Source of the DNA: Nitrospinota bacterium
Lineage (GTDB): Bacteria > Nitrospinota > Nitrospinia > Nitrospinales > VA-1
Assembly (NCBI GenBank): GCA_027619975.1
Contig: JAQCGX010000027.1
Coordinates: 1 to 48,421, forward strand
Direction of reading: 5' to 3'
Length of the DNA: 48,421 nucleotides
The position numbers and the translations under genes are program-made. Below the pieces are notes generated by a model. That model was not told the DNA's origin, did not search any database, and worked only from the letters and a program-made list of their open reading frames with translations. Below are positions 1 through 48,421 of this stretch, piece by piece; the stretch's first letter is position 1, and each line of letters begins with the position of its first letter.

Positions 1-138
1 ATTCAAAGAGGTGTCTTTGTTATAGTGGAACAGGCTTTCCAGCCTGTTCGCACGGGCTGGAAAGCCCGTGCCACTGATTTAAGAAACTCTTTACAATGTT
101 CGATTCTCTTTTAAAAACTAATTTTTAGAGGTGCCCTT
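1..138. repeat. Family A palindromic element, copy 1 (cut by window edge)
   Basis: The right end reads TAATTTTTAGAGGTGCCCTT (119-138), nearly identical to the right terminus of the element at 1709-1933. The interior (24-75) is a hairpin module bounded by AGTGG and CCACT, with CAGGCTTTCCAGCCTG and GGGCTGGAAAGCCC stems. The flank ACAATGTTCGATT also recurs in the second copy. No coding sequence is seen. The left terminus lies outside the window. Confidence 0.75.
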
Positions 139-147
139 GAGGAATTT

Positions 148-440
148 CCACCGCAAAGACGCAAAGGGCGCAAAGAAAAAATTGAGGGTAAAAATACCCC
201 CTCACCTTAATCCTCTCCCCCACAGGGGAGAGGAATCTTTTAAAATCATCCCTTCTCCATGGGAATTTTTTTAGTTCCTTCTCCCCTCTGGGGAGAAGGT
301 TGGTAGGATGAGGGGGATTTCACCGCAACACACATAGGGTGATGTCGTAGCGAACGCAAAGAAAAAATGGAAGAAATTAATGAAGGTAGTTTAATTATCT
401 CCCTCGCCCCTCTGGGGAGAGGGCTGGGGTGAGGGGAACA
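148..440. repeat. Palindromic CTCTCCCC-type repeats upstream of the DUF559 gene
   Basis: The stretch holds two CACCGCAAAG-like tracts (148-182 and 321-369). Between and after them are stem-loops in which CCTCTCCCC and GGGGAGAGG arms face each other (about 201-234, 280-318 and 400-437). The last arm ends GGGTGAGGGGAACA directly before the ATG of the DUF559 gene, so its GAGGGG may serve as the ribosome binding site. Similar hairpins follow the gene. No other coding potential is seen here. Confidence 0.7.
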
Positions 441-785
441 ATGAAAACCACTCCAAAATCCAACGCCAAAAACCTTCGAAAAAACTCCACCGATGCGGAA
501 AGAAAAATGTGGTCATTACTCCGAAACCGTCAACTGGTGGGATATAAGTTTCGACGACAACACCCCATTAAAAATTTCATCGTAGATTTTGCCTGCATAG
601 AAAAACAATTAATCATTGAGGTAGACGGCGGGCAACACCTGGAAAGAAAAAAGGAGGATGACGAGCGCACTCAGTTTTTGGAAATTCAGGGTTATCGCGT
701 TCTTAGGTTTTGGAACGATCAGATTTTCAAGGAAACAGAGTCAGTGTTGGAAATGATACTAAAAGCGTTAGAGGAGGAAGAATAA
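441..785 (+). CDS. DUF559 endonuclease-like protein
   Basis: A 114-residue protein of the DUF559 family, which belongs to the PD-(D/E)XK-like nuclease fold related to the Vsr very-short-patch repair endonuclease. The family pattern is complete: an N-terminal AE..MWSLLRNRQLVG helix, KFRRQHPI, then FIVDF and LIIEVDGGQH carrying the acidic and histidine candidates for metal binding, and a C-terminal GYRVLRFWN strand. Length is normal for the family. The ATG at 441 is preferred over an in-frame upstream start at 429 because GAGGGG sits just ahead of it and the family starts close to this point. The gene stands alone, with palindromic repeats touching both ends, an arrangement that suggests mobility. 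Its biological role is unknown; nuclease activity is inferred from the fold. Confidence 0.88.
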   Translation: MKTTPKSNAKNLRKNSTDAERKMWSLLRNRQLVGYKFRRQHPIKNFIVDFACIEKQLIIEVDGGQHLERKKEDDERTQFLEIQGYRVLRFWNDQIFKETESVLEMILKALEEEE

Positions 786-788
786 TCT

Positions 789-885
789 TTTATCCCTCCT
801 CACCTTAATCCTCTCCTCTCAGAGGAGAGAAAATTAAAGAAGAACCTTCTCCCCTACTCAAGCGAGTTCCTTCTCACCCCCCCTA
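789..885. repeat. Palindromic repeat downstream of the DUF559 gene
   Basis: CCTCACCTTAATCCTCTCCT is followed by TCAGAGGAGAG, forming a stem-loop of the same type as the repeats before the DUF559 gene. A second degraded arm (CCTTCTCCCCTACTC..) runs into 845-885. The repeat supplies the last codons of the convergent HupE-like gene, whose stop codon is at 854-856. Confidence 0.6.
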
Positions 886-1669
886 AAGGTGAAATATCAA
901 ACTCATTATCGGGAACGGGGGTTAGCGCATCCATCGCTTCATGGGCATGGGAATGATTGTCTTCCGGGAAACCAAATTCATCGGGGTTGACGCTGTGCAA
1001 ATAGCCGTGCATCTGCATCAGGAATAACAGGCTCCCCGCGACGATCAGGCCCTTATTCGACACCGAGCTGATCTGCAAAAAGGATTTCGTCCGCCGCCAT
1101 TTAAACAGCAACGCCACCATGACGCACAGAGCGCTTATCTGCCCCAGTTCGATGCCCAGATTGAACGAAAGAATCCTGAGGACAATGCCGTCGTCCCCCA
1201 AAGGAAGCTGTTGCAGCCGGGTGGACAGCCCGAAACCGTGAATGAAGCCCAGTAAAAATATCATCAGCAGAAGGTTGGGAGCTTTCTCGAAAAATTTCTT
1301 GAACCCGCCTAGATTTTCGTAACCGATATAGCAGACGCTGAGCGCGATCACCGCATCGACGAGCCAGTAATTGGCGGTGATTCCCATGAGAGTGGCGGAG
1401 ATCAGGGTGATGCTGTGTCCCACGGTAAATGCCGTGATGTATTTCACCACATCCATGAAGGTGGTCAGGAAAAACACGATGCCAAATACGAACAGCAGGT
1501 GGTCGTAGCCGGTCAGCATGTGAGTGGCTCCGAGCCACATGTATTGCAGGTAGCCACCGCCAAGCATGGCCTGCTTGTCAGCCTCGGACATTCCATGCGC
1601 AGACACCCATTCGGTCATTAGAAAAAAAAGCGCTGTCACGAGCAAGCTGAAAACTATTTTTGGCTTCAT
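854..1669 (-). CDS. HupE/UreJ-like membrane protein
   Basis: A 271-residue polytopic membrane protein of the HupE/UreJ_2 family, whose members are proposed metal (nickel or cobalt) permeases or hydrogenase/urease accessory proteins. An N-terminal signal-like segment ends near SAHG, and about six to seven hydrophobic helices follow. Conserved histidine motifs are visible: HMLTGYDHLLFVFG, FTVGHSITL and LGFIHGFGLS. A His-rich stretch (DNHSHAHE) lies near the C terminus. No hydrogenase or urease genes are in the window, so the substrate is unknown. The last 15 or so residues (FDISPLGGVRRNSLE) are encoded by the flanking palindromic repeat and are probably not native. No strong ribosome binding site is visible before the ATG. 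Confidence 0.8.
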   Translation of the reverse strand: MKPKIVFSLLVTALFFLMTEWVSAHGMSEADKQAMLGGGYLQYMWLGATHMLTGYDHLLFVFGIVFFLTTFMDVVKYITAFTVGHSITLISATLMGITANYWLVDAVIALSVCYIGYENLGGFKKFFEKAPNLLLMIFLLGFIHGFGLSTRLQQLPLGDDGIVLRILSFNLGIELGQISALCVMVALLFKWRRTKSFLQISSVSNKGLIVAGSLLFLMQMHGYLHSVNPDEFGFPEDNHSHAHEAMDALTPVPDNEFDISPLGGVRRNSLE

Positions 1670-1708
1670 AGGTCGATTAGGTTTAGTTAAAGTTTTTCAT
1701 TTTTATTA

Positions 1709-1933
1709 AAGGGTATCTCTAAAAATTGACTAAATGTTCCTAATCGTCAATTTAAGGAGATGGCTTTGTTTTAGTGGGACAGGCGACCTGCCCTTAAAGG
1801 TTATACGGAAGTGCGGAATTTAATTCCGCCTTTCCAGCCTGTCCGCACGGGCTAGAAAGCCCATGCCACTGATACAAGAAATCCTTGTACAATGTTCGAT
1901 TTCCTGTAATAAACTAATTTTTAGAGATGCCTT
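1709..1933. repeat. Family A MITE-like element, copy 2
   Basis: A 225-bp element with imperfect terminal inverted repeats: AAGGGTATCTCTAAAAATTG at the left end and TAATTTTTAGAGATGCCTT at the right. Inside, 1773-1870 is a hairpin module bounded by AGTGG and CCACT that contains GCGGAATTTAATTCCGC. It encodes nothing. The right terminus overlaps the TAA stop of the downstream transporter gene by two bases. Copy 1 lies at 1-138. Confidence 0.78.
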
Positions 1934-3482
1934 AAAGAAAAATTTTCTGCACGAACAGCAAGACCATCGTCGTGACCAGAATCGCGCCTAAAAAATTCAG
2001 CACCACTCCAGCACGCGACATCTTGGGAATCGTCACCCAGCCAGAGCTGTAGACGATCGCATTCGGAGGCGTAGCGACAGGCAGCATGAAGGCAAACGAT
2101 GCGGAGAGGGTCGCGGGAATCATCAGCATGAGAGGGTGATAACTTGCCGCCACCGCAGTCGCCCCAATGATAGGCAGTATCATCGTCGTGGTCGCCGTGT
2201 TGGAGGTCAGTTCGGTGAGAAACGTGATCGCCAGACAAACGACGAGTATGACACCGACAAGCGGGAGCGCGGCCACTCCGGTCAGCTGTTGGCCTATCCA
2301 TTGATCCAGCCCGGTTTTCCCAAACCCCGCCGCCAACGCGAACCCGCCGCCAAACAGCAGGAGAATTCCCCACGGGACTTTCTTCTGCACGGTGTCCCAA
2401 TCGAGCACGAAGTATTCCCGCTTTCCCTGTAGTTCCATGCCTTTGCCGAAGTTCAGAGGCAGAAGCAGTAATAATAGTCCCATTGCCATCGCCACCGTGG
2501 CATCGTGCAAAAGTTCCGGCCTTGCAAAAAAACCGGACCACCCCGGTATCGCCAACGAACCAATGGTGATGGATTTTCTGAATATCCACAGGAGGGCCGT
2601 GGACACAAAAACCACGGCGATGATTTTTTCCGCCCTGTTCATTTTTCCCAAAGCTTTGAGTTCATTCTTGATAATTTCCGGTTCGTTCTGGCCAAACTCA
2701 ATCTGCTTTAGAGGAATGGGCGCTACGAAACGGCACAGGTAGACCCACACTATCGGAAGAAAAACGCAGACGAGAGGTACCGCCAGCACCATCCATTGAA
2801 AAAAACTGATCTCAACCAATTCGGGATACAGTTTTTTATAGAACCCGGCAAACACGATATTGGGCGGCGTGCCGATCAAGGTTCCCACTCCGCCAATACT
2901 GGCCGCATACGCCAGCCCCAGCATCAGCACCAGGCCCAGGCTTTGCTGGATCGCCTGTTCGCTCTCGGCATTGCGTACTCCGTTCAAAGAAGCTTCGGAC
3001 GCGATCTGCCGCACCACCGCCATGCCCACCGGCAACATCATCATGGTGGTCGCCGTGTTGGAGATCCACATGGAAAGAAACGCCGCCGCCACCATGAACC
3101 CTAAAACAATCCGCTGCAGGTCTGTGCCGATCAGGGAAATGATGACCAATGCGATGCGTTTGTGAAAATTCCACTTTTCCATCGCGAGTGCAATCATGAA
3201 CCCGCCGAGGAAAAGAAAAACCAGATGGTTGGTATAATTTGGGGCAACGTCCTTGCTGGACAGGATGCCAAGCAGGGGAAACAAAACCAGGGGCAGAAGA
3301 GCCGTCACTGTAATCGACGTGCCCTCCCCCATCCACCAGATGGCCATCAACACCACCACGGCCAACAGGCGCTGACCGGCAACCGTCATACCTTCCGGCT
3401 GAGGCATCAACAATATGAGCAGGGAAACGACCAGCCCGCCAAGGAGAACGGCGACCTGTTTTTTGAATTTGGGGTCCGTCAA
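1932..3482 (-). CDS. DASS/SLC13-family sodium:dicarboxylate-type transporter
   Basis: A 516-residue inner-membrane carrier of the divalent anion:Na+ symporter (DASS, SLC13) family, which moves succinate, fumarate, malate or in some members sulfate. Both diagnostic SNT motifs are present: SNTATT at residues 141-146 and SNTATT at about 427-432, each at a helical hairpin in the two-fold repeated fold. About eleven hydrophobic segments cover the protein and the length is typical. The start is TTG, with AGAGGTG seven bases upstream. The neighbouring sdhABE operon on the same strand favours a C4-dicarboxylate substrate; this is inference, since sulfate carriers share the motifs. The stop codon lies inside the terminus of the family A repeat element. 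Confidence 0.88.
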   Translation of the reverse strand: MTDPKFKKQVAVLLGGLVVSLLILLMPQPEGMTVAGQRLLAVVVLMAIWWMGEGTSITVTALLPLVLFPLLGILSSKDVAPNYTNHLVFLFLGGFMIALAMEKWNFHKRIALVIISLIGTDLQRIVLGFMVAAAFLSMWISNTATTMMMLPVGMAVVRQIASEASLNGVRNAESEQAIQQSLGLVLMLGLAYAASIGGVGTLIGTPPNIVFAGFYKKLYPELVEISFFQWMVLAVPLVCVFLPIVWVYLCRFVAPIPLKQIEFGQNEPEIIKNELKALGKMNRAEKIIAVVFVSTALLWIFRKSITIGSLAIPGWSGFFARPELLHDATVAMAMGLLLLLLPLNFGKGMELQGKREYFVLDWDTVQKKVPWGILLLFGGGFALAAGFGKTGLDQWIGQQLTGVAALPLVGVILVVCLAITFLTELTSNTATTTMILPIIGATAVAASYHPLMLMIPATLSASFAFMLPVATPPNAIVYSSGWVTIPKMSRAGVVLNFLGAILVTTMVLLFVQKIFL

Positions 3483-3832
3483 AGAAACACCTCTTGCGCC
3501 AGCCTGAGGGCTGGAGCAAATATTATCGCGCTATGGATTTTGGGCCGACCTAGCCCTCATTCGTGAGGAATTTTTCCTCCCGCGTAGCGGGCGCTCAAGG
3601 TAATATGCACCAACCGGGGCGTGACTTCAAGAGTTTGTGCATCCGGCCCGCGTGACGCTGGACCCAATATTTACATGCGATGGATTTTAGATTCTCAGAG
3701 GCTCGTGAGCTAATAGCACCCTTCCTACTCCTTCGGGGCATGATGTAAATGAAGAGGATACCACAGGGGCATGAAGGCAATGGAAAGGATATCACAAACG
3801 TTAGCCTCACTTTTCCTCCCCGCGTTGCGGGG
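3483..3832. repeat. Intergenic region with short hairpin repeats
   Basis: About 350 bp without a convincing gene. It holds CCAGCCTGAGGGCTGG (3501-3516), TTTTTCCTCCCGCGTAGCGG (about 3573-3592), GACGCTGGACCCAATATT (about 3655-3672) and a second TTTTCCTCCCCGCGTTGCGG (about 3809-3828). Diverged, rearranged versions of the CTCCCGCGT palindrome and the CTGGACCCAATATT block occur at 23881-23985. The second palindrome sits at the 3' end of the sdhE-like gene. The short ORFs here are low-complexity repeat translations. Confidence 0.6.
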
Positions 3833-4717
3833 CTAGCTGACCGGATGAAGTTTTCTTTTGACTGTCAGGGTCGAAACGATGTGCTTGTCCATGTCCAGCT
3901 CCTTGGGAGAGTACCCCAGGGCCAAAGCGACGAGTTGCGGAAGGTGAAGAATGGGAATGGAATATTTCTTTTTTAGAAGTTTATCAATTTCGGGCTGGTA
4001 AGAATCCAGATTCAAGTGACACAGGGGACACCCGGTCACCACGCAATCGGCTCCGCTTTCGATGGCGTCTATCAAAGCGTTGCCCGCCATATCCAGAGAG
4101 GCTTTTTTGTTCATCATGACAATGGGAAACCCACAGCACTTGGTACGGCTGGGGTAATCGACGGGAGTGGCTCCAAGCGCCGTGAAAATGTCTTCCATTC
4201 CGGTCGGGTTGTCCGGATTGTCAAAATCGGAAAGTTTTGAGGGGCGCAGAACATAACAACCGTAAAACGCCGCCACCTTCAACCCGGTCAGCGGTCGTTT
4301 GATCCTTTCCTTGAGCCGTTTCATGCCCTCATCACTGGCGAGAATATTGGCAAAATGCTTGATGCGGCTTTTTTCGCCATCGTACTGATGACCGCCCTCG
4401 CTCAGGATATGGTTGATCTTCTTCATATATTCCGGATCGGACTTGAGATTGCATTCGGTTTTTTTCAAGACCCCCTGACAGGTCGAGCAGATGGTGACCA
4501 GATCCAGCCCCTGCTTTTCAGCAATGGCAAAGGTGCGGGCATTGAGTGTATCGGCCAGCATCTGGCTTTTCTCGCCCACCACTCCCGCGCCACAGCAAGC
4601 GGCACTTTTCATTTCGACAAATTCTATGCCCAGTCCCTCTGCGGCTTTTTTGGTGGAAACCATCAATTCGCGCGTGGCGCCTTGAGAAACACAACCTGTA
4701 AATAGAGCAAATTTCAT
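3833..4717 (-). CDS. sdhE: CCG-domain subunit of type-E succinate dehydrogenase/fumarate reductase
   Basis: A 294-residue protein with two cysteine-rich CCG domains, as in heterodisulfide reductase subunit B and the anchor subunit of type-E succinate:quinone oxidoreductases (the methylmenaquinol:fumarate reductase type). Domain 1 has C9, C41-C42 and C77/C80 (CSTC). Domain 2 has C154, C194-C195 and C230/C233 (CPLC). Both sets are complete, so two noncubane-type iron-sulfur sites are plausible. There is no classical transmembrane segment; the family binds the membrane peripherally. The ATG overlaps the sdhB TGA as ATGA, which indicates translational coupling. The name sdhE is also used for the unrelated flavinylation factor. 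HdrB is the alternative family name, but the sdhAB context decides the call. Confidence 0.88.
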
Positions 4718-5655
4718 TGACCCAGTTCCTTGAAAATACGCTTCACGTCCTTAACATCTTCAATTGACTTATGGATGATTGGAGGAATCTTGCGTTTCAG
4801 CAACATTCGTATTCCAATGGGAACCAACTCCAGCAATCCCTTGAAATTAAAATATCCCATAGATTCCACTGGAATCATGTTTTCGTTGAGCCGACCACTG
4901 CTCTTGACGGATTTTACAAATGACAGCGCATGACGCGCACCATTATTATTATGGACGCCCTTCTCCAGCGCCACCGCCATGACTTCCTTGATGCGGTAAA
5001 AAGGTTGTGCCGGTTTGGGGCAACGCTCCACACATTCCCCGCAGTGTGTGCAGTCCCAGATGCCACCCGGCTCGCTCAATGCCGTCACTCGCTCCAGAGT
5101 TGCTTCATCACGCGAGTCGCCCACAAAACGCTGGGCCTTGGCCAATGCCGCCGGTCCCAGAAAATTATCGTCCACCTCCAGCACATTGCAGTCAGAATAA
5201 CAATTGCCGCACATGATGCAGGTGCTGGAATCGTCGATCAGGCGGAATTGCTCGGGAGACTGCAATCTCTCTTTTTCAGGTGGTTGTTTGCTGGTCTGCA
5301 AATAGGGGGTGACCTTGTTGATCTTGTCCCAGAACGGTTGAAAATCAACCACCAGATCCTTGATCGGCTTCAAATTCCCCAAAGGCTCAATCGTTATCGT
5401 GTCATTTTTGTCCAACAGACTGGTCGCCTGCTTCTGGCAAGCCAGTAGGGCGCGACCATTGGCCTTCATGCCGCAGGACCCGCAAATGGCACTGCGACAG
5501 GACATCCGGTAACTCAAACTACCGTCCTGAGTCCATTTGATCTGGTTGATGCAGTCTAAAAGCGTCGCCCCTTTGGGAATATCCAGTTGAAAATCTTCGT
5601 AATAAGGTTCCGGTTTTTTTTCCGGATTATATCGTTTGATCCTGAAGGTAGCCAT
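4714..5655 (-). CDS. sdhB: Succinate dehydrogenase/fumarate reductase iron-sulfur subunit
   Basis: A 313-residue electron-transfer subunit that passes electrons between the flavoprotein and the CCG subunit. An N-terminal 2Fe-2S plant-type ferredoxin domain shows C53, C58, C61 and C73. Two C-terminal ferredoxin motifs follow: [11 protein letters not shown] and [12 protein letters not shown]. The latter has four cysteines where classical SdhB has a non-cysteine in the second position and a 3Fe-4S cluster; a 4Fe-4S cluster there is typical of type-E enzymes. The protein is longer than E. coli SdhB, with a C-terminal tail of about 80 residues. The ATG at 5655 is chosen over the TTG one codon earlier because it overlaps the sdhA stop as TGATG. 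Confidence 0.92.
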
Positions 5656-7364
5656 CAATAGGTTCTTTCAGTAGGTTGATGCTTTGTGATGATCACCGGC
5701 TTGTATTTCACTTCCAACGCACCCGATGAGCCATGAACCATCGTATGCTTTAGGAAATTTACATCATCGCGTTTTTTATAATCCGTCCGGGAATGGCCGC
5801 CGCGGCTTTCCTGTCTGGCCAAAGCCGAGGTCGCAATAATTTCTGCCATACCCAGCATATTTTCCAGCTCAAGAATCTCGTATAATTCGGTATTAAACAG
5901 CTTACCCTTATCCGTTATTTTACCCTTTTTAAAGCGGACTTGGAGGCTTTTTATAGTTTTGATGCAGGCTTTCAGCCTTTCTTCATCGCGGAACACCCCG
6001 CATTTTTCCATCATCACTTCTTTCATTTCATCGCGGATTTCGTTATAGCTCTCGGTCCCGTCCCTCTGAAATATATCTTCAAACATTTTCAGAACTTTAG
6101 TTTTTTCAGGGCCCTCGTTGACTTTGGCGAAATCCACATTTTTTGCATACTCCAAAGCAGACATGCCCGCACGTCTGCCAAAAACCGTAGCTTCCAATAG
6201 CGAATTCGTTCCCAAACGATTGCCGCCGTGAACAGAAACGCAGGCGCACTCGCCAGCCGCAAAAAAACCTTCCATCTTCGTTCCTTCAGCGTCCATGATC
6301 ACCTGACTGAACTTGTCGGTGGGAATGCCGCCCATCGAATAATGAGCTGTGGGCTGAATGGGTAAGGGGTCCGTCACGCAATCAACGGAGGTGAAGTCTA
6401 TCCCCAATTGACGAATCTGCGGTAGACGCTCCATGATCCGGGCTTCGCCAAGATGCCGCAAGTCGAGATAGATATAATCTTTCCCATCGACACCCCGACC
6501 CGCGTCAATTTCACTTTGCTCCGCACGCGAAACAATGTCTCTGGGAGCCAGCTCCATACGCGAAGGGGCGTATTTTTCCATGAACCGCTCGCCCTTGCCA
6601 TTGAGCAGGTAACCGCCCTCGCCTCGCGCCGCTTCTGAAAAAAGAATCCCCTGTTTGTACAATCCCGAGGGATGAAACTGAATAAATTCCGCATCTTCAA
6701 TAGGAATCCCGGCTCTGAAAGCCACCATAGCGCCATCTGCGGTGCCGGCAAAAGCATTGGTAGTGATTTTAAATATCCGGCCGTAGCCTCCGGTACAAAA
6801 TATTACAGCTCGGGCTTGAATGACCTCAACAGCCCCGGTTTGAACGTTACTGACCACGACCCCGTTGCAACGGTTGCCTTCGGTAATGAGGGAATGCATA
6901 TTCCATTCATTATAAATTTTTACGGATTTGCTGTTCTTCATCAACTGCTCGTGCAGAGCATGCAGAATGGCATGACCCGTACGATCCGCAGAAAAACAGG
7001 CGCGCGGCTTGGAATGACCACCAAAACTCCGTTGCGCTATTTTTCCATCCGGTGTCCGGCTGAAAACACAGCCCATGTGTTCCAATTCGTAAATGATGCT
7101 CGGCGCGGCTTTAACATATTCCTCCACGGCATCCTGATCATTGAGAAAATCTCCCCCTTTGATCGTATCGTACATATGCTCTTCCCAACTGTCTGGCTCG
7201 GAGTTTCCGAGAGCCGCGGCGATTCCACCCTGAGCCGCACCGGAATGCGACCTTGAAGGATATACCTTCGTTAGAACGGCCACATCCAGCTCCTTGGAGA
7301 CCTCCAGAGCGGCCCGCATGCCGGCCAAACCCGCGCCTATGATGACGACATCATGTTTAATCAC
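5655..7364 (-). CDS. sdhA: Succinate dehydrogenase/fumarate reductase flavoprotein subunit
   Basis: A 569-residue FAD-binding catalytic subunit that interconverts succinate and fumarate. The Rossmann motif GAGLAG lies at residues 10-15. His40 in [15 protein letters not shown] matches the covalent FAD attachment site. The substrate-binding and catalytic region [16 protein letters not shown], the HYSMGGI motif and the C-terminal [11 protein letters not shown] segment are all present. No Tat signal is visible, so the enzyme should face the cytoplasm, unlike periplasmic methylmenaquinol:fumarate reductases. The start is GTG with AAGGA seven bases upstream. It is first in the sdhA-sdhB-sdhE operon, whose genes overlap by 1 and 4 bp. 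Direction of catalysis cannot be told from sequence. Confidence 0.93.
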
Positions 7365-7630
7365 AACAGATCCTTATTAACCATTTGATAAAAAAGAGAT
7401 ATTAAACATTCTCAAGAAAGAATGCAGTGGCTGGCGCCTTTAGAACCCCTTCAACCAGCATGTCCATACCCGCGAAACATTTGACTAAAAAACAAGGCGT
7501 CTGTCAAACGTAAGAAAAAAGCCGATGAAGCCTGCGGATACCCGATAACTGGCTAAAATTGAAGGGCGTATTGAACCATTCCCATCGTTTTCTGTCAAGA
7601 AAAATGAGTTTGCTGTTGAAAAAGTGAGAG

Positions 7631-7662
7631 AAGGAAATATAATGAACCTAAGGTATTATTGA
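7631..7662 (+). promoter_or_regulatory. Mini-ORF overlapping the helicase start
   Basis: AAGGA (7631-7635) precedes an ATG at 7642 that opens a six-codon ORF encoding MNLRYY. Its TGA stop (7660-7662) overlaps the TTG start of the DEAD-box helicase gene as TTGA. This geometry suits translational coupling, in which a well-initiated leader feeds a weak TTG start. No experimental precedent for this gene is claimed. The rest of 7365-7630 is the divergent promoter region shared with sdhA; no clear -10/-35 pair was fixed there. Confidence 0.4.
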
Positions 7663-9035
7663 ATACTTCAAAATTAACAAACAATTCTCAAACATCCACC
7701 CTATTAAAGCGGCGACACTTAGTTGAGTCCTTCCCGCAGTTGGAGCCCCCCTTGGAACAAATTACATTTGAGTCTCTTCACCTTCCTGAGACCGTACTAA
7801 AAGGCATACAGGACGCGGATTTTAAGTACTGTACCCCCATTCAAGCTGCGGCATTGCCCATCGCCCTGGCAGGAAAGGACGTAGCCGGCCAGGCGCAAAC
7901 GGGAACCGGCAAGACCGCTGCCTTTTTGATCACCATTTTCACACGACTTCTCGCAACCCCAAAACCCGAAATGAAAGGGGAAAGAGCCGGTCCACGTGCA
8001 CTCATCATCGCTCCAACCCGCGAGTTAGCCCGGCAAATAGAAAAAGATGCCCTGCTCTTAGGCAAACATTGCAATTTCAAAATCGTCTGCGTATATGGCG
8101 GCGTGGATTATGACAAACAACGCACCATGATTAAAGACGGGGTGGACATTCTCATCGCCACCCCTGGACGTCTGATTGATTATTACAAACAGAAATTCTT
8201 CAGCCTGAAGCTGGTGGAAGCGCTGGTCATCGACGAAGCCGATCGCATGTTTGACATGGGTTTCATTCAGGACCTGCGTTACCTGCTCCGCAATACCTCG
8301 CCCTACAACAAGCGCCTGTCGATGCTGTTTTCGGCAACGTTGAACTTCAGGGTGATGGAACTGTGCTACGAACACATGAACAACCCGGAAAAAGTGACGA
8401 TCGAACCAGAAAAGGCCGTGGTCGATGAAATTGCCCAATCCCTTTATCATGTCGGCCATCACGAAAAATTCAATCTTTTGTTGGGACTGCTGAAACAGGA
8501 AGAGGGAGAAAAAGTGTTGATTTTTTGCAACACCAAAGCCATGAATGAAAGGCTGGAAGCCAAACTCAAACATAATGGCTTCAACGCCGGACAGATCTCG
8601 GGCGACCTGCATCAGAAAGCCCGTATCCGCGTTCTCGAAGAATTCAGCGCTGGTGATCTGGATATACTGATCGCCACCGATGTCGCCTCACGCGGCATTC
8701 ATGTCGATGACATCACCCACGTGATCAATTTCGACTTGCCACAGGACCCTGAGGATTACGTTCATCGCATCGGCAGGACAGCCCGCGCCGGAAAGAAAGG
8801 CACGGCTATCACCCTGTGTTGCGAAAATTATGCGGCCCACCTGGAACGGGTGGAAGAATATTTAAAAACCAAAATTCCCGTTGTCTGGGCGGAAGAAGAA
8901 TTATTTCTTAAAGGTAAGCCAGGAATGCCGCCCCGGCGTCCTAAAACCAAACGCCCTCCCGAACGCAAGTCTTCATCAACCAGTCGACCGGTCAGAGGCA
9001 AACCGCCCCGAGGCAGGTCTCGCGCACGGCCCTGA
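7659..9035 (+). CDS. DEAD-box ATP-dependent RNA helicase (RhlB/RhlE-like)
   Basis: A 458-residue RNA helicase that remodels RNA structure in ribosome assembly or mRNA turnover. All motifs are visible in order: Q motif region (FKYCTPIQ), AQTGTGKT at 79-86, PTRELA, GGVD, TPGRL, DEAD at 192-195, SAT at 225-227, RGIHVDD and HRIGRTARAG at about 369-378. The C-terminal tail of some 55 residues is rich in Arg, Lys and Pro (PRRPKTKRPPERK), a typical RNA-binding extension. The TTG start is weak, with AAGG close by, and overlaps a six-codon upstream ORF. The gene is monocistronic and divergent from sdhA. Assignment to RhlB or RhlE cannot be settled by eye. Confidence 0.92.
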   Translation: MNTSKLTNNSQTSTLLKRRHLVESFPQLEPPLEQITFESLHLPETVLKGIQDADFKYCTPIQAAALPIALAGKDVAGQAQTGTGKTAAFLITIFTRLLATPKPEMKGERAGPRALIIAPTRELARQIEKDALLLGKHCNFKIVCVYGGVDYDKQRTMIKDGVDILIATPGRLIDYYKQKFFSLKLVEALVIDEADRMFDMGFIQDLRYLLRNTSPYNKRLSMLFSATLNFRVMELCYEHMNNPEKVTIEPEKAVVDEIAQSLYHVGHHEKFNLLLGLLKQEEGEKVLIFCNTKAMNERLEAKLKHNGFNAGQISGDLHQKARIRVLEEFSAGDLDILIATDVASRGIHVDDITHVINFDLPQDPEDYVHRIGRTARAGKKGTAITLCCENYAAHLERVEEYLKTKIPVVWAEEELFLKGKPGMPPRRPKTKRPPERKSSSTSRPVRGKPPRGRSRARP

Positions 9036-9101
9036 GGCAACCGGGCCAATCCTTGAGGAAAAGCAGGTCAGCTGTTCTCTGCCTTTGAGCAGAGGCTTTC
9101 C

Positions 9102-11551
<2,450 letters not shown>

Positions 11552-11672
11552 TCACAAAGGGATGAAAGGTTTCGCAAACGGCAAAAACCCAGGAGCGATT
11601 ATATTAGACAGTGAATGAAATTAGGGAAATTTTGAGGAATTTTTATACTGTGGGGAATATCGAAGTAACCTG

Positions 11673-13076
11673 CTAGGGTTCCAAAGTCACGTAATAGCCA
11701 TACCTGCCCCGCTGAACCAAAAGGAGGGCGCTGTCCCGGCCACCGGCTTCCAGAATGGCTTTATTGAAGTCCTGCTCGTTGTCAATCTGGCTCTGATTGA
11801 CTTGCCGGATAATATCCCCAGGGCTGAGACCGATTCGTCCTCCGGCGCTATTGGGAGTCACTTTATTGACCATGACTCCTTTGCGAGTCGATAACTGGTA
11901 TTTTCTTACCGCCACGTCATCAATATTCTGAACACCCAGTCCCAGCCAGTTCAGGGTGAAATCTACAACCTTATCACTGGGGATGGCTTTTACTTTGAGC
12001 CGGATGTCCTGTTGCCGGCCCTCGCGGAGAACGGAAAACGTAATGGTATTTCCCACCGAATAAGACCCGACCCTCTGCTGGTACTCCAGTTTTCTGCTGA
12101 TTTCATGGTTGTTCAATTTGAGGATCACATCACCCTGTTTTATTCCCGCCTTGCGGGCAGGACTTTCAGGAAACACCTGAGTCACCAACACCCCCTGCGC
12201 CCGGTCCAATTTGAAATAGCGGAGCAACTCCGGGGTCATATCCTGAACCAAAACCCCAAGCCATCCGCGACGAACTTTACCGTAACTGATCAGATCGTTG
12301 ATGATGCGTTTTGCATTTTCTATGGGAATGGCAAACCCGATACCCTCAGCCTTCTGATAAATCGCCGTGTTGATACCGATTAAAGATCCATTGATATTCA
12401 GCAACGGTCCACCACTATTCCCCGGATTGATGGAGGCATCGACCTGGATAAAGTCGTGGTAAACCATATCTTCTCCCGATTTGATGGAACGGTTGAGAGC
12501 GCTGATGATTCCAGTGGTCACTGTGTGCTGAAGACCAAAAGGATTGCCTATGGCGAGCACCGTCTCGCCAATCATCAAATCGTCCGAACGTCCCATTTCG
12601 ACAAAAGGCAGCGGCTGGTCGGAATCGATCTTAATCACGGCCAGGTCCGATTTCCGATCCGCTCCGATCAAACGGGCGTCGAATTCGCGCTTGTCAATCA
12701 GAGTCACCTTGATTCTAACCGCCTTGCCGATCACATGTTCATTGGTCAGGATGTATCCCTCGGGATTGATGAGGACTCCCGAACCAAGGCTCCGTCGTTG
12801 TTGATCGAAATTAGGAATAAAATCCTTTAAAAACCGATCGAAGACATCACCTCCAAAATTACCTCCACCAAAACTCCGAAATGGATTCCCGCGCTGAGGA
12901 GGCGCCTCCTCGGTATAGATATTGACCACCATCGGGCCGACTTTTTCAACCGCTAAGACCAAAGGGGTTCTTCGGCTGGATTCTGAATGAGAAAAACCAG
13001 GGAAAGAGTTTAGTAAAAGGAACCAAAACAGGAGGGCAGAGAGAATAGCGGGTCTTACTATCCGGGGAAATAGCAT
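11673..13076 (-). CDS. Periplasmic serine protease, HtrA/DegP family (copy 1)
   Basis: A trypsin-like HtrA protease for quality control of misfolded envelope proteins. Numbering from the long start (13142), the triad is H136 (TNEHVIG), D166 (SDLAVIKID) and S243 (GNSGGPLL). Two PDZ domains follow at roughly 290-380 and 395-485. The ATG at 13076 is chosen because it begins a clean signal peptide (MLFPRIVRPAILSALLFW...); an upstream ATG at 13142 would add 22 residues. Neither has a good ribosome binding site, so the start is unsure. The linker before the protease domain is Gly/Phe-rich. A second HtrA gene lies upstream in the same orientation, separated by a MITE. The C terminus ends at a TAG. 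Confidence 0.9.
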   Translation of the reverse strand: MLFPRIVRPAILSALLFWFLLLNSFPGFSHSESSRRTPLVLAVEKVGPMVVNIYTEEAPPQRGNPFRSFGGGNFGGDVFDRFLKDFIPNFDQQRRSLGSGVLINPEGYILTNEHVIGKAVRIKVTLIDKREFDARLIGADRKSDLAVIKIDSDQPLPFVEMGRSDDLMIGETVLAIGNPFGLQHTVTTGIISALNRSIKSGEDMVYHDFIQVDASINPGNSGGPLLNINGSLIGINTAIYQKAEGIGFAIPIENAKRIINDLISYGKVRRGWLGVLVQDMTPELLRYFKLDRAQGVLVTQVFPESPARKAGIKQGDVILKLNNHEISRKLEYQQRVGSYSVGNTITFSVLREGRQQDIRLKVKAIPSDKVVDFTLNWLGLGVQNIDDVAVRKYQLSTRKGVMVNKVTPNSAGGRIGLSPGDIIRQVNQSQIDNEQDFNKAILEAGGRDSALLLVQRGRYGYYVTLEP

Positions 13077-13173
13077 AATAAGAAATTTAAGTGGGGTAAG
13101 GATTGAGATGGTGGACCGGAATTGGCCCACCATCTTCATCAAGTCAATACAAAATGGAAGGTTGAATGATTAG

Positions 13174-13357
13174 CAGGTTGCTGAAAAACTATTTTTGGGA
13201 CCTTAAAATGTTAATTTCAAGTTTACTGTTAATTTAAGAAAACCAGTAGCACAGGCTTTCTAGCCTGTGCGCACAGCCTGGAAAGGCTGTGCCACTTAAA
13301 AGCAAAAACCTGTAAAACTTAACTCGCTGACGGATTTTTCTCTTTTTCAGCAACCTG
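13174..13357. repeat. Family B MITE-like element with 15-bp perfect terminal inverted repeats
   Basis: The element is bounded by CAGGTTGCTGAAAAA (13174-13188) and its exact reverse complement TTTTTCAGCAACCTG (13343-13357), flanked by TAG and TTA. The interior holds the hairpin module 13245-13296 (CAGGCTTTCTAGCCTG and CAGCCTGGAAAGGCTG arms), also found in family A. It has no coding capacity. It fills the gap between the two htrA genes. A second copy in inverted orientation begins at 48269. Confidence 0.85.
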
Positions 13358-13378
13358 TTAGAGTTTAACCCTAAACCC

Positions 13379-14863
13379 CTAGTTCATTTTAACAGCCACA
13401 TAGATCGTGGTTCCTCCTCTGCGGACAAGAAACAACACCGTGCTTTCTTTTTTTACCGCAGAAGTGACGTTATCGTAATCCTGAACAGAATTAACAGGAG
13501 TTCGGTTGATTTCTGTTATCACATCGCCTCTACGGATTCCCGCTTCTCCTGCAGCACCATCAGCCGCTACATCGGAAACAAGAACCCCATCTGGAGAATC
13601 CAACTGAAGGCTCGCCATGAGTTCTGGAGTGATGTCCTGAACTTGCAGACCCACAGGATCTTCCTTGGCGGCGACCTGTGTTTCTCCTTCTTTCAGAACC
13701 TCGATGGTGATATTGAAAACTTTTCTTTTGCCATCGCGGATCACTTCCACGGGAACCTGCGAGTCGGGGGAGGTCCTGGCCACAATTTTTGGCAAGGTTT
13801 CTATTTCATCGATATCTTCCTTATTGAATTTAACGATGACGTCCCCTCTTTTGATTCCAGCTTTATCTGCAGGACCCTCGGGAATCACATCACCCACCAG
13901 AGCTCCTTTGGCAACCTTCAGACCAAAGGACTTGGCCAATTCGGGAGTGATTTTCTGGATCATGACTCCCAGCCACCCGCGCGTCACACTGCCCTTTTCC
14001 TTCAGATCCTTGAGAATGGTCTTGGCAATATTAATGGGAATGGCGAAACCGATGCCGACATTGCCGCCGGAATTGCCAGATATAATCGCGGTATTGATGC
14101 CAATGACATCGCCTTTGATATTGATCAAAGGCCCACCGCTGTTGCCAGGATTGATCGATGCATCGGTCTGGATAAATTCGTCATAAGGCCCGGCCCCGAT
14201 GTTCCGGCTGAGAGCGCTGACCACGCCTACCGTGACCGTATGGCTCAAGCCAAATGGATTGCCTATCGCCATGACCCATTCCCCGACTTCCAGGTTCTCT
14301 GAATCTCCAAGATTCAAATGGGGGAAAGGTTTGGTGTTGCCTTCTTTTCTTACAATCTTGATCAACGCAATATCGGTTTTGGAATCGGCTCCAATCAACG
14401 TCGCGGTGTGCTCCTTATCATCATCCAGAGTAACGGTGATTTCATCCGCTCCGTCAACCACATGGAAATTGGTGAGGACAAAACCCTCGGGATCAATGAT
14501 GAACCCGGAACCCATACCCCCTTTAGGCCGTTGCTCCGGACGTTGTTGTCCGAAAAAACGATCATAAAAATCCTTGAAAGGATCAGGACCGCCTCCCGGA
14601 GGAGAAGAAGGTGGAGGGGGAGCCTGAAATTGCCTGGCACTCGGTTGGGCTTGTCTTTTGGCTTTGACGCTCACGTTGACCACCGCCGGGTTCTGCTTTT
14701 TGGCGATATCAACAAATATGTTACTTGCCAGGGGGACCGTATCGCTACTCAATGCAAACGCCTGCTCTAAATACCCTTTACCATTGCTCCCAAACGAAAC
14801 CGGCAAGAGCAATGCGCCCGCAAGCATCAAAACAAAGGGGAGTTTAACAATCTTTAAATTCAT
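13379..14863 (-). CDS. Periplasmic serine protease, Do/DegP family (copy 2)
   Basis: A 494-residue HtrA/DegP-type protease-chaperone. The signal peptide spans MNLKIVKLPFVLMLAGALLL. The catalytic triad is H134 (TNFHVVDG), D164 (TDIALIKI) and S242 (GNSGGPLI). Two PDZ domains occupy about 275-385 and 400-490. A Pro/Gly-rich loop (PPPPSSPPGGG) at about 82-92 corresponds to the LA loop region. The ATG at 14863 is preferred because GAGG lies six bases ahead and it begins the signal peptide; an upstream in-frame start at 14905 would add 14 residues. It is better preserved to the DegP consensus than copy 1, and the two copies probably have distinct substrates. Confidence 0.92.
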   Translation of the reverse strand: MNLKIVKLPFVLMLAGALLLPVSFGSNGKGYLEQAFALSSDTVPLASNIFVDIAKKQNPAVVNVSVKAKRQAQPSARQFQAPPPPSSPPGGGPDPFKDFYDRFFGQQRPEQRPKGGMGSGFIIDPEGFVLTNFHVVDGADEITVTLDDDKEHTATLIGADSKTDIALIKIVRKEGNTKPFPHLNLGDSENLEVGEWVMAIGNPFGLSHTVTVGVVSALSRNIGAGPYDEFIQTDASINPGNSGGPLINIKGDVIGINTAIISGNSGGNVGIGFAIPINIAKTILKDLKEKGSVTRGWLGVMIQKITPELAKSFGLKVAKGALVGDVIPEGPADKAGIKRGDVIVKFNKEDIDEIETLPKIVARTSPDSQVPVEVIRDGKRKVFNITIEVLKEGETQVAAKEDPVGLQVQDITPELMASLQLDSPDGVLVSDVAADGAAGEAGIRRGDVITEINRTPVNSVQDYDNVTSAVKKESTVLFLVRRGGTTIYVAVKMN

Positions 14864-15553
14864 GTGTGACCTCGCTATACGATCCAAATTAATGAAAGTG
14901 TTCAATCCCCATACGGGATCTTCTGCCGAAATGAATTACTGCTTTAAAGAAGCACGCTGTTCCAGTGCAATTCTTTTCAGGCTACTAAATCTGATATTAA
15001 TCAAATATTAAAGCAGGATTAATTTTTCTTAACCTCTACGCCCGGGAGCATGACCGCCAATGGTCGAAATAAGAAGAAAAATCATGCGCGGCTTTTCAGA
15101 GTCTGCAAATGAAAAGTAAATGAAAAGTAAATGAAACGAGCTTATTCCAAATAGTAATAAAGAATAAATCCTTTTTGTGAAGCAAAACCTGACAAGACCC
15201 AACTTTTCAGAGATTCCCTCTAAAACTGTTTGGCTCCAGCCAACCTTTTAAAAAATAATAACTTTTCAGTGTACTTATTATAATTAGCCAGAGTTCTTTT
15301 TACAACCTCCATTTCCTAAGATGCTTCGACCCTTCCAGAATTACTTATTGACTCATAGTTTTATATAACAGATAATTATTCAAACAGTTCGAGTCCCGTT
15401 AAGGGAACCGGGCGAGAGAATCCGGGAATTTTCTCCAACGAGTTGCGCAAATTGCCCAAACTGACTTTTTCTACCCAAAATGGCTGGTTCCCTTAAAAAT
15501 TTTCTTCGTCCGCCTAAAATATCCTGGCAAAGATCTTTTGGAGGCACTCCACC
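14864..15553. other. Intergenic region between divergent genes
   Basis: About 690 bp carrying the upstream regions of the minus-strand htrA gene and the plus-strand DUF2065 gene. No gene is recognised. The only structure noted is an 11-bp tandem repeat, AAATGAAAAGT twice at 15107-15128 with a partial third unit, and a GTTCGAGTCCC string at 15387-15397 that is not part of a tRNA. Base composition is AT-rich, in line with promoter DNA. Confidence 0.5.
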
Positions 15554-15796
15554 TTGCTTTTATTCATTTACCCAGGGTTTCTCCCTGTTCAACCGATGAG
15601 TATTTTCTTAGCTGCCCTGGGATTGATGATGGTGTTTGAAGGCATTCCTTATTTCTGTTTTCCAGCTCAGGTAAAGGCCTTCGCGCGCAAAATCCCGGAG
15701 ATTCCCGATACCACCTTACGGATCGTGGGCTTATTTCTCATGCTGCTAGGATTAGCAGTCGCTTATTTTGGGAGGTTCATTACTGATAATGCATAA
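15554..15796 (+). CDS. DUF2065 small membrane protein
   Basis: An 80-residue inner-membrane protein of the DUF2065 (YjeT-like) family. Two hydrophobic helices flank a short loop; the conserved features LGLMMVFEGIPYF, PDTTLRIVGLFLMLLG are visible. Function is unknown across the family. The TTG start at 15554 has GGAGG nine bases upstream; an ATG at 15596 would give a 66-residue protein closer to the usual family length but lacks a visible ribosome binding site. The stop overlaps the ATG of the next gene (ATGCATAA), so the two are translationally coupled. Confidence 0.8.
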   Translation: MLLFIYPGFLPVQPMSIFLAALGLMMVFEGIPYFCFPAQVKAFARKIPEIPDTTLRIVGLFLMLLGLAVAYFGRFITDNA

Positions 15797-16223
15797 ACGA
15801 ATCACTATTCTGACTTTCATTTTGATGGCATCATTACTGCTTTTTTCTTTAGGCGGGTGCGCCGGGAAAAAGAAGACTATAAATTCCGAGGATGCATCAG
15901 CGGGGTTTTCAGATGTTGCCTACCCGTTCACCGATGTGCCCATCCCTGCCGGATTCAAGTCCGACCGGGATAAATCCTTTATTTATGAATCCGGCAGTGG
16001 ATCGATCAAGGTGGGGCGGTTGTATTATTCAGGTTGGAACGGCGCTCAGGAAGTGGTGAATTATTACCAAAATGCCATGATCAACAAAGGATGGAAGATG
16101 ATCAACGCAATGCAACATGGCGGGATGATCTTGAATTACGAGAAAAAAGGCTGGGTGTGCACCCTGATCGTCACGGAAGCCATGCTCAAAACACACCTGG
16201 AAATACAAATTAATCCCAAATAA
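15789..16223 (+). CDS. Uncharacterised lipoprotein
   Basis: A 144-residue predicted lipoprotein. The signal peptide ends in a lipobox LGGC with Cys24 as the lipidated residue. The mature part begins with a charged linker, then PFTDVPIPAGF, a segment with FIYESGSGSIKVGRLYYSG, and YYQNAMINKGWKMIN followed by beta-strand-like sequence. A small globular domain that follows this plan is common in Gram-negative lipoproteins, but I do not recognise a named function. The ATG overlaps the DUF2065 stop by 8 bp. Localisation (inner or outer membrane) is not certain; the +2 residue is Ala, which would favour sorting to the outer membrane. Confidence 0.78.
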   Translation: MHKRITILTFILMASLLLFSLGGCAGKKKTINSEDASAGFSDVAYPFTDVPIPAGFKSDRDKSFIYESGSGSIKVGRLYYSGWNGAQEVVNYYQNAMINKGWKMINAMQHGGMILNYEKKGWVCTLIVTEAMLKTHLEIQINPK

Positions 16224-16327
16224 TTCATCAGGTAGTGGTACAATCCTTCTGTCCTTGATCCCTGAAATCTTCCGGGGATCAAAGCGGTTCTGATAAAAAT
16301 TTTTCCTTCTTCGCTTTAATTATAAAA

Positions 16328-17080
16328 ATGTCTGAAACGAGTCCTTTCTCAAGGCAACTCATTCTGGATTTCCCTTCGCGTCCTGAATTCAAGTTTTCCA
16401 ACTTTGTGATATCGGAAGGATCCCGGTTCGCCTACGAAGTGGCCCGGCAAATCACATCGGACGCCCCGCTCTCCTACAGCACGCTTTACCTGTACGGAGA
16501 CCGCAACCTGGGAAAGACGCATCTGCTGATGGCCATCGGCAATCATATTTCGGAAACTCAGCCCGACAAAAAAGTGATTTTTCTTAATGGGCAGGAATTC
16601 GTGCGCAAAATTGGAGAGAAAAACTCCGAGGAAGTCACGCAAACGCTCCGCCTATTACTGGAAGCGGACTATTTTCTGCTGGACGATGCCGATTTCCTGG
16701 CAAAACAACCCATAGCCCAGGAAAAGCTTTACCATATTTACAACACCTTGCAGGAAAATAATAAAAAAGCAGTTTTCGCCGGACTGCACAGTCCGGAAAA
16801 GCTCGCCGCCACCGAACCCTACCTGAAATCCAGATTTCTGTGGGGCATGACGGCGGAAATCAAACCGATAGACGACACGACGACGGCGAAAATACTCACC
16901 AAGCTTGGCAATGATATCGGACTGAACATTCCAGAAAAAACCATAAACTACCTGCTGACTCACATCCCCAGAGATTTTTTGTCCATCAAAAACTCCGTGG
17001 AAAAAATAAATCAGGAATCTTTCCTGCGTAAAAGGAAAGTTTCCATTCCTCTAGCCAAAGAGGCTCTAAACCGTCCCTAA
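16328..17080 (+). CDS. DnaA-like AAA+ protein, Hda type
   Basis: A 250-residue protein with the AAA+ domain of DnaA but no DNA-binding domain IV, like Hda, the factor that together with the sliding clamp inactivates DnaA-ATP. Walker A is GDRNLGKT at 57-64; the Walker B region is LLDDAD at 117-122. The lid domain fills the C-terminal third. Near the N terminus QLILDF (10-15) resembles the clamp-binding consensus QLxLF, as in Hda, which supports a role in regulatory inactivation of DnaA. That role is inferred. A conserved sensor/Arg region is seen at LKSRFLWG. The following ligase gene starts 4 bp after its stop, so both share a transcript. Confidence 0.8.
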   Translation: MSETSPFSRQLILDFPSRPEFKFSNFVISEGSRFAYEVARQITSDAPLSYSTLYLYGDRNLGKTHLLMAIGNHISETQPDKKVIFLNGQEFVRKIGEKNSEEVTQTLRLLLEADYFLLDDADFLAKQPIAQEKLYHIYNTLQENNKKAVFAGLHSPEKLAATEPYLKSRFLWGMTAEIKPIDDTTTAKILTKLGNDIGLNIPEKTINYLLTHIPRDFLSIKNSVEKINQESFLRKRKVSIPLAKEALNRP

Positions 17081-17084
17081 GAAA

Positions 17085-18728
17085 ATGAAGGCTTCGCAGT
17101 TGAATATCGCCACTCTGTTGGATCAGGTCGCTCGGGAAAACCCGAAAACGCCAGCAGTCATCGTTCCCTGGCAAAAACGCAAAATCAGTTTCCAGGAACT
17201 TCACGAGGACAGTAATCGTCTGGCCTCGGGACTGATCCGCATAGGAATTGCCAAAGGCGACCGGGTGCTTTTGCTCGTTCCCTTCAGTATCGAATTCATC
17301 ACCCTGACATTCGCCCTGCTTAAAGCCGGAGCGGTTGCCGTATTGATCGACCCCGGTCTGGGACGGAAAAACATGCTGCAATGCATCAAGCAAGCTCAGG
17401 CCAAGGGAATGATCGCCATCCCGAAAGCCTTTGCCGCAAGAAAATTATTTCCCAAGCCGTTTCAGGACATCGAAATATCCGTCACCGTGGGCCGCCGCTG
17501 GTTTTGGGGCGGAAACACATTGGACCAGATAAGAAAGCTGGGCGCAGAAGATATCCCGCCTGCGGAAATCAACGAAAATGATCCCGCCGCCATACTTTTT
17601 ACCAGCGGCAGCACCGGGCCGTCTAAAGGCGTTTTGTACACCCACAGCATGTTTCTTCATCAGGTCGAGGTTTTACGATCATCCTTTGGGATTCAACCGG
17701 GGGAAATCGATTTACCGACGTTCCCGCTCTTCGGTCTGTTCGACCCCTTACTGGGGATGATCTGTGTGCTGCCAGAAATGGACTTCACCCAACCCGCCAG
17801 CGTGAACCCGGAAAAATTGATAAAACTCATAAAGAAATTCGCCATCACCAATAGTTTCGGTTCTCCCGCACTGTGGGACACAGTGAGTCGGCACTGCATC
17901 GACCAGAAAATCACTCTGCCTTCTATCAAACGAATTTTGATGGCCGGGGCTCCCGTACCCGGAACCTTGATCCAACGGTTTGATCAAATTCTAGAGGACA
18001 GCGCGGAAATCCATACCCCTTATGGAGCAACGGAAGCCCTGCCGGTCACCTCAATAGAAAGAAAAACCATTCTCGGCGAAACCTGGGGGAAAACCCAACA
18101 GGGCCTGGGCCTTTGCGTTGGGCATCCGGTTCCTTGCATGCAACTTAAAATTATAAAAATCACCGATGATTCCATCCCGTTTTGGAGTCCTGATCTAGAA
18201 CAACCTGCCTATGAAGTGGGTGAAGTTGCAGTTCAGAGCCCCTGGGTCACCCGGAAATATTTTAATCCCCTGAGTCCCGCCAATGAACTCGCAAAAATTG
18301 CCGATGGGGACAACTTCTGGCATAGAATGGGAGACTTGGGTTGGCTGGACGAACAAGGCCGTGTGTGGTTCTGCGGCAGGAAAAGCCAACGCGTGATAAC
18401 CAAGAGCAAAACTCTTTACACCATCCCCTGCGAAGCCATTTTCAATCAGCACCCCAGGGTCAGGCGTTCGGCCCTTGTCGGGGTGGGAGAACAGGGCCTG
18501 CAAGAACCTGTCATGGTGATAGAACCTGAGGACACCAAGCTCACCCCGGATTCCAAAGAGACGAAAGCTCTCATGCAAGAACTTCTCGAACGGGGAAAAC
18601 AGTACCCGCACACGGAGGAAATTAAGTTCTTCCTTATTCATCCCAATTTTCCCGTGGATATCCGCCACAACGCGAAAATCTTCCGTGAGCAACTGGCAAC
18701 CTGGGCCGAGGAAAAAATAACCGAATGA
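17085..18728 (+). CDS. AMP-dependent synthetase, OleC (beta-lactone synthetase)-like
   Basis: A 547-residue member of the adenylate-forming superfamily. The phosphate loop LFTSGSTGPSKG lies at 171-182 and the A5 motif TPYGATEALP at 311-320. The segments TNSFGSPALW, AGAPVP, the RMGDLGWLDEQGRVWFCGRK motif and CVGHPVP are characteristic of OleC, which converts beta-hydroxy acids to beta-lactones in long-chain olefin synthesis. The partner enzymes OleA, OleB and OleD are not in the window, so either they lie elsewhere or this homologue does another job such as acyl-CoA or acyl-AMP formation. It follows the Hda-like gene by 4 bp and overlaps the glycosyltransferase gene as ATGA. Confidence 0.82.
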   Translation: MKASQLNIATLLDQVARENPKTPAVIVPWQKRKISFQELHEDSNRLASGLIRIGIAKGDRVLLLVPFSIEFITLTFALLKAGAVAVLIDPGLGRKNMLQCIKQAQAKGMIAIPKAFAARKLFPKPFQDIEISVTVGRRWFWGGNTLDQIRKLGAEDIPPAEINENDPAAILFTSGSTGPSKGVLYTHSMFLHQVEVLRSSFGIQPGEIDLPTFPLFGLFDPLLGMICVLPEMDFTQPASVNPEKLIKLIKKFAITNSFGSPALWDTVSRHCIDQKITLPSIKRILMAGAPVPGTLIQRFDQILEDSAEIHTPYGATEALPVTSIERKTILGETWGKTQQGLGLCVGHPVPCMQLKIIKITDDSIPFWSPDLEQPAYEVGEVAVQSPWVTRKYFNPLSPANELAKIADGDNFWHRMGDLGWLDEQGRVWFCGRKSQRVITKSKTLYTIPCEAIFNQHPRVRRSALVGVGEQGLQEPVMVIEPEDTKLTPDSKETKALMQELLERGKQYPHTEEIKFFLIHPNFPVDIRHNAKIFREQLATWAEEKITE

Positions 18729-20230
18729 AAGAAAAAACCATTTTCAATGTTTTAAAACCCGATTCACACGCAAAAGTTCTGCTATACATTTTCCTGGTCG
18801 CGCTGGCCTTCAGGCTTTGGGGCGTGACCAATCCTCTGCTCGATTTTCACAGCTGGCGCCAAACGCTGACAGCCACCATCGCCCAGAACTTTTATTTAGA
18901 GGAGATGAATCTCCTCCAACCCGCAACCAATTGGGTCCACGAATACTACGAATTTGAATTTCAAGTTTACCCCTACCTCGTGGCCTTGCTGTACAAAATA
19001 TTTGGTTTTCACGACATCCTGGGCCGCGTGGTTTCCATCGCTTTTTCTCTGGGAACCGTGGGCATGCTGTATCTATTGGGAAAAAGGTATTACGACCCGG
19101 CCACGGGGCTGGTAGCGGCGGCTATATTCTCAATTTTACCCATGTCGGTTTTTTACACACGCGCCTTCATGCCGGAATCGGCGATGCTGTTTTTTTCCGT
19201 CGCCATGCTTTATTCCTTTACCCGATGGCTGGATACCGGCACATGGAGAGACTTTTTCCTGGCGTCTCTGTTCACAACGCTCACTTTTCTGATCAAACTC
19301 CCCACCCTATACATGGGCGGCCCGCTGCTGTTTCTGGCCTGGTTGAAATTTGGAAAAACCATTTTCGCTCAATACAAACTATATCTGTTCGTCCTGCTCA
19401 TCCTCGCACCGCCCTTGTTGTGGTATAGCCACATGGCGGATTTACACGCCCAGGCACATCAGGGCGAGAGCATCTGGCTGGGCAACGACAAATTGGCAAA
19501 TCAGGGAATTCTTTTTGACTATAAATTTTATAAGCTGATTTTCTGGACCCGGCTGGTGGAAAAGATGTTTGCCTTCACGGCGTTCCCGTTTTTGGTCCTC
19601 GGGATGCTATCCAAAACAGAGCGCAAGGAACAATACCTGTTTCATGTCTGGTTTTTCTCGGTCTGCGCTTATTTTTTAATAGTGGCTGTGGGCAACCAGG
19701 TGCATGAATACTATCAACTTCCCATCATTCCTGTTGGCTCGGTTTTTGTCGGAATTTTTCTTGCAAAGTTTTTCAAGGCCCATCCGAATCCAGGAGCCTG
19801 GAAACGGGACATCAAGGTGGGACTGGTTTTGCTGATGATCGTCTTTATTCCCATTCATTCCATTTATAAATTAAATAAACGCTTGAATTTTAATCGGGAC
19901 TACATGACCATCGGGGAAGTAATAAAAGAAAACAGCGGAGAAAATGACCGCATCCTGCTTCAGGATGTGGGCGCTAACAGACCGCAAACGTTTTATTACA
20001 GCGACCGAAAAGGCTGGACCCTGGGCTATCGTCAAAATTTAAGCCCAAAGGATATCGATCAATACATAGCTAACGGCGCGGCTTATTACGCCATGGCAAA
20101 AATTGATTTGGAAACTGTGAACAAGGAATTGTTCGATTACCTGTCAACCGCCCACCAGTTAGTCACCAGAGACTCACAACTCACTCTGTTCAAGCTAAAC
20201 CGCCCGACTTCTTCTTATCAGTCCCCCTAA
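18725..20230 (+). CDS. Glycosyltransferase, GT39/ArnT-like (PMT superfamily)
   Basis: A 501-residue polytopic membrane protein resembling the dolichyl/undecaprenyl-phosphate sugar mannosyltransferase superfamily (ArnT, PMT). The first periplasmic loop contains DFHSWRQT, corresponding to the catalytic acidic loop of the family. About ten to eleven hydrophobic helices are visible, with a soluble C-terminal domain of about 110 residues. The acceptor is unknown; lipid A or a glycoprotein are possibilities. The ATG overlaps the stop of the OleC-like gene by 4 bp, and the 3' end overlaps the convergent PAP2 gene by 4 bp. A lipid-linked pathway shared with its neighbour is conceivable but not shown. 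Confidence 0.85.
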   Translation: MKEKTIFNVLKPDSHAKVLLYIFLVALAFRLWGVTNPLLDFHSWRQTLTATIAQNFYLEEMNLLQPATNWVHEYYEFEFQVYPYLVALLYKIFGFHDILGRVVSIAFSLGTVGMLYLLGKRYYDPATGLVAAAIFSILPMSVFYTRAFMPESAMLFFSVAMLYSFTRWLDTGTWRDFFLASLFTTLTFLIKLPTLYMGGPLLFLAWLKFGKTIFAQYKLYLFVLLILAPPLLWYSHMADLHAQAHQGESIWLGNDKLANQGILFDYKFYKLIFWTRLVEKMFAFTAFPFLVLGMLSKTERKEQYLFHVWFFSVCAYFLIVAVGNQVHEYYQLPIIPVGSVFVGIFLAKFFKAHPNPGAWKRDIKVGLVLLMIVFIPIHSIYKLNKRLNFNRDYMTIGEVIKENSGENDRILLQDVGANRPQTFYYSDRKGWTLGYRQNLSPKDIDQYIANGAAYYAMAKIDLETVNKELFDYLSTAHQLVTRDSQLTLFKLNRPTSSYQSP

Positions 20231-21222
20231 AACCGCATCGCAAAATCCAGGCCGACTTCCTTCTTCGAAACTCTGGGATAAATGGTATAATGCCTGCCTT
20301 TTTTGTCGCTGTGCAGTTTCAGAATGGTCTTCGAGACAAAATAACCCAGGGCACCACCTAAAAATATATCGGAAGCCCAGTGCTTGTTGTCGTTGATTCT
20401 CGACAACCCTGTTAAAGCGGCCACGCTGTATGCGATTGGGGCAACCAGCGGCTTGTCATCGTATTCGGAAGCGATGACGGTGGCGATGGAAAATGCAGAG
20501 GATGTGTGCCCGGAAGGAAACGAAACGTTGTCGAAATCAAACCCGCTCCATTCACGCGAGTTCTCGGCTGAACCGGGACGGGTTCTGCCTGAGGAAAATT
20601 TCAGTGCAAAAGTGAATATTCCGGTCACCGCGAAACTTTCCACACTCAACAGGGCAACCCGTTTGGCTTTATCATTTTTCGCAAAATGACCATACACATA
20701 AAAGGCCACCAAACCGGGAAAGGTATACCCCCCGTTGCCAAAAGGTTCAAGCACTGCCGCAACATCATCGGTAGTCGCACTGCGTTTATCCTGGGCAAAA
20801 TCCCGAATCTCGTCATCAAGCGCAAAGAAAGCCCCCGTGACCCCCAGAACCAGAGAGGCTTTGAGCCAGTCGGAGGTATTCCACTGCAGGGGGGAAAGCA
20901 AAATATATTTCGTGTCGGAAAGGATGCCTAGAAAGTAATCCGTGTTTAACTTCGGGCTGTATTGTTCGTTGGGGGAGGTGGAAACTTTTTGGACCGATGC
21001 CCTCTTTCTTGTCCTTTTCGCCAACAAGGTTTTTCCTTGAAGGCATCGCCCTTCACATGAAGCCACTTGTTCGCTGGAAAATGATTTCGATGTAAAAAGG
21101 TCGGAACTAAAATAGTTTGAGGTTTCTTGTGGGTTCAGGGGCGCTGCATAGCTTAGGGTGACCCAACCAAGAACAGCCAAAAACACCCCAACCGCAGATT
21201 TCAATCGTAGACCTTTCCTCAA
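20227..21222 (-). CDS. PAP2-family lipid phosphatase
   Basis: A 331-residue PAP2 superfamily protein. The three signature motifs are complete: K208-x6-R215-P216 (KFSSGRTRP), PSGH at 236-239 and SR-x5-H-x3-D at 274-285 (SRINDNKHWASD). A signal-like hydrophobic N terminus is followed by a polar region of about 80 residues, then several helices. Such enzymes hydrolyse phosphatidate, undecaprenyl pyrophosphate or related lipid phosphates on the periplasmic face; the substrate is not evident. The TTG start has GGGGGA a few bases upstream. It converges on the glycosyltransferase gene. Confidence 0.87.
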   Translation of the reverse strand: MRKGLRLKSAVGVFLAVLGWVTLSYAAPLNPQETSNYFSSDLFTSKSFSSEQVASCEGRCLQGKTLLAKRTRKRASVQKVSTSPNEQYSPKLNTDYFLGILSDTKYILLSPLQWNTSDWLKASLVLGVTGAFFALDDEIRDFAQDKRSATTDDVAAVLEPFGNGGYTFPGLVAFYVYGHFAKNDKAKRVALLSVESFAVTGIFTFALKFSSGRTRPGSAENSREWSGFDFDNVSFPSGHTSSAFSIATVIASEYDDKPLVAPIAYSVAALTGLSRINDNKHWASDIFLGGALGYFVSKTILKLHSDKKGRHYTIYPRVSKKEVGLDFAMRF

Positions 21223-21503
21223 TTCCGTCCCCCGAAAAATTTTTATTTAACAACCGACACCCATTTCGCTAGGGGGATGCCTGCATAGGAACAAACATAA
21301 TATTTTGTGTGATTTTCTTATATACGTTTTCCCGAAAGGAATCAACTAGTAATAGGAAAATCAAACATTTAAATTGAAATAGATCGCGGGTGAGCTTTTT
21401 CAGAGAGAGGTGAACTCAAAATCAATAGATCTGGAAATTCTTGCAGTGGATTCGGCAGAGGGAAGAAGTTCGGGATTATCGTGGACACGATTTTCACCAG
21501 ATA

Positions 21504-22541
21504 TTATTTTACCTCTTGTAGGTGGTTCAATACGGTCTCCAGGAGTTTGGGTGAAAAAAGTTTACCTGCAAGATTTTTTCTAGTAACGGCTCCGGCCTGA
21601 TGAAATTCTTCAATGACCTTTTTCTCCGGCAACTCAGTCAACTGCACTCCGTTATCCTGCATGATTTTAATGGAACTGCCATTGTCCTTCTGGATGGTTT
21701 GCACCAACTGTTTGAGGTATTTTTCACTGAGTTTTTTCAGAATCGGTTTGCAATCCTCTGGAAGACTGTCAAATTTTTTTTTGGAAATCAACACCGCGCC
21801 GGTTGCATACCCCATCCTGAGCTGCGACATGTACTTCACTTTGGTAAACCATTGCAGGGCCAATGCTCCCTGAGACGAAGCATAAATCGTGTCCAGCAGT
21901 CCCGTTTGCAGGGACATCAACACATCGGTCACAGACAGAGGCACTGGTTTTACGCCGAGGGCCTTGTAGGTTTCTTCCACAAGCGGGTCCCCCTCCCACA
22001 TCCAGGGTTTGGTCTTTTTTATATCTTCAACAGAATGAATTTCCTGAGTGGAAAAAAAATGCACCCAGCCCACCGGCACCCAGCCCAAAAGGACATATCC
22101 ATTTTCTTCAAACTTATCGGTAAAATAACCGTTCATTTTCTCGTAGACGTGCTGAATCTCCTGATCCGTATTAAAAAGAAACGGCAAATCAAGGACTCTC
22201 ACCTCCGGCAGGATCTCCCCCAACCCTACGCCCGTAAAACCGGCGGCATGAATCTGCCCAATCCGCATTTTGCGAATGACATCTCTCTCATCTCCAGAGA
22301 CGCCCCCCGGATAAAACTGGAAGGTAACGCGGCCATCCGTATTTTTTTCCACATCATCCGCCAGTCGGCGAATTTCCTTCATCCAGGAAGATCCCTCAGG
22401 CGCCAGGGTCGCAAACTTGATACGGGTTTTTTTACCCTCTGCGAAAGACACCCCAGGACTCAACAGCAGAAACCCTGCGGTCGCAAGGACGAGGCCATAC
22501 GAAAATATCTTTCGCATAGAATTAGAAAAGGTGAACATCAT
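21504..22541 (-). CDS. TRAP transporter solute-binding protein (DctP family)
   Basis: A 345-residue periplasmic substrate-binding protein of a tripartite ATP-independent periplasmic (TRAP) transporter. A signal peptide ends near SFAEG. The mature N terminus IKFATLAPEGSSWMK and the G-x-Y-P-G-G loop (FYPGGVSGDE) are characteristic. The conserved region GYVLLGWVPVGW and DVLMSLQTGLLDTIYAS carry ligand-binding residues. The neighbour upstream encodes a T-component protein, so this is a TatP-type binding protein. No membrane QM subunits are seen within the window. Substrates may be organic acids or hydrophobic ligands. An ATG at 22517 is an alternative start. Confidence 0.9.
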   Translation of the reverse strand: MMFTFSNSMRKIFSYGLVLATAGFLLLSPGVSFAEGKKTRIKFATLAPEGSSWMKEIRRLADDVEKNTDGRVTFQFYPGGVSGDERDVIRKMRIGQIHAAGFTGVGLGEILPEVRVLDLPFLFNTDQEIQHVYEKMNGYFTDKFEENGYVLLGWVPVGWVHFFSTQEIHSVEDIKKTKPWMWEGDPLVEETYKALGVKPVPLSVTDVLMSLQTGLLDTIYASSQGALALQWFTKVKYMSQLRMGYATGAVLISKKKFDSLPEDCKPILKKLSEKYLKQLVQTIQKDNGSSIKIMQDNGVQLTELPEKKVIEEFHQAGAVTRKNLAGKLFSPKLLETVLNHLQEVK

Positions 22542-22597
22542 TTTTTTTACCGGGATTTATCAGCAGGGGAATCAATTTCAGGAGTGGAGATAGCGAA

Positions 22598-23461
22598 TCA
22601 AAACAGCTCACCCAACAATTTCAAAAGCCGTCTGGCTTTTATTTTTGCGACTTCGTTAGCCAATCGCTGTTCGGGAAGAATATCCGACGGGGTTTTAATC
22701 ACCGCTTTTAATTGATCCTCAAACAAATTTCTGTCCTGGACCTGAACGGCATAGGTTTTTGCATATAAAACGCGGGACATAAGGAACCGGCTGCTGGTCA
22801 GAGTTAGACTCTTAATAAAATGTTTACGCGCTTTTTCGGGATCACCTCCCAATAATTTGCTCCGGCTGCCGTAGAAGGCGCCCAGAAACAGGTGCGGCCC
22901 CGCATAATGATAGGTTTCATCCAACTCCAACACCAGATTCATCAGCAATTCCACCTTGGACACATCCGCGAATGCATTTGGGATATCAAGACTGAGCATC
23001 AGCCACCCGCCCCAACATTGGCCCGTCCAAAAAAGAGAGGGAACGTTTTTCACGGTCATCTTCCTTAACGATTTCTTGAATCGCTCCAGGCCCAATTTAT
23101 CAATTCGTTTGATTCCTGTCTCCACCTCCAGAGCGCGCAAAGCGTAATCCCTGCCCCTGAGATACAGGGCAGACGCCCGGTCCGGTTGCGTCTCTTCAAC
23201 AAAACTAAAGGCATAACCGCAAAACCCTTCGGACAAGGCATGCAAAAGGGTCAAATTTTTCTCATCCCCCTTCAAAAACCCTTCCAGCATTTTCAAATTG
23301 GCGGGAATGGCTTTCTCAGCCAGGTCGGGGTCCGCTTCTTCCTGAATAGAGGCATATTGGCCTTCGACTAAAGGAAGGGCCGCTCGAACCGCCATCTGCT
23401 CGCCAGAACAGCCTCCAAAAATCAGGGTCAAAAATAAAATAAAACAGGATATATGTCTCAT
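22598..23461 (-). CDS. TRAP transporter T-component (TatT) lipoprotein
   Basis: A 287-residue predicted lipoprotein matching the TRAP T-component family, which in Treponema forms a trimer with TPR-like pores that hold the binding protein TatP. The signal peptide ends in IFGGC, with Cys18 lipidated. The body is alpha-helical with TPR-like segments (LHALSEGFCGYAFSFVEE, ASALYLRGRDYALRALE). The ATG at 23461 is chosen because it begins the lipoprotein signal; a longer ORF starts 35 codons upstream. It sits 56 bp before the DctP gene on the same strand, forming a P-T pair. Confidence 0.83.
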   Translation of the reverse strand: MRHISCFILFLTLIFGGCSGEQMAVRAALPLVEGQYASIQEEADPDLAEKAIPANLKMLEGFLKGDEKNLTLLHALSEGFCGYAFSFVEETQPDRASALYLRGRDYALRALEVETGIKRIDKLGLERFKKSLRKMTVKNVPSLFWTGQCWGGWLMLSLDIPNAFADVSKVELLMNLVLELDETYHYAGPHLFLGAFYGSRSKLLGGDPEKARKHFIKSLTLTSSRFLMSRVLYAKTYAVQVQDRNLFEDQLKAVIKTPSDILPEQRLANEVAKIKARRLLKLLGELF

Positions 23462-23564
23462 GGCACCATAATGTATCAGAACCCATCGCCCACAACAACT
23501 GCCCAAACGATTATTTTGACATAAATTTTTGGATTTGCTACCCTTTCCGAAGATTAGAAAACTC

Positions 23565-23882
23565 ATGAGATCACCCTTCTATATCCGCGTTTTTTTAAGA
23601 ACTGAATCGCCAGGGAGAAAGGCTTCATTGGACCCAGCCGAAGCGGGAAAAAATGCAAATCTGGAATCCAGAGCAAATAATATCCGCTGGATGAAAATCG
23701 TTCTTTTTGGTTTGGGAGGCATCTTCGTTCTTGCGGGCTTGATCCGGCAATGGCCCATACTGGAGAAAACCTATATGCAGTTCATTGAAGGGGACGGATA
23801 CCTGTCGCTGATGCTGGGATTGATCATGATCGTTCTCGGGTTCTCGGTCCGCTTGTTCATGGGTGAGGAAGAAATCCGCTAA
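23565..23882 (+). CDS. Hypothetical small membrane protein
   Basis: An approximately 105-residue protein with two hydrophobic helices near MKIVLFGLGGIFVLAGL and SLMLGLIMIVLGF, joined by a loop with IRQWPILEKTYMQF, and a charged C terminus. I do not recognise the family. The start is uncertain: the ATG at 23565 is used; a TTG at 23529 and an internal ATG at 23691 (just before the first helix) are alternatives. It is divergent from the TatT gene. Its stop codon abuts a palindromic repeat. Confidence 0.55.
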   Translation: MRSPFYIRVFLRTESPGRKASLDPAEAGKNANLESRANNIRWMKIVLFGLGGIFVLAGLIRQWPILEKTYMQFIEGDGYLSLMLGLIMIVLGFSVRLFMGEEEIR

Positions 23883-23985
23883 CCCGTTACGCGGGAGGAA
23901 AAATTCCGTACGGAACAGGGTTCAGTCGGCCATAAACCCGTCGTACGACAATATTGGGTCCAGCATCACGCTGGATACCCCCTAA
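23881..23985. repeat. Short hairpin repeat (CCCGCGT type) after a small gene
   Basis: CCCGTTACGCGGGAGGAAAA (about 23883-23902) and CAATATTGGGTCCAGC (about 23959-23974) are reverse-complement relatives of blocks at about 3573-3592 and 3657-3672. The blocks appear in a different order in the two places, so this is a fragmented or modular repeat rather than a simple copy. It begins at the stop codon of the upstream small gene. Confidence 0.55.
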
Positions 23986-24005
23986 TTTTTTTTGAGATTC
24001 CTGCT

Positions 24006-24398
24006 ATGAGTGAAGAAGAATTAAAAGGTGAAGGATTTGTAATCAAGGACAAACGCTCCTCGCAAATTTCCGAGGAAGACGCGGCCACTCAGGAGCAGGA
24101 GGCGGCAAAAAAACCCGCTTCCCAGAAAGAGACCGTTCACGAACATGCTCCATTTCAACTCGATTTTTCCACCTTTATACTGTCTCTCACGTCTTCCGCT
24201 TTTTATCATTTGGGGGATATGCCCGACCCGACCACCGGACAGACCGAAACAAACCTGCCTGCGGTCCAGCAGACCATCGACATGCTTATGATGCTGAAAG
24301 AAAAAACCAAGGGCAATCTCACCGCCGATGAGGCCAAACTATTGGAACAATTGATCTATGAGTTGCAGATGAAATACGTTGCGAAAACGAAAAAATAA
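24006..24398 (+). CDS. DUF1844 domain protein
   Basis: A 130-residue protein whose C-terminal 80 residues match DUF1844 (FSTFILSLTSSAFYHLGDMP, PAVQQTIDMLMMLKEKTKGNL, EAKLLEQLIYELQMKY). The N-terminal 45 residues are acidic, Glu/Ala-rich and probably disordered. It has no signal peptide. Function is not known in the family. The ATG starts six bases after the GAGAT string of the spacer; no strong ribosome binding site is seen. The gene stands alone between a repeat and the cysteine-cluster protein gene. Confidence 0.85.
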   Translation: MSEEELKGEGFVIKDKRSSQISEEDAATQEQEAAKKPASQKETVHEHAPFQLDFSTFILSLTSSAFYHLGDMPDPTTGQTETNLPAVQQTIDMLMMLKEKTKGNLTADEAKLLEQLIYELQMKYVAKTKK

Positions 24399-24535
24399 GA
24401 CCTTTCAGCCTTCCCCACAACCACCCCTCTATTAATAAAAACAATTTGTAAACCCCAACCTTGGGGTGCTACCCTTTCCATTAAATTATTCGAACCCCAG
24501 CCGGGGCTTACCCGGTGTTACTGAACATAAATTCT

Positions 24536-25264
24536 ATGCCCGTACAAACAGACAACATTGGCATGTTCATCAAGGGAATGGCGCAGCCGGATGAACTGAT
24601 AAAATACATTCAAGCCCGGTTTTCAGAGCAGGAAATTGAGGAAACCTATGCCCGCATGTCCGAGACCGCAAAATCCCTGGCCAAAGATGAAAAGATCACT
24701 CCTTTGCAGGCGTTCTGGAAACTTCTGGATCAGGCCTACCGGGAAAAAGCCCCTCCTCTGCAATGCGGAGAAGGTTGCGCCCATTGCTGTTATACCGGGG
24801 TCGCGCTCACGCAGATGGAATGGGACGGCATCCTCAATCTGGTGCAGGAAAAAGGCATCGACCTCGAAGCAGTTATCGAACGTTCACAAAAAACCATCCG
24901 CAAGGTCCGCGAGGTATTAAAATCCAATAAGAACCTGGACCAGGTCGACTGGCACAACCTGGTCATCAACCAGCCCTGCCCTTTCCTTGGCGAGGATCAG
25001 GCCTGCACCATCTACGAAGACCGCCCCCTGGACTGTCGGTTGGTGGTGGCCTTTCGCGGTGTCTGCGAATCCAAAAAACTGGAACACGCCCAACGCGGCG
25101 TGGTGGTGGAAGAAGCGGTGGGGTCCACAGTGGTCGCCAAATTGCAACACGATCAAACGCCTAAATTCAGACGCCGAAAATTTAACGGTACCCAGCCGCT
25201 GCGCCTGTTTCAACACTGGCTGATCCTGTGGCAGGATAAAAAATCAAAGAAAAAGAAACGATAG
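24536..25264 (+). CDS. YkgJ-type cysteine-cluster protein
   Basis: A 242-residue protein of the YkgJ-type Fe-S/zinc cysteine cluster family. The N-terminal cluster C77-x3-C81-x2-C84-C85 and the distal C148, C157, C167, C177 (PCPFL, CTIYEDRPLDCR, GVC) give the expected set of eight cysteines. An N-terminal helical region of about 70 residues precedes the cluster. The function is unknown; some members are proposed to bind Fe-S clusters or oxidised methionine-related targets. The ATG at 24536 is used because the GTG seven codons upstream has no better signal. The C terminus is strongly basic (KKSKKKKR). Confidence 0.83.
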   Translation: MPVQTDNIGMFIKGMAQPDELIKYIQARFSEQEIEETYARMSETAKSLAKDEKITPLQAFWKLLDQAYREKAPPLQCGEGCAHCCYTGVALTQMEWDGILNLVQEKGIDLEAVIERSQKTIRKVREVLKSNKNLDQVDWHNLVINQPCPFLGEDQACTIYEDRPLDCRLVVAFRGVCESKKLEHAQRGVVVEEAVGSTVVAKLQHDQTPKFRRRKFNGTQPLRLFQHWLILWQDKKSKKKKR

Positions 25265-25332
25265 AACCCACGCAGTTCCTCAGCATCAATCACCACCGGG
25301 TCACAGAAACTATTGAACAGGATCGTTGCCCT

Positions 25333-25590
25333 ATGCCTAAAATCGCTCAACTGACCGCTCCCCGAACCATCGCCATTAAAGAGCGACAACCTTTAAGACC
25401 GGCTGATAACGAAGTGGTGATCGGCGTCGAAACCGCCGGCATCTGCGGGACGGATCTTGCCCTGTTTTCCGGCGACTACCCCGTCCCCCTGCCACTGGTG
25501 TGCGGTTACGAATTTGTGGGAGTCGTGAAATCCATCGGCGACGGTGTGGACAAACACTGGCTGGGCCGAAGAGTCACAGCCGAGATCAAC
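25333..25590 (+). pseudogene. Truncated zinc alcohol dehydrogenase (MDR) N-terminal fragment
   Basis: The first 86 codons encode a good GroES-like N terminus of a medium-chain alcohol dehydrogenase: GVETAGICGTDLALFSGDYP with the catalytic zinc Cys, then GYEFVGVVKSIG and GRRVTAEIN. After the AAC codon ending at 25590 the reading frame continues for ten unrelated residues and stops at 25626. The nucleotide-binding domain and the structural zinc loop are absent, so the gene is broken. The sequence after 25590 belongs to a PIN-domain gene on the other strand. No remainder of the dehydrogenase is found downstream. Confidence 0.75.
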
Positions 25591-25752
25591 ATTCAAGGTG
25601 GTTCGCAGGTGTACTTCTGTTTCTAGCTTCACAACCTCTGGAAGACCGATGTGAGCTTTCTGCCCTCGCAGATAGAAGCGCACAGCACCCCCGACTTTTG
25701 AGGTCAGCGCAAGATCTGAAATCCAGACATTTGTATCGAATATGACGATCAC
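25591..25752 (-). pseudogene. Truncated PIN-domain toxin-like gene
   Basis: From a GTG at 25752 the minus strand encodes MIVIFDTNVWIS...GLPEVVKLETEVHLRT, the N-terminal part of a PIN domain: the first acidic residue of the nuclease site lies in FDTNV and a second at LETEV. After about 53 residues the sequence becomes the antisense of the dehydrogenase fragment, so more than half of the domain, including the remaining acidic residues, is lost. It begins about 20 bp after an attC-like site, as if it were the second gene cassette of an integron array. No antitoxin gene is recognised. Confidence 0.65.
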
Positions 25753-25769
25753 GCACCAGGCCTCGGAAT

Positions 25770-25840
25770 GCTAACGACCAAGCTCACAGGCAATTTTGGA
25801 GCGCAGCGTAAAAATTGTCCGAGTGTAGCGCCTTGTTATA
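25770..25840 (-). mobile_element. Putative integron attC recombination site
   Basis: Read on the minus strand, the site opens with ATATAAC, continues AAGGCGCTACACTCGGA, has CAATTTT facing AAAATTG across a 14-nt centre, and closes with GTGAGCTTGGTCGTTAGC. The outer TAAC and GTTA pair, the inner arms pair imperfectly with extra unpaired bases, and the total of about 70 bp lies in the usual attC range. GAGCTTGGTCGTTAG is, from memory, a common attC right-hand end. The TAA stop of the preceding ORF falls in the left box, as is common for gene cassettes. No integrase gene is in the window. Confidence 0.7.
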
Positions 25841-26051
25841 TTTCGTTTTCAAAGAACTCATTCCATCCCGATTTTGTTCTCATTGAAATATTTTTATCCT
25901 GAACAAACTTAGCAACATTGGCTAATACCGTTGAGCACTCTTCTTCATTTACTAAAATAAAACCCGGTTTTTCAGGACTTAAAGCGGTATCTCGTTCATT
26001 AATTTGCATTTTTTTGATTTTGCTCCGAAAATCCGAATTCCCGAAAACCAA
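25836..26051 (-). CDS. Hypothetical cassette-borne small protein
   Basis: A 71-residue ORF whose TAA stop lies inside the left box of the attC-like site, so gene and site together have the form of an integron gene cassette. The protein (LSPEKPGFILVNEEECS..., VAKFVQDKNIS) is polar, with no signal peptide and no family I recognise. Its base composition is AT-rich compared with the flanking genes, which fits horizontal origin. No convincing ribosome binding site precedes the ATG, and the upstream cassette boundary was not found. It could be the 3' part of a longer, decayed gene. Confidence 0.5.
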   Translation of the reverse strand: MVFGNSDFRSKIKKMQINERDTALSPEKPGFILVNEEECSTVLANVAKFVQDKNISMRTKSGWNEFFENEI

Positions 26052-26340
26052 GCATTGATTTTTCTGGTAAGATTTTAAGACCGGGGTGGATTTTCCAATC
26101 CCTGAGTCATGTCGTAAGAGAACAGGCTTTACGCAAAATAAAAAAAGGACGCAACCGGGATTATCAACCTATGCAAATAAAGTGGTTTCAATAATAAAAC
26201 ACAATAATTTACATTAAGTTGAATCTTTAATAAAATCCGTTTTTACAAATGAAAATCTGGATGGACGTTTGCTGGGTAACATTTCAAATATTTTGCAAAC
26301 GAAGGGTAAAAAAAGCATTTAACATAAATACAATGGAAAC

Positions 26341-26369
26341 TTGAAAACCATTTCTACCCAGCCTATAGT
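26341..26369 (+). promoter_or_regulatory. Sigma-70-type promoter for greA
   Basis: TTGAAA (26341-26346) and TATAGT (26364-26369) are separated by exactly 17 bp, close to the housekeeping consensus. It lies about 130 bp upstream of greA, leaving room for a leader that contains the attenuator-like hairpin. Confidence 0.5.
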
Positions 26370-26443
26370 GGGGAGGGAAATTTTCAGGAAAGTCCGGTTT
26401 TATTTGGGAGTCCAATTTTGACCGAGATATAAATTTAGAACTG

Positions 26444-26482
26444 CGTTCGGACACGGGCCTCACCTCAGCGTCCGAATTTTTT
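26444..26482 (+). terminator. Terminator-like hairpin in the greA leader (possible attenuator)
   Basis: TTCGGAC (26446-26452) pairs with GTCCGAA (26470-26476), followed directly by six T residues (26477-26482). The hairpin lies between the predicted promoter and the greA ribosome binding site (GGAG at 26485), so some transcripts would stop before the gene. In E. coli the greA leader is also terminated early; any parallel here is inference. Confidence 0.55.
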
Positions 26483-26497
26483 ACGGAGAGTAAACAA

Positions 26498-26983
26498 ATG
26501 AGGCTGCCCATTCTCGACAAACTGGATGCGGAACTCCAAAAAACTAAAACGGAATTGAAAGTTGACATTCCTAAAGCATTAAAAACTGCCATGGAACATG
26601 GGGATTTGAGTGAAAATGCGGAATTCAAATCCGCAAAAGAGCGGCAAATGTTTCTGGAGAGCCGTTTATCCCAGTTGCAACAAAGAATCAGCGAAGTCAT
26701 GTCGTTGGATGTAAACCGTATTCCCAAAGACCGGTCCGGCTTGGGAAGCACCTTATTCCTGAAGGACCTCAATACGAAAAAGGAAGTCCAGTATCACCTG
26801 GTGTTTCCGGAAGAGGTCAATCCCGATGAAGGCAAAATTTCAGCGGCCTCCCCTGTGGGCAGGGCTCTCCTCGGAAAACAGGAGGGGGATGAGATCACAA
26901 TTCCTCTTCCAGGACAGCAAAAAGAGTTTGAAATCTTAAAAATAATCACCATCCATGAATCTCATGGTAGCGTTGAAGGATAA
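26498..26983 (+). CDS. greA: Transcription elongation factor GreA
   Basis: A 161-residue transcript-cleavage factor that rescues backtracked RNA polymerase. The N-terminal coiled coil carries the acidic tip HGDLSENAEF, with D36 and E39 matching the catalytic-tip residues of E. coli GreA. The C-terminal FKBP-like domain has SPVGRALLGKQEGDEI. Length is normal. GGAG lies nine bases ahead of the ATG, just after an attenuator-like T-run. trmB follows after 7 bp, suggesting an operon. Confidence 0.93.
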   Translation: MRLPILDKLDAELQKTKTELKVDIPKALKTAMEHGDLSENAEFKSAKERQMFLESRLSQLQQRISEVMSLDVNRIPKDRSGLGSTLFLKDLNTKKEVQYHLVFPEEVNPDEGKISAASPVGRALLGKQEGDEITIPLPGQQKEFEILKIITIHESHGSVEG

Positions 26984-26990
26984 ATTTTGA

Positions 26991-27626
26991 ATGTCATCCA
27001 AGCCCTTAATTTCATTTGAAGAAGTCGCTCAGGAAAGTCCGTTTTTTCTGGACACGGAAAACCGCCCGGACTGGAACGCCGTGTTCGAAAATGACAATCC
27101 CCTGCACCTGGAGGTTGGTTTTGGCAATGGAAAATTTCTAATTGAAATGGCCGCCAAGGAACCGGAAACCAATTTTGTCGGGCTGGATTTTTACCACAAG
27201 GGCATCCGCAAAGTGATCACTCGGATCAATAAACTGCAAATTAAAAATATCCGCATCATTTACGGAGATGCGCGGGAAAAAATCCCTCTTTATTTCAAAG
27301 AGGACGATCTGAACCGCATCTACATCAATTTTCCTGATCCCTGGCCCAAAAAGCGCCATTACAAACGCAGATTGATCAAACCACCCTTTGTTGACATGAT
27401 AACCGGGAAGTTAATTTCTGACGGAGAAATTCATGTTGCAACCGATAGCGAACCCTACGCTCTGGAAATTCTGGAATTTTTTGAAGCCCACTCCCAGTTA
27501 AAAAATAAATTGGGATCCGGAGTCTTTCGAGGCAGCCGGGGGGAGTTGCCCCGATCCAAATACGAGAATAATTTCATCAATGCCGGGGATAAAATCTATT
27601 ACCTGGATTTCATCAAACATTCTTAA
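26991..27626 (+). CDS. trmB: tRNA (guanine-N7-)-methyltransferase
   Basis: A 211-residue SAM-dependent methyltransferase making m7G46 in tRNA. The SAM-binding motif LEVGFGNGKF is at about 40-49. The signature NFPDPWPKKRHYKRRL (113-128) and the distal T-D-SEPYA motif (ATDSEPYA) are intact. It follows greA closely in the same orientation, and the response regulator-LpxC gene begins 69 bp downstream. Confidence 0.93.
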   Translation: MSSKPLISFEEVAQESPFFLDTENRPDWNAVFENDNPLHLEVGFGNGKFLIEMAAKEPETNFVGLDFYHKGIRKVITRINKLQIKNIRIIYGDAREKIPLYFKEDDLNRIYINFPDPWPKKRHYKRRLIKPPFVDMITGKLISDGEIHVATDSEPYALEILEFFEAHSQLKNKLGSGVFRGSRGELPRSKYENNFINAGDKIYYLDFIKHS

Positions 27627-27695
27627 CAGGGTCTTTTAGCATTTTTGTAGGCCCCTGAACGCTCTGAGCCAACCACAACTTAATATCCGGAGAAA

Positions 27696-29900
27696 ATGTT
27701 GCCAACTGAACGGGTTTTAATCGTAGACGATGAAAAAAATATAGTCAGTTCGCTGAAGGATATTCTTACCGATGAAGGATACGAAGTTTCAGTCGCCAGG
27801 GATGGCCTGGGCGCTTTGGAGATGATTCAATCCAATCCTCCCGATCTGATGCTGCTGGATATCTGGCTGCCCGGAATGGACGGCATCGAGGTGTTGAAAA
27901 CCGTCAAGACCTACCATCCTGAAATTGAAGTTCTGATCATGTCCGGTCACGGCACCATTGACACTGCAGTCCAGGCAACCAAACTCGGCGCGTTTGACTT
28001 CATTGAAAAACCTTTCTCCCTGGACAAACTAACTCAATCGGTCGAAAACGTTTTTAAAGAAAAACACAAAACCCACGAAAACCTGGAAAACACTCTGTTG
28101 GCACAAGACGACCTTCCTCTCTGTTTTGAAATGATGGTGGAAGTGAAAAAAGCCACCCAACAGGCTTCGCAAAGTAATGACCCCATTTTATTGCTGGGCG
28201 AAAAAGGAACGGGAAAAGAGTTCATCGCGTATTGCATACATCGAAAAGGCAAACAGAGCAACCGTCCTTTCATCAAACTGAACTGCGCTGTCCGGCAACC
28301 TCAGGACATTCAGACCCATTTGTTCTCCGACGAGAAGAAAAAATCATCTTCCCTAAAAGGGTCCAAAACGTCACCTTTCAATATGCAGGGTTCCGTGGTT
28401 TACCTCAGCAACGTTGAGTCCCTGGATAAAGATCTCCAAAAGAGGCTCGTACATGAATTGAAAGGCGAGTCCACCTGTGCATTTCTTCCCGCGCGACTTT
28501 TAATCTCCTCATCAAAGAATTTAAAAGTGTTGGCCACCGCCGGACAATTTAATAATGAGTTATTGGACTTATTTGAGAACACCACCATTAAGATCCCGCC
28601 CCTACGCGATTATGCGGCCAATATTCCCATGATGGTCAAAGATTATTTTGAGGAATGCGCCGAAAGGGAAAAGTTCGCCACTCCTGTCGTCGAAGAAGAA
28701 GCGCTGACGGCTTTGTGCCGTTATGATTGGCCGGAAAATGTGAAGGAACTGCGAGACATCCTGGATAAACTTCTGATCACCGGCTCAACTCAGGGGAAAA
28801 TTTCATTGCAGAAAATTCTTCCTGAAATTCAAAAACCCCAGAACGGAATCTCCCATAAGGAGTTTGATCATTTTGAATCGTTCCAGGAAGCGGAGCTGAC
28901 CTGGGAAAAAGGCTTCATCATCCACAACTTGAGAAAAAACGGATGGGACCTGGGAAAAACCTGCAAGGCTCTTAAAACAGACAAAAAACAATTTCAGGAA
29001 AAACTGAAGCGGCACTCCATTCGCCTCCCGCAACCCAACGGCAAACAGCCCACCCCTCCTCCCCTGATACAGAGAACTCTCAAGCGAAGTGTGGTTCTTT
29101 GCGGAAGCGGGCTCCATTCAGGAATCAAGACCGGGCTCATCCTTCAGCCTCTTCCCCCTGGGAGCGGCATTATTTTTGGAGATATTTCCACAGGGAAAAC
29201 CATTCCGGCGCGGTTGGAAAATGTGCAGTCTACGGATTACTCAACCTGCCTGAAAAAGGGATTGGTATCCGTGGCCACCATCGAACACATTATGGCGGTT
29301 TTACACATGTACCGGATCATCAACCTTCTCATTAAGGTCGGTGACGAGGCCCCGGTGATGGACGGTTCTGCAAAGGATTTTTGTGCGTTGATCGAGGATG
29401 GAGAATTCGAGGAGCAGGATGGAATTTACGATGAAATCGTCATCGATAAAACCTACACATTTGGGCCTCATAAAGAAAATGGTCCGATGATTTCCATCGA
29501 ACCCGCTGACAAGTTTACCGTCAGTTATTACATGAAATATCCCGAGCCCATCGGCACTCAGGATTACACCTTCGTTTTTAATGGAGAGGCCAGTTTTAAA
29601 AATGAAATCGCTCCCGCACGCACCTTTGGCTTCATGGAGGACGTGGCGCAGTTGACAAAAATGGGATTTGCCACGGGCGGCAAGCTGGACAACTTTATTC
29701 TGCTGGGAGACAAAAAGGTATTGAACACCGAACTGCGGTTTGAGGACGAATTTGCGCGCCATAAGATTCTGGATATTCTGGGCGACTTTTACCTTTTAGG
29801 AAAACCCATTCGTGGCCATATCAAAGCCCACAGAACGGGGCACACGCAAAACATCGGGCTGCTGAAAATAATCCAGGAAAATCTGTGCCCGTCCACATGA
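27696..29900 (+). CDS. lpxC: Response regulator (NtrC-like, degenerate AAA) fused to LpxC
   Basis: A single 734-residue reading frame with two unexpected halves. Residues 1-120 are a CheY-like receiver with D11/D12, phospho-acceptor D55 (LLDIWLPGMDG) and K105 (EKPF). Residues about 145-380 resemble the NtrC AAA domain: the P-loop GEKGTGKE (168-175) remains, but the GAFTGA sigma-54 loop and Walker B acidic pair are missing. A Fis-like helix-turn-helix-like stretch follows (400-442). Residues about 458-734 are a whole LpxC, UDP-3-O-acyl-GlcNAc deacetylase, the committed enzyme of lipid A synthesis: E530-H531 (TIEHIMA), H689 and D693 (RHKILD), H716 (TGH) retain the zinc and catalytic residues. 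GGAG precedes the ATG. The frame is continuous and no stand-alone LpxC is in the window. Phosphorylation-controlled deacetylation is a hypothesis. Confidence 0.9.
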   Translation: MLPTERVLIVDDEKNIVSSLKDILTDEGYEVSVARDGLGALEMIQSNPPDLMLLDIWLPGMDGIEVLKTVKTYHPEIEVLIMSGHGTIDTAVQATKLGAFDFIEKPFSLDKLTQSVENVFKEKHKTHENLENTLLAQDDLPLCFEMMVEVKKATQQASQSNDPILLLGEKGTGKEFIAYCIHRKGKQSNRPFIKLNCAVRQPQDIQTHLFSDEKKKSSSLKGSKTSPFNMQGSVVYLSNVESLDKDLQKRLVHELKGESTCAFLPARLLISSSKNLKVLATAGQFNNELLDLFENTTIKIPPLRDYAANIPMMVKDYFEECAEREKFATPVVEEEALTALCRYDWPENVKELRDILDKLLITGSTQGKISLQKILPEIQKPQNGISHKEFDHFESFQEAELTWEKGFIIHNLRKNGWDLGKTCKALKTDKKQFQEKLKRHSIRLPQPNGKQPTPPPLIQRTLKRSVVLCGSGLHSGIKTGLILQPLPPGSGIIFGDISTGKTIPARLENVQSTDYSTCLKKGLVSVATIEHIMAVLHMYRIINLLIKVGDEAPVMDGSAKDFCALIEDGEFEEQDGIYDEIVIDKTYTFGPHKENGPMISIEPADKFTVSYYMKYPEPIGTQDYTFVFNGEASFKNEIAPARTFGFMEDVAQLTKMGFATGGKLDNFILLGDKKVLNTELRFEDEFARHKILDILGDFYLLGKPIRGHIKAHRTGHTQNIGLLKIIQENLCPST

Positions 29901-29937
29901 ACAGGGATAATTATTTTCCGGCTGAATGAGAAACCAG

Positions 29938-31293
29938 TCACTCGCGGACACCGGCTTCCTTCAAAACAGCAACCATTTCTTTGTGTTCAAATTGAGAAGC
30001 GATCTTTAAAGCCGTCCAGCCATTTCTGCTTCTTGCGTCAGGGTCAACCCCTTTCTGCAAAAGAAGTCTGGTCAAATCAGGATATCCGCCGGCAACCGCC
30101 CCCATTAGAGGTGTCCAGCCTTTTTTGCTGCGGATATGAATATCCGCTCCATGCTGCAATAGCACATGGACCGTTTCAATCTGTCCCCGTTCTGCGGCAA
30201 CCATCAAAACGGTGGAACCATTTTCCAACCTGACATTGATATCCGCGCCCGAAGCTATCAACTCCTGAACCATCTGTGAGTTTCCCCCCGCAACCGCGCT
30301 CATGAGTGCGCTGGCGCCATTTTTACTTTTGGCATTAAGGTCGGCGCCCCGTTCCAGCAACGTCCTGACAAATTCAATATTCCCCAACTGCGCCGCCAAC
30401 ATGAGCGGCGTGCTTCCACCATTACTCTTCGTATTCACATCAGCCTTATGAGCGAGCAAAATTTTTGCGGCTTCCGTTTGGCCATGCTTTGCGGCCTGAG
30501 CCAGAGCTGTCCAGCCCTTGTTGTTTTTTGCATGAATGTCAGCCCCACCTTCGATAAGAACTTGCATGCAATCCGTCAACCCCCGTGCAGTTGCCAGGGC
30601 CAGTACCGTATCACCGGCGGAATTGATGTTTTCAGGATTCGCCTCATGTTCCAGCAACAGCTTGATGATATCCGACCGCCGGGTGAATACCGCCTGTTGC
30701 AAGGGAGTCATCCCCTGCTGGTTTTGGACATTGACATTGGCTTTTCGTTCCACCAATTCATGCACCACGCCAAAATGGTTTTCTCCTATGGCAATCAACA
30801 AAGGCGTGGAGCCTCCCTTAATGGTTGACTCCAGATCCGCTCCACGGGCTATCAACCGTTTCACGGTTTCTTCATGGCCATAGCGGACGGCCCTTGCCAA
30901 CGAACTCCAACCATACATATTCCGGGCATTGATATCCGCCCCTTGATCGAGGAGCATTTTGACTAAACCGTTATCTCCCACTGTGGAGGCCAGAATGAGA
31001 GCGGTATCGTCGTAGCGGTTTCTGGCGTTGACCTCGGCCCCCCTGGCCAAAAGAAGATCCGCAATCCGGTGATGTTTTCCCGCCACCGCTACAATAAGAG
31101 CGGTACTCCCCTTGGCCGTCCGGGACTCCAGATCCACTCCCTCGGAAAGCAAATTTCCAACCTCTTTATAGTCACCCTGATAAACCGCAGACAATAAATC
31201 AGTTTTTTGATCGCTGAAAGCTAAAGGCGGCTGCAAAAAAAGCGTGAACAGGGAAAAAATAATTAAATAGCGCTGTCTATTCATTTTCAACAT
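29938..31293 (-). CDS. Secreted ankyrin-repeat protein
   Basis: A 451-residue protein made of a signal peptide (RYLIIFSLFTLFLQPPLAFS) and about twelve consecutive ankyrin repeats of 33 residues, each with the G-x-T-x-L-x-x-A consensus (GSTALIVAVAGKHHRIADLLLARGAEVNARN and repeats). No catalytic domain is attached, so it is most likely a periplasmic or exported binding scaffold. The ATG at 31293 is preferred to one at 31314 because GGTGA precedes it at good distance. It converges on the response regulator-LpxC gene with 37 bp between them. Partners are unknown. Confidence 0.88.
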   Translation of the reverse strand: MLKMNRQRYLIIFSLFTLFLQPPLAFSDQKTDLLSAVYQGDYKEVGNLLSEGVDLESRTAKGSTALIVAVAGKHHRIADLLLARGAEVNARNRYDDTALILASTVGDNGLVKMLLDQGADINARNMYGWSSLARAVRYGHEETVKRLIARGADLESTIKGGSTPLLIAIGENHFGVVHELVERKANVNVQNQQGMTPLQQAVFTRRSDIIKLLLEHEANPENINSAGDTVLALATARGLTDCMQVLIEGGADIHAKNNKGWTALAQAAKHGQTEAAKILLAHKADVNTKSNGGSTPLMLAAQLGNIEFVRTLLERGADLNAKSKNGASALMSAVAGGNSQMVQELIASGADINVRLENGSTVLMVAAERGQIETVHVLLQHGADIHIRSKKGWTPLMGAVAGGYPDLTRLLLQKGVDPDARSRNGWTALKIASQFEHKEMVAVLKEAGVRE

Positions 31294-31570
31294 GATTTCA
31301 CCGTTCAAGTTCATCAGTTATTATCTGTCAGGCCCCAGAGCCCACAAAAGCTAAGAATCGGCAAGGAAACATTTCCCTCCGTTCCTCTCCAGAACAGGTA
31401 TCCGAGGTATCTATAAAACTTCGTCTCAGGGATATAACTATTCTAACAGTGAGAGCCAAAAAATTTAATTAAATTATTGTATTTAAATGAGTTTAAAAAT
31501 ATTAGAAAGATATGCGTGGCGGGAAAACACTTCAAAAATCGGGACAAAAACAGTATGCGGGGAAAAAGAA

Positions 31571-31607
31571 ATCCGCCTGCCAGGGAGTTTAAAATCGGCA
31601 GGCGGAT
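31571..31607. repeat. Perfect 11-bp inverted repeat in an otherwise empty intergenic region
   Basis: ATCCGCCTGCC (31571-31581) faces GGCAGGCGGAT (31597-31607) with a 15-nt loop. The 579-bp gap 31294-31872 that contains it has no convincing gene; the small ORFs here have low complexity. The right arm GGCAGGCGGAT occurs again, alone, at 38495-38505. No T-run follows, so it is not a clear terminator. It may be part of a short interspersed palindrome. Confidence 0.5.
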
Positions 31608-31872
31608 CGCAAAAAGGGATGGAATTCAAACATGAATTTCGAATTCCACAAATAAAGAGCGGGCAAACCTTGAGTTTATTCCCATTTGTAATAATAATTA
31701 TTTTTCCCCGATAAACGATCCAAATCAATCATAAGGGCATTGGGAGGCAAATAATTGTCCATCCATTGATTTATCTGAATATTTAATGGTAAGCTCATGT
31801 AAAAAGCATGGAATCCCTTGCGATCCGTGCACTTAAAATCTGCCTTTTGAGGGCTTTTTTCAGAAAGTTTGA

Positions 31873-32499
31873 ATGGGATCCAGGGAATTTAAACTTGGGG
31901 TACTGGTTTCGGGAAACGGATCCAACCTGCAAGCCATCATAGATCAGATAGAACATGGGGCTCTCACCGCAAAAATTTCCCTGGTCATCAGCAATGTAAA
32001 AAACGCTTTTGCTTTGGAACGCGCCGGGAATAGAGGAATTAAAACCGTATTCATCGACCCCAAATCATTTCCGGGCAAAGAGGAGTATGATCAGGCAATG
32101 CTGGACCTGCTGAAAGCCGAATCCGTAGATCTCGTTTGCCTCGCCGGGTTCATGCGAATTCTCGGGAAAGAATTCATCCAGGCATTTGCGGGGAAAATAG
32201 TTAATATCCATCCTTCGCTGTTGCCTGCATTTCCAGGGTTGCATCCGCAACAACAGGCTTTGGATCATGGAGTCAAGTTTTCTGGATGCACCGTGCATTT
32301 TGTCGACGAGGGCGTCGACAGCGGGCCGATCATTCTGCAAAGCGTTGTCCCCATATATGACTCAGATGATAAAGCGGAATTATCCCGACGTATACTAGAG
32401 CAGGAACATCTCCTTTACCCCAGGACCATTCAGCTGATCATTGAAGATCGGCTCACCCTGTCTGGAAGAAGGATCACGCAAAAGAAAATTAACCCCTGA
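31873..32499 (+). CDS. purN: Phosphoribosylglycinamide formyltransferase
   Basis: A 208-residue enzyme that transfers a formyl group from 10-formyl-THF to GAR in purine synthesis. The N-terminal LVSGNGSNLQAI binds phosphate. The catalytic triad-type residues N111, H113 (NIHPSLLPAFPG) and D149 (DEGVDSGPI) match E. coli N106, H108 and D144. The ATG at 31873 gives the normal length. lolA follows 16 bp downstream. Confidence 0.95.
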   Translation: MGSREFKLGVLVSGNGSNLQAIIDQIEHGALTAKISLVISNVKNAFALERAGNRGIKTVFIDPKSFPGKEEYDQAMLDLLKAESVDLVCLAGFMRILGKEFIQAFAGKIVNIHPSLLPAFPGLHPQQQALDHGVKFSGCTVHFVDEGVDSGPIILQSVVPIYDSDDKAELSRRILEQEHLLYPRTIQLIIEDRLTLSGRRITQKKINP

Positions 32500-32515
32500 C
32501 CCCACGCTTATCTAT

Positions 32516-33163
32516 ATGAAAAAAATCCTTCTCTCCATTTTAATACTGAGCCTCTTTTTTTGTGCCAACAGTTGGGCCGGTGAAGAGCAAACAGCCCTGG
32601 ATGCCATTCAGAAGCAATACGAATCCGTGAACACGTTCACCGCAAAATTCCTGCAAAAATCGTATGTAAAAACGATGAACCAGGCTCTCGAAGCCAAAGG
32701 CGATGTCCTGATCAAGAAACCGGGAAAAATGAAATGGATTTATAACGCCCCGGACCCGCAAGTTCTGGTGAGCGACAACAAGGTGCTTTGGTTATATATT
32801 CCCGATGAGAAGCAAGTGACAAAAGCCCCGTTGGACAGTATTTACTCCTCCAACACCCCGGCTTTATTTCTTGCCGGAAAAGGCAAATTATCGGACACCT
32901 TCAATGTTGTTAAAGTTTCAAAAGAAAACAACTTGATCCTCGTTGACCTCATTCCCATTGAGGAAGACAACAGCCTGGATCGTCTGGTGCTGTTTGCGGA
33001 TAATAAAAACTACCAAATCGTCGGATCAAGCGTGTATGATAAATTAGGAAATAAGACAGAGATTCAATTCAGCGACATCAAGGTAAACGTAAAAATCCCG
33101 GAGGAGACCTTCCGGTTCAAAATCCCTCAAGATGTAGAGTTGCTGGATTACACCGCCAAATAA
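32516..33163 (+). CDS. lolA: Outer-membrane lipoprotein carrier protein LolA
   Basis: A 215-residue periplasmic chaperone that carries lipoproteins from the inner to the outer membrane. The signal peptide MKKILLSILILSLFFCANSW is removed near AG. The mature protein shows YESVNTFTAKFLQKS, the LolA hallmark KPGKMKWIYNAPDPQVLVSD and PIPDEKQV-like strand pattern. The ATG at 32516 is the correct start; a longer ORF upstream runs through the purN stop. The next gene, rseP, begins 23 bp later, so purN-lolA-rseP is likely one transcription unit. Confidence 0.92.
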   Translation: MKKILLSILILSLFFCANSWAGEEQTALDAIQKQYESVNTFTAKFLQKSYVKTMNQALEAKGDVLIKKPGKMKWIYNAPDPQVLVSDNKVLWLYIPDEKQVTKAPLDSIYSSNTPALFLAGKGKLSDTFNVVKVSKENNLILVDLIPIEEDNSLDRLVLFADNKNYQIVGSSVYDKLGNKTEIQFSDIKVNVKIPEETFRFKIPQDVELLDYTAK

Positions 33164-33186
33164 TAAATCACCAGGAAATCAATAAT

Positions 33187-34554
33187 ATGTTCGAATTGTC
33201 TGCAATGACCCTCGATGCTTTTATGGGTTTTGGGATCAAGATGCTGATCTTTCTCACCGGCCTCGCGGCCCTGATTTTTGTTCACGAATTAGGGCATTTT
33301 CTGGTCGCCATAAAAGTCGGGGTGGTGGTCGAAAAGTTTTCCCTGGGCTTTGGCCCCAAAATATTCAGCGTGACCCGGGGCGGCACAGAGTATCTGCTTT
33401 CCGCCATTCCCTTAGGTGGATACGTGAAAATGAAGGGGGAAGATTTTGAAGCCGATTCCGTGGACCAGGAAGGTTCGTTTGCCGGCGCCCCGGTACTGCA
33501 TCGGCTGGCCATCGCCTTTGCCGGCCCACTCTTTAATATTCTGTTTGCGATTTTCATCTATTGGGGCGTTTATCTGGCCGGGGTGCAAACCCTGGGCCTG
33601 GTCACAGGCACCGTCAAACCGGAATCCCCCGCCCAGATAGCAGGCATTCAAGCCGGAGACAAGATCGTTGCCATCGACGGCCAAAAAGTTGAGTTCTGGG
33701 ATCAACTGCAAAATATTGTTCACGCTTCACCGGGAAAATCTCTCCTTTTTGAAGTAGAAAGGGAAACCAGCCTTCTGACCCTTCCCATCATCCCGGTGAC
33801 CGAAGAAATCACCGATCTGTTTGGGGACAAGGAGAAAGTGGGGCTCATTGGCATCACGCCTTTGGTGCGGGACATCACCTTTGTCAAGGAGGGCTCAGCC
33901 GCCGATCAGGCAGGACTGAAAGTCGGCGACCAGCTTCTTAAAGTCGACGACACACCTATTTTCGGCTGGAGCGACCTCAAACCTGCTGCGGTGGATAAGC
34001 CCGGAAAAGAACTGAACTTTCGCGTTCTCAGGGAGGGGGCGGAACTCGTGATTCCTCTGACTCCTGAGTCAAAAGTCGTGGATGATGAAAAAGGCAATAA
34101 AGTCGAAATCGGCGTCATCGGCATTGGCATGAGCGGGAAAATGGCCGAGGAAAGCTACGGTCCCCTGGGAGCCATCGGTCGCTCCTTGCAGGAAACAGGA
34201 CGATTGATTTATCTGATCGCGGTCAGCATCAAGAAAATGATTGCGGGGTCGATTCCCGCCGACACCATTGGTGGCCCCATTTTAATCTTTCAAATTTACG
34301 GCGAACAGGCGGAACAAGGGTTCAACGAATTGGTCCGACTGACGGCTTTATTGAGCATCAACCTGGGACTGCTGAATCTTTTGCCGATCCCCATCCTGGA
34401 CGGCGGGCACATCTTATTTTTTCTCATTGAGATGGTCAAAGGCAAACCTCTCAGTGAGAAGAGCCGGGAGCGGGCACAGCAGGTCGGCCTTTTCATGTTG
34501 CTCAGCCTGATGGTGTTTGCTTTTTACAACGATATCATGCGAGTTATCAGCTAG
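33187..34554 (+). CDS. rseP: Site-2 metalloprotease RseP
   Basis: A 455-residue intramembrane zinc protease that cleaves anti-sigma factors or signal-peptide remnants. The metal site HELGH (33-37) lies in the first helix; the third ligand is in NLLPIPILDGG (397-407). Two PDZ domains sit in the periplasmic loop (about 130-205 and 220-305). Length is normal. The closest neighbours are lolA before and a small unknown gene after, and it does not adjoin cdsA, dxr or bamA as in many bacteria. Confidence 0.93.
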   Translation: MFELSAMTLDAFMGFGIKMLIFLTGLAALIFVHELGHFLVAIKVGVVVEKFSLGFGPKIFSVTRGGTEYLLSAIPLGGYVKMKGEDFEADSVDQEGSFAGAPVLHRLAIAFAGPLFNILFAIFIYWGVYLAGVQTLGLVTGTVKPESPAQIAGIQAGDKIVAIDGQKVEFWDQLQNIVHASPGKSLLFEVERETSLLTLPIIPVTEEITDLFGDKEKVGLIGITPLVRDITFVKEGSAADQAGLKVGDQLLKVDDTPIFGWSDLKPAAVDKPGKELNFRVLREGAELVIPLTPESKVVDDEKGNKVEIGVIGIGMSGKMAEESYGPLGAIGRSLQETGRLIYLIAVSIKKMIAGSIPADTIGGPILIFQIYGEQAEQGFNELVRLTALLSINLGLLNLLPIPILDGGHILFFLIEMVKGKPLSEKSRERAQQVGLFMLLSLMVFAFYNDIMRVIS

Positions 34555-34599
34555 CCTTCAGGACAGTCAATAGATATAATTCCCACTCCGCGAGCTAGA

Positions 34600-34860
34600 A
34601 TGGACATCCCTGCCCAGCTTGAAGATCTTAAATCCGTGGCCGCGAAATGTTCCATCGAAATTGAGTTCAGTAATCTGGCTGACGAGGAACTTTCCATTCA
34701 AAGCGGACTATGCAAAGTAAAAGGAAATAACCTCATTATTCTGGACAAAAAATTGGAGCCTGAAGAGCAAGTTGTCGTCATCCTGAAAGCCCTGGAAAAC
34801 TTTGATCTGGAGACCATCTATGTGCCATCATGGATTCGTGAACGTCTGGAAAAACCATAA
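34600..34860 (+). CDS. Hypothetical small protein
   Basis: An 86-residue protein without signal peptide. It has an N-terminal helix, a beta region (LCKVKGNNLIILDKKLEPEEQ) and a C-terminal helix ending in PSWIRERLEK. It is likely a small alpha/beta domain, conserved-looking but without a name I can give. It sits 45 bp after rseP and 17 bp before the PEP mutase fusion gene, so it should be co-transcribed with them. Confidence 0.75.
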   Translation: MDIPAQLEDLKSVAAKCSIEIEFSNLADEELSIQSGLCKVKGNNLIILDKKLEPEEQVVVILKALENFDLETIYVPSWIRERLEKP

Positions 34861-34877
34861 TCATCCGATAGAGACCA

Positions 34878-36605
34878 ATGACTTTACTTAATAACACGCT
34901 CCCTGAAATTCGTCGCGGAAAACTCAAATCCCTTTTGCATGCAGGCAAAACCGTCCGTGTCATGGAAGCTCATAACGGATTGAGCGGGATTGTCGCCAAC
35001 GATGCCAGAGTGGAAGGCATCTGTGATAACACACCGGTCACCCGTGAGTTCGACGCCATTTGGGAAAGCAGTCTGACCGATTCCGCTTCCAAGGGTCACC
35101 CCGACATTGAAGTGATCAGCTTTGATTCCCGGTTGCACACCATTCATGAGATTCTTGCGGTCACTCACAAGCCCATGATCGTCGATGGAGATACAGGCGG
35201 CGATGCCAACAACTTCGAATACATGGTTACCAAGCTGGAACGCGCGGGGGTTTCTGCGGTCATCATAGAAGACAAGGTGTTTCCCAAAAGAAACAGCCTG
35301 GAAGCGGGAACAAAGCAGACTCTGCAGGAACCGGAAATATTCGCGCAAAAAATCCGCCGGGGAAAAAGTGTCCTGGCCACCGATGATTTCATGATCATCG
35401 CCCGCCTGGAAAGCCTGATCGCAGGCATGGGTCTGGAAGACGCACTGGAACGTGCAAGAATTTATCTGCTGGCCGGAGTCGATGGGATCATGATCCACTC
35501 CAAATCCAAAAGCCCGGATGAAATTCTGAGTTTTGCGGAAAGCTACCGCCATCTTTTGAACGAACTCAAACTCGACAAACCGCTCATCTGCGTTCCCACA
35601 ACCTACAACACCATCACCGAAGATGAATTGAGCGCCGCCGGTTTCCGTGTCATCATTTATGCCAATCATCTGCTGCGCAGTGCCTATAAATCCATGCTGG
35701 AAGTGAGCAAGACCCTTCTCCTCAACCAGAGGTCATTTGAGGCGGACCCTTTGTGCTCGCCAGTCCGTGAAATTTTTAAAGCCGTTGGCTTTCTGGACAT
35801 CAAGGAAAAAGATCAACAGGACGAACTCTCGACCAATCTGCCGGTCATCATTCCCGCCGCCGGGGAAGACCCGCATTTTAAACCGCTGCTAAACGGCAAG
35901 CCCAAAGCCATGATGGAAATCGCCGGAATGACCCTCCTTGACCGGCAAATCGACACACTGAATAAGGGAAACCTCAACGACATCACCGTCGTTGCCGGCT
36001 ACGCCGCGGACCAGATGAAGGCCGAAGGTGCGACGATTTTAAAAAATTCGGCTTATAAAAATGGCTCCATGTTGCACAGCATTTTTACGGCCAGGGAAAA
36101 GATGAATAACGGCTTCCTCATGCTGTACTCGGACATCCTTCTGGAAAATCATATCGTCACCAAATTGACGGATTGCCGGGAAGATATCGTGCTGGTGGCG
36201 GACAACACCATTCAATATCAGCGGGCAGAAGATGGAAAAGTGCTGGATTTCATCATCAGCAAACACAAGCATCAACCCAGCCGCCGACGCATCAGCGTCG
36301 ATTACGAAAACAGCATTGCCAAGATCGGCAACAAGATCAACCCGGAAACCGCAACCCATGAGTTTATTGGGCTGGCAAAATTTTCAAAAACCGGAGCCGA
36401 GCAGTTTATCCAGACCTATCAGGATTGCGTACAAAACTATAAAGGGAAATTCCAGGAAGCCGCTGATATAGCGGATTTCACCTTCACGGATTTGATCCAG
36501 GAAATGATCGATCGCGGATTTGTCATCCATTTTCTGGAAATTCACAAAGGCTGGCTGGAGATTCACCGGGAAGAAGACATTGCCCTGGCCAACAAATTCC
36601 TGTAA
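34878..36605 (+). CDS. PEP mutase fused to a nucleotidyltransferase
   Basis: A 575-residue bifunctional protein. Residues about 25-300 are a phosphoenolpyruvate mutase, with DGDTGG at 103-108 and the signature EDKVFPKRNS at 131-140, the enzyme that makes the first C-P bond of phosphonates. Residues about 322-575 are a MobA/PntC-like nucleotidyltransferase: PAAGEDPHFKP (326-336) replaces the usual AAGxGxR loop, then KPKAMMEIAG (341-350) and LYSDILLEN. Such fusions usually precede activated phosphonates or sugar-phosphonates. No phosphonopyruvate decarboxylase or transaminase is in the window, so the product cannot be named. Proline tRNA synthetase follows 50 bp downstream. Confidence 0.87.
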   Translation: MTLLNNTLPEIRRGKLKSLLHAGKTVRVMEAHNGLSGIVANDARVEGICDNTPVTREFDAIWESSLTDSASKGHPDIEVISFDSRLHTIHEILAVTHKPMIVDGDTGGDANNFEYMVTKLERAGVSAVIIEDKVFPKRNSLEAGTKQTLQEPEIFAQKIRRGKSVLATDDFMIIARLESLIAGMGLEDALERARIYLLAGVDGIMIHSKSKSPDEILSFAESYRHLLNELKLDKPLICVPTTYNTITEDELSAAGFRVIIYANHLLRSAYKSMLEVSKTLLLNQRSFEADPLCSPVREIFKAVGFLDIKEKDQQDELSTNLPVIIPAAGEDPHFKPLLNGKPKAMMEIAGMTLLDRQIDTLNKGNLNDITVVAGYAADQMKAEGATILKNSAYKNGSMLHSIFTAREKMNNGFLMLYSDILLENHIVTKLTDCREDIVLVADNTIQYQRAEDGKVLDFIISKHKHQPSRRRISVDYENSIAKIGNKINPETATHEFIGLAKFSKTGAEQFIQTYQDCVQNYKGKFQEAADIADFTFTDLIQEMIDRGFVIHFLEIHKGWLEIHREEDIALANKFL

Positions 36606-36655
36606 GACAACACTCTCACTCAAATTTATACGTCTTAAAGAAAGAAACAAGGTTT

Positions 36656-38374
36656 ATGCATTATTCCAAAATGTTCCTTCCCACACTCAAGGAATCCCCC
36701 GCAGATGCGGAAGTTATCAGTCACAAGTTGATGGTGCGGGCAGGAATGGTCCGCCAGGTGGCGTCAGGAATCTATTCCATTCTTCCGCTGGGTCTTAGAG
36801 TCCTTAAAAAAGTAGAACAAATCATTCGCGAGGAAATGAACCGCATTGCAGGCCAGGAAGTCTACCTTCCCAGCATCCAACCGGCGGAACTCTGGCAGGA
36901 AAGCGGACGCTGGGATTTTTATGGCAAAGAACTCCTGAGAATCCAGGACCGGCACAATCGGCAATTTTGCTATGGGCCGACGCATGAAGAAATCATCACC
37001 GACATTGTCAGAAAAGAGGTCAAGTCCTACCGCCAGCTTCCCCTCCTAATGTACCAAATTCAAACCAAATTCCGGGACGAGGTCCGTCCCCGTTACGGCA
37101 TCATGCGCGGGCGCGAGTTCATGATGAAAGACGCTTACAGCTTTCATGCCGACGACGCCGATGCCCAGAAAACCTATAAGAATGTGGCCGGTGCCTACAC
37201 GAACATTTTTCAGCGCTGTGGGTTGGAGTTTAAAATGGTCGAAGCCGATTCCGGGAACATCGGTGGCAACTTCTCGCATGAATTTGCCGTATTGGCCGAC
37301 TCAGGAGAAGACCATATCGGTTTTTGCGATTCCTGCGACTACGCTTCCAACCTCGAACTCGCCGAAGCCAAGGCCCCCTCTCCCCCCGCCGCCACGCCCT
37401 CCCAATTGGACGAACTCATAGAAGTTGTAACTCCAGGGAAAAAGTCGGTGAAGGACGTTTCCGAATTTTTATCAATCCAGCCCCGACAAATTGTCAAAAC
37501 CATCCTGTTTGAATCCGATCAGGGCCTGATCGCCGCTCTGGTCCGTGGGGATCACGAGATCAACCCGATCAAGCTAAAAAACCTCGTCGGCGCTGAATGG
37601 ATGCATCCCGCCGCCGAAAAGATCATCGCAGAGCAGGCTGCTGTCCCGTGCGGGTTTGTTGGGCCTGTGGGCTTAAAGATGAAAATAGTTGCCGATCGGG
37701 AAGTGGAGGTTCTCCACAATTTTGTGACCGGCGCCAATAAAATGGACACCCATTTTACCGGGGTTCAGATGGGTCGAGACTTTAAAACCGAAAAAATCGC
37801 TGATATCCGTCAAGTGATTGAGGGCGAACCGTGTCCCCGATGCGCCTCCGGAACCTACAAGGTAAAACGCGGGATTGAAGTGGGCCACATATTCATTTTG
37901 GGGACCAAATACAGCAAAGCCATGAACGCCGTCTTTCTGGACCATAATGGAAAAGAAAATCAAATAGTTATGGGATGCTACGGGGTGGGTGTCGGGCGCA
38001 CGGCCGCCGCCGCCATCGAACAAAATCATGATGACAACGGAATTATCTGGCCTGTCGCCATCTCTCCCTTCGCCGTCCATATCATCCCGACCAATTATTC
38101 CGTTGACGCTATCAAAAATGCCTGTGATTCCGCCTACAAAGCCCTATTAGATCAAAATTTGGAGGTTTTACTGGATGACCGACCCGACCGGTTGGGGGTC
38201 AAGCTGAAAGATGCCGATCTTCTGGGCATTCCCCTGCAAATGATTATCGGCCCTAAAAACCTGGAAGCCGGAAAAGTTGAGATTAAAATAAGAAAAACCA
38301 GTGAATCTGAGCTGTATGAGTTTCCAGAGGTATTGGAAAAAATTCCTGAAATCCTTAAGAGCCTTTCTTCCTGA
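36656..38374 (+). CDS. proS: Prolyl-tRNA synthetase (bacterial type)
   Basis: A 572-residue class II aminoacyl-tRNA synthetase charging tRNA-Pro. Motif 2 is seen in the FRDEVRPRYGIMRGREFMMKD-type region, and motif 3 in the GCYGVGVGRT segment. Between them lies a YbaK-like editing insertion (about 235-400) that hydrolyses mischarged Ala-tRNA-Pro, marking the bacterial ProS type. The anticodon-binding domain closes the C terminus. AAGG precedes the ATG. The terminator-like hairpin after it separates proS from rimP. Confidence 0.95.
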   Translation: MHYSKMFLPTLKESPADAEVISHKLMVRAGMVRQVASGIYSILPLGLRVLKKVEQIIREEMNRIAGQEVYLPSIQPAELWQESGRWDFYGKELLRIQDRHNRQFCYGPTHEEIITDIVRKEVKSYRQLPLLMYQIQTKFRDEVRPRYGIMRGREFMMKDAYSFHADDADAQKTYKNVAGAYTNIFQRCGLEFKMVEADSGNIGGNFSHEFAVLADSGEDHIGFCDSCDYASNLELAEAKAPSPPAATPSQLDELIEVVTPGKKSVKDVSEFLSIQPRQIVKTILFESDQGLIAALVRGDHEINPIKLKNLVGAEWMHPAAEKIIAEQAAVPCGFVGPVGLKMKIVADREVEVLHNFVTGANKMDTHFTGVQMGRDFKTEKIADIRQVIEGEPCPRCASGTYKVKRGIEVGHIFILGTKYSKAMNAVFLDHNGKENQIVMGCYGVGVGRTAAAAIEQNHDDNGIIWPVAISPFAVHIIPTNYSVDAIKNACDSAYKALLDQNLEVLLDDRPDRLGVKLKDADLLGIPLQMIIGPKNLEAGKVEIKIRKTSESELYEFPEVLEKIPEILKSLSS

Positions 38375-38457
38375 CAACTTCCCCCGCTCGAAACTTTCTC
38401 TTGCAACCCGGTACCTCTTTTAGTAGAATCTACTTGAAATTTAGAGCTCGTGCGCGG

Positions 38458-38489
38458 AATGCGGGTTTATATCCCCGCATTTTTTTTTG
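38458..38489 (+). terminator. Intrinsic terminator between proS and rimP
   Basis: AATGCGGG (38458-38465) pairs with CCCGCATT (38474-38481) across a short AT-rich loop and is followed by a run of eight or more T residues. It can end proS transcription or, if a promoter lies just upstream, act as an attenuator for the rimP-nusA operon. The leader has a second weaker hairpin (ACGGAAAATCC facing GGATTTTCGT, about 38584-38609) before the rimP start. Confidence 0.75.
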
Positions 38490-38667
38490 CCATCGGCAGG
38501 CGGATAATTGGTTAAATCACCGGATCACCACCCGATTTAGATAAAAATAGCATTCATCCAATCAACGACCCAGCCGCAAGTGGACGGAAAATCCGACAAG
38601 GATTTTCGTTTAAAAGCCGTACAAGCTACAGGGAATAAAACCCACTGGCGGGATTTAATTTTTGAAC

Positions 38668-39129
38668 ATGCCCAAAGCCTCGATCACCGAATCGATTATA
38701 GAGATCATTGAACCTGTCATTCGGGAAGAGTCCCTGGAGCTGGTGGATGTTGAATACAAAAAAACAGGAAAAATCTGGACGTTGCGGGTCTTTATAGATA
38801 AAGACCAGGGGATCACTGTCGACGACTGTACAAAAATCAGCCGTCACATTGAAGACACGATAGAAATTGATGAACTCATTGCAAATCCATTTGTATTAGA
38901 AGTTTCCTCCCCCGGTCTGGATCGGCCTTTGAAAAAGGAAAAAGATTTTTTAAGGTATCGGGATAAACCGGCGGAAATCAAAACCTTTTCTCTTATAGAA
39001 AACCGCAAAAGTTTTAAAGGAATCATCCAGGACTGCAAGGAAAAAGTTCTTTATTTGAATGAGGACGGCGCCTCAATAAAAATCCCGCTGGATACAATCG
39101 CTAAAGCAAAACTAATCATTGAATTTTAA
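38668..39129 (+). CDS. rimP: Ribosome maturation factor RimP
   Basis: A 153-residue protein for 30S ribosomal subunit maturation. Family features include EPVIREESLELVDVEYKK, the conserved DKDQGITVDDC and SSPGLDRPLK stretches. The ATG at 38668 is favoured over a TTG two codons earlier. It is the first gene of the classical rimP-nusA-infB operon, and nusA starts 11 bp after its stop. Confidence 0.93.
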   Translation: MPKASITESIIEIIEPVIREESLELVDVEYKKTGKIWTLRVFIDKDQGITVDDCTKISRHIEDTIEIDELIANPFVLEVSSPGLDRPLKKEKDFLRYRDKPAEIKTFSLIENRKSFKGIIQDCKEKVLYLNEDGASIKIPLDTIAKAKLIIEF

Positions 39130-39140
39130 CAATTGAAATC

Positions 39141-40754
39141 ATGAGCACCGAAACCCTCAGTCTTATAGAACAAATCGCCAGGGAAAAAGGCCTGGATGTA
39201 AGCGTTTTGATCAATGCTCTCAAAAGCGCCGTGGAAGCTGCCGCCCGAAAGCGAATGCCGCACTCCAAAGAACTCCACAGTGAGTTCAATGAAGAAACAG
39301 GCGAGGTGGAGATTTTCGCCGACAAAACCGTGGTCGAGGAGGTCACCCTTCCCGACGAACAAATCAGCCTTGAAGAAGCGCAAGCCATCGTCCCTGAAGT
39401 AGAACTTGGGGAGCAGGTACTGGTCCAGCAGGTGCTGGAAAACTACGGAAGAATCGCGGCCCAACTGGCAAAACAGGTTATTATTCAGAAAGTACGCGAA
39501 GCTGAAATTGACCAGATATACAAAGAATTTGTCAATAAAAAGGGTGAATTGATCAACGGCATCATGCAACACTACGAGCACGGTGATGTCATTGTCGAAC
39601 TTGGAAAGGCCGAAGGGATATTGCCGCGAAGGGAGCAGGTGTTTCGGGAAACATTTAATCGCGGAGAGCGGATTCGCGCCTATGTCCTGGATATACGAAA
39701 GACCGCCAAAAATGCCATGGTCATTTTATCCCGAACCCATACGGGATTGATCAAACGCCTTTTTGAAATGGAAGTCCCTGAAATCAGCGAAGGCATGGTC
39801 GAAATCATGGGCATCGTTCGGGAGCCCAATGGGCGCACTAAAATCGCCGTCAGAACCAATGATCGTGATATTGATGCCGTCGGCGCCTGTGTGGGAATGC
39901 GCGGAATGCGGGTTCAAGCCATCGTTCAGGAACTGCGCGGGGAAAAAATTGATGTCGTCGAGTACTCGGAAGATCCGGAAGCTTTTATAAGAAACGCCCT
40001 CAGTCCCGCTAAAATTTCCAGGATCATCATGAACGAGCCGGCGAGGAGCATGACCATTATTGTAGCCGACGATCAGATGTCTCTTGCCATCGGCAAAAAA
40101 GGGCAAAACGTGCGTCTGGCCGCCAAGCTGGTGAAATGGAAAATAGATATCCATGGAGAAGGGGAAGCCACCACAGTTCATGATTCGGGAGGACTTTTTT
40201 CTCCCAAAAAAGTGTCCACCCGGCAGGACTTTTTGGATCTTATCAAAGAGACCAAGGGGTTGGGCGAAAAAATCATGTCCGCTCTGTTTGCCGGAGACGT
40301 TGTATCCTTTAAGGAAGCCTTGAGCCGGGGAGTGAAAGGGTTGACCCTGTTACCCGGCATCGGTCCCAAAAAGGCAGAGGCCATTCTGGAGCTGGTACAC
40401 GAAGAGTATGCAGAGCACCCTCAGGAAGAGGTTCAAGAGACCACTTCTGCAGAAGACACAGAGGAAATGGAAGAAGTTGCGACTGCTCCTGAAGAGGAAA
40501 TGGTTGAAGAAGCCGCCGAGGAAGTAGAAATTGATGCGGAGGCTGATGAAGATGAGGATGAGCAGGATATCCTCGTCGACGAACTGGTTGGCATCGACAG
40601 CAATATCATAGAAATTCTGAAACAAAATGAATTCCAAACGTTCGCGGAACTATCGATCACTCCTCTGGAGGAACTTGTGGACATTGAAGGGATTGATGAA
40701 AGCGTCGCCCAATCAATCCTTGCCCAGGCTCAGCAGCGGATAAACAATTCTTAA
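39141..40754 (+). CDS. nusA: Transcription termination/antitermination protein NusA
   Basis: A 537-residue RNA polymerase-associated factor. The N-terminal polymerase-binding domain (1-130), S1 domain (about 135-200), and KH1 and KH2 (about 200-345, with GACVGMRGMRVQ and AIGKKGQNVRLA) are in order. Two helix-hairpin-helix units follow (LPGIGPKKAE and the final 55 residues), separated by a very acidic, likely disordered linker of about 70 residues (E/D-rich, 405-475). The linker is longer than usual. infB follows after 57 bp. Confidence 0.95.
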   Translation: MSTETLSLIEQIAREKGLDVSVLINALKSAVEAAARKRMPHSKELHSEFNEETGEVEIFADKTVVEEVTLPDEQISLEEAQAIVPEVELGEQVLVQQVLENYGRIAAQLAKQVIIQKVREAEIDQIYKEFVNKKGELINGIMQHYEHGDVIVELGKAEGILPRREQVFRETFNRGERIRAYVLDIRKTAKNAMVILSRTHTGLIKRLFEMEVPEISEGMVEIMGIVREPNGRTKIAVRTNDRDIDAVGACVGMRGMRVQAIVQELRGEKIDVVEYSEDPEAFIRNALSPAKISRIIMNEPARSMTIIVADDQMSLAIGKKGQNVRLAAKLVKWKIDIHGEGEATTVHDSGGLFSPKKVSTRQDFLDLIKETKGLGEKIMSALFAGDVVSFKEALSRGVKGLTLLPGIGPKKAEAILELVHEEYAEHPQEEVQETTSAEDTEEMEEVATAPEEEMVEEAAEEVEIDAEADEDEDEQDILVDELVGIDSNIIEILKQNEFQTFAELSITPLEELVDIEGIDESVAQSILAQAQQRINNS

Positions 40755-40811
40755 ATAATATATAGGCTTTCTACGAGTACTATAATGTATTTGATTTGAA
40801 GGAGATTTTAC

Positions 40812-43226
40812 TTGGCAAAAATTCGCATAAATAAATTAGCATTGGAACTCAATATTCAAAACGACCAGATTATTGATGCCTTGCATAAAAAAGATATTCC
40901 GGTCAAAAATTATATGAGCTCCATTGATGAGGAGACGGCGAATTATGTCCGCGAGTTGTACAACCCCCAAGCTGCCACAGCCAACACTGCAAAGGTCAAG
41001 GCAAAAACTAAGATCACTATAAAAACCGCCGCGAAAAAAGCAGCCGCCCCGAAGGCTAAAATAAAAACCATAACGAAAGCAGTGGCTGTCGCTAAAAAAC
41101 CCGAACCTGTAATAGCTAAAAAGACTGCTGTCAAAGCGGCTGTCGAGGCACAAGACACTTTAGCGGAAAAAGAACCTGCTGTAAAAGAAAAGAAGGACAA
41201 AGTAAAGCTTACTGAAATTCTCACCCCGGAAATACTCAAAGCCAGGCTTGATGCCAAAAAAGTTGAGTTAGCAAAAGCGCCGAAAAAAACTGGCTTAAAA
41301 ATCGTTAAGATGGAAGAAAAAGCCAGGGAACCTGAAAAAAAGGCACAACCGGCACCCAAACCCGTTAAGGAAAAAACAAAATCCAAAGAACGAAAAGCCC
41401 CTCCAAAAAAAGGGAGAGCCACTCCTGACGAAGTCACCGCACCCCTTCCGCCTAAAAAAATTGAAGGCGAAGCGGAAACCTTTGAGACCGTCCAAATCAC
41501 ACCCAATATCCACATCAGGGACCTGGCTGACAAACTGAAATGCGCCCCAAATGATATCATCATGGAATTGATGGGCCTCGGAATCATGACCACCATCAAT
41601 CAAAGTCTCGATTTTGATGTTGCCAGTAAAGTTGCGGATAAAAGGGGGTATGAAGTCGAGGCAATCGCTCCCAAGTCGGAAGCCGGTTTTGAAGAGGAAG
41701 AGGAAGACCTGGCAGCAGATCGCATTCACAGGGGACCCATCGTGACCATCATGGGTCATGTGGATCACGGCAAAACGTCTCTTTTGGATGCCATTCGGAA
41801 AACAAATCTTACTCAACAGGAAGCAGGCGGCATCACCCAGCACATAGGCGCCTATCAGGCAAGAATCAAAAACTCACCCATCACATTTCTCGACACTCCC
41901 GGCCATGAAGCCTTCACGGCCATGCGCGCCCGTGGGGCGCAGGTGACGGATATCGTCGTTCTGGTGGTAGCCGCAGACGACGGCATCAAACCACAAACCA
42001 AAGAAGCCATCGACCATGCCAACGCGGCGGGAGTTCCTATTTTGGTGGCGATCAACAAGATCGACAAACCCGACGCCAAGCCGGAAGAAGTGAAAAAACA
42101 ACTCGCGGACCTGGGACTTTTGCCCGAGGACTGGGGTGGACAAACAATTTTTACCGAAGTCTCCGCCTTGGCAAAAACCGGAATAGACCACCTTCTGGAA
42201 ATGATTCTTTTGCAGGCCGAAATCATGGATCTGAAGGCCAACCCGAAAATAAAAGCCCGGGCCGTGGTTATTGAGTCAAAGCTGGATAAAGGGCGAGGCC
42301 CTGTGGCGACGCTGATCGTGCAAAAGGGAACACTGAAAATCGGCGACCCGTTTATCGTTGGATGTTATTTTGGTAAAGTTCGAGCCTTAATAAATGACAA
42401 AGGTCAGAAAATTAGTAAAGCTCCGCCCTCCACACCTGTCGAGGTGGTCGGGCTTCCCGAGGTTCCTCAACCCGGTGACCAGTTCATGGTGGTGCAGGAT
42501 GAAAAGAAAGCCCGGCAACTCAGTAGTTTAAAACAGCAACATCAAAGAGAATCGATACTGGCCCAATCCTCCCGCATTACCATGGACGACCTGCATCAAC
42601 AGATCATCGAAGGAAAAATTAAAGAGCTCAATCTGATCATCAAGGCCGATGTGCAGGGGTCTATCCCAGCGGTTAAAGAGGCCTTCTCAAAACTCGAAGG
42701 CGATGAAGTCAGAATCAAAATCATTCATGATGCTGTGGGAGGAATCACCGAGTCGGATGTGTTGCTCTCCAGCGCTTCCAATGCCATCATCATCGGGTTC
42801 AATGTGCGCCCCACCGATAAAGCGGCGCAGCTTGCGGCCAAAAACAATGTCGATATCCGGTTGTACAGCATTATTTATGACGCGATCGATGATATGAAAA
42901 AAGCCATGGACGGCCTTCTTGAGCCCAAGTTCAAGGAAATTATCACTGGCCGGGCGGAAGTCCGCCAGGTATTCACCGTTCCCAAAATTGGCTCGATCGC
43001 TGGTTGTCAGGTGGTTTCCGGGAAAATGGAGCGTAACCTGGATGCCCGGCTCATCCGCGACAGCGTGGTTGTTTACACGGGGAAAATCTCCTCCCTTAGA
43101 AGGTTTAAGGAAGATGTCAAGGAAGTCCCCTCCGGATACGAATGTGGATTGTGCTTCGATAAATTTCAGGATATGAAACAAGGGGATATCGTTGAACCTT
43201 TCACCTTGGAAGAGATAACTGTTTAG
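40812..43226 (+). CDS. infB: Translation initiation factor IF-2
   Basis: An 804-residue GTPase that brings initiator tRNA to the 30S subunit. An N-terminal helical IF2N domain and a long Lys/Ala-rich, low-complexity region (about 60-215) lead into a second IF2N domain and then the G domain with G1 GHVDHGKT (315-322), G3 DTPGH (361-365) and G4 NKID (415-418). Domains II-IV follow. The start is TTG with AAGGAGA seven bases upstream. It is part of the rimP-pnp operon; YlxP follows 22 bp later. Confidence 0.96.
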   Translation: MAKIRINKLALELNIQNDQIIDALHKKDIPVKNYMSSIDEETANYVRELYNPQAATANTAKVKAKTKITIKTAAKKAAAPKAKIKTITKAVAVAKKPEPVIAKKTAVKAAVEAQDTLAEKEPAVKEKKDKVKLTEILTPEILKARLDAKKVELAKAPKKTGLKIVKMEEKAREPEKKAQPAPKPVKEKTKSKERKAPPKKGRATPDEVTAPLPPKKIEGEAETFETVQITPNIHIRDLADKLKCAPNDIIMELMGLGIMTTINQSLDFDVASKVADKRGYEVEAIAPKSEAGFEEEEEDLAADRIHRGPIVTIMGHVDHGKTSLLDAIRKTNLTQQEAGGITQHIGAYQARIKNSPITFLDTPGHEAFTAMRARGAQVTDIVVLVVAADDGIKPQTKEAIDHANAAGVPILVAINKIDKPDAKPEEVKKQLADLGLLPEDWGGQTIFTEVSALAKTGIDHLLEMILLQAEIMDLKANPKIKARAVVIESKLDKGRGPVATLIVQKGTLKIGDPFIVGCYFGKVRALINDKGQKISKAPPSTPVEVVGLPEVPQPGDQFMVVQDEKKARQLSSLKQQHQRESILAQSSRITMDDLHQQIIEGKIKELNLIIKADVQGSIPAVKEAFSKLEGDEVRIKIIHDAVGGITESDVLLSSASNAIIIGFNVRPTDKAAQLAAKNNVDIRLYSIIYDAIDDMKKAMDGLLEPKFKEIITGRAEVRQVFTVPKIGSIAGCQVVSGKMERNLDARLIRDSVVVYTGKISSLRRFKEDVKEVPSGYECGLCFDKFQDMKQGDIVEPFTLEEITV

Positions 43227-43248
43227 TTGATTTTTAACGAGTGGTCTC

Positions 43249-43554
43249 ATGTTAGTCGGCTGTTGTTCGCTAAAATTTTTTCTACATGGAAACAATTCCT
43301 TAAAAGAGAAGCGGCGGATCACGAAGTCGATCAAGGACCGGGTCAAAAACAAGTTTAATATTTCCATCGCCGAAATTGGAGATCAGGATGTCTGGCAGAA
43401 CCTGCATCTTGGAATTGTGGCGGTGGGGTCGGATTTCAAATACCTGGATGGTTTGATGAACAAGGTAGTGGAGTCAATAGATAACATGCATTTGGCGGAG
43501 ATGACCGATTGTCAGATCAAGACGGTTCAACTCGGTCCTCTGGACCCCAAATGA
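43249..43554 (+). CDS. ylxP: YlxP/DUF503 family protein
   Basis: A 101-residue DUF503 protein (N terminus MLVGCCSLKFFLHGNNSLKE, then KRRITKSIKDRVKNKFNISI). YlxP is associated with ribosome assembly in some bacteria, consistent with its place between infB and rbfA. Length matches the family. The gap to rbfA is 19 bp. Confidence 0.9.
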   Translation: MLVGCCSLKFFLHGNNSLKEKRRITKSIKDRVKNKFNISIAEIGDQDVWQNLHLGIVAVGSDFKYLDGLMNKVVESIDNMHLAEMTDCQIKTVQLGPLDPK

Positions 43555-43573
43555 AATTGGAAAATGCAGTAAT

Positions 43574-43918
43574 ATGCGGTTCAAACGCTCCCAAAGAATC
43601 CAGGAACTCCTACTGGAAGAGATTTCCAAGATGATTCAACATGGGTTAAAAGACCCCAGAATCGGGTTTGCCACCATCACCCAGGTGGATGTCACTGACA
43701 ATCTCAAGCATGCGAATGTTTATGTCAGCGTAATGGGTACGGATCAGGAAAAGCAAGACACTCTGGATGCATTCACAAGTGCCAAGGGGTATATTCGCAG
43801 GACTCTGGGCAAGAACCTTTATTTGAGATACATCCCGCAACTGGACTTCATACGCGATGAAACCCAGGCCAATGTGGATAAAATTTCAAAGTTACTCAGG
43901 GATCTCCATCTTGAATGA
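43574..43918 (+). CDS. rbfA: Ribosome-binding factor A
   Basis: A 114-residue cold-adaptation and 30S-maturation factor with a KH-type fold. The N-terminal FKRSQRIQELLLEEISKMI and C-terminal YIPQLDFIRDETQANVDKI segments match RbfA. Its TGA stop overlaps the TTG start of truB by 8 bp. Confidence 0.94.
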   Translation: MRFKRSQRIQELLLEEISKMIQHGLKDPRIGFATITQVDVTDNLKHANVYVSVMGTDQEKQDTLDAFTSAKGYIRRTLGKNLYLRYIPQLDFIRDETQANVDKISKLLRDLHLE

Positions 43919-44840
43919 GATAGTTAATTTATATAAGCACCAGGGACCGTCTTCTTTCAGTATGGTGCAATCGGTAAAAAAAATTCTAGGAGTGAAAAAA
44001 GCCGGCCACATTGGGACATTAGACCCTATGGCCGAAGGTATACTGCCCATTTGCATCAATAAATCGACTCGGATCATTCAATTTTTATCGTCACTGCCAA
44101 AAGTTTACACCGCCGAAATGGTCCTGGGCACGTCCACAGACACCCAGGATGCCACTGGCAAGGTGACTGCGACCGGAGATCCCGAAAATATTTCCGATGC
44201 AGATATCCGGGCCACGCTCGAGACCTTTTGGGGAGCGCAAAATCAAATTCCGCCCATGTTTTCGGCTAAAAAGAAAAAAGGAATTCCACTTTACAAATTG
44301 GCTAGAAATGGTATTACTATCGACAGAAAGCCGGCTTCCATCACTATTCATTCTATTGAATTTTTGAAAAGGGAGGGAAATCGAGTTACTTTTGAAGTAA
44401 AATGTTCCGCTGGAACTTACATTCGAACCATTTGCTACGATTTCGGCCAAAAGCTGGGATGTGAGGCTCATATGGGACGACTGGTCAGAAATCAGGTCGG
44501 AAATTTTGACATTAAAACCTCCTGCACCCTGGAGGAACTGGAAACAGCGGTTAAAGATGGAAGTCTTTCCAGTAAACTGATTCCCGTGGAGCAAGCCCTC
44601 AGTTTTCTTCCGGAGATCCGCATTAAAGAGAATTTTGTCAGTTCCATCGCCAATGGTATAGCGCCCCTAAAGTCCTCCCTGGAGACCATTCCCAATCGGT
44701 TCCAGCCGGGAATGAACTTAAGGGTTTCCCACGTTAGCAATCATTTGCTTGCTATTGCCGAGCCTATTGTCGATCAGGACGCTTATGCCCAACTTTCCCC
44801 AGGGGAAGTGGCTTTTAGATTGAAACGAGTTTTAATTTAA
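43911..44840 (+). CDS. truB: tRNA pseudouridine-55 synthase TruB
   Basis: A 309-residue enzyme that makes the T-loop pseudouridine 55 in tRNA. The catalytic aspartate lies in GTLDPMAEGILP. GTYIRTI, typical of the family, is also present, and the C-terminal 50 residues resemble a PUA-like domain. The TTG at 43911 is chosen over the upstream in-frame start at 43857 because AGGGA precedes it and the normal N terminus (NEIVNLYKHQGPSS) begins here. It overlaps rbfA by 8 bp. Confidence 0.92.
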   Translation: MNEIVNLYKHQGPSSFSMVQSVKKILGVKKAGHIGTLDPMAEGILPICINKSTRIIQFLSSLPKVYTAEMVLGTSTDTQDATGKVTATGDPENISDADIRATLETFWGAQNQIPPMFSAKKKKGIPLYKLARNGITIDRKPASITIHSIEFLKREGNRVTFEVKCSAGTYIRTICYDFGQKLGCEAHMGRLVRNQVGNFDIKTSCTLEELETAVKDGSLSSKLIPVEQALSFLPEIRIKENFVSSIANGIAPLKSSLETIPNRFQPGMNLRVSHVSNHLLAIAEPIVDQDAYAQLSPGEVAFRLKRVLI

Positions 44841-44866
44841 CAATATAAAACGCTGGAAGAAGGTTG

Positions 44867-44943
44867 AAATGTTTTCGCAGGGAAGCTCGGAAAAAAACAT
44901 CAAGAGTCACAGCAAAGCCCAGAGCTTTCCTGCTAAAACATTT
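44867..44943 (+). promoter_or_regulatory. Long hairpin in the rpsO leader
   Basis: The 22-nt arm starting AAATGTTTTCGCAGG (44867-44888) pairs with the arm starting GAGCTTTCCTGC (44922-44943), with one mismatch and one G-U pair. The loop is 33 nt. It stands between truB and rpsO, where S15 autoregulation and RNase III processing sites are known in other bacteria. No known S15-binding motif was assigned. Confidence 0.6.
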
Positions 44944-44989
44944 ATCAATCATCTTTCGGCATGACAGCCCCTTTCAGGAGAACAGCAAC

Positions 44990-45259
44990 ATGCCTTTAAA
45001 CAAGGAACAGAAAACAACAATTATTACCGATTACAAACTACATGAGACCGATACCGGATCTTCGGAAGTGCAAATCGCTCTTCTGACCAAGCGTATCACG
45101 GATCTCACGGAACATTTTAAAACCCACGGGAAAGATCATCATTCTCGAAGGGGTTTATTAAAGCTCGTCAGCCAACGGCGTAAATTGCTCGATCATCTCA
45201 ATGAAGAAGACAGTAAACGATATCAAACTATCATTGCGCAATTAGGCATCAGACGATAA
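44990..45259 (+). CDS. rpsO: 30S ribosomal protein S15
   Basis: An 89-residue S15 that binds 16S rRNA early in 30S assembly. The family core [20 protein letters not shown] and [20 protein letters not shown] are present. The ATG at 44990 has AGGAG ten bases upstream; the longer ORF from 44864 only reads through the leader hairpin. pnp follows 22 bp later. Confidence 0.96.
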
Positions 45260-45281
45260 CCAGAGTATTGGAGAAAAATTA

Positions 45282-47378
45282 ATGGAAAAAGTAGAAATAG
45301 AAATTGATGGAAAAAAAATAAGCCTGGAGGCCGGTGATCTGGCAAGGCAGGCCGGCGGTACAGTGATTGCCCGGCTGGGAGACACAATGGTTCTGGTAGC
45401 GGCCACCATGGCCAGCAAACCGAGAGAAGGCATCGACTTTTTTCCTCTGACGGTTGATTTCAGAGAAAAAACTTACGCCGCAGGAAAAATCCCTGGAAGT
45501 TTTTTCAAGAGAGAAGCCCGTCCGGGCGAACTGGAAACCCTCACTTGTCGATTGATTGACCGCCCTATCCGGCCCTTGTTCGATGATGGGTTTATGAATG
45601 AAACACAAGTCATCTGCATGGTCATTTCTCACGACCAGGAAAACCCCGCCGATGTCGTCGCCTTAACCGGCGCATCCGCAGCGCTTCTCATTTCAGACAT
45701 TCCCTTTAATAACCCCATAGCCGGTGCGCGTGTTGGTCGTATCGATGGGAATTTCGTGTTCAACCCAACCTACGAGGAAACCGCGAAAAGCGATCTCAAC
45801 CTGGTAATGGCGGGCACGTCGGATGGAATCGTCATGGTGGAAGCAGGCGCCAACGAATTGAGCGAAGATATCATGATGGATGCTCTTGAATTCGGGCACG
45901 AGCGGATTAAAAAAATCATCGATATTCAGAGACAATTGCATGGCCTGATCAGTAAAGAAAAAGCCAAAGTTGAAAAAGCAGAGATCTGTGAAGAACTCCA
46001 AAAGAAAGCCATCGACCTGGTTCGCGACAAACTGGTATCTGCAATGGATATTTCCGGAAAAAAAGAACGCACTGATGCGGTCAAGGACTTGCGTGCGACT
46101 CTGGAAACCGAGCTCAACCCTGAAGGCTGCGGGGACTTAAAAGGCATTCTTGGCAATCTTTTTCACGATATCGAAAAAGAGGTCGTACGGACTCTGATTC
46201 TCGACAAAAGCTATCGTGTGGATGGCCGTGGACTTTCAGATATTCGTCCCATCACCATTCAAACCGGTTATATTCCACGAGCTCACGGGTCGTCCGTATT
46301 CACCCGTGGTGAAACCCAGGCGCTCGTCAGCACCACACTCGGTACATCCGTGGATGAACAGCGAATGGACAGTCTCGAGTTTAAGGGGACGAAACGATTT
46401 CTGCTACATTACAACTTCCCCGCTTTCTGTACAGGCGAAGTCAAATTCATGGCAGGTCCCGGCAGACGGGAAATCGGGCATGGCATGTTAGCGGAACGTT
46501 CGCTGATCCCCATTTTGCCTTCCAAAGAGGATTTCCCTTACACCATTCGCATCGTTTCCGAGATTCTGGAGTCCAACGGATCTTCCTCAATGGCATCGGT
46601 CTGCGGAGGTTCCCTCTCCCTGATGGATGCAGGTGTTCCCATCAAGGCACCTGTAGCGGGAATCGCTATGGGTCTGATTAAGGAAGGCGACCGCTCCGCG
46701 ATTCTTTCCGATATCCTCGGATCAGAAGATCACCTGGGTGATATGGATTTCAAGGTTGCCGGGACAAAAGATGGAATCACCGCTTTGCAAATGGATATTA
46801 AAATCGGCGGGCTGGACAAGGAACTCATGGGCCGGGCCTTGGCACAGGCCAAGGAAGGTCGCTTGCACATATTAGGGGAAATGGATAAAGCCCTCTCGGC
46901 TTCCAGAGAAGAGATGTCGGTGTATGCACCGCGCATTGTGACCATCAAGGTTCCCAAGGATAAAATCCGCGATATCATTGGCGCAGGGGGCAAGGTGATT
47001 CGAGGAATCATCGAGAAAACCGGCGTCACTATCGATATCAACGATGACGGCATCGTATCCATCGCCTCCACCGACAAGAAGGCGTCGCAGGCGGCCATTG
47101 ATATCGTCAATAGCCTGATCCAGGAAGTTGAGGTAGGAAAAATATACCTCGGCAAGGTCAAGAAGATCGTTGATTTTGGGGCTTTTGTGGAGATTCTCCC
47201 TGGCACCGATGGCCTGGTGCACATATCTCAGATTTGCGACCGGCGAATTAAGAGCGTGACGGATGAGATTCAGGAAGGCGATGAGATCAAGGTCAAAGTG
47301 ATCGACGTCGACTCTCAGGGAAAGGTTAAGCTCAGCCGTAAGGAAGCTCTCAAAGAGGAAGCATCTGGAGTCGCTTAA
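45282..47378 (+). CDS. pnp: Polynucleotide phosphorylase
   Basis: A 698-residue 3'-5' phosphorolytic exoribonuclease of mRNA decay. Two RNase PH-like domains (about 1-215 and 310-540) flank an alpha-helical linker; the second carries the active-site segment SEDHLGDMDFKVAGTKDG. A KH domain (KDKIRDIIGAGGKVIRGI) and an S1 domain (GKVKKIVDFGAFVEILPG) complete it. Length is normal. Pairing with rpsO is the standard arrangement. Confidence 0.97.
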   Translation: MEKVEIEIDGKKISLEAGDLARQAGGTVIARLGDTMVLVAATMASKPREGIDFFPLTVDFREKTYAAGKIPGSFFKREARPGELETLTCRLIDRPIRPLFDDGFMNETQVICMVISHDQENPADVVALTGASAALLISDIPFNNPIAGARVGRIDGNFVFNPTYEETAKSDLNLVMAGTSDGIVMVEAGANELSEDIMMDALEFGHERIKKIIDIQRQLHGLISKEKAKVEKAEICEELQKKAIDLVRDKLVSAMDISGKKERTDAVKDLRATLETELNPEGCGDLKGILGNLFHDIEKEVVRTLILDKSYRVDGRGLSDIRPITIQTGYIPRAHGSSVFTRGETQALVSTTLGTSVDEQRMDSLEFKGTKRFLLHYNFPAFCTGEVKFMAGPGRREIGHGMLAERSLIPILPSKEDFPYTIRIVSEILESNGSSSMASVCGGSLSLMDAGVPIKAPVAGIAMGLIKEGDRSAILSDILGSEDHLGDMDFKVAGTKDGITALQMDIKIGGLDKELMGRALAQAKEGRLHILGEMDKALSASREEMSVYAPRIVTIKVPKDKIRDIIGAGGKVIRGIIEKTGVTIDINDDGIVSIASTDKKASQAAIDIVNSLIQEVEVGKIYLGKVKKIVDFGAFVEILPGTDGLVHISQICDRRIKSVTDEIQEGDEIKVKVIDVDSQGKVKLSRKEALKEEASGVA

Positions 47379-47423
47379 AGCTCACAGGCTTTACCGCACT
47401 CTTTCAGACACGAAATTTTAACA

Positions 47424-47463
47424 AAAATCCAATCGCCTTTTTATAAGGCGGTTGGATTTTTTT
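47424..47463. terminator. Bidirectional intrinsic terminator between pnp and surE
   Basis: ATCCAATCGCCTT (47427-47439) pairs with AAGGCGGTTGGAT (47445-47457), with one G-U pair, followed by seven T residues and preceded by an A-rich run. It ends both the pnp operon and the convergent surE gene. Confidence 0.9.
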
Positions 47464-47472
47464 GTGATTTTT

Positions 47473-48228
47473 TTAAAAAGAAATCTTCCAGTCCTTGAGT
47501 CCTTCAAGGCTCTGATAATGGGTGAGGTCAGAATGTATCGGGGTGATGGAAATATGGTTTCTTGAGACCATGACGCAATCAGTCCCTTCATCCACTTCAT
47601 TGAGCCGCATTTCTCCCGCCAACCAGTAGTAGGTGTTGTTGCGCGGGTCCACCCGTTTGTCGAAAGTTTCTATGACTCTCGACTTTCCCTGGCGGGTGAT
47701 GGCCACCCCTGCAATCTCATTTCTGGGCACTGCGGGAACGTTGATATTCAAGGAAATGCCTGTCGGCAACCCCTTTTTCAGCAATAGAGGAACAAGTTTC
47801 CGGACAAATTCTGCAGCAGGGATGAAATCGGGTTCTACAAATGTGTTGAGCGAAACCGCTATTGCCGGAATACCCATGAGCGCCGCTTCCGTGGCCGCCG
47901 AGACCGTACCGGAATAGATGGCGCACGTTCCCAGATTGCCTCCCAGATTGATTCCCGATATCACCAGCTCCGGCGGTTCATCGAGTAGAACGGTGACCGC
48001 TATTTTAATACAGTCTGCAGGTGTCCCATTGACTGCATAGCCGACGAGTTTTCCGTTTTCCGTCACTTTCCGGGTTTTCAGAGGGCTGGACAAAGTAATG
48101 GCATGCCCGACAGCGCTTTGCTCCGTCTCGGGCGCAACCACCACCACATCGGAAATTTTAGCGATTTCCGCCCTCAGGGCCTGAAGGCCTGGCGCGTTAA
48201 ACCCATCGTCGTTGGAAAGTAGGATCAT
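47473..48228 (-). CDS. surE: 5'/3'-nucleotidase SurE
   Basis: A 251-residue nucleoside monophosphate phosphatase for survival in stationary phase. The metal-binding N terminus is ILLSNDDGFNAPGL, with D7/D8; the EQSAVGHA and SGINLGGNLG segments supply the other metal ligands. ATG start. It is convergent with pnp and separated from it by a shared terminator. The upstream flank holds a small palindrome (CCCGCTAAGCGGG, 48237-48249) and then a family B repeat. Confidence 0.94.
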   Translation of the reverse strand: MILLSNDDGFNAPGLQALRAEIAKISDVVVVAPETEQSAVGHAITLSSPLKTRKVTENGKLVGYAVNGTPADCIKIAVTVLLDEPPELVISGINLGGNLGTCAIYSGTVSAATEAALMGIPAIAVSLNTFVEPDFIPAAEFVRKLVPLLLKKGLPTGISLNINVPAVPRNEIAGVAITRQGKSRVIETFDKRVDPRNNTYYWLAGEMRLNEVDEGTDCVMVSRNHISITPIHSDLTHYQSLEGLKDWKISF

Positions 48229-48268
48229 AAAAAAAACCCGCTAAGCGGGGAGAACAATTAGGGACTAA

Positions 48269-48421
48269 CAGGTTGCTGAAAAAGAGAAAAATCCGTCAGC
48301 AAGTTAAGTTTTGCAGGTTTTTGCTTTTAAGTGGCACAGCCTGGAAAGGCGGAATTAAATTCCGCACTTCCGCATTGACTTTAAGGATAGGTCGCCTGTG
48401 CTACTGGTTTTCTTAAATTAA
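48269..48421. repeat. Family B MITE-like element, inverted copy (cut by window edge)
   Basis: It starts with CAGGTTGCTGAAAAA, identical to the left terminus at 13174, and continues with AGAGAAAAATCCGTCAGC, the reverse complement of the right half of that element. The internal module (48330-48405) carries the long GGAATTAAATTCC hairpin version, as in the family A element at 1773-1870. The far terminus lies outside the window. Confidence 0.8.

Follow-up and report, generated by a model that had tools for sequence, protein, structure and literature searches.

We identified a gene that encodes an NtrX-type response regulator joined in frame to LpxC, which catalyses the committed step in the synthesis of the outer-membrane lipid, lipid A. 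The gene (27696..29900, + strand, as are all the features within it) is one uninterrupted open reading frame of 734 aa, and it sits in a 48,421-nt stretch of Nitrospinota DNA that was analysed as a whole and is referred to here as the window. We consider it likely that this protein is an NtrX response regulator which has gained LpxC as a new output, placing the enzyme under direct phosphorylation control by the kinase NtrY. That reading was reached without any experiment, and the kinase pairing, the effect of phosphorylation and the internal mechanism are all inferred.

The N-terminal half of the protein starts with a receiver domain of the NtrX type (residues 7-116, 27714..28043; Pfam Response_reg, 7e-33), which aligns with NtrX 5m7n and has all of D11, D12, D55, S83 and K105, the phospho-acceptor D55 being at 27858..27860. 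Next is an NtrX-type AAA+ core (residues 147-303, 28134..28604; Pfam Sigma54_activ_2, 1e-18) which has no GAFTGA motif and has lost the Walker B acids (the motif reads YLSN), while Walker A is retained (GEKGTGK, residues 168-174, 28197..28217). The core is followed by an AAA+ lid (residues 307-383, 28614..28844; Pfam AAA_lid_14, 5e-11) and by Fis-like helices (residues 398-445, 28887..29030). The Fis-like part has no match to HTH_8 in Pfam; it was recognised from the structure model, which contains three helices (396-414, 419-426 and 430-439), and from an alignment with Brucella NtrX that extends to residue 439. NtrX is also the top family for this half of the protein (NF051870), and the score of 265 bits, below the 600-bit cut-off, shows that it is a derived homologue, i.e., no standard NtrX.

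The remainder is a complete LpxC domain (residues 459-726, 29070..29873; Pfam LpxC, 1.2e-79; Foldseek to Aquifex LpxC 1yh8), with no FabZ domain found by Pfam in the protein. PF03331 scores 268 bits against a cut-off of 27 and covers profile positions 1-266 of 268, and TIGR00325 (lpxC) scores 232.8 bits, above its cut-off of 187.25. The residues assigned by homology as general base and zinc ligand (E530-H531, 29283..29288), zinc ligands (H689-K690...D693, 29760..29774) and catalytic His (H716, 29841..29843) are all present. The domain is likely to be an active deacetylase because its genome encodes LpxB and no other LpxC, with the UDP-3-O-acyl-GlcNAc deacetylase activity itself being inferred. 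A preliminary description of the gene, made from sequence alone, had claimed that a receiver, a degenerate AAA part, a Fis-like helix and a full LpxC lie in one frame, that D55 and the zinc and catalytic residues are intact, and that the AAA part, lacking GAFTGA and the Walker B acids, is no sigma-54 activator. These claims were upheld by the reading frame, Pfam and motif analyses, with the Fis-like part resting on the model and the alignment; one correction is that the regulator part is specifically NtrX and its kinase very probably NtrY.

Structural comparisons gave the same picture. Searched against solved structures, residues 7-439 align with Brucella NtrX (E 6.8e-55) and the C-terminal half aligns with Pseudomonas-type LpxC (E 3e-49). 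In the AlphaFold2 model, the individual domains are well formed (mean pLDDT 85.6), and Foldseek matched it to NtrX 5m7p (4e-31) and LpxC 1yh8 (TM 0.93, rmsd 1.9). Its pTM of 0.49 means that the placement of the domains relative to each other is not confident. A linker of low predicted confidence joins receiver and LpxC. Since the predicted models (pTM 0.49 and 0.68) do not fix the position of the receiver relative to LpxC, there is no interface to back an allosteric mechanism.

Conservation among the relatives indicates which parts of the protein matter. Counting the sequences that cover each position, with some species counted twice, D55 is present in 140/140 receivers, K105 in 141/141, and the LpxC catalytic residues (E530-H531, H689-K690...D693 and H716) in 145/145, so active-site residues have not been lost in homologues. 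The acid pocket and S/T83 are likewise retained in essentially all fusions, across several phyla. Mean pairwise identity among 56 long Nitrospinota fusions is 75% for the receiver and 77% for LpxC vs 42% for AAA+, with receiver identity exceeding AAA+ identity in all 1540 of the 1540 pairs; in 22 other long fusions, the values are 55, 56 and 28%, respectively. The two regulator domains are equally conserved (receiver 64%, AAA+ 62%) in seven unfused operon NtrX proteins.

The AAA+ and Fis-like parts have degenerated or disappeared on repeated occasions. GAFTGA was found in 0/94 long fusions, and the Walker B acids are lost in most of those from Nitrospinota and partly retained (as LDD) in deep lineages. 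Walker A and the Fis-like helices persist in many Nitrospinaceae and some other lineages, and many other fusions have lost the helices. Within Nitrospinota, AAA+ is gone entirely from four loci (L016, L032, L045 and L020), in the last of which the Fis helices are all that remains of the AAA+/Fis region. The preliminary description took the AAA part to be a structural relay, and this does not hold in general: AAA+ is not a generally required relay, because many members do without it and the receiver and LpxC alone are constant. Where it is retained, it might be a spacer or an oligomerisation unit. Selection has preserved the link between a receiver that can be phosphorylated and an active enzyme, and not the transcription machinery, with both phosphorylation and activity inferred here from conservation.

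The preliminary description dealt with one protein, a scope that was too narrow, as the fusion spans several phyla, often as a short receiver-LpxC. In our Nitrospinota sample, 65 of the 77 genomes have exactly one LpxC match, and the intact LpxC loci that we read carry the receiver, the few exceptions being fragments at contig ends. A scan of named genomes added 80 loci (with certain species represented more than once), and in nearly all of them a single frame encodes both receiver and LpxC. Thirty-five of these are long forms with AAA+, and 45 are short forms in which a short linker takes the place of AAA+, which is absent in 45/45. The carriers, by filed name, are Desulfobacterota (Desulfomonile, Syntrophobacter), Binatota, Entotheonella, Dadabacteria, Acidobacteriota (Thermoanaerobaculia, Holophagae) and MAGs called Nitrospirae; there are also MAGs filed as Deltaproteobacteria, a name that does not settle the phylum. 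The fusion is thus nearly universal in Nitrospinota and occurs as well in MAGs of Nitrospirota and in Desulfobacterota, Binatota, Acidobacteriota and Tectomicrobia. In phyla other than Nitrospinota, by no means every genome has it: LpxC lies in a frame of at least 418 aa in about 21 of 83 LpxC-bearing Desulfobacterota genomes (13 of these frames were read, and 13/13 have the receiver), and most LpxC frames listed for the Acidobacteriota sample are of stand-alone size. Receiver-LpxC is thus a family that spans several phyla and has two layouts or more.

The fusion is usually the only LpxC in the cell. It is the one LpxC match in the genome of the window organism, which has no separate lpxC, and it is the sole LpxC in 48 of 50 other fusion genomes checked, the two exceptions being one genome with two fusion-size LpxC genes and one with a weak additional match.

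Three individual genomes deserve a mention. G106 (L113) has two LpxC matches in fusion-size frames on the same contig (at 1662668 and 1532777), a natural test of division of labour. G371 is the only genome of the Desulfobacterota sample with both kinds of LpxC, the fused one on C151 (L249) and, on C302 (L270), a stand-alone lpxC with DUF4390 and ntrY behind it, no ntrX being found after these in the stretch read. G024, which belongs to the same genus as the window organism (96% complete, 10 contigs), has NtrY and no match to LpxC or the fusion, due to either a gap or a genuine loss of lpxC.

A tree of 97 LpxC domains separates fused from stand-alone enzymes: a branch with an SH-aLRT of 99 has all 62 fused domains on one side, as a single clade. 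The simplest reading is therefore a single fusion event with later spread by descent or transfer. This tree is limited by its sampling, as the other side holds 35 stand-alone LpxC from Acidobacteriota and Desulfobacterota, and stand-alone LpxC from other phyla were left out. Seven changes of layout are needed on the tree. In the receiver tree (116 columns), the fusions also lie on one side of a branch, with a support of just 46, so the case for a single origin rests on the LpxC tree.

Gene order suggests how the fusion came about. Seventeen Desulfobacterota genomes have a stand-alone lpxC with NtrY up to ~1.6 kb downstream on the same strand, and several of the ten such loci that we read show the order lpxC-(DUF4390)-ntrY-ntrX. 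In deep Nitrospinota and others, the layout is DUF4390-ntrY-[ntrX::lpxC]. Because both arrangements occur, two operon neighbours were probably joined, and the NtrX partner probably lost its sigma-54 motif afterwards, the unfused operon NtrX of Desulfobacterota having GAFTGA or GSFTGA and a normal Walker B. The fusion receiver groups with operon NtrX, apart from NtrC-type paralogues of its own genome (SH-aLRT 93). NtrX thus appears to have traded its transcription output for the enzyme alongside it. The complete operon lpxC-DUF4390-ntrY-ntrX is conserved at four Desulfobacterota loci (L263, L264, L265 and L268), and DUF4390 is possibly an envelope partner of NtrY, making it a candidate for signal input.

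No NtrY-like kinase is encoded in the 48,421-nt window. The fusion gene lies downstream of greA and trmB and is convergent with a gene for an ankyrin-repeat protein of 458 aa (29938-31314, - strand), beyond which are genes for a formyltransferase, lolA, an M50 site-2-type protease and a class II tRNA synthetase. Promoter-like sites are below the shuffled mean, and terminator-like sites are all on the opposite strand; we rested no inference on either. Elsewhere in the window are a 575-aa protein joining PEP mutase and nucleotidyltransferase domains, which suggests phosphonate synthesis (34878-36605, + strand), and a pair of adjoining DegP/HtrA-like trypsin-PDZ proteases (11673-14905, - strand).

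An NtrY-type kinase lies directly upstream of the fusion on the same strand in 29 loci, several with a 4-bp overlap, and representatives carry NtrY_N, HAMP, PAS, HisKA and HATPase_c. This adjacency is seen in deep Nitrospinota lineages and other groups, and it is not seen in the Nitrospinaceae loci that we read. NtrY is present in 64 of the 77 Nitrospinota genomes, as one copy in each except for a genome with two matches. In the window genome, it is a single orphan with intact H, N and G boxes, located on another contig after a DUF4390 gene and without an adjacent ntrX. Of the NtrC-type regulators checked in that genome, none but the fusion has a receiver of the NtrX type: a fusion-receiver profile gives Nitrospinota fusion receivers ~190-212 bits vs at most 102 for the window-genome paralogues. 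NtrY is very likely the partner of the fusion, a pairing inferred from its adjacency in many relatives, its single orphan copy in the window genome and the lack of another NtrX-type receiver among those checked. The link has gaps: no match to NtrY was obtained in G023, which encodes a short fusion, several Desulfobacterota genomes with a fusion (e.g., G085, G351, G407) also have no NtrY match, and in others NtrY is located away from the fusion.

In the mechanism that we propose, the membrane kinase NtrY would sense conditions in the envelope or periplasm and would phosphorylate D55 of the fusion receiver. Phosphorylation would alter the packing or oligomerisation of the receiver (together with the AAA+ spacer where there is one), and this would make the cell's sole LpxC more or less active as a deacetylase, or more or less stable, so that lipid A synthesis would track the signal without a transcription step. 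The sign of the effect is a guess on our part: repression on activation, by analogy with NtrYX, which lowers lpxC expression in the alphaproteobacteria Rhodobacter and Caulobacter (PMC7240162, PMC12444477). The sequences establish that the fusion exists and is nearly universal among Nitrospinota, that its receiver site and active site are intact, that the regulator derives from NtrX and that relatives link it to NtrY. That NtrY is the kinase in the window organism, that phosphorylation matters and how the protein works internally are inferences. Two-component control of LpxC, which the preliminary description had put forward, is thus supported by conservation and NtrY linkage, while an effect of phosphorylation on LpxC remains an inference. 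A bolder version, which we consider rather more likely than not, is that this is an ancient, multi-phylum and hitherto undescribed form of lipid A control, in which NtrY phosphorylates a receiver built into the sole LpxC and directly sets its output. It would have a single origin, in the fusion of ntrX to an lpxC from the same operon, with transcriptional output abandoned.

The closest rival is a variant of NtrY control in which the receiver sets the amount of LpxC and not its catalytic rate, acting as a phospho-controlled degron or targeting unit (i.e., via proteolysis or recruitment to NtrY and the membrane). E. coli LpxC is regulated by proteolysis through FtsH (PMC5007114, PMC12444477), and a low-confidence linker fits tethering better than rigid allostery. 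Against it, the window organism has its ntrY away from the fusion, and any degron or targeting element is hypothetical. We rate this possibility well below an even chance. A bifunctional protein, combining a DNA-binding NtrX-like regulator (Fis helices, AAA+ oligomerisation) with an independent LpxC, is unlikely. In its favour are the Fis-like helices and Walker A kept in some lineages, the precedent of Rhodobacter NtrX, a DNA-binding regulator studied by ChIP-seq (PMC7240162), and the alignment of Brucella NtrX, which likewise has no GAFTGA. Against it are the absence of GAFTGA from all the long forms, the frequent loss of Walker B and Fis, the short forms that do without AAA+ and Fis, and an AAA+ that evolves far faster than the receiver and LpxC. 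Any DNA-binding role could only be lineage-specific.

It is also conceivable that the receiver is now merely a dimerisation or folding module for which phosphorylation is irrelevant. Some receivers function without phosphorylation, and there are no phosphorylation data for receiver-LpxC fusions, but the acid pocket, D55, S/T83 and K105 have been kept across phyla while neighbouring domains decayed, and NtrY still adjoins the fusion in many lineages, making this unlikely. An assembly or sequencing artefact joining two genes has nothing in its favour and is all but excluded: the same frame occurs in dozens of independent genomes, including three single-contig Nitrospinota assemblies (G010, G047 and G057), and no stop or frameshift was seen at the junction in the relatives read. 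A conserved internal start yielding free LpxC is not supported: a start with a Shine-Dalgarno-like stretch is present in the linker of 13/151 fusions only, compared with 30/48 stand-alone lpxC genes which have one near the domain start. Two apparent hybrids of kinase, receiver and LpxC (L253, 1007 aa; L094, 962 aa) were ruled out, as the stretch before the receiver is high-GC out-of-frame sequence.

NtrYX of Rhodobacter sphaeroides and Caulobacter, which belongs to the same regulator family, and DVU2934 of Desulfovibrio vulgaris, a response regulator whose only target is lpxC (PMC3333781), put the same enzyme under two-component control. Those systems act on lpxC via transcription, whereas the fusion has regulator and enzyme in one polypeptide; two-component control of LpxC is thus a recurrent theme, and in the fusion it would be immediate. 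The regulator most similar in structure is Brucella abortus NtrX (5m7n/5m7p), which can be aligned with our protein from the receiver through AAA+ to the Fis-like part and which has a partner NtrY gene. The fusion differs from it in having LpxC appended in frame, in the loss of the Walker B acids, in AAA+ and Fis parts that are dispensable and in an output that is probably enzymatic. The fused LpxC has the same complete fold and all the catalytic residues of stand-alone LpxC (Aquifex, Pseudomonas, E. coli), but it belongs to a separate clade with about 15 clade-specific positions (e.g., G480, K547), is always joined to a receiver in that clade and has a Pfam score below most stand-alone LpxC.

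LpxC-FabZ of Bacteroidetes, Chlorobi and Verrucomicrobia (PMC3087551) is also an LpxC gene fusion, but its partner is a second enzyme (a dehydratase), while here the partner is a signalling domain. Response regulators that couple a receiver directly to an enzyme are familiar from CheB, RpfG/HD-GYP and PleD/GGDEF. Those enzymes make, destroy or relay signals, while the output of the fusion is the committed step of a structural biosynthesis. No report of a receiver-LpxC fusion was found in the open-access literature that we searched, which does not prove absence, and the words 'fused', 'fusion' and 'response regulator' do not occur in a 2025 review of lipid A regulation. Response regulators whose output is an enzyme are already known, and what is new, as far as the literature searched can tell, is LpxC as that enzyme.

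With the fusion, an enzyme of structural biosynthesis joins the range of response-regulator outputs, and there is a clear case of a transcription factor becoming an enzyme regulator. The fusion also offers a new handle on the signal to which NtrY responds. If our reading is true, Nitrospinota, sulfate reducers, Acidobacteriota and Binatota, all environmentally important groups, would have a switch for the outer membrane that runs directly from sensor to enzyme.
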